Shown here in pieces: positions 1 to 64,000 of a stretch of 64,000 nt of DNA (positions within the stretch are counted from its first letter, which is position 1; every line of letters starts with the position of its first letter). A program made the translations under genes and the position numbers. The stretch lies in contig NZ_CP073751.1 in the NCBI RefSeq assembly GCF_020025155.1, positions 1,426,001 to 1,490,000 on the forward strand. The letters run 5' to 3'. Source of the DNA: Halopseudomonas nanhaiensis (GTDB lineage Bacteria > Pseudomonadota > Gammaproteobacteria > Pseudomonadales > Pseudomonadaceae). The notes under the pieces are model-generated. The model searched no databases, had not been told where the DNA came from, and saw nothing but the letters and a program-made list of their open reading frames with translations.

Positions 1-297
1 GATCGTCACGTTCAGCTCTGCGATCAGTTCGATAGCGGCCTCCAGCTTGAAACCGACCGCGCCGCCAGCGAACTTGCCCTTCATCGGGCGCTGGCGGATG
101 ACCACCTGATCTACCTGGTAATCGGCCATCAGCTTGGCGAAGGTCTGCTGGAAATACCGCAGTTCACCGGTGCTGTTGATATCCCGCAAGGTCAGCTTTC
201 TGGAGCGGAAATCCGGCAGCTCGAAAATATCGTCGCTCAGCGACAACAGACACACATTCACATCGTTACTGTTGATATCAACACCGCACACTCTCAT
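1..297 (-). CDS. DUF3010 family protein (3' end cut by window)
   Basis: The reverse strand reads from an ATG at 297 through 99 codons to the window edge with no stop, so the C-terminus is missing. The protein begins MRVCGVDINSNDVNVCLLSL and continues into a segment around VVIRQRPMKGKFAGGAVGFK. This matches my recollection of the small DUF3010 proteins common in Pseudomonas, whose function is unknown. The early VCGVDI stretch resembles the first beta strand of a ribonuclease H-like fold, but that is inference. No partner gene is visible on the downstream side because the window ends. Confidence 0.75.
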   Translation of the reverse strand, partial: MRVCGVDINSNDVNVCLLSLSDDIFELPDFRSRKLTLRDINSTGELRYFQQTFAKLMADYQVDQVVIRQRPMKGKFAGGAVGFKLEAAIELIAELNVTI

Positions 298-410
298 GCC
301 ATCACCCTGTCTATTCGAATGGGCGCAGTGTAGCGCAAACGCCGAGGCCATCTGTCAAAAGCGCAGATCGCTTCTGTGCGCCGACGCAGCGATTCGGCTC
401 CGTCAGTTCA

Positions 411-824
411 CTAAGCAAACCGGGCGAACGGATTGGCGCATGTCATCTTGAACCCGATGAATTTCACATCCGGCACACTGTGTATTTCGTAGTTGCGAAG
501 AAAGTCGGTGGAGGTCAGAAAATCCGCGACCAGCCGCCGCTCGTACAGGTCTGTTATGAAGTGGGTGTAGGCTGTTCCCATTGATGTATGGCGGCGCAGA
601 TTGTGCAACCCGACGAAGCCCAGCATGGTGTCCAGGCCGTAGTGTTCGCCAAAGGCGTCAACGAAGCGCTTTTCCTCGTCCGCGTCCATCGTATACCGCC
701 CTATGTATTCATGAAGCAGCGCGGGGATGTACTGATACGGGTTGTTGAATACCGCGGTGGTGCCACCGATCGCAGCAGCGCCAATGGCCGCGCCAGACAG
801 GGCAAGAAATCGGCGTCGATTCAT
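411..824 (-). CDS. Tat-exported small subunit, probable partner of the adjacent GMC dehydrogenase
   Basis: A 137-residue protein starting MNRRRFLALSGAAIGAAAIG, a clear twin-arginine signal (RRRFL followed by a hydrophobic stretch). The mature part is about 105 residues, rich in aromatic and charged residues, with no catalytic motif I recognise. It starts 12 nt after the end of the GMC gene on the same strand, so the two are almost certainly co-transcribed. In FAD-dependent glucose, gluconate and sorbitol dehydrogenases a small Tat-signal subunit carries the signal-less catalytic subunit across the membrane. The GMC protein here lacks its own signal, which fits that arrangement. The role is inferred from context and architecture. 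Confidence 0.7.
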   Translation of the reverse strand: MNRRRFLALSGAAIGAAAIGGTTAVFNNPYQYIPALLHEYIGRYTMDADEEKRFVDAFGEHYGLDTMLGFVGLHNLRRHTSMGTAYTHFITDLYERRLVADFLTSTDFLRNYEIHSVPDVKFIGFKMTCANPFARFA

Positions 825-836
825 GTCGGGTACTCC

Positions 837-2288
837 CTATGCGAACAGCAGTTCGGCTGCGCGAATGGAAAGGGCAGCGGCGGTCAGGCTGGGGTTGCTG
901 GCTGAACTGGAAGGGAAGGTGGAGGTACCGACCACGACCAGATTGCGCTTGCGGTGGTGAAGCAGGCTATGGTCGATGACCGACCCATCACCGTTCTTGC
1001 CCATACGCAGCGTACCTTGCACATGGGATTCGGTGATTCGCCACTCGCGGAAATGCACCGCTTCAACCGGCAATGGCTCGAGCAGTCCATCAAGGTTGTC
1101 GAGCGCGTATTGCAGCCCTAGCTTGGCGTACGTCGATGGGCCGGTGTGGTGGATTACCGCTTTGCCCGTGGCATCGTCGACCGTTACCTTGTTCTCCAGG
1201 CTGGGCAGTTCCTCGGTGACCAGGGTAAGCGGCAGAAGGTGATGCCATTTCCCCGGTTCTGTACGCAGGCCGTACGGCCAGCGGTTATCAAAGCTGGTCA
1301 GGGTTGCGGCCCGCTCGCGACGAAACTCACCGTCGTAAAAGCAATAATTCAGACCTGTGCTGATCGAGCTTCCATTCAGCGAGGCGAGTCCATCCAGGAA
1401 GACCTCGACACTCGCCCCTATCTGCTCGTGCAGGTTCAATCCCGTTTCGCCGTGGACGATGCCCGAACGCAAGAGGATTGCTGGCGATTGAATGGCGTTC
1501 GCGCCCAAAACGAACAGATCGCCGTTTACCCGGTATTGCTTGCCACCTGACTTGAACACCACGTGAGTGATGACGTCACCCGTATAGCCGAGCGTATCCA
1601 CCTCGGATAACAGGCAGACATCGACTTTGGGGTGACCGAACAGGCGGGAGAAGCCGTTTTCTGCCGTGAATTTGGCATTGGTCGGACAGCGGTAGCAGGT
1701 GGCATTCGCACAGCATTTGCCGCGCTGTTAGTTGGCGGCGCTCGCGCGACCGGTCGGCACGATGAAATGGTGCTGAGGCATTGCGGCCTTCATCAATACA
1801 TCGGCCGAGGTGCCCTTGTGGGGCGGCAGAGGAAACGGCATTGTCCGGGGCAACAGAGTTGCCATGTCCGGATCGCCGGAGATGGACATGATGCGCTCTG
1901 CATCACAGTAATACCGCTCCAGTGCATCGTAGCCGAGGGGCCAGTCGTTGCTGACCCCATATCGACTCTTCATGTGAAAATCATAGGGGTGGAATCTCGG
2001 GGTCAGCGCGTACCAGCAGTTCATCCCGCCACCAAAACCGATGGTCATGTTCCATGGTTTGTCGCCGCGATTGAGATAGGTCGACTCCTGGGGGAATTCA
2101 CTATTCTGGTTGTTGAGAATCTGCTGCGCCCAGGGGTAGTAGTCCCCCCACTCAATGACCAGCGCGCGGCCGGCAAGACGTTCGACTGCCTCGTTAAGAA
2201 AAAACGTGGAGCCGAACCCTGACCCGATAATCACCACTTCATAGTGTTCGTTGGCTATCTGTTCTGCTGTAACACGGTTCAGTTCCAT
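837..2288 (-). pseudogene. GMC-family FAD dehydrogenase interrupted by an in-frame TAA
   Basis: The reading frame from ATG 2288 (GTG 2345 also possible) to 837 is a glucose-methanol-choline oxidoreductase. It has the FAD-binding VVIIGSGFGSTFF near the N-terminus and a typical GMC C-terminus with a His in ESHVQGTLRMG and the Asn of SASNPSLT. A TAA at 1728-1730 splits it after ...RASAAN. The same frame resumes at once with QRGKCCANATCYRCPTNAKF and runs to the normal end, so the lesion is one nonsense codon, not a frameshift. The Cys cluster (C-x5-C-x2-C) just after the stop resembles the Fe-S site of bacterial FAD-glucose dehydrogenases. It could be a recent pseudogene or a sequencing error. 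Confidence 0.8.
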
Positions 2289-2382
2289 GGCTTGCCCCGG
2301 TTGCACCTGGCTGGTCCGTGAAGGTTTTGCTGAGCTTGCGCCCACTCAGTAAAGACAACCTGTCCGGGCCTTCAAGCGAGCT

Positions 2383-2673
2383 TCAGGTGCCGGTTGGCCC
2401 CGTTTTAATCCGCCGCCAGGTGTCGTAGGTGACCGAAGACCGGTGTCGGAGTTCTGACCGGTGCGACCAGCGTCGGAGAATTCGATCAATGGTCTGGGTG
2501 ATGGCCCCGGCAGGGAGCATCAGCCATACCACCCGCGTGCCCGGCAGTTGTTGCACCAGCTTCGCTGATGCATCCACGCGGCGGCCACTCTGTAGCCCGC
2601 TGTCGATAGCGCTCCCGTCTCGCGTTCGAGCTGTCTGCGCTTGATGCGGCCAAGCACTGGGCGCGACGCTCAT
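2383..2673 (-). pseudogene. Remnant resembling 6-phosphogluconate dehydrogenase
   Basis: A 96-codon ORF whose ATG overlaps the alcohol dehydrogenase stop by one base (TGATG), as in a translationally coupled operon. Residues about 37-68 (KLVQQLPGTRVVWLMLPAGA and on) look like the conserved N-terminal region of NAD-type 6-phosphogluconate dehydrogenases. The usual GLGRMG nucleotide-binding start is absent and the sequence after this block has no family resemblance. I read it as a decayed remnant of a downstream operon gene. It may not be translated into anything useful. The homology rests on about 30 residues recognised by eye. Confidence 0.4.
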
Positions 2674-3770
2674 CAGGGTTTGATCGCCACCTTCAATACA
2701 CCATCACGCTGGTGGCCGAACACATCATAGGCTTCCACGATCCTGTCCAGCTGGTATTCATGGGTGACCAGTGGCGCGAGGTCCAGCCGGCTCGATTCGA
2801 GCACATTCATCAGCCGTCGCATGCGCTCCTTGCCGCCGGGGCACAGCGCGGTAGCGATCTTGTGGTCGCCCAGCCCGGCCGCGAACGCGCCCAGCGGAAT
2901 GACCAGATCCTCGGAGTACACCCCCAGGCTGGATAGGGTGCCGCCGGGTTTGAGCACCTGCAGTGACTGGGCAAAGGTCTGCTGGGTGCCGAGGGCTTCG
3001 ATGGAGGCGTCCGCGCCCCGCCCGCCGGTGAGCTTCATGACCTCATCCACCACATCGCAATGGCGATAATCGAGGGTGACGTCGGCACCCAGTTGCCGGG
3101 CGATGCCCAGGCGGTGCTCGTTGCCGTCCACGGCGATGATGGTGGTGGCGCCCAGCAGCCGGGCGCCGGCGGTGGCGCACAGGCCGATGGGGCCCTGGGC
3201 AAAGATCACCACGGTATCGCCAATGCGTATGTTGGCGTTTTCCGCGCCCTTGAAACCGGTGGACATGATGTCCGGGCACATCAGCACCTGCTCGTCGGTC
3301 AGCCCATCCGGGATGGGCGCCAGGTTGGCCTGCGCGTCGGGCACCAGCACGTACTCGGCCTGGGTGCCATCAATCATGTTGCCGAACCGCCAGCCGGCTG
3401 TGGCCTTGTAGCCATGGCAGCCGCACTTGCCCTCGGCGGTCAGGTAGCTGCCGTCCTGTGACGCGAGCCCATCCTGCGCCGCGTAGGAATTGAAATTCGG
3501 GCAGATGGCTCCGGCAATCACGCGCTGGCCCTCACGATAGCCCTGCACCGCGCTACCGAGTTTTTCGATGACGCCAACCGGCTCGTGGCCCACGGTCAGA
3601 CCCTTGGCAACAGGATACTCACCCTTGAGGATGTGAATGTCGGTGCCGCAGATCGTCGTGGTGGTAATGCGCACCAGCGCCTCGTTGGGGCCGACATCGG
3701 GGATGGGCTTGTCAGCCAGTTCGATTCGTCCGGGCTCGATAAAGATCGCAGCTCTCATCATCTGGGCCAT
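2673..3770 (-). CDS. Zinc-dependent medium-chain alcohol dehydrogenase
   Basis: A 365-residue MDR-family dehydrogenase, the normal length. The catalytic zinc ligands are visible as Cys in TTTICGTDIHIL and His-Glu in VGHEPVGV. The Rossmann segment is VVIFAQGPIGLCATAGARLL, with Asp of VDGNEHR at the coenzyme-ribose position. CPDIMSTGFKGAE matches the secondary-alcohol dehydrogenase subgroup (Clostridium/Thermoanaerobacter type). The four-cysteine structural zinc lobe is not canonical: only CGC remains in this stretch, as in secondary ADHs. The substrate is unknown; a secondary alcohol/ketone pair is the best guess. It overlaps the 6-phosphogluconate dehydrogenase remnant downstream. Confidence 0.88.
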   Translation of the reverse strand: MAQMMRAAIFIEPGRIELADKPIPDVGPNEALVRITTTTICGTDIHILKGEYPVAKGLTVGHEPVGVIEKLGSAVQGYREGQRVIAGAICPNFNSYAAQDGLASQDGSYLTAEGKCGCHGYKATAGWRFGNMIDGTQAEYVLVPDAQANLAPIPDGLTDEQVLMCPDIMSTGFKGAENANIRIGDTVVIFAQGPIGLCATAGARLLGATTIIAVDGNEHRLGIARQLGADVTLDYRHCDVVDEVMKLTGGRGADASIEALGTQQTFAQSLQVLKPGGTLSSLGVYSEDLVIPLGAFAAGLGDHKIATALCPGGKERMRRLMNVLESSRLDLAPLVTHEYQLDRIVEAYDVFGHQRDGVLKVAIKP

Positions 3771-4046
3771 GGCAGTCTCTCCAGGAAGTGGATGGGCATC
3801 ACCGGCTGTGATTTACCCGATCCCCTAGAGCCTAGTTCCCCCGAGCTGTGCCGGGCTTGACCTGGATCATGAATCGGACGGGCAGTTGGGGAGGAGCGTC
3901 TCGGCGAGGTGGCGGTTGGCGGGCTGCTGCAAGGCGATGGCTGCTGCCATATCGACCAATCACCGCGGTCTATTCGGCGGAAAAGAACAGCAGCCATACC
4001 GGGCGCTGCCATAAGATAGCCGCACAACAACAAGCAGGGTGTCAGC

Positions 4047-5246
4047 ATGAAGAAATGGATCATCTCGATTGTGGTGTTGCTTGCGGTGGGAAGCGGCGTG
4101 CTGTGGGCGACGGCGGACAAGGATATGCGCAGGCTGGCGCTGAACTTCCCGACCAATTCCAGTGTGCTGTTCTGGTCTACTCCGGAGCGCGACGCCGCCT
4201 TCCGCGCCATGGACCGCCTGCCTGTGCTGTCAGACGCACGGGTGATCGCCGCCGGTGACAACGCCTACCCGCTGCCTCAGGGCGAGCCGCTGGATATCGA
4301 TGTGGATGTCGACGCCTACATGGCGTCGCAGCGCGCTGCCGCTCTGATCATCGTTCAGGATGGCAAGGTGCGGCTGGAAAAGTACGGGCTGGATTTCGGT
4401 CCGGAAGGCCGCTGGACCAGCTTTTCCGTTGCCAAATCGTTCACGTCGACACTGGTCGGTGCGGCGATCAAGGACGGGCACATCAAGAGCATCGAAGACC
4501 CCGTATCGGACTATATCCCTGACCTCAAGAGCTCCGCCTACGACAAGGTCACCATCAAGCAGCTGCTGACGATGACCTCGGGCGTGAAGTGGAACGAAGA
4601 CTACGCGGACCCGCAGTCGGACGTGGCGCAATTCAGCAGACACGAACCCGAGGCGGGCGTGGATGTCACCGTGAGCTACATGCGCCAACTGGAATCGGAG
4701 GCGGAGCCGGGTACCAAGTGGGTCTACAAAACCGGCGAGACCAATCTGATCGGCGTGCTGGCCAGTTCGGCCAGCGGCAAGACGCTGTCCGAATATCTGT
4801 CAGAAAAGGTCTGGAAGACGTTCGGCATGGAGCAGGACGCGACCTGGCTGCTGGGCTCCACCGGGCATGAAATCAGTGGCTGCTGCGTACAGGCGGCCAC
4901 CCGGGACTACGCCCGCTTCGGGCTGTTCCTGCTGGGTGGCGGTGTCGTCGATGGCGAGCCTGTGTTGCCCGACGGCTGGATTGAAGAAGCCACCACCAAG
5001 CAGGCGGATATCGGCAGACCGGGACGGGGCTACGGCTACCAGTGGTGGACCCTGGATGACGGCGCCTATATCGCACAGGGCATCTTCGGCCAGGGCATCT
5101 TTATCGATCCCAGTAGGAAACTGGTAATCGCCTCCAACGGTAACTGGCCCCAGGCCACGGACCGCCAGGGTGGCAACCAGGGCGAAGAGCGCCTGGCGTT
5201 CTTCCGACAGGTGCAGGCGGCCGTTGACCAGGAAGGACAACCCTAG
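4047..5246 (+). CDS. Class C beta-lactamase-fold serine hydrolase (NylB/esterase type)
   Basis: A 399-residue protein with an N-terminal hydrophobic segment (residues 3-22) that is a signal peptide or anchor. The SxxK nucleophile motif is S127-V-A-K130 in SFSVAKSFTST. Tyr227 in KWVYKTGETN is the likely YxN-equivalent base, and LLTMTSGVKWNEDY is a typical family block. The third motif, near GIFGQGIFIDP, replaces the lactamase KTG. Length and motifs suit 6-aminohexanoate-dimer hydrolase (NylB) and related carboxylesterases better than a true beta-lactamase. The substrate cannot be assigned. It stands alone between a divergent gene and a remnant-rich gap. Confidence 0.8.
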   Translation: MKKWIISIVVLLAVGSGVLWATADKDMRRLALNFPTNSSVLFWSTPERDAAFRAMDRLPVLSDARVIAAGDNAYPLPQGEPLDIDVDVDAYMASQRAAALIIVQDGKVRLEKYGLDFGPEGRWTSFSVAKSFTSTLVGAAIKDGHIKSIEDPVSDYIPDLKSSAYDKVTIKQLLTMTSGVKWNEDYADPQSDVAQFSRHEPEAGVDVTVSYMRQLESEAEPGTKWVYKTGETNLIGVLASSASGKTLSEYLSEKVWKTFGMEQDATWLLGSTGHEISGCCVQAATRDYARFGLFLLGGGVVDGEPVLPDGWIEEATTKQADIGRPGRGYGYQWWTLDDGAYIAQGIFGQGIFIDPSRKLVIASNGNWPQATDRQGGNQGEERLAFFRQVQAAVDQEGQP

Positions 5247-5518
5247 GTTCAACAGGCTAAAGGCCCTGGCGGGCGGGCTGTCCTGCAGCTCGGGTATCAG
5301 CGCGGGAACACTTCCTTGCCCATGAGCACATCGAGACGATAGAAATGGGCAGGGTAGGCAAGTATCGCGTTCATCCGTTCTACATCTCTGAAGATCCTGC
5401 CACCGCCACTGCCACCGCCACCGCCACCTTCGACGTGCGCTTGCCTGCCAGGTACTGGAACGCTTCAAAGGGCCGAAAACAGTCGGTGAAAACCTTGGAT
5501 TGACCTAAACGTAGGCGT
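5247..5518. other. Gap with gene-tail remnants
   Basis: This 272-nt gap lacks an intact gene. On the minus strand one frame reads KVFTDCFRPFEAFQYLAGKR, reminiscent of the C-terminus of quinone-oxidoreductase-like dehydrogenases, before running into the GCCACC repeat and a stop. The next frame reads out of the repeat as IFRDVERMNAILAYPAHFYR and then a stop, resembling another gene tail. Both look like truncated ends left by rearrangement, but the similarity is weak. Confidence 0.35.
5399..5428. repeat. Hexanucleotide repeat GCCACC x5
   Basis: Five consecutive GCCACC units, the second carrying a C-to-T change at its last base. The repeat lies in the remnant-rich gap between the serine hydrolase and the methyltransferase. 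Short hexamer tracts like this can vary in copy number by slippage. Confidence 0.85.
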
Positions 5519-6130
5519 TCACGCAGCACCCTTGCGCACGATCATGAACGCATGTGGTGAGGGCGGTTGGTCGTACTCCAGGTGGATACACTGGCAGCCG
5601 AGCTTGATAACTAGCGACAGGAACCCATTGGTGCCAAGAGAGGAGTAATAGATTTCCGGGCCCATAAAGCTGTCGCAATGGTCTCCAGGCTCGGTAGTGC
5701 CGCCGAACGAGAAAACGAACACACCGCATGGGTTCAACGCGTCGACGATCTTGCTTATCACCAGCTCCTGGGACGCCAGCGGAATATGCCAGATGCTATC
5801 CCAGGCGGTGATCAGGTCGTATCGTTTGGGTAGCACCCAGTCGCAAATGTTCTGCTGATGGACAGGCACGTGCGGGTGTTTCAGTTGAGCGAGCCGGACC
5901 ATTTCCGCAGAGACGTCTATCCCTTCAGGCTCAAAGCCTTCGCTCAGCAACAAATCGAAGAAGCGGCCAGTGCATCCGCACCCAATGTCCAGCGCGGCGC
6001 CGCGATACTGTTTGTCGATCACGGCAATGGCCCGTTTGTGTGGCTCGATGCCGTTGCTCATGTTGAATTGCTCGCTGGCCCACAGTTGCGTGATCTGATC
6101 GTATGCCTTGCCAATGTCGGATGGAGTCAT
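5519..6130 (-). CDS. Class I SAM-dependent methyltransferase
   Basis: A 203-residue cytosolic protein with the class I fold signature: motif I ALDIGCGCTGRF for SAM binding, the acidic residue of PEGIDVSAEM at the end of beta 2, and DLITAWDSIWHIP as the motif IV region. Length suits the methyltransferase 11/12/25 families. The acceptor is unknown. It lies 96 nt downstream of arsM on the same strand, so co-expression with the arsenic gene is possible but unproven. Three internal cysteines are scattered and do not form a metal site I recognise. Confidence 0.85.
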   Translation of the reverse strand: MTPSDIGKAYDQITQLWASEQFNMSNGIEPHKRAIAVIDKQYRGAALDIGCGCTGRFFDLLLSEGFEPEGIDVSAEMVRLAQLKHPHVPVHQQNICDWVLPKRYDLITAWDSIWHIPLASQELVISKIVDALNPCGVFVFSFGGTTEPGDHCDSFMGPEIYYSSLGTNGFLSLVIKLGCQCIHLEYDQPPSPHAFMIVRKGAA

Positions 6131-6226
6131 TTCGATTCCGCGCCTATGACCCGCCGCTGGGAACCAGAAAGAGAAAGCGAAGCGGGCTGTTCGCGTTGCT
6201 CCAGCTCGGGCCGGGCAATCATGACT

Positions 6227-7267
6227 TCAGCAGCACGCGCTGCCTCCCCGTGAAGCCTCGGTCGCATCGTAGGGCAGGGCACCGCCACAACCGGGGAAGA
6301 TGCCGTAGTGGCGCTCGAAGTTGCCGATGAAATCGAAGTGTTGGGCGAAACGTGTGTCCTTGAGCATCCGCCAGGTATTGCCGCACACCGGGAAGATGCG
6401 CCCGGTCTCGATTTCATGGTGCTTGTCCAGCTTGAAGCTATGGACTGCTTCGGGGATAGTTCCGCGATATACCACCGCCTGGCCGTAGTCCTCACAAGCC
6501 GGTTCCAGTTCGGTCAGCTTGAAGAGCCGGTAGGTGGCGGAGAAGAAGCGCGCGGTGCCGAGTTTGGCGGCAATGGCCGGATCGGTGATTTCCAGAGGGC
6601 GGTCCTCCACCAGACGCGGGTCGAGAAAGCCGTGGCGACGGGCAAGATTCTCGAAGTCGTTCCAGTACAGAGCTCCGCCCAGGCATTCTCCATATAGCAC
6701 GTCGTCCTGACGCAGCGCATCGGGCAGGCGGCGATCGGCATAGATGTCGGAGAAGTACAGCTCACCACCGGGCTTGAGCAGCCGGTAGGCCTCGCGTAGA
6801 ACCGCATCCTTGTCAGGCGACAGGTTGATCACGCAGTTCGAGACGATCACATCGATGCTGTTGTCGGGCAGGTTCAGGCTGTCCAGCTGTTCGATGTAAC
6901 CCTGATGAAAACTTACGTTGGCAAAGCCGAAGCGCTCGGCGTGATGATCCAGGTGGCGCCGCGCAACATCCAGCTGCTCTTCGGTCATATCGACACCGAT
7001 CACCTGTCCTTCGGCACCGGCCAGCTGTGCCAGCACGTAGCAATCCCGTCCAGAGCCGCTGCCCAGATCGAGGATCCGGCAACCCGATAGCAGATGCGGC
7101 GCGACCAGCCCGCATCCGTAATACTTTTCAGTCACCTCGGGGTGGATATTCGCCAACAGTGGCTTCAGCCACTGCGGCATAGTCGATACGTCGCAACAGG
7201 CGGATGTCTTCAGGTCGGCGCTGCTCTGCAGTACCTTGCCGTAGTAGTCCTGAACGGATTCGCGCAC
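6227..7267 (-). CDS. arsM: Arsenite S-adenosylmethionine methyltransferase
   Basis: A 346-residue ArsM. Motif I is RILDLGSGSGRDCYVLAQLA. Family cysteines are present: SACC near residue 23, the Cys of VSNCVINLSPDK and the Cys of YGECLGGALYW, with a further pair at the C-terminus (SACC). ArsM converts As(III) to methylated, partly volatile species using thiols as reductant, giving arsenic tolerance. The C-terminal half carries the usual RFFSATYRLFKL and HHEIETGRIFPVCGNTW blocks. No arsR, arsB or arsC is nearby, so the gene is not in a classical ars operon in this window. Confidence 0.93.
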   Translation of the reverse strand: MRESVQDYYGKVLQSSADLKTSACCDVSTMPQWLKPLLANIHPEVTEKYYGCGLVAPHLLSGCRILDLGSGSGRDCYVLAQLAGAEGQVIGVDMTEEQLDVARRHLDHHAERFGFANVSFHQGYIEQLDSLNLPDNSIDVIVSNCVINLSPDKDAVLREAYRLLKPGGELYFSDIYADRRLPDALRQDDVLYGECLGGALYWNDFENLARRHGFLDPRLVEDRPLEITDPAIAAKLGTARFFSATYRLFKLTELEPACEDYGQAVVYRGTIPEAVHSFKLDKHHEIETGRIFPVCGNTWRMLKDTRFAQHFDFIGNFERHYGIFPGCGGALPYDATEASRGGSACC

Positions 7268-7400
7268 GTGATTTCCTTCCTCAAAACGGTTCAGATCGAA
7301 CCGACCCCCGGTGTCACAACAGCACTCAAGAGGCGGTATGAAAGCGTCCTGATGCTAGGTTAACCGGAAGTCTGATCAAGGTCATCGTGCGCGTCGGGGC

Positions 7401-8222
7401 TCAGGTCCGATAGGCGGGTTTCACACCGTCCGGGTCAAGATCCGGAACCGTGCGATACCGCGCCATGACCAGGCTGAACACGCCGAAGAGCAACAAGCCG
7501 ATTGCCACCAGCGTGAATAACACGCCGTTATCCCTCAGGGAGGAAACCGCCTCGCCCAGTGTCTTGATCTGCGACGAGCTGTCCAGCCACGCCGACTGGA
7601 CAAAGGACCAGCCGATCACTGCAAAGACCACTGTCCGCGCAGCGAATCCAGCGTGGCCGATGATCTTGGTAAAGCCCGGTGCGCGGGGCGATATCCGCTC
7701 CATGAAGTCGCCGGTAATGGCTTTTTTCGCCTGAGCCAATGCTGCGGCCAGAAAGCACAGACCGAGAATTCCGATCACGATGGGCCCGAACTCCATCGAT
7801 AAAACTGTGCTGGTGGCTTCCTGTGCGCTGCCTCCGCCTCCGCCCCCTCCGCCGGAGGATTGCTGCTCACCCTGGGCGAACTGGAACGCGGTGTATGCCA
7901 GGACAAAATGCGCTAGCCCGCTGGCGCCATGACCCAGCCGCTGCGCGATACCTTTCTTGTCCTTGCCATAATTTTCTGCGTCGAACAGCAGCGAAGACAG
8001 GCGGTAGAGTCCATAGCCGACCAGACCCAGTGCGCACAGATAGAGTATGGGGGTGCCACCGGGCACTTCCTGCAGGTAATTGAACACGCCTTGCGCGCCC
8101 TCATCAGCCTGGCTTTGCCCAGAGCCAGCCAGGAACAGATAACCGAGCAGTAGATACACTACCCCCCGAGCGGCAAAGCCCAAGCGTACCAGCCAGCTGA
8201 ATTTTTCAGACTTGTCTACCAT
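7401..8222 (-). CDS. DUF1206 integral membrane protein
   Basis: A 273-residue protein with six hydrophobic helices arranged as three similar two-helix repeats. Each repeat starts with a variant of LGFAARGVVYLLLGY (residues about 13-27), LGHGASGLAHFVLAYTAFQF (about 97) and IGHAGFAARTVVFAVIGWSF (about 189). This is the repeated layout of DUF1206. A run of eight glycines (residues about 124-131) sits in the loop after helix 4. Function is unknown. It is transcribed alone. Confidence 0.88.
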   Translation of the reverse strand: MVDKSEKFSWLVRLGFAARGVVYLLLGYLFLAGSGQSQADEGAQGVFNYLQEVPGGTPILYLCALGLVGYGLYRLSSLLFDAENYGKDKKGIAQRLGHGASGLAHFVLAYTAFQFAQGEQQSSGGGGGGGGSAQEATSTVLSMEFGPIVIGILGLCFLAAALAQAKKAITGDFMERISPRAPGFTKIIGHAGFAARTVVFAVIGWSFVQSAWLDSSSQIKTLGEAVSSLRDNGVLFTLVAIGLLLFGVFSLVMARYRTVPDLDPDGVKPAYRT

Positions 8223-8510
8223 GAACAGCTCCTTCAGTTGAATGCATCAACCGGCAGCGGGCGATTACGCGGTCGGATAACTGCTGAATAGACCTGCCTG
8301 CTGGGACTGCCAGATGTGAGAAGTATGTCGGGCTTCTAGAGATTTAGGACGTTGGTAGCGGAGGATGGTTCAGGAATAAGGGGGGAGGCGGAGCCGAGTG
8401 CGCAGGCGAGCCGGCTCTGTGGTCCCGCTACGGCAGCAGCTGGGTCGCGTCGAACTCCGGATCGTTTGCTCAGCAGGAGGCCGATGAAGCCGCACGGGAC
8501 CCAACCACGC

Positions 8511-9080
8511 TCAAGCCTGCTGCGAGCACTCACCACGGTAGTCGGCGAATCGGGCCATGTTCTGCTCGAGCGGCAGATCCAGACCGTTAGCGAGATAGGC
8601 TACGGTTCGGTAGAAGCCGGCCAGCATGAATATCTCCATGATCTGTTCATCATCGAAGTACTTTCGCACCCTCGAGAACTCCTCATGACCAAGCGTTGCT
8701 CGGTCATGGAGAGCGTCAACCGTTGCGAGCAGAGCCATGTCCGCATCCGCCCATGCGTCTGTACTCAAAGGCACATTCAAGGTAGCTGCGATCTCTTGCC
8801 TGCTCAGACCAGCGCGCTCACCGAAGACGGTCACATGGATCCCCCATTCGTACTCGCAGCCGGCAAGAGCGCAAACCCGGTTGATGACCAGCTCTCGCTG
8901 CCGCAAGGTGAGCACATTCCCATCCAGTAGCGACCCGCCCAGGAACTTGCCCCAGGCCCGATCACTGGTCGCCAGGGTTGTGAATAGAACCAGAGGCGGC
9001 ACGCCGGGGCCCATGACTCTGTCGAACACTGCCTGTATCGCGTGGGGATAGGGTTTGGTGAGTGGTTGTATTCGGGACAT
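8511..9080 (-). CDS. Carboxymuconolactone decarboxylase (AhpD-like) family protein
   Basis: I place the start at ATG 9080 (MSRIQPLTKPYPHAIQAVFD), giving 189 residues; the frame stays open further upstream but would then cover the regulatory palindromes. The CMD core is visible as LRQRELVINRVCALAGCEYEWGIH, with the redox/proton-relay Cys and His spaced C-x6-H. It therefore probably acts as a peroxidase-like or lactone decarboxylase enzyme; the substrate is unknown. It is divergent from an HxlR regulator and shares its operator region, so it is very likely the regulated target. Confidence 0.85.
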   Translation of the reverse strand: MSRIQPLTKPYPHAIQAVFDRVMGPGVPPLVLFTTLATSDRAWGKFLGGSLLDGNVLTLRQRELVINRVCALAGCEYEWGIHVTVFGERAGLSRQEIAATLNVPLSTDAWADADMALLATVDALHDRATLGHEEFSRVRKYFDDEQIMEIFMLAGFYRTVAYLANGLDLPLEQNMARFADYRGECSQQA

Positions 9081-9093
9081 GATAGGATCCGCT

Positions 9094-9136
9094 GCTACAG
9101 AATGTGTAGCCGCAATGATGCTACGAAATATGTAGC
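9094..9136. promoter_or_regulatory. Two 17-bp inverted-repeat operators between divergent genes
   Basis: GCTACAGAATGTGTAGC at 9094-9110 and GCTACGAAATATGTAGC at 9120-9136 match at 14 of 17 positions. Each is an inverted repeat with GCTAC/GTAGC arms. They are centred 26 bp apart, between the CMD gene (start 9080) and the hxlR-type gene (start 9153). This is the expected layout for a dimeric HxlR/winged-helix regulator controlling itself and its divergent target. Binding is inferred. Confidence 0.7.
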
Positions 9137-9152
9137 AAAGCAAGGGGGCAGT

Positions 9153-9512
9153 ATGGTGGGCAATGAAGCAACGAAGTCACCCAGGGTCAAGGGCCGCAGG
9201 CCGATCATGGCGCTACTGGATCTTCTGGGCCAGAAGTGGACATTGAGGATTCTGTGGGAGCTACGTCAGGGGGCGCTAAGCTCCAGAGCGCTGAGAGCCG
9301 CGTCGGGCAACATATCTCCTACGGTATTGCAGTCCAGAATCAACGAGCTACGTGACGCTGGCATCGTCGACTCAACCGGCGGCGGGTACATGCTCACTTC
9401 CCTGGGCCTGGAGCTGGCGGCTTCGTTCGAGCCGCTCTATCAGTTTGCCGGCAAGTGGGCCGGCCAGCTCGAAGGGAGTGAAGGTCAGGCCGCGTCTGCA
9501 GCGAAGGACTGA
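9153..9512 (+). CDS. HxlR-family transcriptional regulator
   Basis: The start ATG at 9153 is preceded by AAGGGGGC; earlier in-frame starts would read through the operators. The 119-residue protein contains the HxlR winged helix: LLGQKWTLRILWELRQGALS, then GNISPTVLQSRINELRDAGI as the recognition-helix region, and a wing ending in YMLTSLGLELAA. These small regulators sense electrophiles, aldehydes or redox state in several bacteria. I see no Cys in this copy, which argues against thiol sensing. Divergent from the CMD gene with paired operators between them. Confidence 0.9.
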   Translation: MVGNEATKSPRVKGRRPIMALLDLLGQKWTLRILWELRQGALSSRALRAASGNISPTVLQSRINELRDAGIVDSTGGGYMLTSLGLELAASFEPLYQFAGKWAGQLEGSEGQAASAAKD

Positions 9513-9663
9513 CGGCCTGATACCGGATCGCGTCTCGGGCCGAGCGAGCGGCGATATCGGGCCTGATGTCCCTTCGCGGTGCGGCCGCCGTGTCATATCT
9601 ACCCCGGCGCGACACGCGCGCTTTGGTTCGACGACGCTCGTCGGGCAGCCCACCACCGCTTCG

Positions 9664-12600
9664 TCACGCCGCCACCACCGACACCGGAATCCCGTTCAGC
9701 ACCGCGTTGCCTGACAGCACGTCGACAACCTTGTCATCGGTAATGTCGTTGACGCTGATGCCGGGGTTGCCTTGCGCTACGCGCAACGCCACGCCTTCGC
9801 GGTCGTGACCCCAGCCGTGGGGCAGGCAGACAACGCCGGGCATGATGTCATCGGTTACTTCTACCTTGATCATCAGCTCGCCGGTGCGCGACATGATGCG
9901 GGCCTGCTTGCCAGTGCTTAGCCCGAGGCGCTCGGCATCGATCGGGTGGATCAACAGGGCGCAGCGGTCCTTGCCTTTGACCAGACGCTTGCTGTTGTGC
10001 ATCCACGAGTTGTTGGTGCGCAGGTCGCGCCGCCCGATCAGCATCAGCTCGCTGGTGTCTGCTCCGCGCAGCTCGGCCAGGGCGCGGCCGAGGTCTGCGA
10101 CCAGCTCGGGCGGCGTCAGGCGCAGGCGCTGATCGGGGGTGAACAGATAGCCCGGGAACGAGGGACGCATCGGCCCCAGGTCCAGCCCATGGGGATAACG
10201 CTTGAGCACCTCGAGGCTCAGCGGCTCGTCATGCTCGACCGGCGTGCCGGAATTCCACTCGCTGAAGCCCTTGCCGTAAGGGCCTGTCCTCAAGCCATGG
10301 TCGAGAATCTGCTCGGGCGTTGGCGTGGGTCTGGCCGGTTCGGCGTCCGGATTCTTGAGCGCCTGAATCCGCTTGGCCAGGCCCTGGACGATATCCCAAT
10401 CGCAGCGAGTGCCCTCGGGCGCCTCGAACACCGGGTCGCTGAAACGGGCCAGGTTGCGCACCGCCAGCATGTTGAAGACGATGTCGTACTGCTCGTGTTC
10501 CAGCGGGCCGGTCGGCGGCAGGATGATATCCGCATGCCGGGAGGTTTCGTTGAGGTAGAAGTCGATGGAGACCATGTACTCGAGCTGCTCGAGCGCTTCG
10601 TCCATCAACCGGCCGTTGGGTGTGGACAACACCGGGTTGCCGGCGACGCAAATGAAGCCGCGGACCTGTCCTTCGCCCGGCGTGAGCATTTCCTCCGCCA
10701 GCGTAACGGCAGGGAAGTAGCTGTCGAACTCCGGCAGACCACGCACGCGGCTCTGATGGTTGTTGAAGCTGCCCATCGGCCGGCTTTGCGCCTTGTTGAA
10801 CGCCGGGGTGGTAAACATCATGCCGCCGGGACGGTCGAGATTGCCGGTGATGATGTTGAGCACCAGCATCAGCCAGTGGTTGAGCGCGCCATAGCTCTGG
10901 GTGGAGACACCCATGCGGCCATAGCAGACAGCGGATTCGGCGGTGGCGAAGTCTTCGGCTATGCGCTTGATCTCCTCGACCGGCACGCCACAGCGGGCGC
11001 TCGCCTGCTCCAGTGAGATGCCCTCGAACAGGGGCTCCAGTGCCTCCCAGTGGTCGGCCAGCTCGCGCAGTCGGCGGGGCTTGGTCAGACCTTTGTCGAG
11101 CACGTGTCGAATCAGGCCGAGCAGGAAGAAGGCATCGGTGGCGGGGCGGATGAACAGGTGCTGATCCACATAACGGGCCGACTCGGTACGGCGCGGGTCG
11201 ACCAGCACCACCTTGCCGCCGCGCTCGCGGATGCGTTCAAGGCGTTTGAGGATGTCGCCAGCGGTCATCAGGCTGCCATTGGATGCCGCCGGGTTGGCTC
11301 CGAGCATGAGCATGTAGCCGGTGCGGTCGATATCCGGGATGGTGAACAGCTGGCTGTGGCCGAACATCAGGTAGGACACCAGCTGGTGGGGCATCTGATC
11401 CAGCGAGGCGGCGGAGGAAATATTGCGCGTGCCGATGGCCTTGCGCAGGGTCCCGGAGGCCATCATCAGCCCCAGGTTGTGCGATGCCGGGTTACCCCAG
11501 TAGCCGGCGATGGCGTCGTTGCCGTGCCGGCGTTGAATGTCCACGAGTCTGGCGGCCACCTTGTCCAGAGCGGTATCCCAATCGATCGGCAGCCACTCTC
11601 CGTTGACTTTTTCCAGCGGGGTGCGCAGGCGGTCGGGGTCGTTGTGCAGATCCTGCAGGGCATAGCCCTTGGGGCAGATGTGGCCTTCGCTGTGCGGGTC
11701 GTTCTCATCGCCCTTGATCGACAGAATCTGCTCGCCCTGGGTCTTGATCACCACGCCGCACATGGCTTCGCAGAGGGTGCAGGCACGGTGGTGGGTCTTG
11801 ACCGGCAGGTTGGCCTGTTCTTCCTCGTGGGCCCTGGCATCACGAATGACCTTGAGCATCTCGGCAACCGAGACAACCTTGCTCCGCGTGCGGCCTTCGA
11901 TCCGACCGCGGGCCTGTTCATGCTGATCCAGCAGGTGCCAATCCGCCATGCTGACGGTTTCCACGTTGCGCGCTGTCAGCAACTGCGCGATATCGCCCGA
12001 ACGTTCCGGCAGGCTGCGGCCAAGATCGTCGATCAGCTGCTGCACGCTTTCCGTGGCGCACTGACGGTTGCTGCCGATCACGCCGCTGGCGCCGCGCTTG
12101 ATCCAGCCGGCGGCATAATCGCGATGGTCGCTGTGGCCCTGTATCCGGCCCCGTTGATGCTGCATCACGCCGCGTCCCAGATCGAAGGGCAGTCCGTCTA
12201 TGGCCGAGCCCTGATAGCCGATGGCGTGCACGACCAGACTCGCTGGAATGTCCAGCGTCTGGTCGGCCGCGCGGGCCACCAGTTCGCCCTGATCATTGCG
12301 GACCAGTTCGGTACGTTGCGCCTGCACGGTGCTGACGCGGTCGCCGCTGGCGGTAAAGGAGGAGGGGCTGGTATAGAACATGAAGCGAATGCGCTTGCCG
12401 TCGCCCTGCGGGCGCGCAGCGATTTCCCGCAGCAGGTTCAGATTCTGCCGGGCCTCGGCGAATTCGGGTTGTTCCAGCTGATGTGCGGTGGTGTCGTCCA
12501 GTTCCAGATCCGCAGGGTCCACCAGCAGCTGCAGACCTGGAATGGCCATCACTTGTTCCAGTTCCTTCGGTGTGAAGGCGGCCTGTGCCGGGCCGCGGCG

Positions 12601-13470
12601 GGCCAGCAGCCTCACTTCTTCGATACCGCTTGCAGCCAGTGCCTTCAGAGCGTGATCGGCGATATCGGTCTTGGCCAGCTGCTCGTGGGGCAGAACCAGC
12701 AGGCGGGCGATGTCGAGGGCGACGTTGCCGATTCCGATGATCACGGCAGCAGAGCCGGTCAGGTCCGGGCCAAGCTCCGCTTGATCGGGGTGGCCGTTGT
12801 ACCAGCCGACGAAGTTGGAGGAGCCGAAGATATTGCCGCTGTCAGCGCCGGGCAGCGTCAGCGGACGGCTTTGCGAGCCACCGGTTGCGTAGATGACGCC
12901 GTGGTAGTGCGCGCGCAGTTCGGCGCTGGTCAGATCGCGACCGACCTGCACATTACCGAAGAAGCGAAAGCGCTCGGACTCGGCAATGCGCTCGAAGCTG
13001 GCGGTTACCGACTTGATGCGTGGATGATCAGGCGCAACGCCGTAGCGCACCAGCCCGAACGGTGTCGGCAGCCGCTCGAACATGTCGACCTGCGCGGCCG
13101 GCAGCTGCTTCATCAGCGCTTCGGCGGCATAGAAGCCGCTGGGGCCCGAGCCGATGACGGCGAACCGGCCAGGCAACTGAGCCAGCGGGCTGGCGGCGTG
13201 CTGGCCGGCCTGGATGCTTTCGCGAATGACCGGATGGGTCCTGGCGTTCTCCGCGTTCAGGGCGATGAACGACTCCTGCTCCGCGGGGACCATGCTGCGA
13301 GGGAAGATCGCACCCTCCGGGCAGGCTGACACGCAGGCGTTGCAGTCGATGCAGGTATCGGGGTCGATGAACAGCATGTCCGGCCCTTCACGGAAGGCCT
13401 CGACCGGGCACACATCTACGCAGCTGGTGTGCTTGTTGCCAATACAGTTCTGGGTGACGACATACGCCAT
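9664..13470 (-). CDS. Ferredoxin / ferredoxin-NADP reductase / molybdopterin oxidoreductase fusion
   Basis: A 1268-residue three-part protein. Residues 1-60 are a 7Fe-type ferredoxin (C9-x7-C17-x3-C21 and C40-x2-C43-x2-C46-x3-C50). Residues about 100-540 are an FprA/adrenodoxin-reductase-like flavoprotein with FAVIGSGPSGFYAAEALM for FAD and VIIGIGNVALDIARLL for NADP. Residues about 557-1268 are a bis-MGD oxidoreductase with an N-terminal 4Fe-4S site (C564, C567, C571, C599), and LRTNNSWMHNSKRL and CLPHGWGHD in the C-terminal MGD domain. The position of Cys/SeCys in formate dehydrogenases appears to be Asp or Gln (SLDQMP). It probably couples NAD(P)H to an unknown Mo-dependent reaction in the cytosol. 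Divergent from an AraC regulator. Confidence 0.88.
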   Translation of the reverse strand: MAYVVTQNCIGNKHTSCVDVCPVEAFREGPDMLFIDPDTCIDCNACVSACPEGAIFPRSMVPAEQESFIALNAENARTHPVIRESIQAGQHAASPLAQLPGRFAVIGSGPSGFYAAEALMKQLPAAQVDMFERLPTPFGLVRYGVAPDHPRIKSVTASFERIAESERFRFFGNVQVGRDLTSAELRAHYHGVIYATGGSQSRPLTLPGADSGNIFGSSNFVGWYNGHPDQAELGPDLTGSAAVIIGIGNVALDIARLLVLPHEQLAKTDIADHALKALAASGIEEVRLLARRGPAQAAFTPKELEQVMAIPGLQLLVDPADLELDDTTAHQLEQPEFAEARQNLNLLREIAARPQGDGKRIRFMFYTSPSSFTASGDRVSTVQAQRTELVRNDQGELVARAADQTLDIPASLVVHAIGYQGSAIDGLPFDLGRGVMQHQRGRIQGHSDHRDYAAGWIKRGASGVIGSNRQCATESVQQLIDDLGRSLPERSGDIAQLLTARNVETVSMADWHLLDQHEQARGRIEGRTRSKVVSVAEMLKVIRDARAHEEEQANLPVKTHHRACTLCEAMCGVVIKTQGEQILSIKGDENDPHSEGHICPKGYALQDLHNDPDRLRTPLEKVNGEWLPIDWDTALDKVAARLVDIQRRHGNDAIAGYWGNPASHNLGLMMASGTLRKAIGTRNISSAASLDQMPHQLVSYLMFGHSQLFTIPDIDRTGYMLMLGANPAASNGSLMTAGDILKRLERIRERGGKVVLVDPRRTESARYVDQHLFIRPATDAFFLLGLIRHVLDKGLTKPRRLRELADHWEALEPLFEGISLEQASARCGVPVEEIKRIAEDFATAESAVCYGRMGVSTQSYGALNHWLMLVLNIITGNLDRPGGMMFTTPAFNKAQSRPMGSFNNHQSRVRGLPEFDSYFPAVTLAEEMLTPGEGQVRGFICVAGNPVLSTPNGRLMDEALEQLEYMVSIDFYLNETSRHADIILPPTGPLEHEQYDIVFNMLAVRNLARFSDPVFEAPEGTRCDWDIVQGLAKRIQALKNPDAEPARPTPTPEQILDHGLRTGPYGKGFSEWNSGTPVEHDEPLSLEVLKRYPHGLDLGPMRPSFPGYLFTPDQRLRLTPPELVADLGRALAELRGADTSELMLIGRRDLRTNNSWMHNSKRLVKGKDRCALLIHPIDAERLGLSTGKQARIMSRTGELMIKVEVTDDIMPGVVCLPHGWGHDREGVALRVAQGNPGISVNDITDDKVVDVLSGNAVLNGIPVSVVAA

Positions 13471-13548
13471 GATCTACTCCGCGCAAGGACCGCAAAAGCC
13501 CTCATGGTATGTCCGGTCTTGATTTACGTATCGGCAATCGTTGCCTGA

Positions 13549-13577
13549 TTGACATTTTGTGCCAGCGTCCCGATAGT
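13549..13577 (+). promoter_or_regulatory. Sigma-70 promoter of the AraC gene
   Basis: TTGACA at 13549-13554, a 17-bp spacer and GATAGT at 13572-13577. Transcription would begin near 13584, essentially at the ATG at 13585, so the message may be leaderless. This also explains why no ribosome-binding site precedes the ATG. Confidence 0.5.
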
Positions 13578-13584
13578 GCCCTCC

Positions 13585-14619
13585 ATGAGCAAACCTGATG
13601 TCCTTCCCGCAGCCTTCCTGGAGCCCGTGCTGAGCTACGCGCGCGAACGCGAGCTGCCGGCCGATGAGCTGAGCGATGCCATACGCCTGGTGCTGGCTTC
13701 GCCAAGCGTGCCGGCGGTGGACTTTTGCGAGTATCTGGAGCAGCTCTGGGCGCTTGACCCGGTTCCGGCGCTGGGAATACGGCTTGGTCTGGCTTGCCAG
13801 CCCCAGGATTTCGGCGTGGTGGGTTACATGGTTTCTGCCTGCGGAACGCTCGGGCAGGCGTTGCTGCGCTATCACCGTTTTCATGCGCTGTTGCAGGGCG
13901 GCCTGGTCTCGCGTTCGCGTATGGAGAATGGCGCACTGCACATGGCCTGGACCCAAGCAGTGGCCAATACGCCGAGAGCCAGCGAGTACAGCCTGGCGGC
14001 GTTCGTTGCGTTGTGCCAGGCGCTCATCGGCAGGCCGATAAAGCCCATTCGCGCCGGCTTGCCCTTTCCGGCGCCCGGGGACGCAGGCGTGTATTCGGTG
14101 CTCCTGGGTTGCCCCGTCGATTTCGGGTGCGAGGCCATCGAGCTGAGCATTCCCGCGCACTTGCTGGCGCTGCCGATAACCAGCAAGGATTCCTATTTGC
14201 TGCGGCTTCTCGAGCAGCAGGCCCAGGCACTGCTGCATCAGCGTCCGCAGACGGTCGACGACGAAGCAGCGGCCTTTTTCGCGCAGGTACAGGAACAGAT
14301 CGTCGAGGCGATGAAAAACGGCGATGCCAGTGCAGAAGCCGTCGCCAGGGCCATGGCCATGTCCACGCGCTCCTTCTACCGTCTGCTCAGTCGTGCCGGG
14401 TACAGCTATCGCGGTCTGCTGGCGCATACCCGGCACACCCTGGCCAGGCAGTATCTGGCCGACCCGGCGCTGGCGCAGACCGATGTCGCACTGCTGCTCG
14501 GCTATGCGGAGCAGAGCTCCTTCATTCGCGCCTTTCGCGGTTGGACCGGCATGACGCCAGGGGCGTATCGCCAGCAACGATCCGGAACCGCGACGATGAC
14601 CGGCGTCCGCCGATCCTGA
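13585..14619 (+). CDS. AraC-family regulator with arabinose-binding-like N-domain
   Basis: Counting from ATG 13585 the protein has 344 residues. The N-terminal two thirds resembles the Arabinose_bd/OruR-type sensor domain ([20 protein letters not shown], then [20 protein letters not shown]). The C-terminus is a double helix-turn-helix: [20 protein letters not shown] and [20 protein letters not shown], followed by the family [10 protein letters not shown]. It is divergent from the ferredoxin-FNR-molybdopterin fusion with about 114 bp between them and is its probable regulator. The effector is unknown. Confidence 0.88.
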
Positions 14620-14758
14620 TCCGCTCCTTCCGTTCTGCGCCTGCGCGCGCTTCGTTCCTTCCGGCCATCGCACGACGAACGGTACGCGAGCTGAATCGAG
14701 TCCGGCCGATATACGCATAAGCCTGAACGCAGGACCTTTTCTCTTTGCAGGATTCACC

Positions 14759-16681
14759 ATGAACAATCTGAAAGTCAGTCTGAAGCTGGCGCTGGGCTTC
14801 GGTGCCGTCGTTTTGCTGTGTCTGATCGTGGCCTTGATGGGTATTCAAAGTGTGGACAGCCTGGCCGACCGCAGCCAGAAGGCCATAGCCGCAGGCAAGC
14901 TGCTCGATGAGGTCAACCTGATCCGCCGCGCCAGTCAGGCATTCGATCGAGATGGCGACCCGGCCGTTGAGGGGCGCGTGACCGAGTCGGTGGATGCGAT
15001 CATCGATATCGTTGAACGGACCAAGGTGCGATTCAGTGACCCGAAGGACGTGGCCGATATCGAAATGATCGCGCGCGAAGCGCTGGCCTTCCAGCAAGCG
15101 TTCCAACAGCTCATCGCCACACGCTTGAACAAGCTTGCTACGCGCCGCAGCTGGATCGAGGTGGGCGATACCGCCGACAAGCAGATCGCCGGGCTTGAAG
15201 TGGAGCTCAACGGCACTGCCGATGCGCCGGTTGTGCCGTTCGACGAGTTCGAGGCCGCGAGTGCCGTCATGGTCGCCGAAGCGGCCAAGCAGACCCGTCT
15301 GTTGCGCTATCACGTGCGCGGTTACGTCATGGACGAGTCTGACAAGGCACTGGATATCCTCACCCGGCATTTCGAGGTGGTGAAAGCCGCAGGTGCACCG
15401 CTGGGCCCGCGTCTATCCGGCGCACAGGCCGAGACGTTCCGCGAGTATCAGGCCAACTCGGAGCGGTACATGGCGCTGATCGCCACCTATCCGCCGATTG
15501 CTGCAGCTGAAAATGCCTTGCTGGAGAAGATGGAAGGGCATTTCCAGGTCATCATCAATGCCGCCAATACCATCGTTGACGGACAGAACCGCAAGAGCAC
15601 CGAAGACGTGGCCTCCAGCAAGCTGGGGCTGTACGGCGTTACCTTGCTGGCGATTCTGCTGGCCATCGGCATCAGCTGGTTGATAGTGCGCCAGATCACT
15701 ACGCCGCTGAGTCGCGCTCTGACCATCGCTGAAGCTATCGGCGCGGGCGACATGACTGAACAGCCGATTGAGAAGCGCGGCGACGAGTTTGGTCATCTGC
15801 TCGATGCGCTGGCCAAGACCCGCCGCAGTCTGCGCAACCTTGTGGGCGAGATCAGCGACGCCACCACACAAATGGCCTCGGCTGCCGAGCAGCTCTCGGC
15901 CGTGACCGAGCAGACCAGTGCGGGCGTGCATACGCAGCGTACCGAGACTGATCAGGTGGCCACCGCCATGAACGAGATGGCGGCCACCGTGCAGGAAGTG
16001 GCGCACAACGCACAGAACGCGGCTACCGCTGCGCAACAGGCTGACCGGCAGGCTGCGCAGGGTAATCAGGCCGTGCAGCGTGCGCTGACCCAGATCGACA
16101 GACTCTGTGCGGAGGTCGAGCGCTCGGTCGTCGCGATGACGCGTCTGAGCGATGACACAGCCGCCATCAGCACGGTGCTGACGGTGATCAATGGCATCGC
16201 CGAGCAGACCAATCTGCTGGCGCTCAACGCCGCTATCGAAGCTGCCCGCGCCGGGGAAGCCGGGCGCGGTTTCGCGGTAGTCGCTGATGAGGTCCGCGGC
16301 CTGGCCCAGCGCACTCAGCAGTCGACTGCGCAGATCGAAACGCTCATCGGCAATCTGCAGAAGGGCGCATCGGAGGCATCGACCATCATGAACTCCAGCA
16401 GCACGTTGGCTGGCGAGACCGTGACGCTGGCCCGCGGGGTGGGGGCTGAGCTCAAGGCGATTACCGAGACGGTCGCGACCATCCAGAACATGAACGTGCA
16501 GATTGCCACCGCAGCCGAGCAGCAGAGCGCTGTGGCCGAGGAGATCAATCGCAGCGTGATCAATGTGCGCGACATTGCCGATCAGTCGGCCTCGGCTGCT
16601 GAAGAAACCGCTGCGTCAACCGTCGAACTCGCTCGCCTGGGCACCTCCCTGCAGCAGCAGATGGGGCGCTTCAGAATCTGA
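14759..16681 (+). CDS. Methyl-accepting chemotaxis protein with helical bimodular sensor
   Basis: A 640-residue chemoreceptor. One transmembrane helix lies at about residues 9-29 and a second at about 287-309. The periplasmic part between them is about 255 residues and almost all helical, with a [11 protein letters not shown] block, typical of the HBM (McpS/TCP-sensing) class. A HAMP domain follows ([20 protein letters not shown]), then the signalling domain with the hairpin tip [20 protein letters not shown]. Ligands of HBM receptors include organic acids and purines; none can be assigned here. It is a single-gene unit with a start at ATG 14759. Confidence 0.93.
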
Positions 16682-16692
16682 TACAGCGGTCT

Positions 16693-16713
16693 GGCCCGGC
16701 TCACCGCCGGGCC
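16693..16713 (+). terminator. GC-rich hairpin after the chemoreceptor
   Basis: Perfect 8-bp stem GGCCCGGC / GCCGGGCC with a 5-nt loop, 11 nt after the stop of the chemoreceptor gene. There is no T-tract, so it may be an RNA-stabilising hairpin rather than a true intrinsic terminator. Confidence 0.5.
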
Positions 16714-16876
16714 GCGCTGACTTGCGCAATCGGGGCCGGCGGATCGGCCTCCGTACCTGTCTCCGGGCCGATCGGCCAGCAACTGTCACTCGCATGACAG
16801 ACTCTCCCCCAGCGAACCACTACCCTCAGCACTTTGCCGGGCACAGGGTTGCCCTCGGACCAGGGAGAATCATGCT

Positions 16877-17734
16877 ATGTCGTTCGAATCGAAGGTAGTC
16901 TGGGTTACCGGAGCGTCATCGGGTATTGGTGAAGCGCTGACCAACGCACTGCTGGCCCAGGGGGCGCACGTGATAGTGTCCGGTCGCCGCGCCGATGGGC
17001 TGCAGGCGCTGGCGGATCAGGCGCCGGAGCGCACGCTGGTGCTGCCCTTTGATACGACTGATTACGACCGCCTTCCGGCTCTGGTCGAGCAGGCCTGGGG
17101 CTGGCAGGGACGTATCGATCTGCTGATCAACAATGCCGGCATCAGTCAGCGCAGCCTGGCGCTGGACACTTCCCTGGATGTATACCGTCAGCTGATCGAG
17201 GTGGACTACATGGCGCCGCTGGCGTTGACCCAGGCACTGCTGCCGCGGCTGGTGGAGCAGAGGGGCGGGCAGGTGGCTGTCGTCAGTTCGGTGGCGGGGA
17301 AGGTGGGCACGGCATTGAGGACCGGTTACTGCGGCGCCAAGCACGCAGTGGTGGGCTACTTCGAAGCCTTGCGTGCCGAGGTTGAAGAGGCCTACGGCAT
17401 CGGCGTGAGCATCATCATTCCCGGCTCGGTGCGCACCGATATTGCCCGAAATGCGCTGGAGGGCAGCGGCGCGGCGCGTGGCCGGTCCGATGCAAATATC
17501 GAGAATGGCATCGACCCGGTCGCTGCCGCGCAGACGATTCTGGATGGCCTCGCGGCTCGTCAGCACGACATTGTCGTGGCCGAAGGCATGGAACTGGGCG
17601 CGCTGCAGTTGCGCACCAGCGATCCTGCCAAGCTGTTCATGATCACCGGCAAGGAGGGCGCACGCCTGGCCAGGGTCCGCGAAGAGCTCGGCGCTGGCGC
17701 ATCGGTAGATCCGGGTGCGGTGAACAAGTCCTGA
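16877..17734 (+). CDS. SDR-family NAD(P)-dependent oxidoreductase (DHRS7-like)
   Basis: A 285-residue classical short-chain dehydrogenase. The cofactor motif is VWVTGASSGIGEAL, followed by INNAGISQRS. The catalytic Ser is in VAVVSSVAGKVG and the Tyr/Lys pair in TGYCGAKHAVVGYF. GRR after beta 2 suggests NADP preference. The sequence downstream of the active site (IIPGSVRTDIARNAL) and the longer C-terminus fit the DHRS7/ketoreductase subgroup. The substrate is unknown and the gene stands alone. Confidence 0.9.
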   Translation: MSFESKVVWVTGASSGIGEALTNALLAQGAHVIVSGRRADGLQALADQAPERTLVLPFDTTDYDRLPALVEQAWGWQGRIDLLINNAGISQRSLALDTSLDVYRQLIEVDYMAPLALTQALLPRLVEQRGGQVAVVSSVAGKVGTALRTGYCGAKHAVVGYFEALRAEVEEAYGIGVSIIIPGSVRTDIARNALEGSGAARGRSDANIENGIDPVAAAQTILDGLAARQHDIVVAEGMELGALQLRTSDPAKLFMITGKEGARLARVREELGAGASVDPGAVNKS

Positions 17735-18013
17735 CAGCGCAACGCCTCCGAATCCCCGGCGGTTCCTTTCCGCACAACCGATGCGCCATCGCTGCCGGGT
17801 TGCCGGTAGCGCATGCGTGTCACGCGTTCGCGGGAACCTACCGCATTACAAATGACTCAACCCGAAGGAGCTGGTTCTTTCCGGAGCTGCTGCTGAACTG
17901 ATGAAGTGGCATTGCTCATGACGGATCCGGTTTTTTTGCGCATGGCAGTGAATCACGCGTGCATCGCTCGCTGCCAGCAACGAATAACACTCCTGGCAAA
18001 AGGTTGAGAACAC

Positions 18014-18622
18014 ATGGCGGAGGAGAGCGGTTGGGCCAAGTCCGAATCGAATCGTAAAACCAATCCAGGCGCCTTCCTTCGAGGATTCCTGCGGGAGCCG
18101 AGCCAGGTCGGCTCGATCATTCCAAGTTCACGGTTTCTTGAGCAGCGTATCGTCGAGGCGGCAGATCTGTCTGCCGCCAGGCGGGTGGTGGAGCTCGGGC
18201 CAGGCACCGGCGGCACGACGCGTACCTTTCTTCAGCATCTTGGCCCTGATGCACGGCTGCTCTCGATCGAGCTAAGCCCTCATTTCCATGAACTGCTGGA
18301 TGAAATAGATGATCCGCGGTTCATCAATTGTCAGGGCAGCGCGGAACATCTTGCAGACATCCTGGCGCAGCACGGTATGGAGAAGCCGGATGTGGTGATC
18401 TCGGGCATCCCGTTCTCGAAGATGCCGCCAGCCGTTGCGACGCGGGTAGTGCAGGCGGTGAACGGTTCGCTGGCCACCGGCGGGCGATTCGTGGCCTACC
18501 AGTTCCGTCGCGACGTTGCCGGTTATACCGACCCGATCATGGGTGCGCCTGTTGGCTGCACTCTGGAATTACGGAATATTCCGCCGATGCGGGTGTATAG
18601 CTGGTACAGGAAGCCGGACTGA
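18014..18622 (+). CDS. PmtA-like class I methyltransferase
   Basis: A 202-residue protein with motif I RVVELGPGTGGTTRTFLQHL, LLSIELSPHF after beta 2, and VVISGIPFSKMPP where the catalytic loop lies. The GPGTG and IPFS motifs are those of the KsgA/Erm-fold group that includes the bacterial phosphatidylethanolamine N-methyltransferase PmtA. The basic N-terminus (FLRGFLREPSQVGSIIPSS) also matches PmtA relatives, where it helps membrane contact. A phospholipid acceptor is therefore plausible but not certain; no choline-phospholipid genes are adjacent. Confidence 0.75.
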   Translation: MAEESGWAKSESNRKTNPGAFLRGFLREPSQVGSIIPSSRFLEQRIVEAADLSAARRVVELGPGTGGTTRTFLQHLGPDARLLSIELSPHFHELLDEIDDPRFINCQGSAEHLADILAQHGMEKPDVVISGIPFSKMPPAVATRVVQAVNGSLATGGRFVAYQFRRDVAGYTDPIMGAPVGCTLELRNIPPMRVYSWYRKPD

Positions 18623-18641
18623 GTTGTCTGTCGCGTCGACG

Positions 18642-19319
18642 CTAGGCCCTCAAGTCGGTTTCGCAGCTCTTCCAGACCAAACCCGTCAGCCCGATCCCGG
18701 CGACGGCAAGCAGGAGCTGAAACCCTGACGCATCCAGCACCTGCAGGGTAAGAGCAGAAATCAGCGTCCATACCACCGGGATGATGCCCGCTACCCAGAG
18801 CACCCAACCGCGCAACAGAATCAGCACCAGTCCCAGTGTGGTGACCGCCGTTGGATCGGCGTGGATGCCGAAAACTTCCGCCTGATACCAGCCGTCGCCT
18901 GCCAGCGGGGCGATCAGGGGCATACCGACCAGACCGGCGACGGCGATCACCACGCCGATGAGAACAGGTGGGTTCGTCAGGCTTGGCGTTGCAGTCGGTC
19001 CAGGCCGGGTAACCGCGATCACTGACAGCAACAGAGCCTGAACGATAAATGCATAGCCGAGATAGCCGCCGGCCCAGTTCAGCTCCGCGTATCGTTGAAT
19101 GAAAAACGCAACTCCCACGAACGCCCAATGCGGTACATGTGTGAGGCAGGCGAGCCGTGCGCGGCCTGTGAGGGCCAAGGCAATGGAAACAGTGCCCAGC
19201 GTCAGCGTCAGCAGATGAAGCGGCCAGAACGTTTCACTCATCCGCTCCAGCAGCCGGACATAGACATCTGCCGTGAACGGGATGAAGTCCTGCAGTGCGT
19301 AGCTGCCCCAGTCGGTCAT
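18642..19319 (-). CDS. DUF6064 membrane protein
   Basis: A 225-residue protein with about six hydrophobic helices. It starts MTDWGSYALQDFIPFTADVY, the pattern I associate with DUF6064 (short amphipathic lead, then a WPLHLLTLTLG helix). An HWAFVGVAFFIQRYAELNWA segment follows in the middle. Its ATG overlaps the stop of the upstream aldo/keto reductase (ATGA), so the two are translationally coupled. Function is unknown. Confidence 0.75.
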   Translation of the reverse strand: MTDWGSYALQDFIPFTADVYVRLLERMSETFWPLHLLTLTLGTVSIALALTGRARLACLTHVPHWAFVGVAFFIQRYAELNWAGGYLGYAFIVQALLLSVIAVTRPGPTATPSLTNPPVLIGVVIAVAGLVGMPLIAPLAGDGWYQAEVFGIHADPTAVTTLGLVLILLRGWVLWVAGIIPVVWTLISALTLQVLDASGFQLLLAVAGIGLTGLVWKSCETDLRA

Positions 19320-20251
19320 AGCGATTCGATGTAGGCCGCCATGCGCTTGCGGGCGTCGGGTGACGGCATGGGGTCGTGACCGGCGCGCATGTTTTCACGC
19401 ATGTGCGCGACCTGTGTGGTGGCGGGGATGGCGCAGGTCATGGCGGGGTGGCTGACGATGAACTTCAGTAGAAAGTCAGCCCAGGTAAAGCAACCGCATT
19501 CGGCTCTGGCCCACTCGGGCAACGGCTCGTCCCGTCTTTTGAGTCGCTTGATCAGACCCCCACCGTCATAGGGCCGGTTGGCGATCACACCGATGTTGCG
19601 CTCCTGTGCCAGGGGCAGCAGCCGATCTTCTGCCTCGCGGTGGGTGATGTTGTAGGTGAGCTGAACGAAGTCGATGTCTTCTGACGACATGATCTGCTCC
19701 ATCTCGCTGTGACGGCGCCCATGCGACGTGGTGATGCCGACATGGCGAATCTTGCCCTCGGCTTTCAGCTCGCGCAGCACAGCAAGATGTTCACGCCAGT
19801 CGGCCAGATTATGCACCTGTACCAGATCGAGCTGCTCGACCGTCCAGTGCGCCTGCTGCGTCGCGACCTGCTCGCGCGTGGAGCCTCCGGCCGGGCTCCA
19901 GACCTTCTCGGCGGCGAACAGGTTGTTGGGTGTCCCGAGCTGCTGCAAGGCATGGCCGATCGTTTCTGACGCCGAGCCGTACATGGGCGACGAATCGATC
20001 AGCTGCCCGCCCAGTTCGAAGAAGGCCTTGACCACCTCGGCGCGGGCATTGAGCAACTTGGGATCGTTCCCGACATTGAAGGTGCGCCAGGTGCCCATAC
20101 CGATGACCGGCAGTGTGCGATCTGTGCCTGCGTACGCCTTGTGCCGCAGTCCGCCGTTGCTGGCGAAGAGGGAGGCGGATGGGAGCATCATGGCTGCCAG
20201 CGTGGCACCGATGAACTTGAGGCTGTGCCTGCGGGTGATTCGTGTGTTCAT
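19316..20251 (-). CDS. Tat-exported aldo/keto reductase
   Basis: A 311-residue protein beginning with a Tat-type signal (RITRRHSLKFIGATLAAMML), then an AKR TIM barrel. The catalytic tetrad is visible: Asp in IDSSPMYGSASE, Tyr in the same block, Lys in FAAEKVWSP and His in VQVHNLADW. NADPH-dependent reduction of a carbonyl is the family reaction; periplasmic placement by Tat suggests it is exported with its cofactor. It overlaps the DUF6064 gene by 4 nt and sits 13 nt from the upstream MFS gene, so these three form an operon. Confidence 0.88.
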   Translation of the reverse strand: MNTRITRRHSLKFIGATLAAMMLPSASLFASNGGLRHKAYAGTDRTLPVIGMGTWRTFNVGNDPKLLNARAEVVKAFFELGGQLIDSSPMYGSASETIGHALQQLGTPNNLFAAEKVWSPAGGSTREQVATQQAHWTVEQLDLVQVHNLADWREHLAVLRELKAEGKIRHVGITTSHGRRHSEMEQIMSSEDIDFVQLTYNITHREAEDRLLPLAQERNIGVIANRPYDGGGLIKRLKRRDEPLPEWARAECGCFTWADFLLKFIVSHPAMTCAIPATTQVAHMRENMRAGHDPMPSPDARKRMAAYIESL

Positions 20252-20264
20252 GGCGCCCGCTCTG

Positions 20265-21500
20265 TCAGGTGGATTGGGTCGGCACCGCCTTCGGTTCCTC
20301 GACGGCCAGTTCCTTGGGAAAACGGCGTATCAACAGAGTCAAGCCGAAACCCACCGACAGCACCAGAAAAGTGAAGCTGAATGCAGCGGTAAAGCCGCCG
20401 GTCGTTTCGATCATCCAGCCCGCAATGGCTGGACCGAGGAACTGGCCAATCGCAAAGAACAATGTAGCGAAACTGAACGCGATGGGGATGTAGCGAGGCG
20501 CCACCTGATCCGTGGCACTGGTCTGAATCATGGCGAACAGCCCGTTGATCGAGGCGCCCATGACCAGAAAGTGGAAGAAGAAAAACATCAGCGTCTGATC
20601 AATCAGTGGCAAGCCCATGGCGACGATCACCATGAAAATGCACATTGCCAGCGCATTGCCGCGGCCCCAGAAGTCCGACACCCAGCCCCACAATGGCCCC
20701 GCCGCGATGGACATCAGCCCCATCATTGCCATGAACCGGCCAGCGGTGGAGGCACTGTGACCGGTCTCGACCATGTAGCTGACCATGAACACCGTCTGAA
20801 CGATATAGCCCATACCGATGATGCCGTAGGTACTGGCAACGATCAGCACACGCGGGTTGCGGTAGATACGCCATTTCTCATCCGACGGCAGGCCGCCCGC
20901 ATCGCTGGCTTTGGCCTGCGGCGGGTTGCGTACGAAGAGACTGATCATGGCCGCGACGAACAGCGCGGCACCGGCAAAAACGCCCCAGCTCACCCGCCAG
21001 CCGTGCTCGCCGAACGTCTCGAACAGAAACGGCACCAGCACACCGGACACCAGCACCCCAAGGCCAACGCCACTGGTCATGCAGCCGATGACCAGCCCAC
21101 GCTTTTCCGGAAACCATGTTGCCAACAAGGCGACCATGGGCGCAAAGGCGAAGGCGGTGCCGAACCCCAGTACGCCCATGAGCAGCAGAACAAGCCAGTA
21201 GTTGGCAGCGACGGTCAGCCCCAGAAACCCTGCCGCCACGGTGAACATGCCGAACAGGATCGAGGCCTTGGCGCCCCAGCGGGCAGCAGCCAGGCCGCCG
21301 GCCAGCACGAAGCAGACGTAGCACAGCGCAGTGACCGTGCTCAGGATGCCCGCTTCCTGGTAGGAAAAGCCGAGATCGGCACGCATCGACGGCAGAATCA
21401 CGCCGTAGGCCAGGCGGGCAAAGCCAATCACAACCAGGGAGGTGAGGGTGCCGCACAACACGGTGATCACCATGTTCGGGCGGTGGGTACTCTGGGACAT
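20265..21500 (-). CDS. MFS transporter, YbfB/YjiJ-like
   Basis: A 411-residue protein with 12 hydrophobic helices and the cytosolic central loop at about residues 197-215. The N-terminal FARLAYGVILPSMRADLGFS stretch is typical of the YbfB/YjiJ branch of the major facilitator superfamily. The loop 2-3 GxLADRxG-type motif appears as GGLAAARWGAK and the second-half copy as LWGWVSDFWGRG. The substrate is unknown. It is the first gene of an operon with the aldo/keto reductase and DUF6064 protein, suggesting import or export of a carbonyl compound. Confidence 0.85.
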   Translation of the reverse strand: MSQSTHRPNMVITVLCGTLTSLVVIGFARLAYGVILPSMRADLGFSYQEAGILSTVTALCYVCFVLAGGLAAARWGAKASILFGMFTVAAGFLGLTVAANYWLVLLLMGVLGFGTAFAFAPMVALLATWFPEKRGLVIGCMTSGVGLGVLVSGVLVPFLFETFGEHGWRVSWGVFAGAALFVAAMISLFVRNPPQAKASDAGGLPSDEKWRIYRNPRVLIVASTYGIIGMGYIVQTVFMVSYMVETGHSASTAGRFMAMMGLMSIAAGPLWGWVSDFWGRGNALAMCIFMVIVAMGLPLIDQTLMFFFFHFLVMGASINGLFAMIQTSATDQVAPRYIPIAFSFATLFFAIGQFLGPAIAGWMIETTGGFTAAFSFTFLVLSVGFGLTLLIRRFPKELAVEEPKAVPTQST

Positions 21501-21698
21501 CGTCGCTCGCTTGTATCGATTGCTTCTCAGCGGCTCAGGTTAGCAGTTATCCGTCCCGGCGGGCGGCGGCGCAGTGCCGGCCCGGCCTCGTGAATGTCAG
21601 AACTGAAGGTCGGCAGATAGGTCACGCTGTCGGAGGTGCGCCTGCATGGGTCAGATACAGGCGCTGAGCTTCACGGAGGACGGGTTGAAAACGGTGAC

Positions 21699-22712
21699 TC
21701 AGCCGCGCATCCAGGGCGGCGGTGGCGGCTCATCGTTCGGCTCGTCCGTAGCATTGCGTAGCGCTTCGCGGCGCTCCTGCTCGGCCAGGGCCGCCTTGAT
21801 CTCGCGCATCACACCGTCAAGGTCGGCTTCATCTTCCGGTTCATCGAACAGACCGGTCAGCTGGGTATCAGGCGTCAGCTTGCCATCTTCGTACAACGCC
21901 CACATTTCCTTAGCGTAGCGGGTGGCCTTGAGTTCTGGCGCGAACTGGCCGAAGTACGCGGTCATGTTGCCCACGTCCCGCTCGAGCATGTCGAACGCGT
22001 GGTTGTTGCCGGCTGCGTCGACGGCCTGCGGCAAGTCGATGATCACCGGACCCCGGTCGTCGAGCAGCACGTTGAATTCGGAGAGGTCGCCGTGGACCAG
22101 TCCGGCGCACAGCATCTTCACTACTTCGCCGATCATGAAGGCATGAAATTCCCGGGCGTCGTCCGGCTCGAGATCCACATCATTCAGCCGCGGCGCGGCG
22201 TCGCCGTCGTGATCGGTGATCATCTCCATCAGGAGCACGCCGTCCAGGAAATCGTACGGTTTGGGGACCCGCACTCCGGCCTGGGCAAGACGATAGAGGG
22301 CGGCGACTTCTGCGTTCTGCCAATTCTCTTCCTTCTCCTTGCGGCCGTGCTTGGAGCCCTTGGCCATGGCGCGCGCATCACGACTACTGCGCACCTTGCG
22401 GCCTTCCTGATACTTCACGGCCTGGCGGAAGCTGCGGTTGTTGGCTTCCTTATATACCTTTGCGCAGCGCAGTTCCTTGCCGCAGCGCACTACATACACC
22501 GCTGCTTCCTTGCCGCTCATGAGCGGGCGCAGCACTTCGTCGATCAGCCCATCCTCGACTAACGGCTCGAGTCGTTTTGGCGTTTTCATCAGCGGCTTAC
22601 AGATCCTCTTGGCTAGGCAGGTCTGCAGGTTACGATAATCGTCAGCGAGCTTCCATGCTGGACCGCTGGTTTTCTGAACTTCTTGCACCGGCGCGGACTC
22701 TTCAGAGTTCAC
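21699..22712 (-). CDS. RIO-type serine/threonine protein kinase
   Basis: A 337-residue protein starting at GTG 22712. The RIO kinase core is clear: MSGKEAAVYVVRCGKELRCA with the ATP-binding Lys (CAKVYKE), the catalytic loop VHGDLSEFNVLLDD and the metal-binding Asp in VIIDLPQAVDAAG. The flexible loop RSSRDARAMAKGSKHGRKEK is the RIO1-type insertion. Bacterial RIO proteins are common in Pseudomonas with little known about their targets. The tail is acidic and ends in a proline run (PPPPPWMRG). The 5' end is close to, and divergent from, the DUF4112 gene. Confidence 0.9.
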   Translation of the reverse strand: MNSEESAPVQEVQKTSGPAWKLADDYRNLQTCLAKRICKPLMKTPKRLEPLVEDGLIDEVLRPLMSGKEAAVYVVRCGKELRCAKVYKEANNRSFRQAVKYQEGRKVRSSRDARAMAKGSKHGRKEKEENWQNAEVAALYRLAQAGVRVPKPYDFLDGVLLMEMITDHDGDAAPRLNDVDLEPDDAREFHAFMIGEVVKMLCAGLVHGDLSEFNVLLDDRGPVIIDLPQAVDAAGNNHAFDMLERDVGNMTAYFGQFAPELKATRYAKEMWALYEDGKLTPDTQLTGLFDEPEDEADLDGVMREIKAALAEQERREALRNATDEPNDEPPPPPWMRG

Positions 22713-22754
22713 GGCGAGCCGCTTGCCGCAGCCGGGATAGCCATTGGAGATGGA

Positions 22755-23213
22755 ATGACGCAGAAACCGAGCGAAGCCGAACAGCGTGCAATCATCAAAC
22801 GGCTCGACAAGTTCAGCCGTTTCACCGACAGCAGCATCGGGCTGCCTTTCACCCGGTTCAAGATCGGCGTCGAGGCCATTATTGGTCTGATCCCGGGAAT
22901 TGGCGATCTGGTGGGGCTGGCGATGTCGGGCTACGTTCTGCTCGAGGCACAGCGTGCCGGTGCCAGTGGTGACGTGAAGCGGCGCATGCTGCGTAATATC
23001 GGAATCGATTTTGCGGTGGGCCTGGTGCCTGTATTTGGGGATGCCTTCGATGCGGTGTACAAGGCCAATACGCGCAACACCCGCCTGCTGAGAGACTATC
23101 TGAATACCCAGCTTGCCGTGGAGCCGCCGCCGAAAGTGTTCCCGTGGAAAATAGTCATCGGTCTATCGGTGCTCTTTGCCGGTATTGCTGGCGGCGTTGC
23201 AGCCATCCTTTGA
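22755..23213 (+). CDS. DUF4112 membrane protein
   Basis: I take ATG 22755 (preceded by GGAGATGGA) as the start: 152 residues. The core LPFTRFKIGVEAIIGLIPGI is characteristic of DUF4112, followed by GDLVGLAMSGYVLLEAQRAG and VGLVPVFGDAFDAVYKANTR. A C-terminal hydrophobic helix (VIGLSVLFAGIAGGVAAIL) ends the protein. The family is small, membrane-associated and of unknown function. It diverges from the RIO kinase. Confidence 0.88.
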   Translation: MTQKPSEAEQRAIIKRLDKFSRFTDSSIGLPFTRFKIGVEAIIGLIPGIGDLVGLAMSGYVLLEAQRAGASGDVKRRMLRNIGIDFAVGLVPVFGDAFDAVYKANTRNTRLLRDYLNTQLAVEPPPKVFPWKIVIGLSVLFAGIAGGVAAIL

Positions 23214-23451
23214 TACTTCAAGTGCCGCGGTTCAAAAATGGAATTATGGCCCGTCTGATAAATAACCGAGATTGTTGTAGCTATATCTCAGCGATGCTGT
23301 ACAGTGGGCCCCAGCTTGAAGAAAGTATTTAGTTCAGATCTCCACTTCGTTGTATCGCTAGTCGTGCCTCGTCCTGAAGTTTCTAAGTTATCGCCTCTCT
23401 CCAGCATTCCGGTCCATATGGGCCATCATTTATAAACTCAGGATATATATT

Positions 23452-23661
23452 ATGTCGACTATGACTACTGGCACCGTAAAATGGTTTAACGAAGCTAAAG
23501 GTTTTGGTTTCATCGAACAGGCTGGCGGCCCGGATGTGTTCGCACATTTCAGCGCCATCACCGGCACGGGTTTCAAGACCCTTGCTGAAGGCCAGCGCGT
23601 TGAGTTCAAACTCACGCAGGGCCAGAAAGGCCCGCAGGCTGAGAACATCATGACCGTCTGA
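23452..23661 (+). CDS. CspA-family cold-shock protein
   Basis: A 69-residue OB-fold protein with both RNA-binding motifs: KGFGFIEQ (RNP1) and DVFAHFSAI (RNP2), plus the usual [13 protein letters not shown] start. It binds single-stranded nucleic acid and melts RNA structure. The nearest upstream gene ends 238 nt away, and this AT-rich interval probably holds the promoter and a long 5' leader, as in other csp genes. A strong intrinsic terminator follows 39 nt after the stop, so it is monocistronic. Confidence 0.95.
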
Positions 23662-23700
23662 GCCATTGGGCGCGCTAGTGCGCCCAGGTGCTAAGAACTC

Positions 23701-23729
23701 AAAAAGCCCAGCTTATGCTGGGCTTTTTG
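23701..23729 (+). terminator. Intrinsic terminator of the cold-shock gene
   Basis: AAAAAGCCCAGC, a 4-nt TTAT loop and GCTGGGCTTTTT form a perfect 12-bp stem with A- and T-tracts, working in both directions. Confidence 0.93.
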
Positions 23730-23911
23730 TTGGGCGACTTGAATGCGCTTCGCTCAAATCGCGGGACAGGGCGGTGGACCGGTATGAAAAACCGAACAGT
23801 CAATCCCGCGAGCGTCCCGTTCGGTATGTTGCGTGCAGTGTCCGTGGCTCCCACAATGCCACAAAGGCGTCCGGAACAGGCGCGCCAGTCTGCCAGAAAA
23901 GAAGAACAACA

Positions 23912-25126
23912 ATGAGTGAAATGAACACGCTGCGGGCATTGGCCGCCCTGGGTATTTCAATCGTCGGGCTTGGTTTCACCGAGCTGGCGCTTGCCGATAT
24001 ACGCATGGAATACGGTGCCGATCTGCGCTACCGCTACGAGTGGTATGACATGGAAGAGACTTCCAGGGCTTCGACCATCCGCCTGGGGCTGAAGGCCAGG
24101 GCGCTCGTAGGTGAGCATTGGAGCGGCTTCGCCGAGCTGGAAGCGGTGGAGCAGGTGTTTGCCGATGACTACAACGTTCCGACCATCCCTTCCCAGAATC
24201 GCCCCGGCTATCCGGTGATTGCCGACCCACGTGGTACCGAGATCAACCAGGCCTTCGTCCAGTACGCCAACCCGGATCGTGCGTTGCAACTGCGCCTTGG
24301 CAGGCAGGAAATCATGCTCAACAACGGGCGATTCATCAGCACCGCCGGGTTGCGCCAGAACCATCAATCGTTCGATGCATTCACGTTGGCTGTCGCGCCG
24401 CTGGACGGTCTGAAGATCGAGTACGGTTATCTCGACAGGGTACGTCGCGTGCTTGGTCGTCGAGCCAGCAATGGCCAGGCCGATATGGACTCGCATTTCT
24501 ATAACGTCGGGTATGCGGTGGACGATGTGGGCGTGCTGAAGACCTATGGCGTGTTGCTGGACTACGATGACGAGCCGACCAACTCGGTCGACACCTACGG
24601 GCTTAGCTTCGAAGGCCGGGCGCCCATCGACCGCTGGCACCTGCTGTCGACACTCGAGTATGCCGTTCAGCGCGATGTTGGCGCCAACCCGAATCAGGTA
24701 GAGGCCGATTACCGAGTGCTCGAGCTGGGCGCTGAAGTCTCCGACATTGCCTACCGCCTCGGCTACAACCAGCTGAGCGGCGAGTCGCCCACCGACAAGT
24801 TCATCACACCGCTATCGCACACCTTCAACAGCCTCACCGAGCTGTTTCTGGTCAACCCGAGCCTGGGCGACAGCCACGGCCTGGAAGTCTACTCCGCAAG
24901 CATCGCCGGCAGGATGCCTGGAACCGAAGCGTTGACCTTCATGGGTACGCTCTACGATTATCAGGCCGACACTGGCACCGCGCAGTATGGCCAGGGGATG
25001 GATCTGATGCTCGAGTACCGCGGCCTGTCGAAGACCATCATCAGTTGGCGCTACGGGAAGTACTGGGCGGACGAGTTGTACAGCGATGCTGTTCGCACAT
25101 CGATCTATGTGGCGTACAGCTTCTAG
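23912..25126 (+). CDS. Outer-membrane porin, alginate-export-like family
   Basis: From ATG 23912 the protein has 404 residues with a signal peptide (TLRALAALGISIVGLGFTEL, cleavage near ALA-DI). The rest alternates as amphipathic beta strands (ADLRYRYEWYDM; RLGRQEIMLNNGRFISTAGL) and ends in a terminal aromatic strand (SIYVAYSF). The QRLGLQ-like strand and the NNGRFI motif suit the alginate-export/AlgE-like beta-barrel group. Substrate specificity is not evident and no polymer-export genes are nearby. The frame is open further upstream, but it would run through the cold-shock terminator. Confidence 0.82.
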   Translation: MSEMNTLRALAALGISIVGLGFTELALADIRMEYGADLRYRYEWYDMEETSRASTIRLGLKARALVGEHWSGFAELEAVEQVFADDYNVPTIPSQNRPGYPVIADPRGTEINQAFVQYANPDRALQLRLGRQEIMLNNGRFISTAGLRQNHQSFDAFTLAVAPLDGLKIEYGYLDRVRRVLGRRASNGQADMDSHFYNVGYAVDDVGVLKTYGVLLDYDDEPTNSVDTYGLSFEGRAPIDRWHLLSTLEYAVQRDVGANPNQVEADYRVLELGAEVSDIAYRLGYNQLSGESPTDKFITPLSHTFNSLTELFLVNPSLGDSHGLEVYSASIAGRMPGTEALTFMGTLYDYQADTGTAQYGQGMDLMLEYRGLSKTIISWRYGKYWADELYSDAVRTSIYVAYSF

Positions 25127-25308
25127 TTGAGCACCGGGTAAATCCGGGCAATCTCGCCCCCGGCGGATGCACCACGACCTCCCTTGTTTTCATTGTTCCG
25201 GATATTCCCGCCGAATGCGCTGTCGGTTGTTCACGCGCCACCAAGCTGTGCTGGCACCATTCCTCCAGGCGCTTCATGACACGAAGCCGCTGAATCAAGG
25301 GAGAACAC

Positions 25309-27270
25309 ATGCAGGAACAATCAACATCCACCCTGAACCCTCCGGTGTTTTACGGCTCCGCCATCCTGATACTCGCGCTGGTGTTGTACAGCGTTCTGCA
25401 GCCCGAGCAGGCCCAGGTCGTTTTTGGTGAGTTGCAGTCGTGGATCATCGCCAATGTCGGCTGGATATATATTCTGGCGGTGGCAGGCATCCTGCTGACC
25501 GTTGTACTGGTCGCGGTGAGCCGATTCGGGGACATCAAGCTCGGGCCGGATCACAGCGAGCCGGACTACAGTAGCCCGACCTGGTTCGCCATGCTCTTTT
25601 CTGCGGGCATGGGGATCGGTCTGATGTTCTTCGGCGTGGCCGAACCGGTCATGCACTTTCTTGATCCGCCCGCGGGGGAGGGCGGTACTGCGACGGCTGC
25701 GCGGGATGCCATGCGCATCACCTTCTTTCACTGGGGGCTGCATGCCTGGGCAATCTACGCCATCGTCGCGCTGATTCTTGCGTACTTCAGTTACCGGCAT
25801 CGCCTCCCGTTGACGCTCCGTTCGGCCCTGTATCCCCTGATAGGCGATCGAATCTATGGCCCGATCGGGCATGCCGTGGATATTTTCGCCATCATCAGCA
25901 CCTTGCTGGGTGTGGCCACATCGCTGGGTCTGGGCGTCAGCCAGATCAACAGCGGGCTCAATCACCTGTACGGTCTGCCGATCTCTGTGCCGGTCCAGGT
26001 CGGCCTCATTGTTGCGACAACCGCATTGGCGACGGTCTCGGTGGTCACCGGGCTGGACAAGGGCGTTCGCCGGCTTTCCGAGCTGAATCTGATCCTGGCG
26101 GTGATACTACTGGCCTTCGTCCTGATTGCAGGCCCGACCGTGTTCATTCTGCAGACCTTCGTGCAGAACACCGGTGGCTATCTGTCGAATCTGGTGAACA
26201 CCACCTTCAACCTGTATGCCTACGAGCCGAACGACTGGATCGGCGGCTGGACGCTGTTCTACTGGGGCTGGTGGCTGGCATGGTCGCCCTTTGTCGGCCT
26301 GTTTATCGCTCGCATCTCACGCGGTCGAACGATTCGCGAGTTCGTCACCGGTGTGCTGCTCGTGCCGACAGGTTTCACGCTGTTCTGGATGACGGTGTTC
26401 GGCGATACGGCCATTCACATGATTCTGTGGGGGCAGGTCGAGCAGCTCGGTCTGGCGATCGAGGAGAACTCGGCCCTGGCGCTGTTTGCCTTCCTCGAAG
26501 AGTTTCCGTTTGCCTCGGTCTTCTCGCTCATTGCGATTCTCATGGTGGTAGTGTTTTTCGTCACCTCTGCCGACTCGGGCGCGCTGGTGGTCGACCTGCT
26601 GGCATCCGGCGGGGTCAGCCCGACGCCGGTCTGGCAGCGCCTGTTCTGGGCGGTCTCCATGGGGGTGGTGGCTATCGCGTTGCTGCTGGCGGATGGGCTG
26701 ACGGCGTTACAGACAGCAACCATCGCCAGTGCCTTGCCATTCACCCTGGTGCTGATGGTGTGCATAGTGGGCTTGCTCAAGGCATTGAGGCTGGATGCAA
26801 CCAAGCGCGATCTGCGATACCAGACTCCAACGACGTCGCCTGCGACCTCGACCACGTCAGGCGGGTGGCGCCGCCGTCTGCATAATCTCGTGCGCTTTCC
26901 GGACGAGCCTGAAGTCGAGAAGTTTCTGGCAGGTGTGGTTCTGCCGGCACTCGAGTCGGTAGTCAGCGAGTTCGATGCCGAGGGCTTCGAGACCCGCGTC
27001 AGTCGAGGGGAGGATTCCCGCGTTCGACTCGAAATCACTCACCAGGGCGAGACCGACTTCATTTACGAGGTCCGTCCGCGGCCCTATGAGCGCCCCAGCC
27101 TGACATCGGCGTCGGAAGAAGGCGGGAAGGCCGAGTATTACCGTGCGGAGGTATATCTGAACGAGGGCGGCCAGAACTACGACCTGATGGGTTGGAATCG
27201 GGAGGAGGTGATCAGCGACGTGCTGGATCAATACGAGCGCCACATGCACTTTCTTCACGTGGTGCGCTAA
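25309..27270 (+). CDS. betT: BCCT choline/glycine-betaine transporter
   Basis: A 653-residue protein with 12 transmembrane helices. The BCCT signature is present in FYWGWWLAWSPFVGLFIARI followed by SRGRTIREF. The glycine-rich AMLFSAGMGIGLMFFGVAEP precedes the aromatic substrate cage. The C-terminal cytoplasmic tail is long (about 140 residues from residue 510), as in BetT-type carriers where it senses osmolarity. Choline is the most likely substrate. No bet catabolic genes are in the window. Confidence 0.9.
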   Translation: MQEQSTSTLNPPVFYGSAILILALVLYSVLQPEQAQVVFGELQSWIIANVGWIYILAVAGILLTVVLVAVSRFGDIKLGPDHSEPDYSSPTWFAMLFSAGMGIGLMFFGVAEPVMHFLDPPAGEGGTATAARDAMRITFFHWGLHAWAIYAIVALILAYFSYRHRLPLTLRSALYPLIGDRIYGPIGHAVDIFAIISTLLGVATSLGLGVSQINSGLNHLYGLPISVPVQVGLIVATTALATVSVVTGLDKGVRRLSELNLILAVILLAFVLIAGPTVFILQTFVQNTGGYLSNLVNTTFNLYAYEPNDWIGGWTLFYWGWWLAWSPFVGLFIARISRGRTIREFVTGVLLVPTGFTLFWMTVFGDTAIHMILWGQVEQLGLAIEENSALALFAFLEEFPFASVFSLIAILMVVVFFVTSADSGALVVDLLASGGVSPTPVWQRLFWAVSMGVVAIALLLADGLTALQTATIASALPFTLVLMVCIVGLLKALRLDATKRDLRYQTPTTSPATSTTSGGWRRRLHNLVRFPDEPEVEKFLAGVVLPALESVVSEFDAEGFETRVSRGEDSRVRLEITHQGETDFIYEVRPRPYERPSLTSASEEGGKAEYYRAEVYLNEGGQNYDLMGWNREEVISDVLDQYERHMHFLHVVR

Positions 27271-27282
27271 AAGGCCGGTACT

Positions 27283-27318
27283 GCGTGCCGATTCGCCCAA
27301 CCGGGCGGATCGGCACGC
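27283..27318. terminator. Bidirectional terminator between betT and Mn-catalase
   Basis: A 16-bp stem GCGTGCCGATTCGCCC / GGGCGGATCGGCACGC with one G-T pair and a 4-nt AACC loop lies between the two convergent genes. Confidence 0.75.
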
Positions 27319-27327
27319 ATGCAGGCG

Positions 27328-28215
27328 TCAGCCTTTACCTTTGCGAATGGCTCCACCGGAGCCGAGATCGGCGCCGGTCATGGGATCGACCGTGGGATCG
27401 GACTTGGTTCGTGTTGCCATCTGCTTGACGACCTTGGCCTGATCCTTGCCAAGATCAACCGAGGCCATACCGTCACCACCATCGACTGCCGGTTGCGGGG
27501 CTTCGACAAATTCCCACTCCGGTCCTTCATTCCACGGACCACGCGCGTCGCCTTCGCCCTGCGACAGATTGTAGTAGACGTTGGCGAATTCAGGCTCGCC
27601 CGGCAGCTTGCCCTGTGGGAAGTTGGGTTGCATTGAGTGCAGCGCTTTCTCGAAGGACTTCTGGTGGGCGATTTCGCGCGTCATCAGAAACTTCAGTGCG
27701 TCCTTGATGCCCGGATCATCGGTGACGTTGATCAGACGCTCGTAAATGATCTTGGCCCGCGCTTCCGCCGCGATGTTCGAGCGCAGGTCGGCAGTAGGCT
27801 CACCGATCGAGTCGACATAGGCTGCGGACCAGGGCACGCCGGCGGAGTTGGTCAATGCCGGACCGCCGCCATACAACAGCGAGGTAATGTGTGAATCGTT
27901 GCCCGCTCCGGTCAGCGACCGGTACAGCTCGGCTTCCTTCTCGACGCCCTCGGCCAGGTCGCCCTTGGCACCCTTGTTGAGCATGCCGACGATGGAGCCG
28001 ATGACTTCAAGGTGGCTGAGCTCTTCGGTAGAGATATCCATGAGCATGTCCTTGCGGCCCGGATCATCTTCGGAGATGCCCTGAACGAAGTAGCGCATGG
28101 CGGCGGCGAGCTCACCCTGGGGGCCGCCGAACTGTTCCAGCAGAAGATTGGCGAGACCTGGGTTGGGGCCCGCGACACGGACGGTATACTGCAATCGTTT
28201 GTTATGGACGAACAT
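27328..28215 (-). CDS. Manganese-containing (non-heme) catalase
   Basis: A 295-residue ferritin-like four-helix protein. The dimanganese ligands are visible as Glu in LLEQFGGPQGEL, Glu and His in STEELSHLEVIG, and the Glu/His of SNIAAEARAKIIYERL and MTREIAHQKSFEKAL. It dismutates hydrogen peroxide in the cytosol. The C-terminal region after residue 210 is the usual Mn-catalase extension. GAGAGGTGAAAC precedes the ATG at 28215. KatG is also encoded in the window, so the organism has at least two peroxide-removing enzymes of unrelated types. Confidence 0.93.
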   Translation of the reverse strand: MFVHNKRLQYTVRVAGPNPGLANLLLEQFGGPQGELAAAMRYFVQGISEDDPGRKDMLMDISTEELSHLEVIGSIVGMLNKGAKGDLAEGVEKEAELYRSLTGAGNDSHITSLLYGGGPALTNSAGVPWSAAYVDSIGEPTADLRSNIAAEARAKIIYERLINVTDDPGIKDALKFLMTREIAHQKSFEKALHSMQPNFPQGKLPGEPEFANVYYNLSQGEGDARGPWNEGPEWEFVEAPQPAVDGGDGMASVDLGKDQAKVVKQMATRTKSDPTVDPMTGADLGSGGAIRKGKG

Positions 28216-28504
28216 GTTTCACCTCTCGAGTTGGTAATTTCCCTTGGAAAAACCTCCCTTGGGCTGCATGGCGCGTCCGCGCTGCATCACATGTGGCCTT
28301 AAGCATGGAGTGCGAAAAGCTTCCGTACGACGATTGCCCTTTCCTATCGCGGAAATAGATTTTGCCAATCTTGCACAAAGCCCGATACATAAGACGGGTT
28401 ATCCGCGTGGAAGCTGCTTGCATCGGCGTCCTCAGTCGGTTCATGTTGAGCGCTGGCCTTATTGCCAATCGGCCGGGGTACCCGTCGCAGCGAGGAGGAT
28501 TGTC

Positions 28505-28912
28505 ATGAGAGAACCGGAAAGACAGGAGACGTTGACGGTGTTGTACGACGGAGGCTGTCCGTTGTGCATGCGCGAGATATCACATGTGAAGGGACTGGCC
28601 GAGCCACAGCAGGACAGTGCGCTGCGCTTTGTCGATATCAGCTCGGGCAGCAATGATTGCTTTGCCTTCGCCGCTGACCGGGACAAGCTGCTGGCGCGCT
28701 TTCACATCCAGCGTGGCGATGGTTCACGCATTGATGGCGCCGCAGCCTTCGTCGCGATGTGGAGTCGGTTGCCCGGCTGGCGCTGGCTCGCGAGGCTCGG
28801 GCAGTTGCCAGGTGGGCTCGCGGCGCTGGAGCTCGCCTACCGTGGATTCCTGCGAATCCGCCCCCGGCTGCAGGGGCTGGCTCGTCGGCTGGAGCATAAG
28901 CGCGGCGAATGA
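28505..28912 (+). CDS. DCC-family thiol-disulfide oxidoreductase-like protein (DUF393)
   Basis: ATG 28505 follows AGGAGGATTGTC. The 135-residue protein opens with the family signature TVLYDGGCPLCMREISH; the CPLC pair is the putative redox site. RFVDISSGSNDCF and IDGAAAFVAMWSRLPGWRWL complete the DUF393 pattern. The biochemical role of the family is largely unproven. It precedes the nitroreductase gene by 80 nt on the same strand. Confidence 0.9.
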   Translation: MREPERQETLTVLYDGGCPLCMREISHVKGLAEPQQDSALRFVDISSGSNDCFAFAADRDKLLARFHIQRGDGSRIDGAAAFVAMWSRLPGWRWLARLGQLPGGLAALELAYRGFLRIRPRLQGLARRLEHKRGE

Positions 28913-28992
28913 CTCATCCAAGCTCCGCACGGACGCAGGGCGGGTAGAATGGCTTTCAGATTGCCAAACGATGCGTCAGGGGAGTTGCAACA

Positions 28993-29664
28993 TTGAATTA
29001 CGAACAAGTGGTCATGGGTCGTCGCAGCATCCGAGCCTTTCAGAACAAACCGGTTCCGCGTAGCGTCCTCGAGGAGGTCATCGCACTGGCCAGCCGTGCA
29101 CCCTCTTCGATGAATACGCAGCCCTGGCATCTGCATGTTCTGACCGGCGAGCCGCTGGACCGTATCCGCGCGGAGAACACCGAGCGCATGCTCGCCGGCG
29201 TGCCGCCCGACAAGGAAAGCCGCGGCATCGGAGCCTATGAGGGTGAGCACCGGCAGCGGCAGGTCGAGATTGCAGTGCAGTTGTTCGAAGCCATGGGTAT
29301 CGCTCGGGACGACAAGGAAAAGCGTCAGGACTGGATCCTGCGCGGTTTTCGCCAGTTCGATGCGCCGGTTTCCATCGTGGTTACCTATGACCGCGTGCTG
29401 CGTGACGGAGACATTGCCCAGTTCGACTGCGGCGCCCTGGTCAATGGTCTGGTCAACGCAGCGTGGTCGCGCGGGCTTGGTTGTGTGGTCAACAGTCAGG
29501 GAATCATGCATTCCCCTGTGGTCCGCCGCCATGCCGAGATTCCCGAGGACCAGGTGATCATGATCTGCGTCGCGATGGGCTATCCGGATGAAGACTTCCC
29601 TGCCAATGCCGTGGTGTCCAAGCGTCGTCCGGTGGAGGAGATCGCCCGCTTCGTCGGGTTTTGA
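28993..29664 (+). CDS. Nitroreductase-family FMN oxidoreductase
   Basis: A 223-residue protein starting at TTG 28993 (preceded by GGGGAG). The FMN-binding start MGRRSIRAFQNKPVP and the ASRAPSSMNTQPWHLHVL block are characteristic. C-terminally, VAMGYPDEDFPANAV fits the flavin-binding end of the fold. Such homodimeric enzymes reduce nitroaromatics, quinones or enones with NAD(P)H. The physiological substrate is not inferable. Convergent with the alpha/beta hydrolase gene, with no gap between stops. Confidence 0.9.
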   Translation: MNYEQVVMGRRSIRAFQNKPVPRSVLEEVIALASRAPSSMNTQPWHLHVLTGEPLDRIRAENTERMLAGVPPDKESRGIGAYEGEHRQRQVEIAVQLFEAMGIARDDKEKRQDWILRGFRQFDAPVSIVVTYDRVLRDGDIAQFDCGALVNGLVNAAWSRGLGCVVNSQGIMHSPVVRRHAEIPEDQVIMICVAMGYPDEDFPANAVVSKRRPVEEIARFVGF

Positions 29665-30615
29665 CTACGACTTCTCCAGCGCAGCGCGGAATTGCCGGTA
29701 ATCGTCGGCGAGCTTGCCAGGCGCTTCGATCATGGGAAGGTGACCCGTATCCGGCAGCAGAAGCACCGAGCTGCCGTCGATGAGGTGCTCGAGTATCCGC
29801 GCGGAAGAGTGATGGAACAGCTTGTCCTTCTCTCCCCAGACAATGCGGGTCGGTACGGATAATCCGGTCACGATATCTTCCAGGGACTGCTCCACGGTCT
29901 CTTGCCGGAGCTCGGCCATGATCCGGCTGTGCAGCCGATAATTCTGCGCCGCGGTTTCGGCAAAGGCGTCCTTGACCGGGCCCGGGTAATAGGGCGGCCG
30001 CTCGGTCGTCCATTCCAGCGATTCGTCCAGTTCTGCTCGGTTACCTACCACCATGGGCACCTGCTTACCGCGCTGCAGACTTTTCACCAGCTCGCTTTGC
30101 TGCGCGCTCATCACGCCGGACGGGGCCAGCAGCCACAGGCTCTCCACCCGTTCGGGATAGTCGGCCGCGTAGGCTGCGGCAATACGTCCGCCCATGGAAT
30201 TGCCACCCAGGTGCAGCCTGTCGAGATTCAGCGCCTCGACGAATTGCTGTACGTAGCGAACCTGAGCGGGGGTGAGATAGCTGGCATCGAACGGCTTGTC
30301 GCTTTCGCCAAAGCCCGGCAGATCCACGGCAATGACCCGGTGTCGATCGGTCAGATGTGACGCAACCCGGTTCCACTCGTCCTTGTTGGCGCCCATGCCA
30401 TGGAGGAGCAGCAGCGGCTCGCCTGTGCCGCCCTCCAGGTAGGCCACCTGGAACCCGGGAATCTCAACCGTACGCGGCTCCAGATCGGCCAGGTGCCGCT
30501 CGACGCCGAGGTAGGCGGCGGACACCTGAGCCGGCGGTGCGCTGTATACCCACAGAGCCGCCCCGATGAACGTCACGGCGCACACCGCGATGACCGACAG
30601 CACACTCTTTTTCAT
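29665..30615 (-). CDS. Exported alpha/beta-hydrolase (lipase/esterase-like)
   Basis: A 316-residue protein with an N-terminal signal/anchor (SVLSVIAVCAVTFIGAALWV). LLLLHGMGANKDEW supplies the oxyanion loop, and the nucleophile elbow is GGNSMGGRIAAAYAA. The Asp lies in IVWGEKDKLF and the His in LLPDTGHLPMIE. The layout matches the Moraxella lipase-3/LipG-type monomeric hydrolases. It probably acts in the periplasm or at the inner-membrane surface on short-chain esters or lipids. Confidence 0.88.
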   Translation of the reverse strand: MKKSVLSVIAVCAVTFIGAALWVYSAPPAQVSAAYLGVERHLADLEPRTVEIPGFQVAYLEGGTGEPLLLLHGMGANKDEWNRVASHLTDRHRVIAVDLPGFGESDKPFDASYLTPAQVRYVQQFVEALNLDRLHLGGNSMGGRIAAAYAADYPERVESLWLLAPSGVMSAQQSELVKSLQRGKQVPMVVGNRAELDESLEWTTERPPYYPGPVKDAFAETAAQNYRLHSRIMAELRQETVEQSLEDIVTGLSVPTRIVWGEKDKLFHHSSARILEHLIDGSSVLLLPDTGHLPMIEAPGKLADDYRQFRAALEKS

Positions 30616-30837
30616 CTTTGAAATCTCGCATATGTTGTTTACACGCCGGGTTGCAGAACGCGCTGACCGGGGTTGTTAAAGCGCAGTGGCTGGGCCGTTG
30701 GACGATAAGCTGATGATCAAGTTTTGCCGAATTCGAGGTTTTGAGACGCATGTCCGATTTGTCTTGCCGCGCGCCGCTGCTAAGCAACTGCCGCGCTGAG
30801 CTATGCTTGTGCGGATATCTGACACGGACCTTCTCGG

Positions 30838-32073
30838 ATGCCCATCGATACGCTGCTGGCAGCGCTGTACCGGCGCCAGTCCCGCAAGATTCTCGCTACG
30901 CTGATTCGACTGCTCGGCGACTTCGAGCTGGCCGAGGAATCGATGCAGGAGGCCTTTACTGCCGCGCTCAAGCAGTGGCCAGATGAAGGTGTCCCCGAGA
31001 AACAGACCGCCTGGATTATCCGCATTGCCCGAAACAAGGGAATCGACCAGATTCGACGGCGGCAGAGCGCCAGGCACTACGCCGAAGGCCAGCTGGCTGT
31101 CGAGGCGGAGGCGGAGGGTGAGCCCGGGCCATGGTTCGACGAGGACAGCATCAGGGACGATCAGCTGAGGCTGATCTTCACCTGCTGTCACCCGAGTCTG
31201 GCGCCCGAGACCCAGCTGGTGCTGACACTGCGCGAAATGTGCGGCCTTACCACCGAGCAGGTTGCCCGCGGATTGCTGCAGCAGTCCGCTACCGTCGCAC
31301 AGCGGATTGTCCGTGCCAAACGCAAGATCCGCGACGCCCAGATCCCCTATGCCGTTCCGGAAAGCAGTGAATTGCCGCAGCGACTCGGCAGCGTCTTGCG
31401 GGTCATCTATCTGATGTTCAACGAAGGCTACTCCGCCAGCGCTGGCGACGCCGTCGTCAACGCCGGTCTCGCACAGGAAGCAATCAGGCTCGGCCGACTG
31501 ATGGCCGAGCTGCTCCCGGATGCCGAGGTGTATGGCCTGCTCGCGCTGATGCTGTTGCAGGACTCGCGAAGCGCGGCGCGGCAGACTCCGGATGGGCAGG
31601 TTATTACCCTGGAGGATCAGGATCGGTCTCGCTGGAATCAGGCCGCTATTGTCGAGGGTCTGCACTGGTTGGACCTGGCGATGAGCAATCAGCCGGTCGG
31701 GGCCTACAGCATTCAGGCTGCCATCGCCGCGGCGCATGCGACCGCAGCTGACGCCGCCAGCACCGACTGGCAACGGATAGTCGAGCTTTATGATCTGCTG
31801 TACCGCATGAGCCCCACACCGGTGATCGCCCTGAACCGCGCGGTAGCGATCGCCATGCGCGACGGGCCGGCGGCGGGGCTGGCATTGCTCGATGAACTGG
31901 CCGCTTCACGTTATCTGGTGAACTACCACCTCTTTCATGTTGCCCGCGCTGATCTGCTGCGCCGCATGGGCAACACCGCGGATGCCGTGAGCGCCTACGA
32001 GCAAGCGCTCGCGCTGACTGCGCAATGGCCCGAGCGCCGATTCATCGAACAGCGTATCGCTGCACTCAAATAG
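30838..32073 (+). CDS. ECF42-type RNA polymerase sigma factor
   Basis: A 411-residue sigma factor, far longer than classical ECF factors. Region 2 is at residues about 10-75 (LGDFELAEESMQEAFTAALK) and region 4 at about 110-165 (LREMCGLTTEQVARGLLQQS). The C-terminal extension (residues about 170-411, DUF6596 and TPR-like) includes VIYLMFNEGYSASAGD, the hallmark of group ECF42, which normally has no anti-sigma factor and sits beside YCII/DGPF genes. Here two such genes follow directly, and candidate target promoters are visible at 32085-32113 and 33835-33863. Confidence 0.92.
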   Translation: MPIDTLLAALYRRQSRKILATLIRLLGDFELAEESMQEAFTAALKQWPDEGVPEKQTAWIIRIARNKGIDQIRRRQSARHYAEGQLAVEAEAEGEPGPWFDEDSIRDDQLRLIFTCCHPSLAPETQLVLTLREMCGLTTEQVARGLLQQSATVAQRIVRAKRKIRDAQIPYAVPESSELPQRLGSVLRVIYLMFNEGYSASAGDAVVNAGLAQEAIRLGRLMAELLPDAEVYGLLALMLLQDSRSAARQTPDGQVITLEDQDRSRWNQAAIVEGLHWLDLAMSNQPVGAYSIQAAIAAAHATAADAASTDWQRIVELYDLLYRMSPTPVIALNRAVAIAMRDGPAAGLALLDELAASRYLVNYHLFHVARADLLRRMGNTADAVSAYEQALALTAQWPERRFIEQRIAALK

Positions 32074-32084
32074 TTGCGGGCTGA

Positions 32085-32113
32085 TGTCGATCTGCGTACG
32101 GCCTGCACGACTA
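32085..32113 (+). promoter_or_regulatory. Candidate ECF42-dependent promoter
   Basis: TGTCGA at 32085-32090, a 17-bp spacer, then CGACTA at 32108-32113. The known ECF42 consensus is TGTCGA at -35 with CGA/TC at -10. It would start transcription about 32 nt before the YCII-VOC gene. An identical geometry occurs upstream of the DUF1428 gene. Confidence 0.65.
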
Positions 32114-32151
32114 AAGGTTGCAATGATCACAGCAACCAGAAGAGGTGCGAT

Positions 32152-32985
32152 ATGCGATACATGTTGATGCGCAAGGCCGACGCAAACACCGAGCAGGGCA
32201 TCATGCCTACCAGCGAACTGCTCGAGGCGATGGGCGAGTACAACGAGCGTATGTTTGCCGCGGGTGTGTTCGTCACAGGCGACGGACTCAGACCCAGTTC
32301 GGATGGCTTCAGGATCCGCTTCACCGACGGTGAACCCGAGGTCATTCGTGGGCCGTTCGAACAGACCGGCGAACTGCTTGCAGGGTATACAGTCATCGAG
32401 GTCGACTCACCGGGAGAGGCGCTGGGCTGGGCGAAGCAGTGGCCCCGATCGGACGCCGCCGCCTGCCTGGAGGTGCGTCGTTATTACGAAATGGAGGACT
32501 TCGCACCCGGTCCGGCGCTTGAGCGACACGCCAGACTGGGCAAGGCCCAGCAGCGGCAGCCGGTCGGCCTCTGCACACACCTGACCTTTCCGGGGAGCTG
32601 CCGTGAAGCGATGAACTTCTATGCCTCGGTGTTCGGCGCATCGCTGGAGATCAACACGTTTGGCGAGACCCCGATGGCCGATCAGGTCCCGCCGGAGCAG
32701 GCGCAAATGATCGCCCATGCCGAATTGCATATCGGCCGTCACGTCATCATGGGCGCGGACATGGCGCCGGGCTGCGGACAACAGGCGCCAGGAGCTACCG
32801 TCCAGTTGCAGTACGACAATCTGGATGTGGCGACCGAGGTCTTTCAGGAACTGGCAGATGGAGGAACAGTTCATATGCCGATTGAGAAAACATTCTGGGC
32901 GCAGGGTTTCGGGATGCTGACGGATCGTTTCGGTACCAGCTGGATGTTCAATTGCGGACTCACTCCCGTGGAGCAATGGCAGTGA
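32152..32985 (+). CDS. YCII/DGPF - VOC (PhnB-like) fusion protein
   Basis: From ATG 32152 (AGAGGTG upstream) the 277-residue protein has two domains. Residues 1-115 are YCII-related (MRYMLMRKADANTEQGIMPT; VIRGPFEQTGELLAGYTVIE). Residues about 138-277 are a VOC/PhnB-like fold (THLTFPGSCREAMNFYASVF; KTFWAQGFGMLTDRFGTSWM). Both parts belong to families repeatedly linked to ECF42 sigma factors. Their reactions are unknown. It follows the sigma gene and a candidate ECF42 promoter, and precedes a stand-alone YCII gene by 31 nt. Confidence 0.85.
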   Translation: MRYMLMRKADANTEQGIMPTSELLEAMGEYNERMFAAGVFVTGDGLRPSSDGFRIRFTDGEPEVIRGPFEQTGELLAGYTVIEVDSPGEALGWAKQWPRSDAAACLEVRRYYEMEDFAPGPALERHARLGKAQQRQPVGLCTHLTFPGSCREAMNFYASVFGASLEINTFGETPMADQVPPEQAQMIAHAELHIGRHVIMGADMAPGCGQQAPGATVQLQYDNLDVATEVFQELADGGTVHMPIEKTFWAQGFGMLTDRFGTSWMFNCGLTPVEQWQ

Positions 32986-33016
32986 GCGTAACGGCTGTGG
33001 TGGGAGGTGGATTGTC

Positions 33017-33388
33017 ATGAAATACGTCGCGTTGGTGTACTACGAGGAAAGCGTGATCAATGCCATGACCCAGCAGCAATGGCACGATCTCAATCAGGAA
33101 TGTGTCCGCTGTGTCGAGAAGTTGACCGCGCAAGGGCATTATCTCGGCGGGCAGGCATTGCAGCCGACCGCTTCCGCCACCAGCATCCGGGTGCGTGAAG
33201 GCGAGACGATCATACTCGACGGACCGTTTGCCGAAACCAAGGAGCAACTGGCCGGGTTCTATCTGCTGGAGGCACGGGATCTCAACGAGGCGCTGCAATT
33301 GGCCAGTCATATTCCACCGGCGCGTCTGGGCAGCGTGGAAGTGCGGCCGGTACGCGAGTTGCCGCCGAAGGATCCTGAAGCGGAGTGA
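33017..33388 (+). CDS. YCII-related (DGPF) protein
   Basis: A 123-residue protein of the ferredoxin-like YCII fold, starting MKYVALVYYEESVINAMTQQ. The family signature is IILDGPFAETKEQLAGFYLL, with His and Asp residues thought to form an active site in relatives. It is the last gene of the ECF42 operon and is followed by a strong terminator. Confidence 0.92.
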   Translation: MKYVALVYYEESVINAMTQQQWHDLNQECVRCVEKLTAQGHYLGGQALQPTASATSIRVREGETIILDGPFAETKEQLAGFYLLEARDLNEALQLASHIPPARLGSVEVRPVRELPPKDPEAE

Positions 33389-33393
33389 GACCG

Positions 33394-33426
33394 AAGTTGC
33401 CCCCGCTCACGGAGCGGGGGCAACTT
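33394..33426. terminator. Bidirectional hairpin terminator
   Basis: A perfect 15-bp stem, AAGTTGCCCCCGCTC / GAGCGGGGGCAACTT with a 3-nt loop, sits between the convergent YCII and DUF1428 genes. Confidence 0.9.
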
Positions 33427-33427
33427 C

Positions 33428-33781
33428 TTACATGGAAACGATAGCGGCGAAGCCGCCGTAGATAAGGCGCTTTCCGTCGAAGGGCATGGGGTTTACATCG
33501 GGCTGCATCCGCGGATCCTCCATGATTTTCTGCATGCCTTTGTCCCGCGTCCCCCGATCAGGCCAGGTTACCCACGAAAACACGACCGTCTCATCCGGTT
33601 GACACTTCACCGCCATGGGAAACGACGTCACCTTGCCCTCCGGCACATCATCCCCCCAGCACTCGACGAAGCTCAGAGCTCCGGCTTCCAGAAAAACCGG
33701 GCCCGCATCGGCGGCGTGCTTGCGGTACAGCTCTTTGTTGGCCGTGGGCACTGCTGCGACAAATCCATCGACATAAAACAT
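33428..33781 (-). CDS. DUF1428 family protein
   Basis: A 117-residue protein starting MFYVDGFVAAVPTANKELYR, with VECWGDDVPEGKVTSFPMAV and FDGKRLIYGGF near the end, all typical of DUF1428. It is predicted to be a small dimeric alpha/beta-barrel protein; no function is known. It is convergent with the ECF42 operon but carries its own ECF42-like promoter (33835-33863), so it probably belongs to the same regulon. Confidence 0.92.
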   Translation of the reverse strand: MFYVDGFVAAVPTANKELYRKHAADAGPVFLEAGALSFVECWGDDVPEGKVTSFPMAVKCQPDETVVFSWVTWPDRGTRDKGMQKIMEDPRMQPDVNPMPFDGKRLIYGGFAAIVSM

Positions 33782-33834
33782 CGTTGCGCTCCTCGAACAG
33801 GTTCAATGGCACAGCCAGGATGGCTGCGTGCTGT

Positions 33835-33863
33835 AAGTCGCGCGAACAGCTCGTAAATCGACA
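33835..33863 (-). promoter_or_regulatory. Second candidate ECF42-dependent promoter
   Basis: Read on the minus strand: TGTCGA at 33863-33858, a 17-bp spacer, CGACTT at 33840-33835. Spacing and box sequences match the promoter at 32085-32113. Transcription would begin about 47 nt before the DUF1428 ATG. Confidence 0.62.
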
Positions 33864-34005
33864 AGAGGCGGGAAAGGTAGGGGTTGAGGCCAGACGGAAC
33901 GCCGTCGGTGTTATCAGGCACGCCAGAAAAACGATGAAACGCACCGCCAGCGCTGTCACTGTTTCTTCGTTACTATTACGACACTTACAAGCAGGGACCG
34001 CTTAC

Positions 34006-34509
34006 ATGCATTACGTGCTCGATAAGATCACCCTACGACCCATGACGCAGACGGACATAGCCGCTGCTGCGACGGTGCATGCGGCTGCGTTCGTTCGGCA
34101 GCGGCAGTCCGAGGCGTGGCTGACATGCAACCTGAATGCCTTCCCGCGCATGATGAGCTTCGTGGCGATGCATGGCTCGGAATGCGTTGGTTACATCATC
34201 TGGACCCAGAAGAGCGGGTTCCGGCCTGAGGTGGTGCTGGAACTGGAGCAGATCGCGGTCGCGCCGGACCGGCAGCGCAACGGTATAGGGCGGGCGTTGA
34301 TCGAGCGCTCGCTACCCTGCGTGCGGGCTATGCTGCAGCAGTCGCAGGCCAGGGTGAAACACGTAATGGTCACGACACGGGCCGACAATCATGCCCAGAA
34401 GCTCTATGCCGACGTGCTTGGCGCAACCGTCGAGGCAACCATCACCGGCTTGTACTCGGCCGATGAAGTGATCATGGTTGCTCGCCACGTGAGTCTACTT
34501 GACTCGTAA
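34006..34509 (+). CDS. GNAT-family N-acetyltransferase
   Basis: ATG 34006 follows AGCAGGGACCG; the frame is open upstream but without a better start. The 167-residue protein has acetyl-CoA binding motif A in LEQIAVAPDRQRNGIGRALI (Q/RxxGxG/A form: QRNGIG), and a C-terminal NHAQKLYADVLGATVEATI block. The amine substrate is unknown. The following gene is also a GNAT, 37 nt downstream. Confidence 0.85.
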   Translation: MHYVLDKITLRPMTQTDIAAAATVHAAAFVRQRQSEAWLTCNLNAFPRMMSFVAMHGSECVGYIIWTQKSGFRPEVVLELEQIAVAPDRQRNGIGRALIERSLPCVRAMLQQSQARVKHVMVTTRADNHAQKLYADVLGATVEATITGLYSADEVIMVARHVSLLDS

Positions 34510-34546
34510 TTCTCAGGGTCTGATCGCTCGACGTCTGGAGATGCAG

Positions 34547-35050
34547 ATGACTGATTCCACCTACACGACCTTCTATCTCGAAATGACCAGCCCGCAGCAG
34601 CTGCTCAGCAAGCCCCTGCCGGAGGCGCTCAGTATTGTGGAATGCGAAGTGCCGCAGTTTCGGTTCAATCGTTTCCTTTATGAACTGGTTGGTAGCGAGT
34701 GGGAGTGGGGCGATCTTGACGACTGGACGGACGAACAATGGCGAGCGCTGGTGGAAAGCGATTTGCATCGGACCTGGGTGGCGTATCACCGAGGCAGCAT
34801 TGCCGGGTACTACGAACTCTATCGGCCTGATGGGACCAATGTGGAGATCCGATATTTCGGCCTCGCTTCCTGGGCCATCGAGAAGGGCTTCGGCGGACCC
34901 TTGCTGAGCCACGCGATCGGCTCGGCCTGGGATTGGCCGGATACGGAGCGGGTCTGGGTGCATACCTGCACCTTTGATCATCCCAGCGCGCTTGCCAACT
35001 ACCAGGCGCGCGGGATGCAGCTATACAGGCAGGAGAGTACGCCCGGCTAA
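34547..35050 (+). CDS. GNAT-family N-acetyltransferase
   Basis: The start is placed at ATG 34547 because GGAG lies 6 nt upstream; ATG 34541 and TTG 34499 have poorer spacing. The 167-residue protein has IRYFGLASWAIEKGFGGPLL as the acetyl-CoA binding region and VWVHTCTFDHPSALANYQAR near the end, which is a GNAT C-terminus. The canonical Q-x-x-G-x-G loop is replaced by EKGFGG. The target is unknown. Confidence 0.82.
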   Translation: MTDSTYTTFYLEMTSPQQLLSKPLPEALSIVECEVPQFRFNRFLYELVGSEWEWGDLDDWTDEQWRALVESDLHRTWVAYHRGSIAGYYELYRPDGTNVEIRYFGLASWAIEKGFGGPLLSHAIGSAWDWPDTERVWVHTCTFDHPSALANYQARGMQLYRQESTPG

Positions 35051-35068
35051 GAATTGGCTTCTACGCCG

Positions 35069-35082
35069 ATCAACCGGTTGAT
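35069..35082. repeat. 14-bp perfect palindrome
   Basis: ATCAACCGGTTGAT reads the same on both strands. It lies 19 nt after the GNAT stop in the gap before the convergent DUF4394 gene. No promoter is evident beside it. Confidence 0.6.
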
Positions 35083-35155
35083 AACCCAGCGGTACCTCGA
35101 AAACGCTGTCGTGGAGCAGCTCTTCGGGTTGCTGTGTGGATCGTCGCACAGGGTT

Positions 35156-35185
35156 GCGTTGCCACGCCAACAGGCGAGGCAACGC
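35156..35185 (-). terminator. Hairpin after the DUF4394 gene
   Basis: A two-part stem: GCGTTGCC pairs with GGCAACGC and the inner CGCC with GGCG around an AACA loop. It begins 8 nt beyond the DUF4394 stop. There is no T-tract. Confidence 0.6.
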
Positions 35186-35193
35186 GCCCCGGT

Positions 35194-35964
35194 TCAGGGC
35201 ATCACAGCCATATCGATGACGCCTTCGGGTAGGTCAGCCACCTCGCCGAGCGTGGTCGGTTTGCCGCTCTCGAGATCGACTCGATGCAGGGTGGTGCCGG
35301 TCAGCAGCCAGGCGGTGTTGTCGCCCTTGCCGTCGCTGGCGATATCGAACGCTACCTGACCCAGCTCCTCGGCAATCACGCCCACCACCTGCTGCACGCC
35401 ATCGTTGGGCGGGTTTTGCAGCATCAGCTGACCAGTCGCCAGATCCACCGTGTACAGGGACGTTGATTCGGTACCGGCATAGCTGTTGGTGTACGCACCA
35501 GCCATGACATTGGCGGTTTTCCCGGCATGCGGACCGTCGGTTGCGTAGGAAACCTCGCCGTCGAGCACGACCTCGCCGGTATCGACGTTCACGCGGAAGT
35601 TGGTTCCATCAGCCGCCAGCAGGCGCAGGCGATCAGCGACGGGGTTGAAGTCGACCACTGCCTGACCATTGCCGGGCAAGGCCTGAGCGAGCTTGCTTTT
35701 TGCTGAAAGTGAGCCGGTTTCAGGGTCCAGCGTATAGAGCTGGTTGTCGCCGGCCAGTGCGTATAACTCACCGCTGGCCGGACGCACGTCGATGCCGCGT
35801 AGCGGTGCTTTCGACATGACCTGGGTGGTCCCGGTGACCTTGAGGCTTTCGCTATCGATGGTGTGCAGTGTGCCGTCGCTGCCCAAGGCCAGAAGCTCTG
35901 CGGCGGAGACCGACCCGGCGAACAGGCCGAATGTAACGACGACTGCGGTGCTGAATGTGTTCAT
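35194..35964 (-). CDS. Exported DUF4394 beta-propeller-like protein
   Basis: I choose ATG 35964, which has AGAGG upstream, giving 256 residues. A signal peptide (TFSTAVVVTFGLFAGSVSA) precedes repeated blade-like segments: LLALGSDGTLHTIDSESLKV, YALAGDNQLYTLDPETGSLS, and TSLYTVDLATGQLML. This repeat pattern defines DUF4394. It probably resides in the periplasm. In Pseudomonas such genes are often downstream of a SigK/RskA-type system, as here, so it is a likely target of that sigma factor. Confidence 0.85.
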   Translation of the reverse strand: MNTFSTAVVVTFGLFAGSVSAAELLALGSDGTLHTIDSESLKVTGTTQVMSKAPLRGIDVRPASGELYALAGDNQLYTLDPETGSLSAKSKLAQALPGNGQAVVDFNPVADRLRLLAADGTNFRVNVDTGEVVLDGEVSYATDGPHAGKTANVMAGAYTNSYAGTESTSLYTVDLATGQLMLQNPPNDGVQQVVGVIAEELGQVAFDIASDGKGDNTAWLLTGTTLHRVDLESGKPTTLGEVADLPEGVIDMAVMP

Positions 35965-35988
35965 AGGCATCCTCTGGAAATCGGCAGG

Positions 35989-36009
35989 GCGATGACCCCG
36001 TGTCATCGC
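35989..36009. repeat. 8-bp inverted repeat in the DUF4394 leader
   Basis: GCGATGAC and GTCATCGC flank a CCCGT loop, about 25 nt upstream of the DUF4394 ATG. It would form a hairpin in the leader RNA or serve as an operator. Confidence 0.5.
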
Positions 36010-36063
36010 TCCTGTACTGATTACCCGCGAGATGCAATCTGGATGTCTGTAATGTCGGTTTTT

Positions 36064-36774
36064 TTATTCTGCGGACGCCACCACCGCCCGGCCGATATAC
36101 AACACTTCGCCCGTCGGCCTGCTCAGCGGTGACCCACCTGCGGGTTCGAGCGTAAGTTCGAAGAGTTGCCCCGGCTCGACGCGACCGATCTGCTCAGCGC
36201 TCAGGCTGTACGGCTGGCCTGGCTGCACCAGACCGAGGGAGCGCGGACCGTCGGCGGGATCGACGAGTGTCCAGAACTGAACCGATCTGTTCGCAGGAAT
36301 GCTGTCGCTGACCAGCGGATCGAGGTGCAGGTCGCCATCCTGATTGACGCGGATGACCCACCCCGGATCGGCAGCCTGCCCGGGTTGCTGAAGCACTACC
36401 GTATACGCAGGCGAGGCCGGATCCTCGGGTAGAAGCGCCGGCACCACGCTGAGAAGTAATACGAAGGCGAGGGCGGCGCTGGTCAAACGCCACAGTCCAA
36501 GGCTGTTCCAGATGCGCTGGGTAATGGTCTCCGGTTGTGAATCGCGCACAGCGATGCTCTGCCTGATGCGCGGCCATAGCGCAGCCGAGGGCGGTACGGC
36601 CGGTAACTCATCGCTCAGTGCGAGCCAGTGTGCCTGCCATTCCAGCGCGATGCGTGGGGCGTCCCGGTCGTGTTCGATCAGTTCGTCTACCTCGGCGGTT
36701 TGTGCTTCGTCGAGCAGGCCCAGCACGTACTCGCCAATCAGCGCCCGTCGCTCTTCAGGTTGCTCTGGAATCAT
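36064..36774 (-). CDS. RskA-type anti-sigma factor
   Basis: ATG 36774 overlaps the sigma-factor stop (ATGA), which points to coupled translation; GTG 36786 is an alternative. The 236-residue protein has the N-terminal sigma-binding domain (RRALIGEYVLGLLDEAQTAE), one transmembrane helix (LTSAALAFVLLLSVVPALL, about residue 100) and a periplasmic RskA domain (WVIRVNQDGDLHLDPLVSDS; RSVQFWTLVDPADGPRSLGL). It holds the sigma factor at the membrane until regulated proteolysis releases it. The inducing signal is unknown. Confidence 0.9.
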   Translation of the reverse strand: MIPEQPEERRALIGEYVLGLLDEAQTAEVDELIEHDRDAPRIALEWQAHWLALSDELPAVPPSAALWPRIRQSIAVRDSQPETITQRIWNSLGLWRLTSAALAFVLLLSVVPALLPEDPASPAYTVVLQQPGQAADPGWVIRVNQDGDLHLDPLVSDSIPANRSVQFWTLVDPADGPRSLGLVQPGQPYSLSAEQIGRVEPGQLFELTLEPAGGSPLSRPTGEVLYIGRAVVASAE

Positions 36775-37319
36775 GCTTGTAGGCACTCCTGCAACGCGCG
36801 CAGTCCAGCGCGGATCCGCCCCTTGATGGTGCCGAGCGGGATGCTCAGGCGCGATGAAATCTGCGCATGCGTCAGTCCGCGGTAGAAAGCCAGCAGGATC
36901 GGCCGGCGTCGATCGTCATCGACCTTGCGCAGGCAGCTCACCAGTCGCCGGTTCTCGTCGCGCTGCTCGAGTTGCTCCGGCACGCCCGGCAGCCCGTCGA
37001 TCAGCTGATCCACGGCGCCATCATCGGTGCCTGCCCACCGGCCGCGGCGGCGTAGTTCATTCAGTGCGCGGTAGCGAACGATGCTGTACAGCCAGGCGCG
37101 GCCGCTGCCCACCTCGCGTCGGTAGCGCCCGGCGTTTTGCCAGATCTGTACGAAGGCGTCATGCAGGCAATCTTCGGCCTGTTCGCGCTGGCCCAGCATG
37201 CCGATAAGCAGACTGAGCATGCGCGGCGATTCCTCCCGGTACAGACGTTGGAGGGCGTGTTCATCCTGACGCGCGCAAGCCTCGATGGCCTGCTCATGGT
37301 CGAACGCTGATTCCGGCAT
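36771..37319 (-). CDS. SigK-like ECF sigma factor
   Basis: ATG 37319 gives 182 residues; an upstream GTG at 37358 is possible. Region 2 is MLGQREQAEDCLHDAFVQIW with SGRAWLYSIVRYRALNELRR, and region 4 is LAFYRGLTHAQISSRLSIPL plus GTIKGRIRAGLRAL. It is coupled to the RskA-type anti-sigma gene and followed by DUF4394, a standard three-gene arrangement. Confidence 0.92.
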   Translation of the reverse strand: MPESAFDHEQAIEACARQDEHALQRLYREESPRMLSLLIGMLGQREQAEDCLHDAFVQIWQNAGRYRREVGSGRAWLYSIVRYRALNELRRRGRWAGTDDGAVDQLIDGLPGVPEQLEQRDENRRLVSCLRKVDDDRRRPILLAFYRGLTHAQISSRLSIPLGTIKGRIRAGLRALQECLQA

Positions 37320-37449
37320 GCGTGCAGTCCGCTTCCCTATGGTTTGCCGATTATCCACCTTCCGCGTGACAGTCGTAGCATCCTGATGTCTTCGGCCGCT
37401 GGCTGGTCTTGGTGTGTCCGCGCGGCGGAGCGCGGCCGCCGTGAGTGGG

Positions 37450-38172
37450 TTATTGCAGGTTTTCGGCTGCCTGCGTTTCCAGTTCTGATTTCAGCTCCGG
37501 GTCGAGCTTGAGCTGGCGAGCGAGCTCATCGAGGTAAGTGCGCTCCATGAAGTTCTGATCATCGACCATCAGAATGCTGGCGACATACATCTCGGCGGCA
37601 ATTTCCGGCGTTTGCGCCGAGCGGGCGACGTCGGACGGGTCGAGCGGTTTGCGCAGTTCCTGGTCGAACCAGCGCTTGAGCTCGGGATCCGGGGTGAGCT
37701 TGTTGATCTCACCGTCGATCATCTCACGTTCCCGATCATCGATATGGCCGTCGGCTTTGGCGGCACCGATGATGGCTCTCAGAATGGCCTGGCTATGCTG
37801 CTCGATCTCCGCAGGCGGTACCCGGTCGACGGTGCGCAGCGGGCCGTCAGGCTGCGCCATGCCGGTCTGGACTTCCTTCTGGCTTTGCCAGTTGCTGTAC
37901 GCCTTGTAGGCAACGAGGCCGAGTGCGGCGAGCCCGCCATAGGTAATGACCTTCCCGCCCATCTTGCGGGTCTTCTTGCTGCCCATGAGCAGGCTGATGG
38001 CCCCGCCACCCAGAGCACCACCCCCCACGCTGCCCAGCAGCCCGCCAAGCGCCGACTCGATTCCGGAGCCTGATCCCGAACCTGCTCTCTGGGTCGAGGG
38101 GCTGCTGCCCTGATTCTGGAGTAAATCCTTGCCGCTGGTGAGCAATTGATCGAGCAGACTGCGCGTATTCAT
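37450..38172 (-). CDS. DUF533/TerB-like membrane protein
   Basis: ATG 38172 has AGAGGT upstream. The 240-residue protein has a low-complexity Gly/Ser region (residues about 26-65), a hydrophobic segment (VITYGGLAALGLVAYKAYSN) and a helical C-terminal TerB-like domain (AIIGAAKADGHIDDREREMI). This is the DUF533 (YebE-type) layout. Function is unknown; TerB domains are linked to stress and tellurite responses. Confidence 0.88.
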   Translation of the reverse strand: MNTRSLLDQLLTSGKDLLQNQGSSPSTQRAGSGSGSGIESALGGLLGSVGGGALGGGAISLLMGSKKTRKMGGKVITYGGLAALGLVAYKAYSNWQSQKEVQTGMAQPDGPLRTVDRVPPAEIEQHSQAILRAIIGAAKADGHIDDREREMIDGEINKLTPDPELKRWFDQELRKPLDPSDVARSAQTPEIAAEMYVASILMVDDQNFMERTYLDELARQLKLDPELKSELETQAAENLQ

Positions 38173-38426
38173 GGAAACCTCTGCAATGAGCGACAACGTT
38201 CATGGGTCAGTCGTTACCGGCTTTGACCGCTAATGCGGAAAAAAATCAGCGTGTTATGGAATCTGGCCGCAGGCGAAGCCGCAGCATTGTCACATCAGAC
38301 CTTGCTGGCAGAGCGCACGCAAGCGGGGGGCGGGGGGAAATATGTATCCGGTTGTCTATGACGCGGGGGCGCCGCAGCCGCTGCTGCACGATTGCCTGCA
38401 GCGGCGCGCGCCTGCGTAGGCGGACC

Positions 38427-38807
38427 TTAGCCCATACGGTGCAAGGCGCAGATCTTGTTACCGGCCGGATCACGCAGGTAGGCGAGGTACAGCTGGCCGC
38501 CGTTACCCTGACGAACACCCGGTGGATCTTCGCAAGTCACGCCACCATTGGCGAGGCCGGCGGCATGCCAGGCATCGGCCTGTTCCGGGCTGTCCATGGC
38601 GAAGCCGATGGTGCTGCCGTTGCCGTTCGACGCGGGCTCGCCGTCGAGTGGTTTGGTAATGGCAAACACTCCGGTTTTGGTAAACCAGAAGCAGCGACCC
38701 TTCTCGTCGATGACGCCGGGCTTGCAGCCGACTACGCCCAGTACGGCGTCATAAAATGCCTTGGATTGCTGAATATCGTTGGCGCCGAGCATGACATGGC
38801 TGAACAT
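38427..38807 (-). CDS. VOC-family (glyoxalase/bleomycin-resistance fold) protein
   Basis: A 126-residue protein with two beta-alpha-beta-beta-beta modules: FSHVMLGANDIQQSKAFYDA at the start and LAYLRDPAGNKICALHR at the end. His4 and the Glu-equivalent region near the C-terminus are possible metal ligands. Sequence style matches VOC proteins annotated as glyoxalase-like in Pseudomonas. Substrate unknown. Confidence 0.9.
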   Translation of the reverse strand: MFSHVMLGANDIQQSKAFYDAVLGVVGCKPGVIDEKGRCFWFTKTGVFAITKPLDGEPASNGNGSTIGFAMDSPEQADAWHAAGLANGGVTCEDPPGVRQGNGGQLYLAYLRDPAGNKICALHRMG

Positions 38808-39062
38808 CTCGTATTCCTTCTCTTGGTGTGGTGTTGTTCTTGGCGTGATCAGCCTTCAGGTAAACGTTGCGCGAGTCAATAGATTCCCATTGCGCACCCA
38901 CCATGGACGGCTGAACGGGAATGCGAACGCTTAAATTTAAAATTACCATCAGAGTCCGCATAACCCATTGACTGAATTGAATTTATTCCGGTTTCGGCTG
39001 GCAATGCAGTTCAGCGTTCGGCACAATGAACGCACTTTGATCAGCCGCGGGATATCAGCACC

Positions 39063-39527
39063 ATGAAAGGTCACCAGGAAGTTGTCGATTGTCTCATCGA
39101 GCTGCTGCGCGGAGAGCTCGGCGCACGTGACCAGTATTTCCTGCATTCGCGATTGTATGAAGACATGGGGTATGCCCGGCTGTACGAGCGGATCAACCAC
39201 GAGATGGAGGAGGAGACGCAGCACGCCGATGCAATCCTCAAGCGCATCCTGTTCCTGGAAGGCATGCCGGACATGCGTCCAGCCGATATTCACCCGGGCT
39301 ATACCGTTCCGGATATGCTGGCTGCCGATCTGCGCCTGGAGTACCAGGTACGCGATGATCTGGCCCGGGCGATCGCACTGTGCGAGCGGCATGGTGACTA
39401 TCAGACCCGGCAGATCCTCGAGATCCAGCTGAAAGATACCGAAGAAGACCACGCATACTGGCTTGAGCAGCAACTACGCCTGATCAAGCTGGTTGGGCTG
39501 CCTAACTACCTGCAATCGCAGATGTAA
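39063..39527 (+). CDS. bfr: Bacterioferritin-type iron-storage protein (BfrA/FtnA-like)
   Basis: A 154-residue ferritin-like protein. Iron-site residues are visible as Glu in [20 protein letters not shown], the [18 protein letters not shown] block with its Glu and His, and [13 protein letters not shown] near the end. The sequence strongly resembles P. aeruginosa PA4235 (BfrA/FtnA). It oxidises Fe(II) and stores it in a 24-mer. It is monocistronic, with a 255-nt AT-rich region upstream. Confidence 0.93.
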
Positions 39528-39624
39528 GCCTCGACAGCAGTGTGTGCCGGTTGTCCGGCTCGTAACTGTACCTTGTCGCTCCCCGGTCCCGGGCGTATAA
39601 GAATCGATCGCCCGAGGACGATGC

Positions 39625-41175
39625 ATGATGACAGTTTCTGACCTGACCGCTGAGCCCATTTGGCCGGCTGCCGGCCGACGAGAGTGGCTGGGCCTGGCTG
39701 TACTGGTTCTACCTACGCTTCTGTTGGCCCTCGACATGACGGTGCTGCATCTGGCTGCGCCGCACCTGAGCGCCGATCTGCAGCCGACCAGCTCCCAGCT
39801 CCTGTGGATTCTCGACATCTACGGCTTCATGGTTGCCGGGTTCCTGATCACCATGGGCACGCTCGGTGACCGCATCGGCCGCAGACGGCTGTTGCTCATG
39901 GGCGCTTTCGCCTTCGGCGTGGCATCGATCGCTGCCGCCTTCTCGACCTCGTCGGGCATGTTGATCGCCACCCGGGCGCTGCTCGGGATCGCCGGTGCCA
40001 CGCTCATGCCGTCGACGCTGTCGCTGATTCGCAACATGTTCCATCTCGAGCGCGAACGTACCCTGGCGATCACCATCTGGATGACCGGTTTTATCGTAGG
40101 CAGCGCCATTGGGCCCCTTGTTGGCGGCCTGATGCTGGAGTTTTTCTGGTGGGGCTCGGTATTCCTGCTTGCCGTGCCGGTGATGGCCCTGCTGTTGATC
40201 GTTGGTCCGATACTGCTGCCGGAGTTTCGCGACGAGCAGGCCGGCCGGCTGGATTTCACCAGCGCGGTCCTCTGCGTCGGCGCATTGTTGCTGGTGATCT
40301 ACGGGCTGAAGGACACGGCCCGGGACGGTGTGAACCTGCTGGCCTGCGGCGCGGCGGTTGCAGGCATCGGCGTCGGCATCGCATTCACTCGCCGGCAGAA
40401 ACGTCTGGCTGACCCGATGTTCGACATGGCGCTGTTTCGTCGGCGCGCGTTCACCGTGTCAGTCACCGCAATGATGCTGTCGCTGCTGGCGTTGTCCGGC
40501 TCCTGGCTGATGATCTTTCAATACCTGCAGGGTGTAAGCGGACTGACTGCGCTGGAAGCCGGGCTCGCCATGCTTCCAGCTGCGGTGATCCAGACCGGCG
40601 GCTCCCTGCTGGTGCCGCGCATCGCACGGCGGCTGCGACCGTCGGTGTTCGTCAGTCTGGGGCTCGGCGTCGCGGTCATCGGTCTGCTGACCCTGCTGCT
40701 GGTGCAGGGCCGGGAAGGTGTCGCTCTGATCGTGCTCGGGACGATACTGCTCGGTGTAGGCATCATGCCGATGATGATCCTGGGCACCGATCTGGTGGTG
40801 AGCGCAGCACCGAAGGAGAAGACCGGGGCCGCCGCCGCAACCTCCGAGACCGCCTCCGAGCTGGGTATGGCGATGGGTATCGCGGTCATCGGCAGTGTGG
40901 GCGCGGCCGTTTACCGCACGCATGTGGCAGGCGAGCTGCCGGCGGGGTTGACGATGCAGCAGGCGGAGATAGCCGGCGATACCATTGGCGGTGCGCTGGC
41001 CGTTTCGCGGCAACTGCCAGCCGAACTGGGAGAGCTGGTACTTGCTGTTGCGCAAAGCGGCTTCGCTGAAGCGCTGCACGCCAATGCGTTGATTGGGGCG
41101 GGCATCATGGCCGCAACAGCCGTGCTGACTGCGACCTGTCTGAGCGACGTCAAGCTGGAGCCGGGCGCCCACTGA
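39625..41175 (+). CDS. DHA2-family MFS drug exporter (SmvA/QacA-like)
   Basis: A 516-residue protein with 14 predicted helices. LLALDMTVLHLAAPHLSADL contains the Asp of motif D1, and GTLGDRIGRRRLLLMGAFAF is motif A. AITIWMTGFIVGSAIGPLVG is motif C, typical of antiporters. SmvA and QacA export cationic biocides such as methyl viologen and quaternary ammonium compounds, which is the most likely activity. GAGGACG lies upstream of ATG 39625. Confidence 0.88.
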   Translation: MMTVSDLTAEPIWPAAGRREWLGLAVLVLPTLLLALDMTVLHLAAPHLSADLQPTSSQLLWILDIYGFMVAGFLITMGTLGDRIGRRRLLLMGAFAFGVASIAAAFSTSSGMLIATRALLGIAGATLMPSTLSLIRNMFHLERERTLAITIWMTGFIVGSAIGPLVGGLMLEFFWWGSVFLLAVPVMALLLIVGPILLPEFRDEQAGRLDFTSAVLCVGALLLVIYGLKDTARDGVNLLACGAAVAGIGVGIAFTRRQKRLADPMFDMALFRRRAFTVSVTAMMLSLLALSGSWLMIFQYLQGVSGLTALEAGLAMLPAAVIQTGGSLLVPRIARRLRPSVFVSLGLGVAVIGLLTLLLVQGREGVALIVLGTILLGVGIMPMMILGTDLVVSAAPKEKTGAAAATSETASELGMAMGIAVIGSVGAAVYRTHVAGELPAGLTMQQAEIAGDTIGGALAVSRQLPAELGELVLAVAQSGFAEALHANALIGAGIMAATAVLTATCLSDVKLEPGAH

Positions 41176-41208
41176 CGTGGCCTGCGGCGGATGGCTCGGG
41201 GAATCGAC

Positions 41209-43302
41209 TCAGGTTGCGGGAACCGGTGTTTCCTCCCGGCGGGTATCGAGCAGAAACTCGCCAGGCGGAACCGGTCTGCCGAGCCAGAAACCCTGCAACA
41301 CGTCACAGCCGAGTTCGGACAGTAGCGCCTGCTGGTCGGCGTCCTCGATGCCTTCGGCTACCACTCGCAGATTCAACGCCCGGCCAAGCGTGACCACCGA
41401 CGCGACGATCGCTGCATCGATGCTTCCCGCGCACACTTCGCTGATGAAGCTGCGATCGATCTTCAGCTCTCGTACGGGTAGGCGCTTGATGTACGAGAGG
41501 CTGGAGTAGCCGGAGCCGAAGTCGTCGATGGACAGGCATACGCCCAGCCCGGCCAGTTCTTCCAGCATGGCGATCGCTTCGGCGTCCCGCACTGCCATGG
41601 TTTCAGTGATCTCGATTGCCAGACACTGTGCAGGTAGATCGAATCGCGCGAGAGCCTCCCGCACATGCTCGACCAGACCATGATGGCGCACGTGCAGGCC
41701 GGAAATGTTCACCGCCACCTGCCAGTCGAGGTGGCCCTCGGCGCGCCAGGTCTGCAGCTGTTGTGCCGCGGCGTTCAGCACCCATTCATCGATACGCGTG
41801 ATCAGTCCGGATTGCTCCGCCAGGCCGATGAAGCGGTCCGGGGCCAACAGGCCCAGCTCAGGATGCTGCCAGCGGACCAGTGCTTCAGCGCCGATCGGCT
41901 TGCCTGACAGCGCCGAGAACTTGGGTTGAAAGTGCAGCACCAGCTCCTCGCGCTCGATGCCCAGGCGCAACTCGTGCAGCAGCTTGAGCTGGGCTCGCGC
42001 ATCCAGGTTCATCACCGGTTCGAAGAAGCTGTAGTCGTTACGGCCGTTGTGCTTGGCGTGGTACATGGCGGCGTCGGCATTCATCAGCAGCTCCTGCTGC
42101 TTGACTCCGTCACGGGGGTAGAGCGCGATGCCGACGCTGGTCGACACCCGCAGCTCGTGCTCGCCGACGGGGAAGGGGCGGCTGACCAGTCCTATGACCT
42201 CCTGGGCGATGACGGATGCCTCGGCCTCGCCTGTAACCTCCGCGAGCAATACGAATTCGTCGCCACCGACCCGGGCGAGGGTATTGCTCGAACGCATGTG
42301 TTGTTGCAGGCGGTTGGCGACCTGACACAGCAGCTCATCCCCGGTGTGATGACCGAAGGCGTCGTTGATCGGCTTGAATCCGTCCAGATCGAGAAACATC
42401 AACGCGAACAGGCCATCTTCGCGACGCGCACGGACGATGGCTTCGTTGATGCGCTCTTCAAGCAGGACCCGGTTCGGTAGCCTGGTCAGGCTGTCCTGCA
42501 AGGCCAGCTCCATGAGCTTTCGGTTGGCGCGCGCCAGTGAGGAACTGAGCACTTCGGTCTTGGCCGCCAGGCGTGCATCGAGCACAGAGAGCAGCAGTGT
42601 TATCGCGAGAATCGCCAGCGTGATGACGATTACCAGGCTCGCCAGCCACTGAGTGTCCAGTCCGGTGATCGCAGCACCACAGAAGCTGCCCTCCGGGAAG
42701 CCGGCTGCCGCCATGCCGATGTAGTGCATACCAACAATGGCAAAGCCCATGATCACTGCGGCGCCCGCCCGCAGCGCCTTGACCCGGGAGCTGTGACGAC
42801 GCAAGGCGAATGCGATGCGCAGCGCGGAGCCGGAGGCGACGGTGGCGACGCCGAGCGAGACTCCTACCAGCCAGGGATCGTAGATGATGCCCGGTTGCAT
42901 GCGCAGTGCTGCCATGCCCAGGTAGTGCATGCTGCTGATGCCCGCACCCATGACTAGCGCGCCGAGCAGCGTGTCGCCCCACGACATGTCCGGCTGGCTT
43001 ACCAGCCACAACGCGAGGCCGGAGCTGAGGATGGCCAGCACCAGTGATCCCATGGTGAACGTCAGATCGTAGCCAAGCGGAATGGGCAGCTTGAAGGCCA
43101 GCATGCCGATGAAGTGCATCGACCAGATGCCAAAACCCATCGCCAGAGCGCCGCCGCTTATCCAGTAACGAACCGCCGCGCCCCTGGCCGAAGCAATGCG
43201 CCCCGCCAGATCAAGAGCGGTATACGAAGACAGCATCGCGACGGCGAAGGAAATAAGGACCAGGAACAGGTCGTAGCGGCCGGCAAGCATCAGAGCGCTC
43301 AT
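41209..43302 (-). CDS. mucR: MHYT-GGDEF-EAL c-di-GMP protein (MucR-like)
   Basis: A 697-residue membrane protein. The N-terminal MHYT domain has seven helices and three MHxxGM motifs (MHFIGML, MHYLGMA, MHYIGMA), proposed to sense a gas or metal. The GGDEF domain is intact (ARVGGDEFVLLAEV) and the EAL domain is intact (GAEALVRWQHPELG; VNISGLHVRHHGLVE; DDFGSGYSSLSYIK). Both cyclase and phosphodiesterase activity are possible. The layout is that of P. aeruginosa MucR, which tunes alginate production and nitrate sensing. Confidence 0.9.
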   Translation of the reverse strand: MSALMLAGRYDLFLVLISFAVAMLSSYTALDLAGRIASARGAAVRYWISGGALAMGFGIWSMHFIGMLAFKLPIPLGYDLTFTMGSLVLAILSSGLALWLVSQPDMSWGDTLLGALVMGAGISSMHYLGMAALRMQPGIIYDPWLVGVSLGVATVASGSALRIAFALRRHSSRVKALRAGAAVIMGFAIVGMHYIGMAAAGFPEGSFCGAAITGLDTQWLASLVIVITLAILAITLLLSVLDARLAAKTEVLSSSLARANRKLMELALQDSLTRLPNRVLLEERINEAIVRARREDGLFALMFLDLDGFKPINDAFGHHTGDELLCQVANRLQQHMRSSNTLARVGGDEFVLLAEVTGEAEASVIAQEVIGLVSRPFPVGEHELRVSTSVGIALYPRDGVKQQELLMNADAAMYHAKHNGRNDYSFFEPVMNLDARAQLKLLHELRLGIEREELVLHFQPKFSALSGKPIGAEALVRWQHPELGLLAPDRFIGLAEQSGLITRIDEWVLNAAAQQLQTWRAEGHLDWQVAVNISGLHVRHHGLVEHVREALARFDLPAQCLAIEITETMAVRDAEAIAMLEELAGLGVCLSIDDFGSGYSSLSYIKRLPVRELKIDRSFISEVCAGSIDAAIVASVVTLGRALNLRVVAEGIEDADQQALLSELGCDVLQGFWLGRPVPPGEFLLDTRREETPVPAT

Positions 43303-43432
43303 CTATGAATACGGAAGGCGCCTGGCAGAGGAGGGAAGCAGGCGGTGATGGCATAATGATACGGCATCACTTCGTCTGCCGATAATAGCTTTCTGCTATG
43401 GAGCGTTGCGCACGACGAATGGCAGGTTGCGA

Positions 43433-43456
43433 AGCCGGGCCATGGACGACCCGGCT
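43433..43456 (-). terminator. Hairpin after the succinate-semialdehyde dehydrogenase gene
   Basis: AGCCGGG and CCCGGCT pair around a 10-nt loop, 12 nt beyond the stop at 43469 on the minus strand. Confidence 0.6.
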
Positions 43457-43468
43457 CCCGCTTGACGC

Positions 43469-44848
43469 TTACTTCTCGTTGATCATGATCGACTTGATGT
43501 TGACGAACTCGTGCATGCCGAAGCCGCCGTGTTCACGACCGTAACCGCTGTCCTTCACGCCACCGAACGGCAGGTTGGGTTGCGCCAGGTTATAGCCGTT
43601 GATGTTGACCATGCCGGTATCAAACTCGTCGCGGGCCAGCTTGATGGCTCGTTCGGGGTCGGTAGAGAAGATGCCGCCACCCAGACCGAAGGGGGAGTCG
43701 TTGGCCACGCGCATGGCTTCTTCTTCGTCCTTGACCCGGATCAGCGCGGCGACTGGGCCGAACAGCTCATCGTCATAGGCCGGCTGGCCGGGCTTCACGT
43801 TTTCCAGCACGGTCGCCGGATAGTAGTAGCCCGTGCGATCCGGAACCTCACCGCCGAGCGCGCAGGTCGCCCCGGCTTCGATGGAACGCTGCACCTGATC
43901 GTGAAGCTTGTCGCGCAGGTCCTTGCGCGCCATCGGGCCCATTACCGTGTCCTGGCTGGTGGGGTCGCCGACGGTAATCTTGCCCATCGCTTCGACGAAG
44001 GCATTGCGGAACTGATCATAGACCGCGTCCACGACGATAAAGCGCTTGGCTGCCACGCAGGTCTGGCCGGTGTTGTTGATGCGGCCCATGACGCAGAATT
44101 TGACCGCCTTTTCGATATCGGCATCGCCCAGTACCAGGTAGGCATCGTTGCTGCCCAGCTCGAGTACGGTCTTCTTCAACACTTTGGCTGCTTTCTGTGC
44201 GATGTCGGCGCCGGCCGCAGGGCTACCTGTCAGCGTGACCCCTCGTACCAGCCTGTGTTCAATGACTGCATCGGAGGTGTCGTGGTCGATCAGCAGCGTG
44301 CGGAAGGCGTGCTCGGGCAGACCGGCATCGCGGTACAACTTCTCGACTTCCAGAGCCATGCCCCAGACATTACCGGCGTGCTTGAGCAGAACGGTATTGC
44401 CGACCATGAGGTTATCGGCGCTGTAGCGAATGACCTGATACAGCGGGAAATTCCACGGCTGGATTCCGTAGATCACGCCGATCGGCTGGTAGCTGATCAG
44501 CGCCCGGCCGCCGCGCAGGTCGCGTGTCTGTTCGGCCAGTTCGTCGGCCCCGTGCTCGGCTGCATACTCGCAGATGGCGGCGCAGAGTTCACATTCCTGC
44601 TTGCCTGAAGCCAGCGTCTTGCCCATTTCCTTCGTCATCAGTGCGGCATAGTCGTCCTTGCGTTCGCGGATCAGCGAAGCGACCTTGCGCAGCAGCTCGG
44701 CCCGTTCTGCGAAGGAGGTCTTGCGCCACTGCAGAAAGGCTTCATGGGTGTGTTCGATCACCTGGTTGGCTTCATCGCGAGACATCAGCGTGTAGGTGGC
44801 CAGCGTTTCCTCGGTGGCCGGGTTTATCGTTTGCCTGGAGCGGGACAT
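43469..44848 (-). CDS. NAD-dependent succinate-semialdehyde dehydrogenase (Sad/YneI-like)
   Basis: A 459-residue aldehyde dehydrogenase. The catalytic Glu is in KTVLELGSNDAYLV (family consensus ELGGSDPF) and the catalytic Cys in NNTGQTCVAAKRFIVV. QPWNFPLYQVIRYSADNLMV is the cofactor-side block. Length and sequence match the short Sad (YneI) type, which oxidises succinate semialdehyde to succinate; other aldehydes are possible. It has no visible partner genes. Confidence 0.85.
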   Translation of the reverse strand: MSRSRQTINPATEETLATYTLMSRDEANQVIEHTHEAFLQWRKTSFAERAELLRKVASLIRERKDDYAALMTKEMGKTLASGKQECELCAAICEYAAEHGADELAEQTRDLRGGRALISYQPIGVIYGIQPWNFPLYQVIRYSADNLMVGNTVLLKHAGNVWGMALEVEKLYRDAGLPEHAFRTLLIDHDTSDAVIEHRLVRGVTLTGSPAAGADIAQKAAKVLKKTVLELGSNDAYLVLGDADIEKAVKFCVMGRINNTGQTCVAAKRFIVVDAVYDQFRNAFVEAMGKITVGDPTSQDTVMGPMARKDLRDKLHDQVQRSIEAGATCALGGEVPDRTGYYYPATVLENVKPGQPAYDDELFGPVAALIRVKDEEEAMRVANDSPFGLGGGIFSTDPERAIKLARDEFDTGMVNINGYNLAQPNLPFGGVKDSGYGREHGGFGMHEFVNIKSIMINEK

Positions 44849-44992
44849 GAGGGTCTCCTTGATCGTCGTGAGCGTTAGTCGCGGAGTGGACAGGTTTGGG
44901 ACGGCGCAAGGCGAGCAGAGTTCGTGATGGGCTGTTACGGATGATGTCCGTGGTGTGGCACCGGACAGATCGAGGGAGCGCCGTCCCGCGCC

Positions 44993-47089
44993 TCAGGCCG
45001 GCGTGGCGGGCAGCTTGAAGGTGGCAAGCAGGTCGCAGAATGCGTCGTCGGCCAGGGGCCGGCTGAACAGATAACCCTGATAGTCATGACAGCCTTCATT
45101 CTGCAGAAAGGCCAGCTGCTCGGGGGTTTCGACCCCTTCGGCAATCAGATTGAGCTTCAGGCTGCGGGCCATGGCAATGATCGCACGAACGATTTCAGCA
45201 TCGCTGCAGTCGCTGGCGCAGTCGCGGACGAAGGACTGGTCGATCTTCAACAGGTCGACCGGTAGCCGCTTGAGGTAGGAGAGCGAGGAGTAACCGGTGC
45301 CGAAGTCATCGATGGCGAAGCGTATGCCCATGTCGCGTAGCAGGTCCATCTTTGCCACGGTGTCGCCGACATCCTGCATCACCATGCCCTCGGTGATTTC
45401 CAGGTACAGGCAGCTGGGCGGGATGGCACACTCGGCCAACGCGGCGGCCACCCGATCGACGAATTCGGGCTGACGAAACTGCCGTGGACTGACATTGATG
45501 CTGAGGCTGAACTGGTCCGCCCTGACCCGACCCTGAGCCAATAGTCCGGCGGTGAAACGGCAGGCGTGACGCAGCACCCAGTGGCCCACCTGCAGAATCA
45601 TGCCGCTGTCTTCGAGCACATGCATGAAGGCGTTCGGGCTGACCAGGCCCTTCTGCGGATGGCGCCAGCGCAGCAGGGCTTCGGCGCCGACGATACGCTG
45701 GGTACGGCCGTCCACCTGCGGCTGATACACCAGGCAGAATTGCTGCTCCAGCAGCGCCTGGCGCAGCTCGGCCTCCATCAGCAGCCGCTGACTGACTGCC
45801 AGTTGCATGTGCGGCTCGAAGAAAGCGATGCTGTTGCGGCCGCTGGCCTTGACGCCGTACAGCGCCGTGTCGGCGTGCTTGAGCAGCTCCTCGGCCGTGT
45901 TGCCATGCAGCGGGGCCATGGCCACGCCGATACTGCAGCCCAGCTGCAAGGTGTGTCCGCGAATGCTCATGGGCGCGGCCAGCGCATTGAGCAGTTTCGT
46001 TGCCTGCAGTCGGATTTCCCGGGCGACGTCCTCTTCGGAGCCCTCCAGCCCGGTCAGCAGGACCACGAACTCGTCGCCGCCCAGCCGCGATACCGTATCG
46101 GCCTTGCGTACCAACTGCAGCAGCCGGCTTCCGACCTCGCGCAGCACCGCATCGCCCAGTGCATGACCGAGCGAGTCGTTGATGCGTTTGAAATGATCCA
46201 GGTCGAAGAACAGCAGCGCACAGCTGAGCCCGTGTCGCTCACCCAGAGCGATATGTTGCTGGATACGGTCGTTGAGCAACTGGCGATTGGGCAGATCGGT
46301 CAGGCCGTCGTGGTAGGCCTGATGCTTGATGCGCGCCTCGACGCGCCGGCGTTCGGTAACATCCTTGAGCGTAGTGAGCACGCATAGCTCATCACCGATG
46401 GGGACGAAGTTGCTGGCGACCTCGCAACTCACTGCGCGGCCATCCTTGGCGATCATGTCGACCGGCTCGTTGCGCAGACGCTTGTCGCGCAGTAGCTTGG
46501 CGATGACGGCAGGGCGCTTGTCCGGATATTGCCAGAGTCCGATCTCCATCGCGGTCTTGCCGACCACATCGTCCGGGGTATAGCCGAATACTTCGCTGAA
46601 GCTGCGGTTGATCTGCGTGATGCGGGCGCTGCGTCTTTCGAACAGCAGGTACGGTTCGGGCGAGTCCTGGAACAGCGCCGAGAATTTTGTCTCGCTGCGC
46701 TTGAGTGCCTGCTCCGATGCGGCTCGGTCACTGATGTCCAGAGCCATCGACAGGCGACATGCACGGCCGGCAACGTCTATGAACTCAACGTATACCAGGC
46801 AAGGCTTTAGCGAGCCGTCGCTGCATCGAAACACTGTTTCGCTTTGCTGGACATGGCCGACCATCTGGAGCTGACCCAGGAAGGATTCGCGCTGGTTGGG
46901 CGAGCTCCAGATCGGCAGGTCTGTCGAGTGGCGACGGATCACGTCCGCCGCCCGCCAGCCGAAGAGCTGCTCGAAGGCAGGATTGACCGCCAACACCGTG
47001 CTGTCGCTGGTCTGAGTCAGCATGCAGGCTACGGGCAATCGGCGGAAGAGGGCGATGAACCCCTCATCACGGGTGTCGTGGCTGCTCAT
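44993..47089 (-). CDS. PAS-PAS-GGDEF-EAL c-di-GMP protein
   Basis: A 698-residue soluble protein. Two PAS domains occupy residues about 8-125 and 128-255 (SRSFSEVFGYTPDDVVGK type), followed by an intact GGDEF (SRLGGDEFVVLLTG) and an intact EAL (GAEALLRWRHPQKG; LYLEITEGMV; DDFGTGYSSLSYLKR). It can in principle make and degrade c-di-GMP under control of an unknown PAS ligand. It lies 144 nt from the upstream aldehyde dehydrogenase. Confidence 0.92.
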   Translation of the reverse strand: MSSHDTRDEGFIALFRRLPVACMLTQTSDSTVLAVNPAFEQLFGWRAADVIRRHSTDLPIWSSPNQRESFLGQLQMVGHVQQSETVFRCSDGSLKPCLVYVEFIDVAGRACRLSMALDISDRAASEQALKRSETKFSALFQDSPEPYLLFERRSARITQINRSFSEVFGYTPDDVVGKTAMEIGLWQYPDKRPAVIAKLLRDKRLRNEPVDMIAKDGRAVSCEVASNFVPIGDELCVLTTLKDVTERRRVEARIKHQAYHDGLTDLPNRQLLNDRIQQHIALGERHGLSCALLFFDLDHFKRINDSLGHALGDAVLREVGSRLLQLVRKADTVSRLGGDEFVVLLTGLEGSEEDVAREIRLQATKLLNALAAPMSIRGHTLQLGCSIGVAMAPLHGNTAEELLKHADTALYGVKASGRNSIAFFEPHMQLAVSQRLLMEAELRQALLEQQFCLVYQPQVDGRTQRIVGAEALLRWRHPQKGLVSPNAFMHVLEDSGMILQVGHWVLRHACRFTAGLLAQGRVRADQFSLSINVSPRQFRQPEFVDRVAAALAECAIPPSCLYLEITEGMVMQDVGDTVAKMDLLRDMGIRFAIDDFGTGYSSLSYLKRLPVDLLKIDQSFVRDCASDCSDAEIVRAIIAMARSLKLNLIAEGVETPEQLAFLQNEGCHDYQGYLFSRPLADDAFCDLLATFKLPATPA

Positions 47090-47251
47090 GGCGCCTCCCC
47101 GGGCCGGCTCTCACACCGCCTTGGCTCCGGACGTATCATTTGTCTGTGTTGTTATGCTGTTCAAGGTAGCTGTTTGCTACTACTGACACAAGAGTTGCGT
47201 GACGGTCGAGGCAGGAAGAGGGGGGTAAGTGGTTGGCTGTGCACGTCAGGA

Positions 47252-47286
47252 ACAGCGGCTCCGGACGGGGAGTCCGGAGCCGCTGT
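47252..47286 (-). terminator. Terminator of katG
   Basis: A perfect 15-bp stem ACAGCGGCTCCGGAC / GTCCGGAGCCGCTGT with a 5-nt loop begins directly after the katG stop. Confidence 0.85.
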
Positions 47287-47287
47287 C

Positions 47288-49705
<2,418 letters not shown>

Positions 49706-50164
49706 CTACAAGAAGCCTATCCATCTGCCTGCGATCACCGCGCCCAGCCAGAGCGACAATGAGACTGCCGCCTGCAGCCGCGTGAATGGTGTGATGGCCG
49801 GTTGGCGCCGGTGACGGTGATGTAGCCAGAACGCGTTGACTACCCCTGCCGAGACCAGCAGGAGCTTGATCTGCAGCGCGCGATTGCTGGCGTACTGCGC
49901 AGCGTTCACGCTGAATAACATCAGTCCGGTGAGAAGTGCCAGTCCCAGGCCGCATGCGGCCATCTGTGACAAGGGACGCCACAGCGCCTGCACGGGTGCT
50001 GTTCGGAAGACACCCAGCAGGCGCAGATCCAGCGTGACGATGGCCCCGATCAGCACCCCGAGCGACGCGATATGGGCGGCGTTAAGCAGCAGATACGCCG
50101 TGCCATTGCGCTGCAGAAACACGGCTGGCGGTGCCGACGAGAGCGCCGTCCATAACGGGTCCAT
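49706..50164 (-). CDS. Small membrane protein, DUF6644-like
   Basis: A 152-residue protein with about four helices (HIASLGVLIGAIVTLDLRLL; MAACGLGLALLTGLMLFSVN; LQIKLLLVSAGVVNAFWLHH; AAVSLSLWLGAVIAGRWIGF). The pattern resembles DUF6644 proteins that accompany DUF6152. It starts 3 nt after the DUF6152 stop, so the two are one operon. Function unknown. Confidence 0.7.
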   Translation of the reverse strand: MDPLWTALSSAPPAVFLQRNGTAYLLLNAAHIASLGVLIGAIVTLDLRLLGVFRTAPVQALWRPLSQMAACGLGLALLTGLMLFSVNAAQYASNRALQIKLLLVSAGVVNAFWLHHRHRRQPAITPFTRLQAAVSLSLWLGAVIAGRWIGFL

Positions 50165-50167
50165 GTC

Positions 50168-50542
50168 CTATTGGCTTTCGATGCGCTCGGGATAGATGTC
50201 GTAGGTCTTGCCGTCGACAGTGACCTGCACCGCTTTCATCCGTTTTTCGGACTGATCGAGGCTGCGGTTGCCTATTGCCGTTATCGAGTCGCCGGGGCTT
50301 GCAGAGTTTTCGTCGAAACCTGACTGCTTGGTGTTGCGCGGATTCCCCAGCTCGATGCGCCATGTGCCGTCCTCGTTCTCAACATCAAGAGAAGGGTGGG
50401 GCGGCGCAATCTGGACATGGGTGATGGTGCCGGTCAGTTCGGTCTGCTCCTCCTCGGCCCATGACCAGCCGTGATGGGCGAATGCTGGAGAAGCAAGGAG
50501 GGCGCAGAGGCTAGAGAAGCCGACGGTGCGGATGATGGACAT
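50168..50542 (-). CDS. Exported DUF6152 protein
   Basis: A 124-residue protein with a signal peptide (TVGFSSLCALLASPAFA) and a mature start HHGWSWAEEEQTELTG, the DUF6152 hallmark. The rest is a small beta-rich domain (VTVDGKTYDIYPERIE at the end). It probably sits in the periplasm, and the early His-His pair could bind metal. Paired with the DUF6644-like membrane protein. Confidence 0.8.
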   Translation of the reverse strand: MSIIRTVGFSSLCALLASPAFAHHGWSWAEEEQTELTGTITHVQIAPPHPSLDVENEDGTWRIELGNPRNTKQSGFDENSASPGDSITAIGNRSLDQSEKRMKAVQVTVDGKTYDIYPERIESQ

Positions 50543-50632
50543 GGGATGCTCCAGATGGTCAGCGGAACGGGCCAGAACCCGACAAGGCGCTCAGACCCGC
50601 AGTATAGGCCATCGGCAACAGTGCTGATCCGG

Positions 50633-51775
50633 TCACAGTACCTCCACCCGGTCCCGCCCGTTGTGCTTGGCCATGTAGAGCGCCTGATCGACGCGGTCAA
50701 GCATGCTGCGAAGGGTTTCATCCTCTCGGAACTGGGTCACACCGAAGCTGGCCGACTTGTGCTCGACGGTGTCGAACTCATGGTGATTGATGCGCTGACG
50801 CAGGATCTCCGCAGCCTCCGTAGCGCGCTGTTGGCTGGTCTCCGGCAGCACGATGAGAAACTCTTCGCCGCCAAGTCTCCCGACCTGATCGACCTGCCGG
50901 ACGTTATTGCGCAGCAGCGCGGCAAATTCGCGCAGGACCGTGTCGCCCACGGTGTGACCGAAGGTGTCGTTGACCTGCTTGAAATGGTCGATGTCGATCA
51001 GAATCACCGAGAAGGGTGTGCCCTAGCGTCGGGCGCGCAGGCACTCGTCGGAAAACAGCTGTTCGATCCTCGACCGGTTCCACAGCCCCGTCAGTCCATC
51101 GGTGCTGGCTGAGCGTGACAGCTCGTTGCGGTCGACGAACATGAACTTGTGCGCCCGCTCCATGATGTAGGCGTTGACGCAGCCGAAGGAAAACGCGGCC
51201 AGCAGCCAGATCAGATGCAGGCGCTGGACCCCGGGCTCGATTGTCCCGGCAAGCGTCGCTACCAGTGTCATCAAGGTGCAGGCCGAGGCAGTCAGCATCG
51301 CCAGGCGCAGCCTTAGCCCGGAGATGGTGAAGGTCCAGATGATGATGAAATACAGCTCCGGGGCGAAGTAGACGAAGTCCCCGTGATGGCTGTTCAGCCA
51401 GAGGTTGGTCGCTGCCGAAGCGACCGGGGCGGTAGCCAGCAGGAACACCATCGGCTGGCGGAGCCTGTCGACGAAACTCATCAGAAACACGCTCAACAAC
51501 GCCAGCGGAATGATGACGCCGTGAACCAGCATACGCGCGCCGCGCGCGTCATCGGCTACGCCCTGTTCCATCCAGGCGTAGAGCAGATACAACACCATGG
51601 TCAGCAGCGCGATCAGGCGGATCTGCGGCAGCTTGGTCCGGTGATACCAGAGGGCGAACTCGTCCTGGAAAGCGGCGGAGGTCCCGTAGAGCGGGTCGAA
51701 CGAACGTCTAAGCAAATCCAGAGACTTCACAGGTACTCCGACAGCGGATGCCTGAACATTGGCGATATGTGTCAA
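50633..51775 (-). pseudogene. Diguanylate cyclase interrupted by an in-frame TAG
   Basis: One frame from TTG 51775 to 50633 encodes a membrane diguanylate cyclase: about six helices (residues about 50-205) and a GGDEF domain. A TAG at 51023-51025 stops it after ECLRARR, just inside the GGDEF domain. The same frame continues as GTPFSVILIDIDHFKQVNDT with an intact QVGRLGGEEFLIVLPE active site and a normal end. Without readthrough the product lacks its catalytic part. Recent pseudogene or base-call error. Confidence 0.82.
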
Positions 51776-52023
51776 TCGGAGAGGGCACGCAGCAGCTTCA
51801 TCCGGCTTTGACCTACATGCTGGACCTGCAAATTCCGCTGGCGGTTCAATCGATGAGGCAAAATGACATCTTCTGACGCAAAGTCGCGCTGCCTGGATGC
51901 AGGTCGGCCGGGCAGGCGGGAGAAGGGGCCGAATGGCGCCGGTAGAGCGGTAAGCAACACCCGGCAGAAAGCTTCGGCGTGGCGTTCAGCCGCCAATCAC
52001 CGATTACCGGGGGACCGCTGCCA

Positions 52024-53703
52024 TCACTTGTCGGTGACGGCACCTTCGGATGCGCTCGAAACCAGTCTGGCATATTTGGCCAGCACGCCGCGCGTATAGT
52101 TCGGCTCGGGCCGGCTCCAGCGCTGTCTGCGCTGGGCGAGCACATCGTCGCTCACGCCCAGTACGATCTGTCGGGTTTCGGCATCGATGCTGATCGGATC
52201 GCCGTCTTCCACCAGGGCAATCGGACCGCCGTCATAGGCTTCCGGCGTTATGTGCCCTACAACGAACCCATGCGACCCACCGGAAAAGCGCCCGTCGGTA
52301 ATCAGAGCAACGTTCTTGCCCAGCCCCTTGCCCATGATCGCCGACGTGGGAGAGAGCATTTCGCGCATGCCCGGACCGCCCTTCGGGCCTTCGTAACGTA
52401 TGACGAGCACATCTCCGGCGACCACCTGCCCATCGAGGATGCCGGCAAGCGCTGCTTCCTCGCCGTGATACACCCTGGCCGTGCCCGTGAAGCGCAAGCC
52501 TTCCTTGCCGGTGATCTTGGCCACGGCCCCATCGGGGGACAGGTTGCCGTGCAGGATGACCAGGTGCGAGTCACGCTTCACCGGGTTGTCGAACCCACGG
52601 ATGATGTCCTGACCGGCAGGGTAGTCCGCCACGGCTGTCAGATTCTCCGCCAAGGTCCTTCCCGTCACGGTCAGAGCATCACCGTGCAACAGCCCGGCGT
52701 CCAGCAGTCGCTTCATGAGCGGCTGAATGCCGCCGATGGCAACCAGCTCCGACATCATGTATTGCCCGCTGGGCCGGAGATCGGCCAGGACCGGAGTGGT
52801 TCGGCCGATCTCGGTAAAGTCATCCAGCGTGAGCTCGACATCCACGGCGTGGGCCATGGCCAGCAGGTGCAGCACGGCGTTGGTCGAGCCTGCCAGCGCA
52901 ATCACCACACGGATGGCGTTCTCGAACGCCTTGCGGGTCATGATGTCGCGTGGCTTGATGTCCTGCTTCAGCAGCTCCAGTACCTGCCGACCGGCGTTGA
53001 TGCAATCTTCGCTCTTGTCCAGCGAGACCGCGTTCTGCGCGGAGGAGCCGGGCAAGGACATGCCAAGCGCTTCTATCGCCGAGGCCATGGTATTGGCGGT
53101 ATACATGCCGCCGCAGGAGCCAGGGCCGGGGATCGCCGTCTCTTCGATCTGTTGCACGTCCAGCAGGTCGATGTCGCCCTTTGCGTGCTGACCGACGGCT
53201 TCGAAAACCGAGATGATGTCGGTGTGGTTGGCGCCCGGTTTGATCGTTCCGCCGTAGACGAAGATCGACGGGCGGTTGAGCCTCGCCATGCCGATCAGGC
53301 AGCCCGGCATGTTCTTGTCGCACCCGCCGATTGCCACCAGACCGTCGAACCCCTCGCAGCCGGCTACGGTTTCGATCGAATCGGCTATCACTTCCCGGGA
53401 GACCAGGGAATACTTCATGCCTTCGGTGCCGTTGGCGATGCCGTCGGAGATGGTGATGGTATTGAAGATGACGCTCTTGCCACCATTGGCGTCAACGCCC
53501 CGGCCGGCGTCTTCTGCCAGCTTGTTGATGTGCATGTTGCAGGGCGTGACGTTGGCCCAGGTGGAAGCGATACCCACCTGCGGCTTGCTGAAATCGTCTT
53601 CGGTAAACCCGACGGCGCGCAACATGGCCCTGGCGGGTGTCGCGGCGACACCGTCGACAACCTGTGAAGAATACTTGCGCATGTGATCGGTGGAGTCGGT
53701 CAT
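52024..53703 (-). CDS. ilvD: Dihydroxy-acid dehydratase
   Basis: A 559-residue enzyme of branched-chain amino acid synthesis that dehydrates 2,3-dihydroxy-isovalerate or -methylvalerate. Fe-S ligands are in NVTPCNMHINKL, GGCDKNMPGCLIGMARL and GPGSCGGMYTANTMASA; the Mg site and active-site Ser region are SDGIANGTEGMKYSLVSRE and TDGRFSGGSHGFVVGHI. The length matches the shorter IlvD class rather than the 610-residue E. coli type. No other ilv genes are adjacent. Confidence 0.93.
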   Translation of the reverse strand: MTDSTDHMRKYSSQVVDGVAATPARAMLRAVGFTEDDFSKPQVGIASTWANVTPCNMHINKLAEDAGRGVDANGGKSVIFNTITISDGIANGTEGMKYSLVSREVIADSIETVAGCEGFDGLVAIGGCDKNMPGCLIGMARLNRPSIFVYGGTIKPGANHTDIISVFEAVGQHAKGDIDLLDVQQIEETAIPGPGSCGGMYTANTMASAIEALGMSLPGSSAQNAVSLDKSEDCINAGRQVLELLKQDIKPRDIMTRKAFENAIRVVIALAGSTNAVLHLLAMAHAVDVELTLDDFTEIGRTTPVLADLRPSGQYMMSELVAIGGIQPLMKRLLDAGLLHGDALTVTGRTLAENLTAVADYPAGQDIIRGFDNPVKRDSHLVILHGNLSPDGAVAKITGKEGLRFTGTARVYHGEEAALAGILDGQVVAGDVLVIRYEGPKGGPGMREMLSPTSAIMGKGLGKNVALITDGRFSGGSHGFVVGHITPEAYDGGPIALVEDGDPISIDAETRQIVLGVSDDVLAQRRQRWSRPEPNYTRGVLAKYARLVSSASEGAVTDK

Positions 53704-53826
53704 TGGCCATCTCTGAACGGTGATTTGCCGTAACCATAGAACAGCGGGGGGATTGTTGCCCGCCGGATCGGCCCGATTGGTTCGGTGAAAGGAGGGCGGC
53801 CGCTCGAACGAGCAGCCGCCCAGGCC

Positions 53827-54744
53827 TCAGGCGGAAGCTTCGGCTTCGTAGTTCTCGTACGAATGCTTCAGGGTTGCGTGGTTGAGCAACATCTCCGCCT
53901 TGAGCGTCTCGCCCTGTGCATCGTAAATGCGCGTACGGACCCAGTAGGATTCGGTGCGCTTGCTTTCGGACAGCGCAGCGATTTCGCGGCGGATGACGTA
54001 CTCCTCACCAACGAAGAGCGGGCCATCCACCATGCGGATTTCCTGGTCGGCAAACAGACCGATCACCGGCTGCTTGACCGGGAAGGCCGCTTGCTTGCTG
54101 GTGTACTCGGCCAGCACGCTGACCATCTCCAGCGGGATGATCGGGCGGCCCCATGGGTTGTCGCTGCTGGCGTACCAGGGGGAATTTTCCGTGATGCGTT
54201 CCAGCTTCTGATTCAGCGAGAACGGGTACAGGTTGCCCATGTGCTGATCAGCGTCCATGCGTACGCGTTCCTCTTCGGCGCCCTTCATGCCGACATGCAG
54301 GTCGGACAGAATGACCAGCTTTTCTGGTGGCCGAAGCTTGGCCATGCGCTCATCCAGCAGGGTCGGCGCATCACCGGGCCCGATGCTGGCGCTGGCCTCG
54401 AGTACCGGCGTGCCATCGGCTTTTTCGGCCCAGCAACGCAGACGCGTAGCGCCCGCAGCCGGAAGCTCGACGAAGGCACGAACCTGTTCGCCTTCCACCA
54501 CCATGTTCTGGAAATGGGAGGAGAAGCAACCGCTCTCGAACCAGCTCTGTCCGAATACTTCTGCCAGCAGCGGCACGAACTGACTGAAATGCGTAGGTCC
54601 TTCGATCGGCCCGGCCTTGAAGCCGAGCTTCTCGGCCATGCTGTCGTCGTGAATCGAGGTGTGGCCGCTGTATTCCTGCTCGTGAAGCATCTGGCGCGGC
54701 TCGCGCAGCGGACCACAAAGGTGTAGCGGAGTATCAAAACTCAT
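53827..54744 (-). CDS. Double hot-dog (MaoC-like) hydratase-family protein
   Basis: A 305-residue protein in two halves, each resembling a hot-dog domain: FKAGPIEGPTHFSQFVPLLA in the first and WGRPIIPLEMVSVLAEYTSK in the second. This is the pattern of two-domain MaoC-like hydratases, although the usual D-x4-H catalytic pair is not obvious. Function is uncertain. It begins 18 nt after the NADH:quinone reductase gene stop, so the two share an operon. Confidence 0.7.
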   Translation of the reverse strand: MSFDTPLHLCGPLREPRQMLHEQEYSGHTSIHDDSMAEKLGFKAGPIEGPTHFSQFVPLLAEVFGQSWFESGCFSSHFQNMVVEGEQVRAFVELPAAGATRLRCWAEKADGTPVLEASASIGPGDAPTLLDERMAKLRPPEKLVILSDLHVGMKGAEEERVRMDADQHMGNLYPFSLNQKLERITENSPWYASSDNPWGRPIIPLEMVSVLAEYTSKQAAFPVKQPVIGLFADQEIRMVDGPLFVGEEYVIRREIAALSESKRTESYWVRTRIYDAQGETLKAEMLLNHATLKHSYENYEAEASA

Positions 54745-54762
54745 CTGTAGCTCCTTGATTTG

Positions 54763-55740
54763 TCAGCCATTGAGCATGCCAGCAAGGCGCTCGCGCATGA
54801 TACCTTCGGCCTCGGCCATGATGCGGTCGATGAGCTCCTTGACGGTCGGAACATCGTTGATCAGGCCGGCAACCATGCCGCAGGACCAGGCGCCTGCGTC
54901 CATCTCGCCGGTTTTCATGATGCGCGGGTAGACGCCTGCGACTTCCTCGGCGATATCGGCGAACTTCAGGTCCGCGCCCAGTTTGCGTTCCTTTTCCAGC
55001 AGGCGCTCGACCGCACTGTTGTTCAACACGCGCTCGGTATTGCGCAGCGGCCGCATGACCAGCCGGGTGTCCAGCTCACTGGCGGCGACGATGGCCTGTT
55101 TCACGTTTTCATGCACGGGCGCTTCGCGGGTAGCGATGAACCGGGTGCCCATGTTCATGCCTTCGGCACCCAACGCCAGAGCGGCGGCAAGGGAGCGGCC
55201 GTCGGCCATGCCGCCGGAGGCCACGAAGGGAATCTCGAGTTCGTCGGCGGCGCGGGGCAGCAGGATGAAGTTCGGCACATCATCCTCACCCGGATGGCCG
55301 CCGCATTCGAAGCCGTCCACACTGACTGCGTCGCAGCCGATGGCCTGTGCCTTCAGCGCGTGGCGCACGGCCGTGCACTTGTGGATTACCTTGACGCCGT
55401 GTTCTTTGAGCGCAGGCAGATATTTTTGCGGGTTGTTGCCCGCGGTCTCGACGACTTTCACGCCGCCCTTGATGATCGCCTCGACGTAGCCGGGATAGTC
55501 CGGCGGATTCACCGAAGGCAGGAAGGTCAGATTCACACCGAAGGGCTTGTCGGTCATTTCGCGGCAACGCCGAATCTCTTCGGCCAGCGCCGCAGGGCTT
55601 GGCTGGGTGAGGGCGGTGATCATGCCCAGACCGCCGGCATTGGCGACGGCAGAGGCGAGTTCTGCGTAACCGACATGGTGCATGCCGCCCTGGATGATCG
55701 GGTGCTCGATGCCGAAAAGTTCAGTGATTCTGGTTTTCAT
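54763..55740 (-). CDS. NADH:quinone reductase, nitronate-monooxygenase family
   Basis: A 325-residue FMN TIM-barrel protein starting ITELFGIEHPIIQGGMHHVG. FGVNLTFLP, KVVETAGNNP, KVIHKCTAVRHALKA, DGFECGGHPGEDDVPN, ASGGMADGR and MGTRFIATREAPVHENVK all match P. aeruginosa PA1024, biochemically an NADH:quinone reductase despite common annotation as nitronate monooxygenase. I therefore favour quinone reduction (detoxification). Operon with the MaoC-like gene. Confidence 0.85.
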   Translation of the reverse strand: MKTRITELFGIEHPIIQGGMHHVGYAELASAVANAGGLGMITALTQPSPAALAEEIRRCREMTDKPFGVNLTFLPSVNPPDYPGYVEAIIKGGVKVVETAGNNPQKYLPALKEHGVKVIHKCTAVRHALKAQAIGCDAVSVDGFECGGHPGEDDVPNFILLPRAADELEIPFVASGGMADGRSLAAALALGAEGMNMGTRFIATREAPVHENVKQAIVAASELDTRLVMRPLRNTERVLNNSAVERLLEKERKLGADLKFADIAEEVAGVYPRIMKTGEMDAGAWSCGMVAGLINDVPTVKELIDRIMAEAEGIMRERLAGMLNG

Positions 55741-55939
55741 GTGGCCCTCTGTTTGTTCCGCTGGGTGGCCTGACTGGCGCAGGCGCGGTTGGACAAGTTG
55801 ATGAAATTAACCGCGAGAGTGTAGGCGCGGTTAGCCGGTAATTGCCATGCAAGTGCGGTATTCACCGAATTGATACTTGGTTGAACCAGCGCTGCACTGC
55901 GGTAGTGTTCTGGCGTATCGGCCGGGCGCGGGAGACTTC

Positions 55940-56914
55940 ATGTACAGCATCGATGATATTCAGCTTCAACAATGGACGGTCAGTGGTCTGCGGACCCGCG
56001 TGACCGTGCTGGGGGAAGGCCCGTTGGCGCTGTGCGTCCATGGCTGGCCGGAGTGTTGGTACTCGTGGCGATACCAGATGGTCCTCCTGGCGAATGCAGG
56101 CTACCGCGTCATCGCGCCGGATATGCCAGGTTTCGGGGAAACGCAGGGCTACCCCCGCATCGCCGACTACACCATTGAGCGCACCGGCCGGTTTCTATCC
56201 GATCTGGTTGCCGAAGCAGGTGCTTCCAGGGTTCTGTTGATCGGTCATGACTGGGGCGCGATCAACGCCTGGGGGTTTGCCCTGCAGTATCCGCAGACCG
56301 TTTCGCGCATGGTGGTGATGAGTGTTCCGTTGAAACCACTCGGTGAGCACCCGCCCACCCGGGAGTTGAAAGCGCTGTTTGGAGATCGGTTTTTCTATCA
56401 GCTCTATTTTCAGCAGCCCGGCGTCGCCGAAGCCGAGTTCGATGCGGATCCGGAGGGTATCCTGCGCGCGCTGTTCTGCTCTCCTGATACCCCTCGGGCT
56501 CAACCGCAGCTGGGCAAGGCCATCGCCGAGGGAGGAGGGTGGATAGGTCGGCTGGGCAGGCCACTGGAACAACCCGCGTGGCTCACTGACGAAGCGATTG
56601 CCTATTACGTCAGCACGTATCGTCGTAGCGGCTTCGCCGGTGGCCTCAACTATTACCGCAACATCGATCACAACTGGCAGATCATGCAGCCCCTGGCGAG
56701 CGCCCGGATCGAGTGTCCGGTGCTGTTTCTGTCCGGAGAGAAGGACTATGCGACCCAGCGCGCCACTGTGGAACAGTTGAGCCGGCTGATGGGCGAACGG
56801 ATTCCGGATCTGACCATAAAGGTGCTCGCAGGCAAGGGTCATTGGTTGCAAAGCGAGGCTGTCGAAGCGGTCAACCGAGCCATCGCCGATTTCATCTCGC
56901 AACGTCCGAACTGA
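55940..56914 (+). CDS. Alpha/beta-hydrolase, epoxide-hydrolase type
   Basis: ATG 55940 follows GGGAGACTTC, giving 324 residues. HGWPECWYSW is the oxyanion-side motif and the nucleophile Asp is in LLIGHDWGAINAWGFAL. NYYRNIDHNW and lid tyrosines supply the epoxide-activating Tyr pair, and the catalytic His is in LAGKGHWLQSEAVEAVN. Epoxide hydrolysis to a vicinal diol is the family reaction; dehalogenase activity is a less likely alternative. It is monocistronic and precedes the first polyester hydrolase. Confidence 0.88.
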   Translation: MYSIDDIQLQQWTVSGLRTRVTVLGEGPLALCVHGWPECWYSWRYQMVLLANAGYRVIAPDMPGFGETQGYPRIADYTIERTGRFLSDLVAEAGASRVLLIGHDWGAINAWGFALQYPQTVSRMVVMSVPLKPLGEHPPTRELKALFGDRFFYQLYFQQPGVAEAEFDADPEGILRALFCSPDTPRAQPQLGKAIAEGGGWIGRLGRPLEQPAWLTDEAIAYYVSTYRRSGFAGGLNYYRNIDHNWQIMQPLASARIECPVLFLSGEKDYATQRATVEQLSRLMGERIPDLTIKVLAGKGHWLQSEAVEAVNRAIADFISQRPN

Positions 56915-57017
56915 AAGCTGCGGCTACCGGACTCGCCAATGTCAGTTCGGTATCGGAAAGACTTCATTTCAGAATCAAAGGCTTAGCATCATGTGACCTG
57001 CGTCACGCTGAGCCTTA

Positions 57018-57075
57018 ACCCATATGGGTGAAATTACCCGAACGGCGTTGACCCTCGATCTCACCCCCCTAGACT
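57018..57075 (+). promoter_or_regulatory. Promoter and palindromic operator of polyester hydrolase 1
   Basis: Perfect 12-bp palindrome ACCCATATGGGT at 57018-57029, an 18-bp gap, -35 TTGACC at 57048-57053, a 16-bp spacer and -10 TAGACT at 57070-57075. The same block, with the same spacing and the same 85-nt distance from the -10 to the ATG, precedes the second hydrolase gene. The palindrome is probably bound by an activator or repressor. Confidence 0.72.
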
Positions 57076-57159
57076 CCGACCCGTTGCCCGGCCTGCCGTC
57101 CTGACGGAAGGTGGGCCAAACAACAATTCCAAAAACCAGACGTACAGATCGGAGCTTCA

Positions 57160-58062
57160 ATGAACAACAAGAACATGTCGAAGTCGTTTCTTTCCATGCT
57201 CGCAGCCGGAGCGCTGCTGTTCTCCGCTTCCGCCATGGCCGGCAACCCGACTATTCCACCCGAGGAACAAACCGATGAATTCCAGCGCGGGCCGGATCCA
57301 TCCGTAGCCATGCTGGAAGCCAGCAGCGGGCCGTACTCGGTGCGCACCGAACGTGTCTCTGGCCTGGTCAGTGGCTTCGGTGGCGGCACCATTCATTATC
57401 CCACGGGCACAACCGGAACCATGGCTGCGATCGTGGTCATCCCGGGATATGTCTCGGCCGAGTCGTCGATCGAATGGTGGGGCCCCAAGCTGGCTTCGCA
57501 TGGCTTCGTGGTCATGACGATCGACACCAACACTGGCTTCGATCAGCCGCCGAGCCGGGCTCGGCAGATCAACAATGCGCTGGATTATCTGATTGACGAG
57601 AACAACACCTCGCGCAGCCCGATCAACGGGATGATCGACGTAGATCGTCTCGGCGTGGTTGGCTGGTCGATGGGCGGCGGCGGGACACTGCGCGTGGCTG
57701 AGGAGGGGCGCATCAGCGCGGCCATTCCGCTGGCACCGTGGGATACCACCAACTTCCGGGATGTGCAGGCACCGACGTTGATCTTCGCCTGTGAATCGGA
57801 CATCGTCGCCCCGGTGCGCCAGCATGCTGATCCCTTCTACGATGAGCTGCCTGCCGGTCTGCCCAAAGCGTTTGCCGAGTTGAACAACGGCTCGCATTAC
57901 TGCGCCAATGGCGACAATTCGTACGATGATCAGCTCAGCCGCCTGGGTGTCTCCTGGATGAAGCTGCACCTGGACAAGGATCAGCGCTACGGCCAGTTCA
58001 TTTGCGGACCGAATCACGAGTCGGATTACCGCATTTCCGAATTCCGGAGCAACTGTCCGTAA
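57160..58062 (+). CDS. Polyester (PET) hydrolase, cutinase-like, paralogue 1
   Basis: A 300-residue secreted alpha/beta hydrolase with a signal peptide ([19 protein letters not shown], cleavage near residue 27). The nucleophile is Ser170 in [15 protein letters not shown], with Asp214 (FACESDIV) and His246 (NNGSHYCAN). Trp169 before the Ser is the PETase-type residue (His in type I cutinases). C211-C248 forms the extra active-site disulfide of type II PETases and C282-C299 the C-terminal one. It closely resembles PE-H of Halopseudomonas aestusnigri, a known PET hydrolase, so the likely substrates are polyesters. Tyr97 at the oxyanion-side position replaces the Phe of paralogue 2. Confidence 0.9.
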
Positions 58063-58075
58063 TAGCGGGGGTCGG

Positions 58076-58102
58076 GGCTCGTCCCGCATGGCGGGGTGAG
58101 CC
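58076..58102 (+). terminator. Hairpin after polyester hydrolase 1
   Basis: GGCTC-gt-CCCGC and GCGGG-gt-GAGCC pair around an ATG loop, 14 nt after the stop. There is no T-tract, so termination is uncertain. Confidence 0.45.
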
Positions 58103-58224
58103 TCCCGGTTGGTGGAAGGATTCTCGCCAGAAATCTAAATCAGGAAGATAGAAACAATCGATTTTTCCTATCGGCCGCTTCGCTTGATGATGGCCTCTCC
58201 CAACCTACACAGGAGAGTTCATCG

Positions 58225-58323
58225 ATGCAGCTCATCAAGCGTTTCCTTCAGCGCAGTCAGTCGGGGCAATCCGACAAGTACGCCGACGTCGTTCAACATC
58301 CAAACTTCTGGATGTATCAGTAG
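58225..58323 (+). CDS. Small ORF (32 residues) between the two hydrolases
   Basis: ATG 58225 is preceded by AGGAGAG at good spacing, and the frame ends with TAG at 58323, followed by a terminator-like hairpin. The peptide begins MQLIKRFLQRSQSGQSDKYA and ends VVQHPNFWMYQ: a basic amphipathic start and an aromatic tail. I do not recognise a family. It could be a real small protein or chance coding with a good ribosome site. It has no signal peptide and no cysteine. Confidence 0.45.
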   Translation: MQLIKRFLQRSQSGQSDKYADVVQHPNFWMYQ

Positions 58324-58334
58324 CACCACGGTAT

Positions 58335-58360
58335 GAGGCAACCACCTTCAGGGTTGCCTC
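58335..58360 (+). terminator. Hairpin after the small ORF
   Basis: Perfect 9-bp stem GAGGCAACC / GGTTGCCTC with an 8-nt loop, starting 11 nt after the small ORF. There is no T-tract. Confidence 0.65.
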
Positions 58361-58529
58361 GAACTTGAAACTGCTCAAGTGCCGAGGTAGAGCCTTTGTA
58401 TTCGTATCAAGCGACTTCATCTGGCACTTGTGAAGAGCTTAAGCTATCACCCAAACAGGTTATGATGGTCGGTATATTTGCTTGGGTTTTAACGTTGCAA
58501 GCGTCTGATTTCGAAGGGGTTGTCAGTTA
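58361..58529. other. AT-richer spacer ahead of hydrolase 2
   Basis: This stretch is noticeably richer in A and T than its surroundings. It holds one inverted repeat (CAAGTGCC at 58376-58383 and GGCACTTG at 58423-58430, 39 nt apart) but no gene I can support. The promoter and leader of the second hydrolase follow. Confidence 0.5.
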
Positions 58530-58587
58530 ACCCATACGGGTGAAATTGCATTTTTGGCGTTGACTGTAAAGTTTCTGAACATACACT
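58530..58587 (+). promoter_or_regulatory. Promoter and palindromic operator of polyester hydrolase 2
   Basis: ACCCATACGGGT at 58530-58541 (one base from the perfect palindrome of copy 1), an 18-bp gap, -35 TTGACT at 58560-58565, a 16-bp spacer, -10 TACACT at 58582-58587, and 85 nt from there to the ATG. Every spacing equals that of copy 1; the GTGAAATT after the palindrome and GGCG before the -35 are also shared. Confidence 0.72.
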
Positions 58588-58671
58588 TCGGTAGTCCGGT
58601 ATACGAATGCGTCTCGTCAAGTATCGGTCGGTGAAGTTTCAATAACAATAATGGAAACTCTCGGAGTCAGA

Positions 58672-59580
58672 ATGAACAATAAAACTTTCCACAAGTCGGC
58701 CCTGTCCCTGCTTGCCGCCAGTGCACTGCTGTTTTCCGCTTCAGCCATGTCCAGCAACCCCACGCCACCGCCGCCAACCGATCCGGGTGATGGCAGCTAC
58801 CAGCGTGGCCCGAATCCGACCGTGTCGTATCTCGAGGCCGAGCGTGGTCCGTACAGCGTTCGTACCGAGAACGTGTCGAGCTATGTGAGCGGGTTCGGCG
58901 GCGGTACCATTCACTATCCGACCGGTACTACCGGCACCATGGCGGCAATCGTTGTCATTCCCGGCTTCGTTTCCTCCGAGTCGTCGATCGAGTGGTGGGG
59001 CCCGAAGCTGGCCTCTCACGGTTTCGTGGTCATGACCATCGATACCAACTCCGGCTATGACCAGCCTGCCAGCCGCGCGCGCCAGATCAACGCGGCGCTC
59101 GACTACATGATCGACCGCAACAACACCTCGAGCAGTGCCATCAACGGCATGATCGATGTCAATCGTCTCGGCGTGGTCGGCTGGTCGATGGGCGGTGGCG
59201 GCACACTGCGCGTGGCTGAAGAGGGTCGTCTCAAGGCAGCGATTCCGCTCGCGCCCTGGGATACCACCAGCTTCCGCGACGTTCAGGCTCCGACGCTTAT
59301 CTTTGCCTGTGAGTCCGACACTGTCGCCCCGGTCAGCCAGCATGCGTCGCCGTTCTACAATCAGCTGCCGAGTGGCCTGCCCAAGGCCTTCTTCGAGCTG
59401 AACAACGGCAACCACTACTGCGCCAACGGTGGGAACTCCTACAATGCGACGTTGAGCCGTCTCGGTGTGTCCTGGATGAAGCGCCATCTGGACGAAGACA
59501 CCCGCTACCAGCAGTTCCTCTGCGGCCCGAACCACACCTCGGACTATCGAATCTCCGAGTACCGCGGCAACTGCCAGTAA
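58672..59580 (+). CDS. Polyester (PET) hydrolase, cutinase-like, paralogue 2
   Basis: ATG 58672, with GGAG at the same spacing as in paralogue 1, gives 302 residues; an upstream in-frame ATG at 58651 is less likely. Signal peptide [18 protein letters not shown], then a proline-rich linker ([10 protein letters not shown]). The triad is Ser172 ([15 protein letters not shown]), Asp216 (FACESDTV) and His248 (NNGNHYCAN). Trp171 and both disulfides (C213-C250, C284-C301) are retained. Phe99 replaces Tyr97 of paralogue 1, and the N-terminal linker and surface loops differ. A secreted polyester hydrolase is the expected activity. Confidence 0.9.
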
Positions 59581-59597
59581 TAGCAGTGTGTTAGAGA

Positions 59598-59627
59598 CCC
59601 CGGCCTCGTATGAGGCCGGGGTTTTTT
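59598..59627 (+). terminator. Intrinsic terminator of polyester hydrolase 2
   Basis: Perfect 10-bp stem CCCCGGCCTC / GAGGCCGGGG with a GTAT loop, followed by six Ts, 17 nt after the stop. Confidence 0.93.
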
Positions 59628-59709
59628 ATTGGGTCGGGGAAAGACCGTTTGCACGGTTGCCGGATGGTGTTTTTACAGAAAGGAGGTGAAGCAGTGCCAT
59701 CTGACGTCT

Positions 59710-60342
59710 TCAGCAACGCGGGGCGATGGCAGCTTTGCATATGCGTTCCATCTCGTTCGCCCAGAGGCGTGTTGCCTGCGTGTCCAGTTGCAGCAGCAGG
59801 GCATAGCGCCGGCCGCCCCAGACGGCCAGATGCAATGCTTCTACCGTCTGCGGCGATACCGGGCCAGGCAGGTCAGTGCAGGCGGCGAACACCCGATGCC
59901 AGAGCGCCTTGAATTCTTCATGGGCACGCAGTTGGTGGCGATGCTCTGCCAGGCTGGGTTCAAGCTCCAGCAGCTTGGGGTGAAACCAGGGCATTCCGGT
60001 TCGTTCGACGCCGCATAGCAGCTGCAGCGTCGCGTGCAGGCGCTGCTCCCAGGTGAGCCCCGCCGGCTCGACCGCTGCTTCATCAACCCGCCGGATGGTC
60101 ATTTCGATGCAATGTCGGATGTAGCCCGAGTGCAGCGCCATCTTGCTGGGGAAATACTCATAGAGCGTGCCTACCGCAATGCCGCACTCGACGGCTATCG
60201 CACGGGTTGTGATGCGCTCCCAGCCGTCACGCTGCCAAATCCGAACAAAGGTGTCGAATATCGCCTGCACCGTGGCCTTGGCACGGGCCTGGGATGGCCG
60301 CTTGAGCGGCCTGAGCTTGGCTTCCGTGGGCGGCTTGCGCAT
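59710..60342 (-). CDS. TetR-family regulator
   Basis: I place the start at ATG 60342 (MRKPPTEAKLRPLKRPSQAR), giving 210 residues. The DNA-binding helix-turn-helix is ITTRAIAVECGIAVGTLYEY with FPSKMALHSGYI after it. The ligand-binding part is 140 residues and unrecognised. It is divergent from the DUF2855 gene with an 80-bp shared region, so it probably represses that gene. Confidence 0.88.
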   Translation of the reverse strand: MRKPPTEAKLRPLKRPSQARAKATVQAIFDTFVRIWQRDGWERITTRAIAVECGIAVGTLYEYFPSKMALHSGYIRHCIEMTIRRVDEAAVEPAGLTWEQRLHATLQLLCGVERTGMPWFHPKLLELEPSLAEHRHQLRAHEEFKALWHRVFAACTDLPGPVSPQTVEALHLAVWGGRRYALLLQLDTQATRLWANEMERICKAAIAPRC

Positions 60343-60422
60343 CTCAGCGATAACCGAACCCGGAAGCCCGGGCGATGCGATACAGTCGGTGCACACCTGG
60401 CCTCAGTGACGGAGAAGAACGA

Positions 60423-61529
60423 ATGACTACTGTAACGCAGCTGCAAACCGACAAGTCCGCCCTGCATCACACCCGCATCGTCAGCGCCGAATTGCCGGAG
60501 CTCAAGGCTGGCGAAGCACTGTTGAAGATAACCGATCTGGCTGTGACGACAAACAACATCACCTACGCGGCCTTCGGCGACACGCCGCATCTGCGCTACT
60601 GGAGCTTCTTTCCGACCCATGCAGAGGGCTGGGGCCACATGCCGGCATGGGGTTTTGCCGAAGTGGTCGAGTCCACGGTGAAAGGGGTCGAGAAGGGCGA
60701 GCGTTACTATGGCTACTGGCCCATCGCGACACATCTGATCATGCAGCCGGTGCGGGTCAGCGAGCGCGGTTTCTACGACGGCGCGCCGCATCGCCTGGAA
60801 CTGACTTCTGCGTACAACCAGTATCAGCGCACCACGACCGACGCTGCCTACCGGCCGGAGAACGAACCCTACCAGGCTCTGCTGCGTCCCTTGTTCATCA
60901 CCTCGTTCATGCTGGCGGACTTTCTCGAAGACAACGGCTTCTTCGGCGCCAAACAGATCATTTTCTCAAGCGCCTCCAGCAAGACCGCATACGGTACCGC
61001 GTTCTGCCTGGAAAACCGCGCTGACGTTCGTCTGCTGGGCTGGACGTCGGCAGGTAACCGCGCTTTCGTCGAGTCCCTTGGCTGCTACGCTCAGACCGTG
61101 ACCTACGACGAGCTGGAGTCCCTCGACCCGAACGTGCCCACGCTGTACGTGGACTTCGCCGGCAACAACGATCTGCGTGCCCGCGTGCACCATCATTTCG
61201 GTGAGCAGCTCGTGCATGACTGCTACGCCGGTTCGGCGCAATCGCAGGATCATCTGGACAAGGCCGACAAGAACCTTCCGGGCCCACAGCCGCAGCCGTA
61301 TTTCGCGCCGTATCAGATCAAGAAGCGCAACACCGACTGGGGCCCGGGTGAAGTGACCCGTCGCTTCAACGAGGCTCAGCTGGCCTTTATCGCGCGGGTG
61401 AGCGACTCTGCCAATCCCTGGATGAAGATTAATCAGCACGAGGGCTTCGAGGCGGCGCAGTCGCTGGTGGCCGACCTCTGCGAAGGGCGAGTCGATCCCC
61501 GTGACGGGCATATCGTCACGGTCAGGTAA
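60423..61529 (+). CDS. DUF2855 family protein
   Basis: ATG 60423 has GGAGAAGAACGA upstream. The 368-residue protein begins like an MDR-type dehydrogenase (VTTNNITYAAFGDTPHLRYW) and has a GFFGAKQIIFSSASSKTAYG segment, matching DUF2855, a family related to quinone reductase-like MDR proteins but without zinc ligands. Function is unknown. It is divergent from a TetR gene. Confidence 0.88.
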   Translation: MTTVTQLQTDKSALHHTRIVSAELPELKAGEALLKITDLAVTTNNITYAAFGDTPHLRYWSFFPTHAEGWGHMPAWGFAEVVESTVKGVEKGERYYGYWPIATHLIMQPVRVSERGFYDGAPHRLELTSAYNQYQRTTTDAAYRPENEPYQALLRPLFITSFMLADFLEDNGFFGAKQIIFSSASSKTAYGTAFCLENRADVRLLGWTSAGNRAFVESLGCYAQTVTYDELESLDPNVPTLYVDFAGNNDLRARVHHHFGEQLVHDCYAGSAQSQDHLDKADKNLPGPQPQPYFAPYQIKKRNTDWGPGEVTRRFNEAQLAFIARVSDSANPWMKINQHEGFEAAQSLVADLCEGRVDPRDGHIVTVR

Positions 61530-61724
61530 CGGCTGATCCTGCGCTGCGGGCGGCGCCCGCTGGCCGCTCGCAGCGCGCCGAGCGACGGTCCGATGAAGCA
61601 AACAGGGGCCCGAGCGTACAGATGGACCGCATGGTCGCGCATTCATGCGGTGCATCGACTTGTTCGAATGCGCTCTGGGTTATACCGTCTGGGCAAACGC
61701 GAATACGATCATCCGGAGCACAGC

Positions 61725-62846
61725 ATGTCCACTGCGTCCCCTTACATCCTCTACGGTGTGCCCCATTCCCTGTATACCGGCAAGGCGCGTTGCTATCTGC
61801 GTAATCAGGGTATCGAGTATGTCGAACGTCCCACCTCTCACCCTGATTTTGCCAGCCGGATCGTGCCGCTGATTGGCCGGGGCATCATTCCGGTGCTGGA
61901 GACGCCTGACGGCGAGGTCATTCAGGACACCATCGATATCATCGATCACTTCGAGCAGCGCGGAGTGCAATATCCGGCTTACCCGGAGGGACCTCTTCAG
62001 CGCGCCGTCGCCGTCATCATCGAGTATTACGGTGGCCAGGCGATGCTCAAGCAGTCGATGCATTATCGCTGGTCGTACCGTGAGCAGCAGGAAGCCTTCC
62101 TGCACCACGCATTTGCCAGCGGCTCGGGCGCGGATTTCGCCGACAAGGTGATGGGGCGAATGCAGTCGTACCTGCCCCGGCTGGGGGTCACCGAACAGAG
62201 CATTGCTCACATTGAACGTTCCTATGAAACCCTGCTCGATCTTCTGGAAGACCATTTCCAGCACTGGCCGTACCTGCTTGGCGGTCGGCCATGCATCGCG
62301 GACTACGGACTGATCGCCTCGATGTTCGCCCACCTCGGGCGCGACCCGGTACCGGCGCAGATCATGAAGACCCGGGCGCCACGAGTCTATCGGTGGGTGG
62401 AACGCATGACCGCCCCGGGGCTGGACGTGACCGAATACGCTGGTTGCGCGGCCGAGTTGGTCGCTGGTGACCGGATTCCTCCAAGCCTGGAGCCGGTGTT
62501 GCGACACATTGCGGCGGATATCTTTCCCGAACTGACTGACAAGCTGGTGTTCATTGATGCCTGGGTCGACCGCGTGCAGCCGGCTGACGGCGACCCGGTC
62601 ACTGACAAACCGCAGCAACGGCAGCTCGGCCTGGTGAAGACCCACTATCACGACGCACCGGTCGAAGTGGGGGTGGAGCCCTATCTGCTGTATGTGTTGC
62701 AGCGCGCGGTCGCGCCCGGCCTGGAGACAGGGCAGGTGCAACAGGTGGTGGCGAAGCTCGGGGACTATGGCCTTGGCAAGGCCGTGCCGCTTGGTGGCGA
62801 CTACCGCGTAGGACGACAGAACAATATCGAAGTCTGGCAGCGCTGA
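61725..62846 (+). CDS. Glutathione S-transferase family protein with C-terminal extension
   Basis: ATG 61725 follows CGGAGCACAGC, giving 373 residues, much longer than a standard GST (about 210). Residues 1-80 form a thioredoxin-like domain (YILYGVPHSLYTGKARCYLR; GIIPVLETPDGEVIQDTIDI) and residues about 90-230 a helical GST domain (WPYLLGGRPCIADYGLIASM). The extra 140 residues (LSPYLLYVLQRAV-like) resemble no domain I know. Conjugation of an unknown electrophile is possible. Confidence 0.82.
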   Translation: MSTASPYILYGVPHSLYTGKARCYLRNQGIEYVERPTSHPDFASRIVPLIGRGIIPVLETPDGEVIQDTIDIIDHFEQRGVQYPAYPEGPLQRAVAVIIEYYGGQAMLKQSMHYRWSYREQQEAFLHHAFASGSGADFADKVMGRMQSYLPRLGVTEQSIAHIERSYETLLDLLEDHFQHWPYLLGGRPCIADYGLIASMFAHLGRDPVPAQIMKTRAPRVYRWVERMTAPGLDVTEYAGCAAELVAGDRIPPSLEPVLRHIAADIFPELTDKLVFIDAWVDRVQPADGDPVTDKPQQRQLGLVKTHYHDAPVEVGVEPYLLYVLQRAVAPGLETGQVQQVVAKLGDYGLGKAVPLGGDYRVGRQNNIEVWQR

Positions 62847-63079
62847 TCGCCGCGTCCGGCCATGCGAACGACCGTTGTCGTAGCGCACCTTGGTCCGATT
62901 GACTCCAGGCTGGCGTCGTTGCGGCGAAGACGCCGCTCCCACCGATCCGGATTTCGAAGCCGTCCCGGGCGCGCGACTGCGCCTTCGACGGAAGCGTCCC
63001 AATAGCCTCCAATACGCTCGCAGTGGATCGCTGCTACCTTGTCTGGTTAACGCAACCGACTCAACAGGGGAGCCTTCCT

Positions 63080-63742
63080 ATGCAACAGGTAGTCATCACC
63101 GGCGCGAACCGCGGGATAGGTCTGGAACTGGCGCGGCTGTATGCCGGGCAGGGCAAGCGCGTGATCGGCGTCTGCCGCGAGTCTTCTGCCGCGCTCGATC
63201 AGATCGCGGCGCGTGTCATCAGCAGTGTCGACGTCACCCGCGATGAGGACGTGCGCAAGCTGGTCGAGGCGCTGGACGGTGAAAGCATTGATCTGCTGAT
63301 CAACAATGCCGGGCTTCTGCGGGACGAGCGTCTCGGCACTATCGATTTCGACTCGATTCGTCAGCAGATGGAGGTTAACGCCTACGCTCCGTTGCGCGTT
63401 ACAGAAGCATTGCTGCCGCTACTTGGGCAGGGCGCCAAGGTCGCTAACATCACCAGCCGCATGGGCTCGATGGCGGACAACGATTCTGGCGGACGCTATG
63501 GTTATCGTGCGTCGAAAGCTGCGCTCAACGCCTTTGGCAAGTCTCTCGCGATGGACCTGAAGGGGCGCGGCATTGCTGTTGCGTTGCTACACCCCGGCTA
63601 CGTACAGACCCGCATGACCGGCAATACCGGGCAGATGACGCCTGAGGAATCGGCAGCCGGCATTGCGGCACGGATCGATGCGTTGACGCTCGATAACACC
63701 GGCTCCTTCTGGCACAGCAATGGCGAGTTGCTGCCCTGGTAA
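63080..63742 (+). CDS. Short-chain dehydrogenase/reductase (C-factor-like)
   Basis: ATG 63080 follows GGGGAG, giving 220 residues. QQVVITGANRGIGLELARLY is the cofactor motif, INNAGLLRDE the conserved NNAG, and the catalytic Ser and Tyr-Lys are in ITSRMGSMAD and YGYRASKAALNAF. The short length and the C-terminal LHPGYVQTRMTG match the C-factor/sniffer-like SDR subgroup. Substrate unknown. Confidence 0.9.
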   Translation: MQQVVITGANRGIGLELARLYAGQGKRVIGVCRESSAALDQIAARVISSVDVTRDEDVRKLVEALDGESIDLLINNAGLLRDERLGTIDFDSIRQQMEVNAYAPLRVTEALLPLLGQGAKVANITSRMGSMADNDSGGRYGYRASKAALNAFGKSLAMDLKGRGIAVALLHPGYVQTRMTGNTGQMTPEESAAGIAARIDALTLDNTGSFWHSNGELLPW

Positions 63743-63815
63743 GCGCCCGCAGGCTCGGTGATTCGGCAGGTTTCGGTGTATCGTTGCCGCTCTTACCTTA
63801 CTTATCGGGCGCACC

Positions 63816-64000
63816 ATGCACCGCACTGTCATACAAGCCGATTACCATGACGAGGCGCACGCGCGTGCGATCGTCGAGCTGCTCGACCTTTACGCAATGG
63901 ATCCGATGGGCGGCAGCGAAGCGTTGCCCACTCTGGTCAAGGCCATGTTGGTAGAGCGCCTTGCCGCCTTGCCGCATGCCTTCAGTGTCCTCTGTTTCGT
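63816..64000 (+). CDS. GNAT-family N-acetyltransferase (3' end cut by window)
   Basis: ATG 63816 starts a frame that stays open to the window edge (61 codons plus two bases). The N-terminus MHRTVIQADYHDEAHARAIV followed by ELLDLYAMDPMGGSEALPTL is typical of a Pseudomonas GNAT family (LLDxYAxDPMGG). The acetyl-CoA site lies beyond the window. Confidence 0.75.
   Translation, partial: MHRTVIQADYHDEAHARAIVELLDLYAMDPMGGSEALPTLVKAMLVERLAALPHAFSVLCF

Follow-up and report, generated by a model that had tools for sequence, protein, structure and literature searches.

The window (the whole 64,000-nucleotide stretch of the Halopseudomonas nanhaiensis genome analysed here) carries two neighbouring plus-strand genes, A and B, which are separated by 609 bases and code for hydrolases of the PETase family. 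Each gene is preceded by an operator-like palindrome and a promoter-like site. The features of the locus, in window coordinates, are as follows:

57016..57031, + strand: palindrome TAACCCATATGGGTGA, operator-like element of A, exact match at G000:C1:1483016-1483031
57048..57075, + strand: sigma-70-like promoter of A, TTGACC-16-TAGACT, directly after the palindrome
57160-58062, + strand: gene A, predicted type IIa PETase-family polyester hydrolase, intact ORF of 300 aa with a signal-like N-terminus
58447..58462, + strand: second palindrome upstream of B, TCACCCAAACAGGTTA, with 1 mismatch; the B gene of the sister genome G034 is preceded by TCACCCAAATAGGTGA
58528..58543, + strand: palindrome TAACCCATACGGGTGA, operator-like element of B, at G000:C1:1484528-1484543, with the same 16 bases in G034
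58560..58587, + strand: sigma-70-like promoter of B, TTGACT-16-TACACT, directly after the palindrome
58672-59580, + strand: gene B, predicted type IIa PETase-family polyester hydrolase, intact ORF of 302 aa with a signal-like N-terminus
59602..59623, + strand: intrinsic-terminator-like hairpin after B, weak by count (1 found against a shuffle mean of 2.3)

An alternative start of gene B at 58651 would lengthen its ORF by 7 residues, but 58672 is the most likely start, as its ATG is preceded by GGAG and it agrees with the start of A. The two proteins share 240 of 300 aligned residues (80%) and differ at the other 60. The PF12740 'PETase' profile recovers A with 392 bits and B with 406.1 bits, far beyond chance at a cut-off of 28; the cut-off of 520 for the bis(hydroxyethyl) terephthalate hydrolase BdeA (NF051441) is missed by both (300.9 and 334 bits, respectively). 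Both proteins contain the GWSMGGGG motif, whose G-W-S-M-G box is invariant in all 68 rows of the family, and the catalytic triad is formed by Ser170/Asp214/His246 in A and Ser172/Asp216/His248 in B. Two Cys pairs, predicted to form disulfides, are found in each (211/248 and 282/299 in A; 213/250 and 284/301 in B), and both pairs, including the one joining the ACESD and HYC segments, are kept in 67-68 of the 68 rows. Type IIa enzymes are distinguished from type IIb by an aromatic residue, rather than Ser, after the catalytic His. A and B display the signature H-Y-C at this point, and Tyr is likewise found in the PE-H chain 6sbn. The lipase box also differs by type, with GHSMG in type I and GHSQG in the HaloPETase1 group, according to PMC12442448. 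Judged from their sequences, A and B are type IIa PETases, a known kind of enzyme, and their signal-like N-termini suggest that they are exported. An earlier note on this DNA had described two neighbouring secreted-type hydrolases with the hallmarks of type II PETases, namely GWSMGGGG, the ACESD/HYC Cys pair and the C-terminal Cys pair. The intact ORFs, their N-termini and these residues bear this description out, as they do its placing of Tyr97 in A and Phe99 in B, a numbering that already implies the start at 58672.

Among solved structures, the best matches of A and B are 8ait ('Cutinase') and 8ais ('Lipase 1'), which we take to be cutinases of the P. saudimassiliensis group, followed by PE-H (6sbn), Ple628, Ple629 or MG8. 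PE-H of Halopseudomonas (Pseudomonas) aestusnigri (6sbn/6scd) shares with A and B the family, the GWSMG box, both Cys pairs and the Tyr beside the catalytic His; it differs in having Phe where A has Tyr97, and the window has two tandem genes. The likeness to PE-H pointed out in the earlier note is thus supported, the nearest solved chains are of type IIa, and the closest characterised relatives are polyester hydrolases rather than esterases acting on other substrates. The accompanying remark that one such enzyme is known is outdated, as several type IIa enzymes have been characterised. Among the matches listed from a search of about 5.8 billion database proteins, the nearest relatives of B share 91% and 87% identity with it.

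A maximum-likelihood tree was computed from 68 rows, after a cut copy of B (L002_3004) had been removed from 69 proteins; the rows exclude PE-H, Ple628/629 and IsPETase, and the incomplete L035 and L042 were left out. In this tree A groups with the genes of P. saliphila (L037) and P. profundi (L007) and with both tandem genes of G029 (100/100), B groups with the gene of the sister genome G034 (100/99), and the two clades are sisters (96/92). In G034, B and a small ORF are present, but A is missing from the place between this ORF and the alpha/beta hydrolase gene. The relatives of A are found in another neighbourhood, beside a gene presumably coding for a wax-ester-synthase-like protein. A may have been gained here or lost in G034. 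The duplication proposed in the earlier note is supported, but it is not a recent one, as A and B fall into separate sister clades. The nucleotide sequences likewise speak against a recent duplication and against gene conversion between the two genes: the third-position identity of sliding windows is 27-73%, without any sharp tract.

A type IIa gene is present in 36 of the 37 genomes of the genus, H. nanhaiensis included (E 5.8e-122 or better); none was found in G035 (best E 3.6e-19), some of the 37 assemblies being fragmentary. Nine of the 37 genomes have tandem arrays, defined as at least two type IIa genes within 3 kb and counted by hand (G000, G008, G017, G018 with three genes, G019, G023, G026, G029 and G030), so the copy number that the earlier note proposed to check in the genus is not unusual. 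Named loci with tandems besides the window are L015, L016 (three genes), L017, L023 and L043, and G021 has one type IIa gene.

Several other elements surround the pair. An alpha/beta hydrolase gene lies upstream of A (55877-56914). Downstream of B, a TetR gene (59710-60396, - strand) is divergent from a DUF2855 gene, the two together occupying 59710-61529, and this pair adjoins a type IIa gene also in G034 and in H. laoshanensis (L020). Between A and B there is a possible gene of 32 aa (MQLIKRFLQ...NFWMYQ; 58225-58323) with AGGAGA before its ATG; an ORF 58% identical to it is found upstream of B in G034, and weaker matches (E 0.001-0.008) occur in 10 other genomes of the 37. A search of 56800-60000 against Rfam gave no match at the gathering score.

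Pairs of type IIa enzymes have been described elsewhere. Marinobacter is presumably the host group of one such pair, Ple628 and Ple629. According to PMC9350882, these are, like A and B, encoded by tandem genes a few hundred bases apart, and share 74% identity; their genes have no intervening ORF, whereas the window has the possible 32-aa ORF, and their regulation is stated by the authors as not known. PMC10904013 reports two type IIa hydrolases in one strain, jmPE13 and jmPE14 of Pseudomonas sp. JM16B3. Both act on PET and PBAT; they share 88% identity with each other and 53-61% with other type IIa enzymes. Within Halopseudomonas, H. sabulinigri HyVt376 is the source of the type IIa enzymes HaloPETase5/6, HaloPETase2-4 are type III enzymes like those of a three-gene array of H. 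nanhaiensis (see below), and the tested enzymes degraded PET (PMC12442448); the words 'tandem', 'operon', 'copies', 'promoter' and 'regulat' are absent from the main text of that paper. Locus L016 of H. sabulinigri HyVt376 contains three type IIa genes in a row.

The earlier note had taken the difference between Tyr97 and Phe99 as a sign of specialisation. This argument finds no support in the family alignment, where the position of Tyr97 toggles between Tyr (24 of 68 rows) and Phe (44 of 68). All four nearest relatives of A have Phe, and the Tyr in A thus looks lineage-specific. Among 11 tandem arrays, of which L015 and L105 are near-identical, seven have the same residue in all copies (Phe in L015, L023, L086, L105 and L108; Tyr in L017 and L106) and four differ (the window, L016, L043 and L142). 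That the two enzymes have different polyesters as substrates or serve different steps, through this residue and other active-site changes, is a possibility that we regard as doubtful, given the family-wide toggling, the residue shared within most arrays and the identical spacing of palindrome and promoter at the two genes. It nevertheless draws on the 60 differing positions and on other pairs: Ple628 and Ple629 differ greatly in activity (PMC9350882), and jmPE13 and jmPE14 differ too (PMC10904013). By analogy with these pairs, functional divergence of A and B is possible.

The upstream regions of A and B share a 16-bp palindrome with the consensus T[C/A]ACCC-N4-[A/G]GG[T/C]GA, whose centre lies 24 bp ahead of the -35 box. 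The layout is the same at both genes: the palindrome, TTGAC starting 24 bp past its centre, and a -10-like hexamer after a further 16 bp. Exactly two promoter-like sites, those of A and B, are found in 56900-59700, a number not above that in shuffles (1.2, sd 1.2); the weight rests on their placing after both palindromes.

To see how far this element extends we compared 52 type IIa genes taken as members of the genus, among which are the near-identical species pairs L015/L105 and L011/L100. The other 16 rows, of other genera and picked by locus, were set aside, including the MAG row L038, though the tree places it inside the clade and it scores 11. With the motif refined on the same genes on which it is counted, 45 of the 52 genes have a best match to CACCC-N4-GGGTG of 8 or more letters out of 10 as against 9% of dinucleotide shuffles, and the 12-letter consensus is matched at 11 letters or more in 42 of the 52 as against 10 of 238 neighbour genes. 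Seven of these ten neighbours are divergent genes, whose upstream stretch holds the PETase's own site. In 25 of the 52 genes TTGA stands exactly 24 bp after the palindrome centre; there the arms, which were selected for, have 1.77 bits per column, the 52 upstream columns, which were not, have 0.17, and the -35 stretch has 1.67. The remaining 27 genes are without this spacing, so the mode of action may differ among them; 26 of them score at least 7/10 but have no such -35 box, and 12 of these 26 have a TANNNT hexamer beginning 30-31 bp past the centre, so that the site would lie near -43. At L024 no palindrome match worth scoring was found.

Outside the genus, only one of the 16 type IIa genes scores 11 or more (L038), and six Marinobacter type IIa genes score 8-10, i.e. 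are without the palindrome. Marinobacter type IIa genes (L019, L023, L030, L065 and others) share by eye another upstream block, approximately GTGCCAATTCGTGAAAGC, which is possibly the site of a different regulator.

The H. nanhaiensis genome contains three further homologues in a row (C1:2240712-2243828), which are 29-34% identical to B and possess a GHSQG box; by these features they are type III PETases of the HaloPETase1 kind. Their locus (L114, G000:C1:2236500-2248500) brings the PETase family to five members in this genome, and runs of 1-3 type III genes are common in the genus. The palindrome is present upstream of all three, at -123, -123 and -124. Of 41 type III genes, which represent 21 of the 37 genomes, 39 reach a score of 10/12 or more, compared with about 2% of dinucleotide shuffles, and in 36 of the 41 the palindrome lies within -110 to -142 of the start used. 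The type IIa and type III proteins are only about 30% identical, and with so distant a relationship a promoter inherited from a common ancestor would account poorly for the shared element. In two other genera of the family, type III genes are at background level, with 0 of 20 at 11 or more; these 20 were taken from 34 genomes with a match, and some g14 rows show a look-alike below the threshold. Within this sample the strict form of the element is seen in this genus only.

Whole genomes were also searched with several forms of the element. The long pattern of palindrome, spacer and TTGAC, itself derived from the window and its relatives, has 20 matches with at most 1 mismatch, spread over 18 of the 37 genomes, and all 20 lie upstream of a type IIa gene when set against the gene table by hand. 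Allowing up to 3 mismatches raises the number to 59, as against 29 in the reversed control, indicating that the looser matches are mostly chance; by our own count, 24 of the 59 precede type IIa genes. The palindrome as TNACCCNNNNGGGTNA with at most 1 mismatch occurs 105 times in the H. nanhaiensis genome (44 in the control) and 93 times in G034 (33 in the control), whereas TCACCYNNNNRGGTGA without mismatch is found 25 times as against 6 in eight genomes. The pattern TMACCCNNNNRGGYGA yields 17 distinct sites in the H. nanhaiensis genome and one in the reversed-pattern control. Five of the 17 precede the five PETase genes found; the other 12 do not, and several of them lie in coding DNA.

Additional sites were found by looking family by family, some with 1-2 departures from the consensus, and are leads that carry no statistical test. 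They are found a short distance upstream of the gene for an AMP-binding acyl-CoA ligase (L219; L231 in G034), of two PF00135 carboxylesterase lipoproteins (L220 and L223) and of a 485-aa lipoprotein (L221; counterpart L248 in G013) with no confident Pfam match and weak alpha/beta-hydrolase hints, and at the divergent start of acyltransferase and apolipoprotein N-acyltransferase genes (L214 and L226). Other sites, at a pilin-like gene, truB/rpsO, rpoB and lpd, seem unrelated. A perfect TCACCC-N4-GGGTGA stands between 2-hydroxyacid dehydrogenase and pilin-like genes in three genomes (L216, L228 and L245).

We read the palindrome as the putative operator of one ester/polyester-hydrolase regulon. 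It is quite probable, in our estimation, that the locus encodes two secreted type IIa hydrolases with a promoter each and both under one regulator. Ordinary redundancy, in which PETase genes were duplicated and the palindrome was carried along by descent without a regulatory role, would account for the tandem arrays of nine genomes and for the mutual homology of the type IIa promoters, as duplicates copy their promoters. We consider it distinctly improbable, since the same palindrome precedes type III genes, whose products share so little sequence with A and B, and since the sequence on the upstream side of the palindrome is close to random in the 25 aligned genes. The palindrome could instead be a repressor site or an RNA hairpin (attenuator). 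Palindromes also form hairpins, some sites elsewhere are placed between genes such that a transcript hairpin is plausible (L217), and the spacing to the promoter differs in half of the genes. At A and B, however, the palindrome overlaps neither the -35 nor the -10 element and, being upstream of the -35 box, would lie outside the predicted transcript, and we regard a repressor or attenuator role as unlikely, if less so than mere redundancy.

An operator shared by these genes would point to a common transcription factor, and three candidates were considered. The CrbR ACTU motif offers a comparable arrangement: according to PMC5715377, it is a palindrome before acetate genes, just upstream of the promoter, and is needed for activation by a LuxR-family regulator. 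CrbR/ErdR was rejected, as the ACTU sites given there, compared by reading, differ in core and spacing (a core like GACC-N2/3-GTC, as against ACCC-N4-GGGT here). An AraC-family gene divergent from a DUF1302/DUF1329 operon (L297, L298 and L299) has the palindrome between them in G021 and G013; the corresponding intergenic stretch of the H. nanhaiensis genome is without it, so that this gene is a lead only. The TetR gene beside B, kept in G034 and L020, was not seen in about 30 other clustered PETase neighbourhoods and is thus unlikely to be the common regulator. In open-licence PubMed Central papers, judged mostly on titles and the starts of abstracts, we found no description of a shared PETase operator-like element.

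Under the preferred reading of one regulator acting at both genes, a transcription factor bound to the palindrome would recruit RNA polymerase separately at A and at B; it would most likely be an activator, as the palindrome centre would lie near -59. The regulon would include the type IIa and type III PETases and perhaps the surface carboxylesterases and the acyl-CoA ligase, the type III enzymes being made alongside those of type IIa. Once exported, the enzymes would hydrolyse insoluble esters; their targets would be extracellular polyesters, waxes or lipids of natural origin, PET being an incidental substrate, and two copies would raise the dose and perhaps widen the substrate range within the one regulon. 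On balance we lean, with less assurance than for the locus itself, towards a dedicated Halopseudomonas regulon, in which a single factor that recognises TCACCC-N4-RGGYGA would switch on the PETases of both types as well as surface carboxylesterases and fatty-acid activation.

The tandem PETases add two members to a crowded class, and it is the element shared by type IIa and type III genes that is worth following. It makes testable which natural compound or state turns the PETases on, and offers a handle on the regulator as well as a way of finding further hydrolases by promoter rather than by protein similarity. If the reading is true, the site would be a first cis-regulatory key to the natural cues of these PETases.
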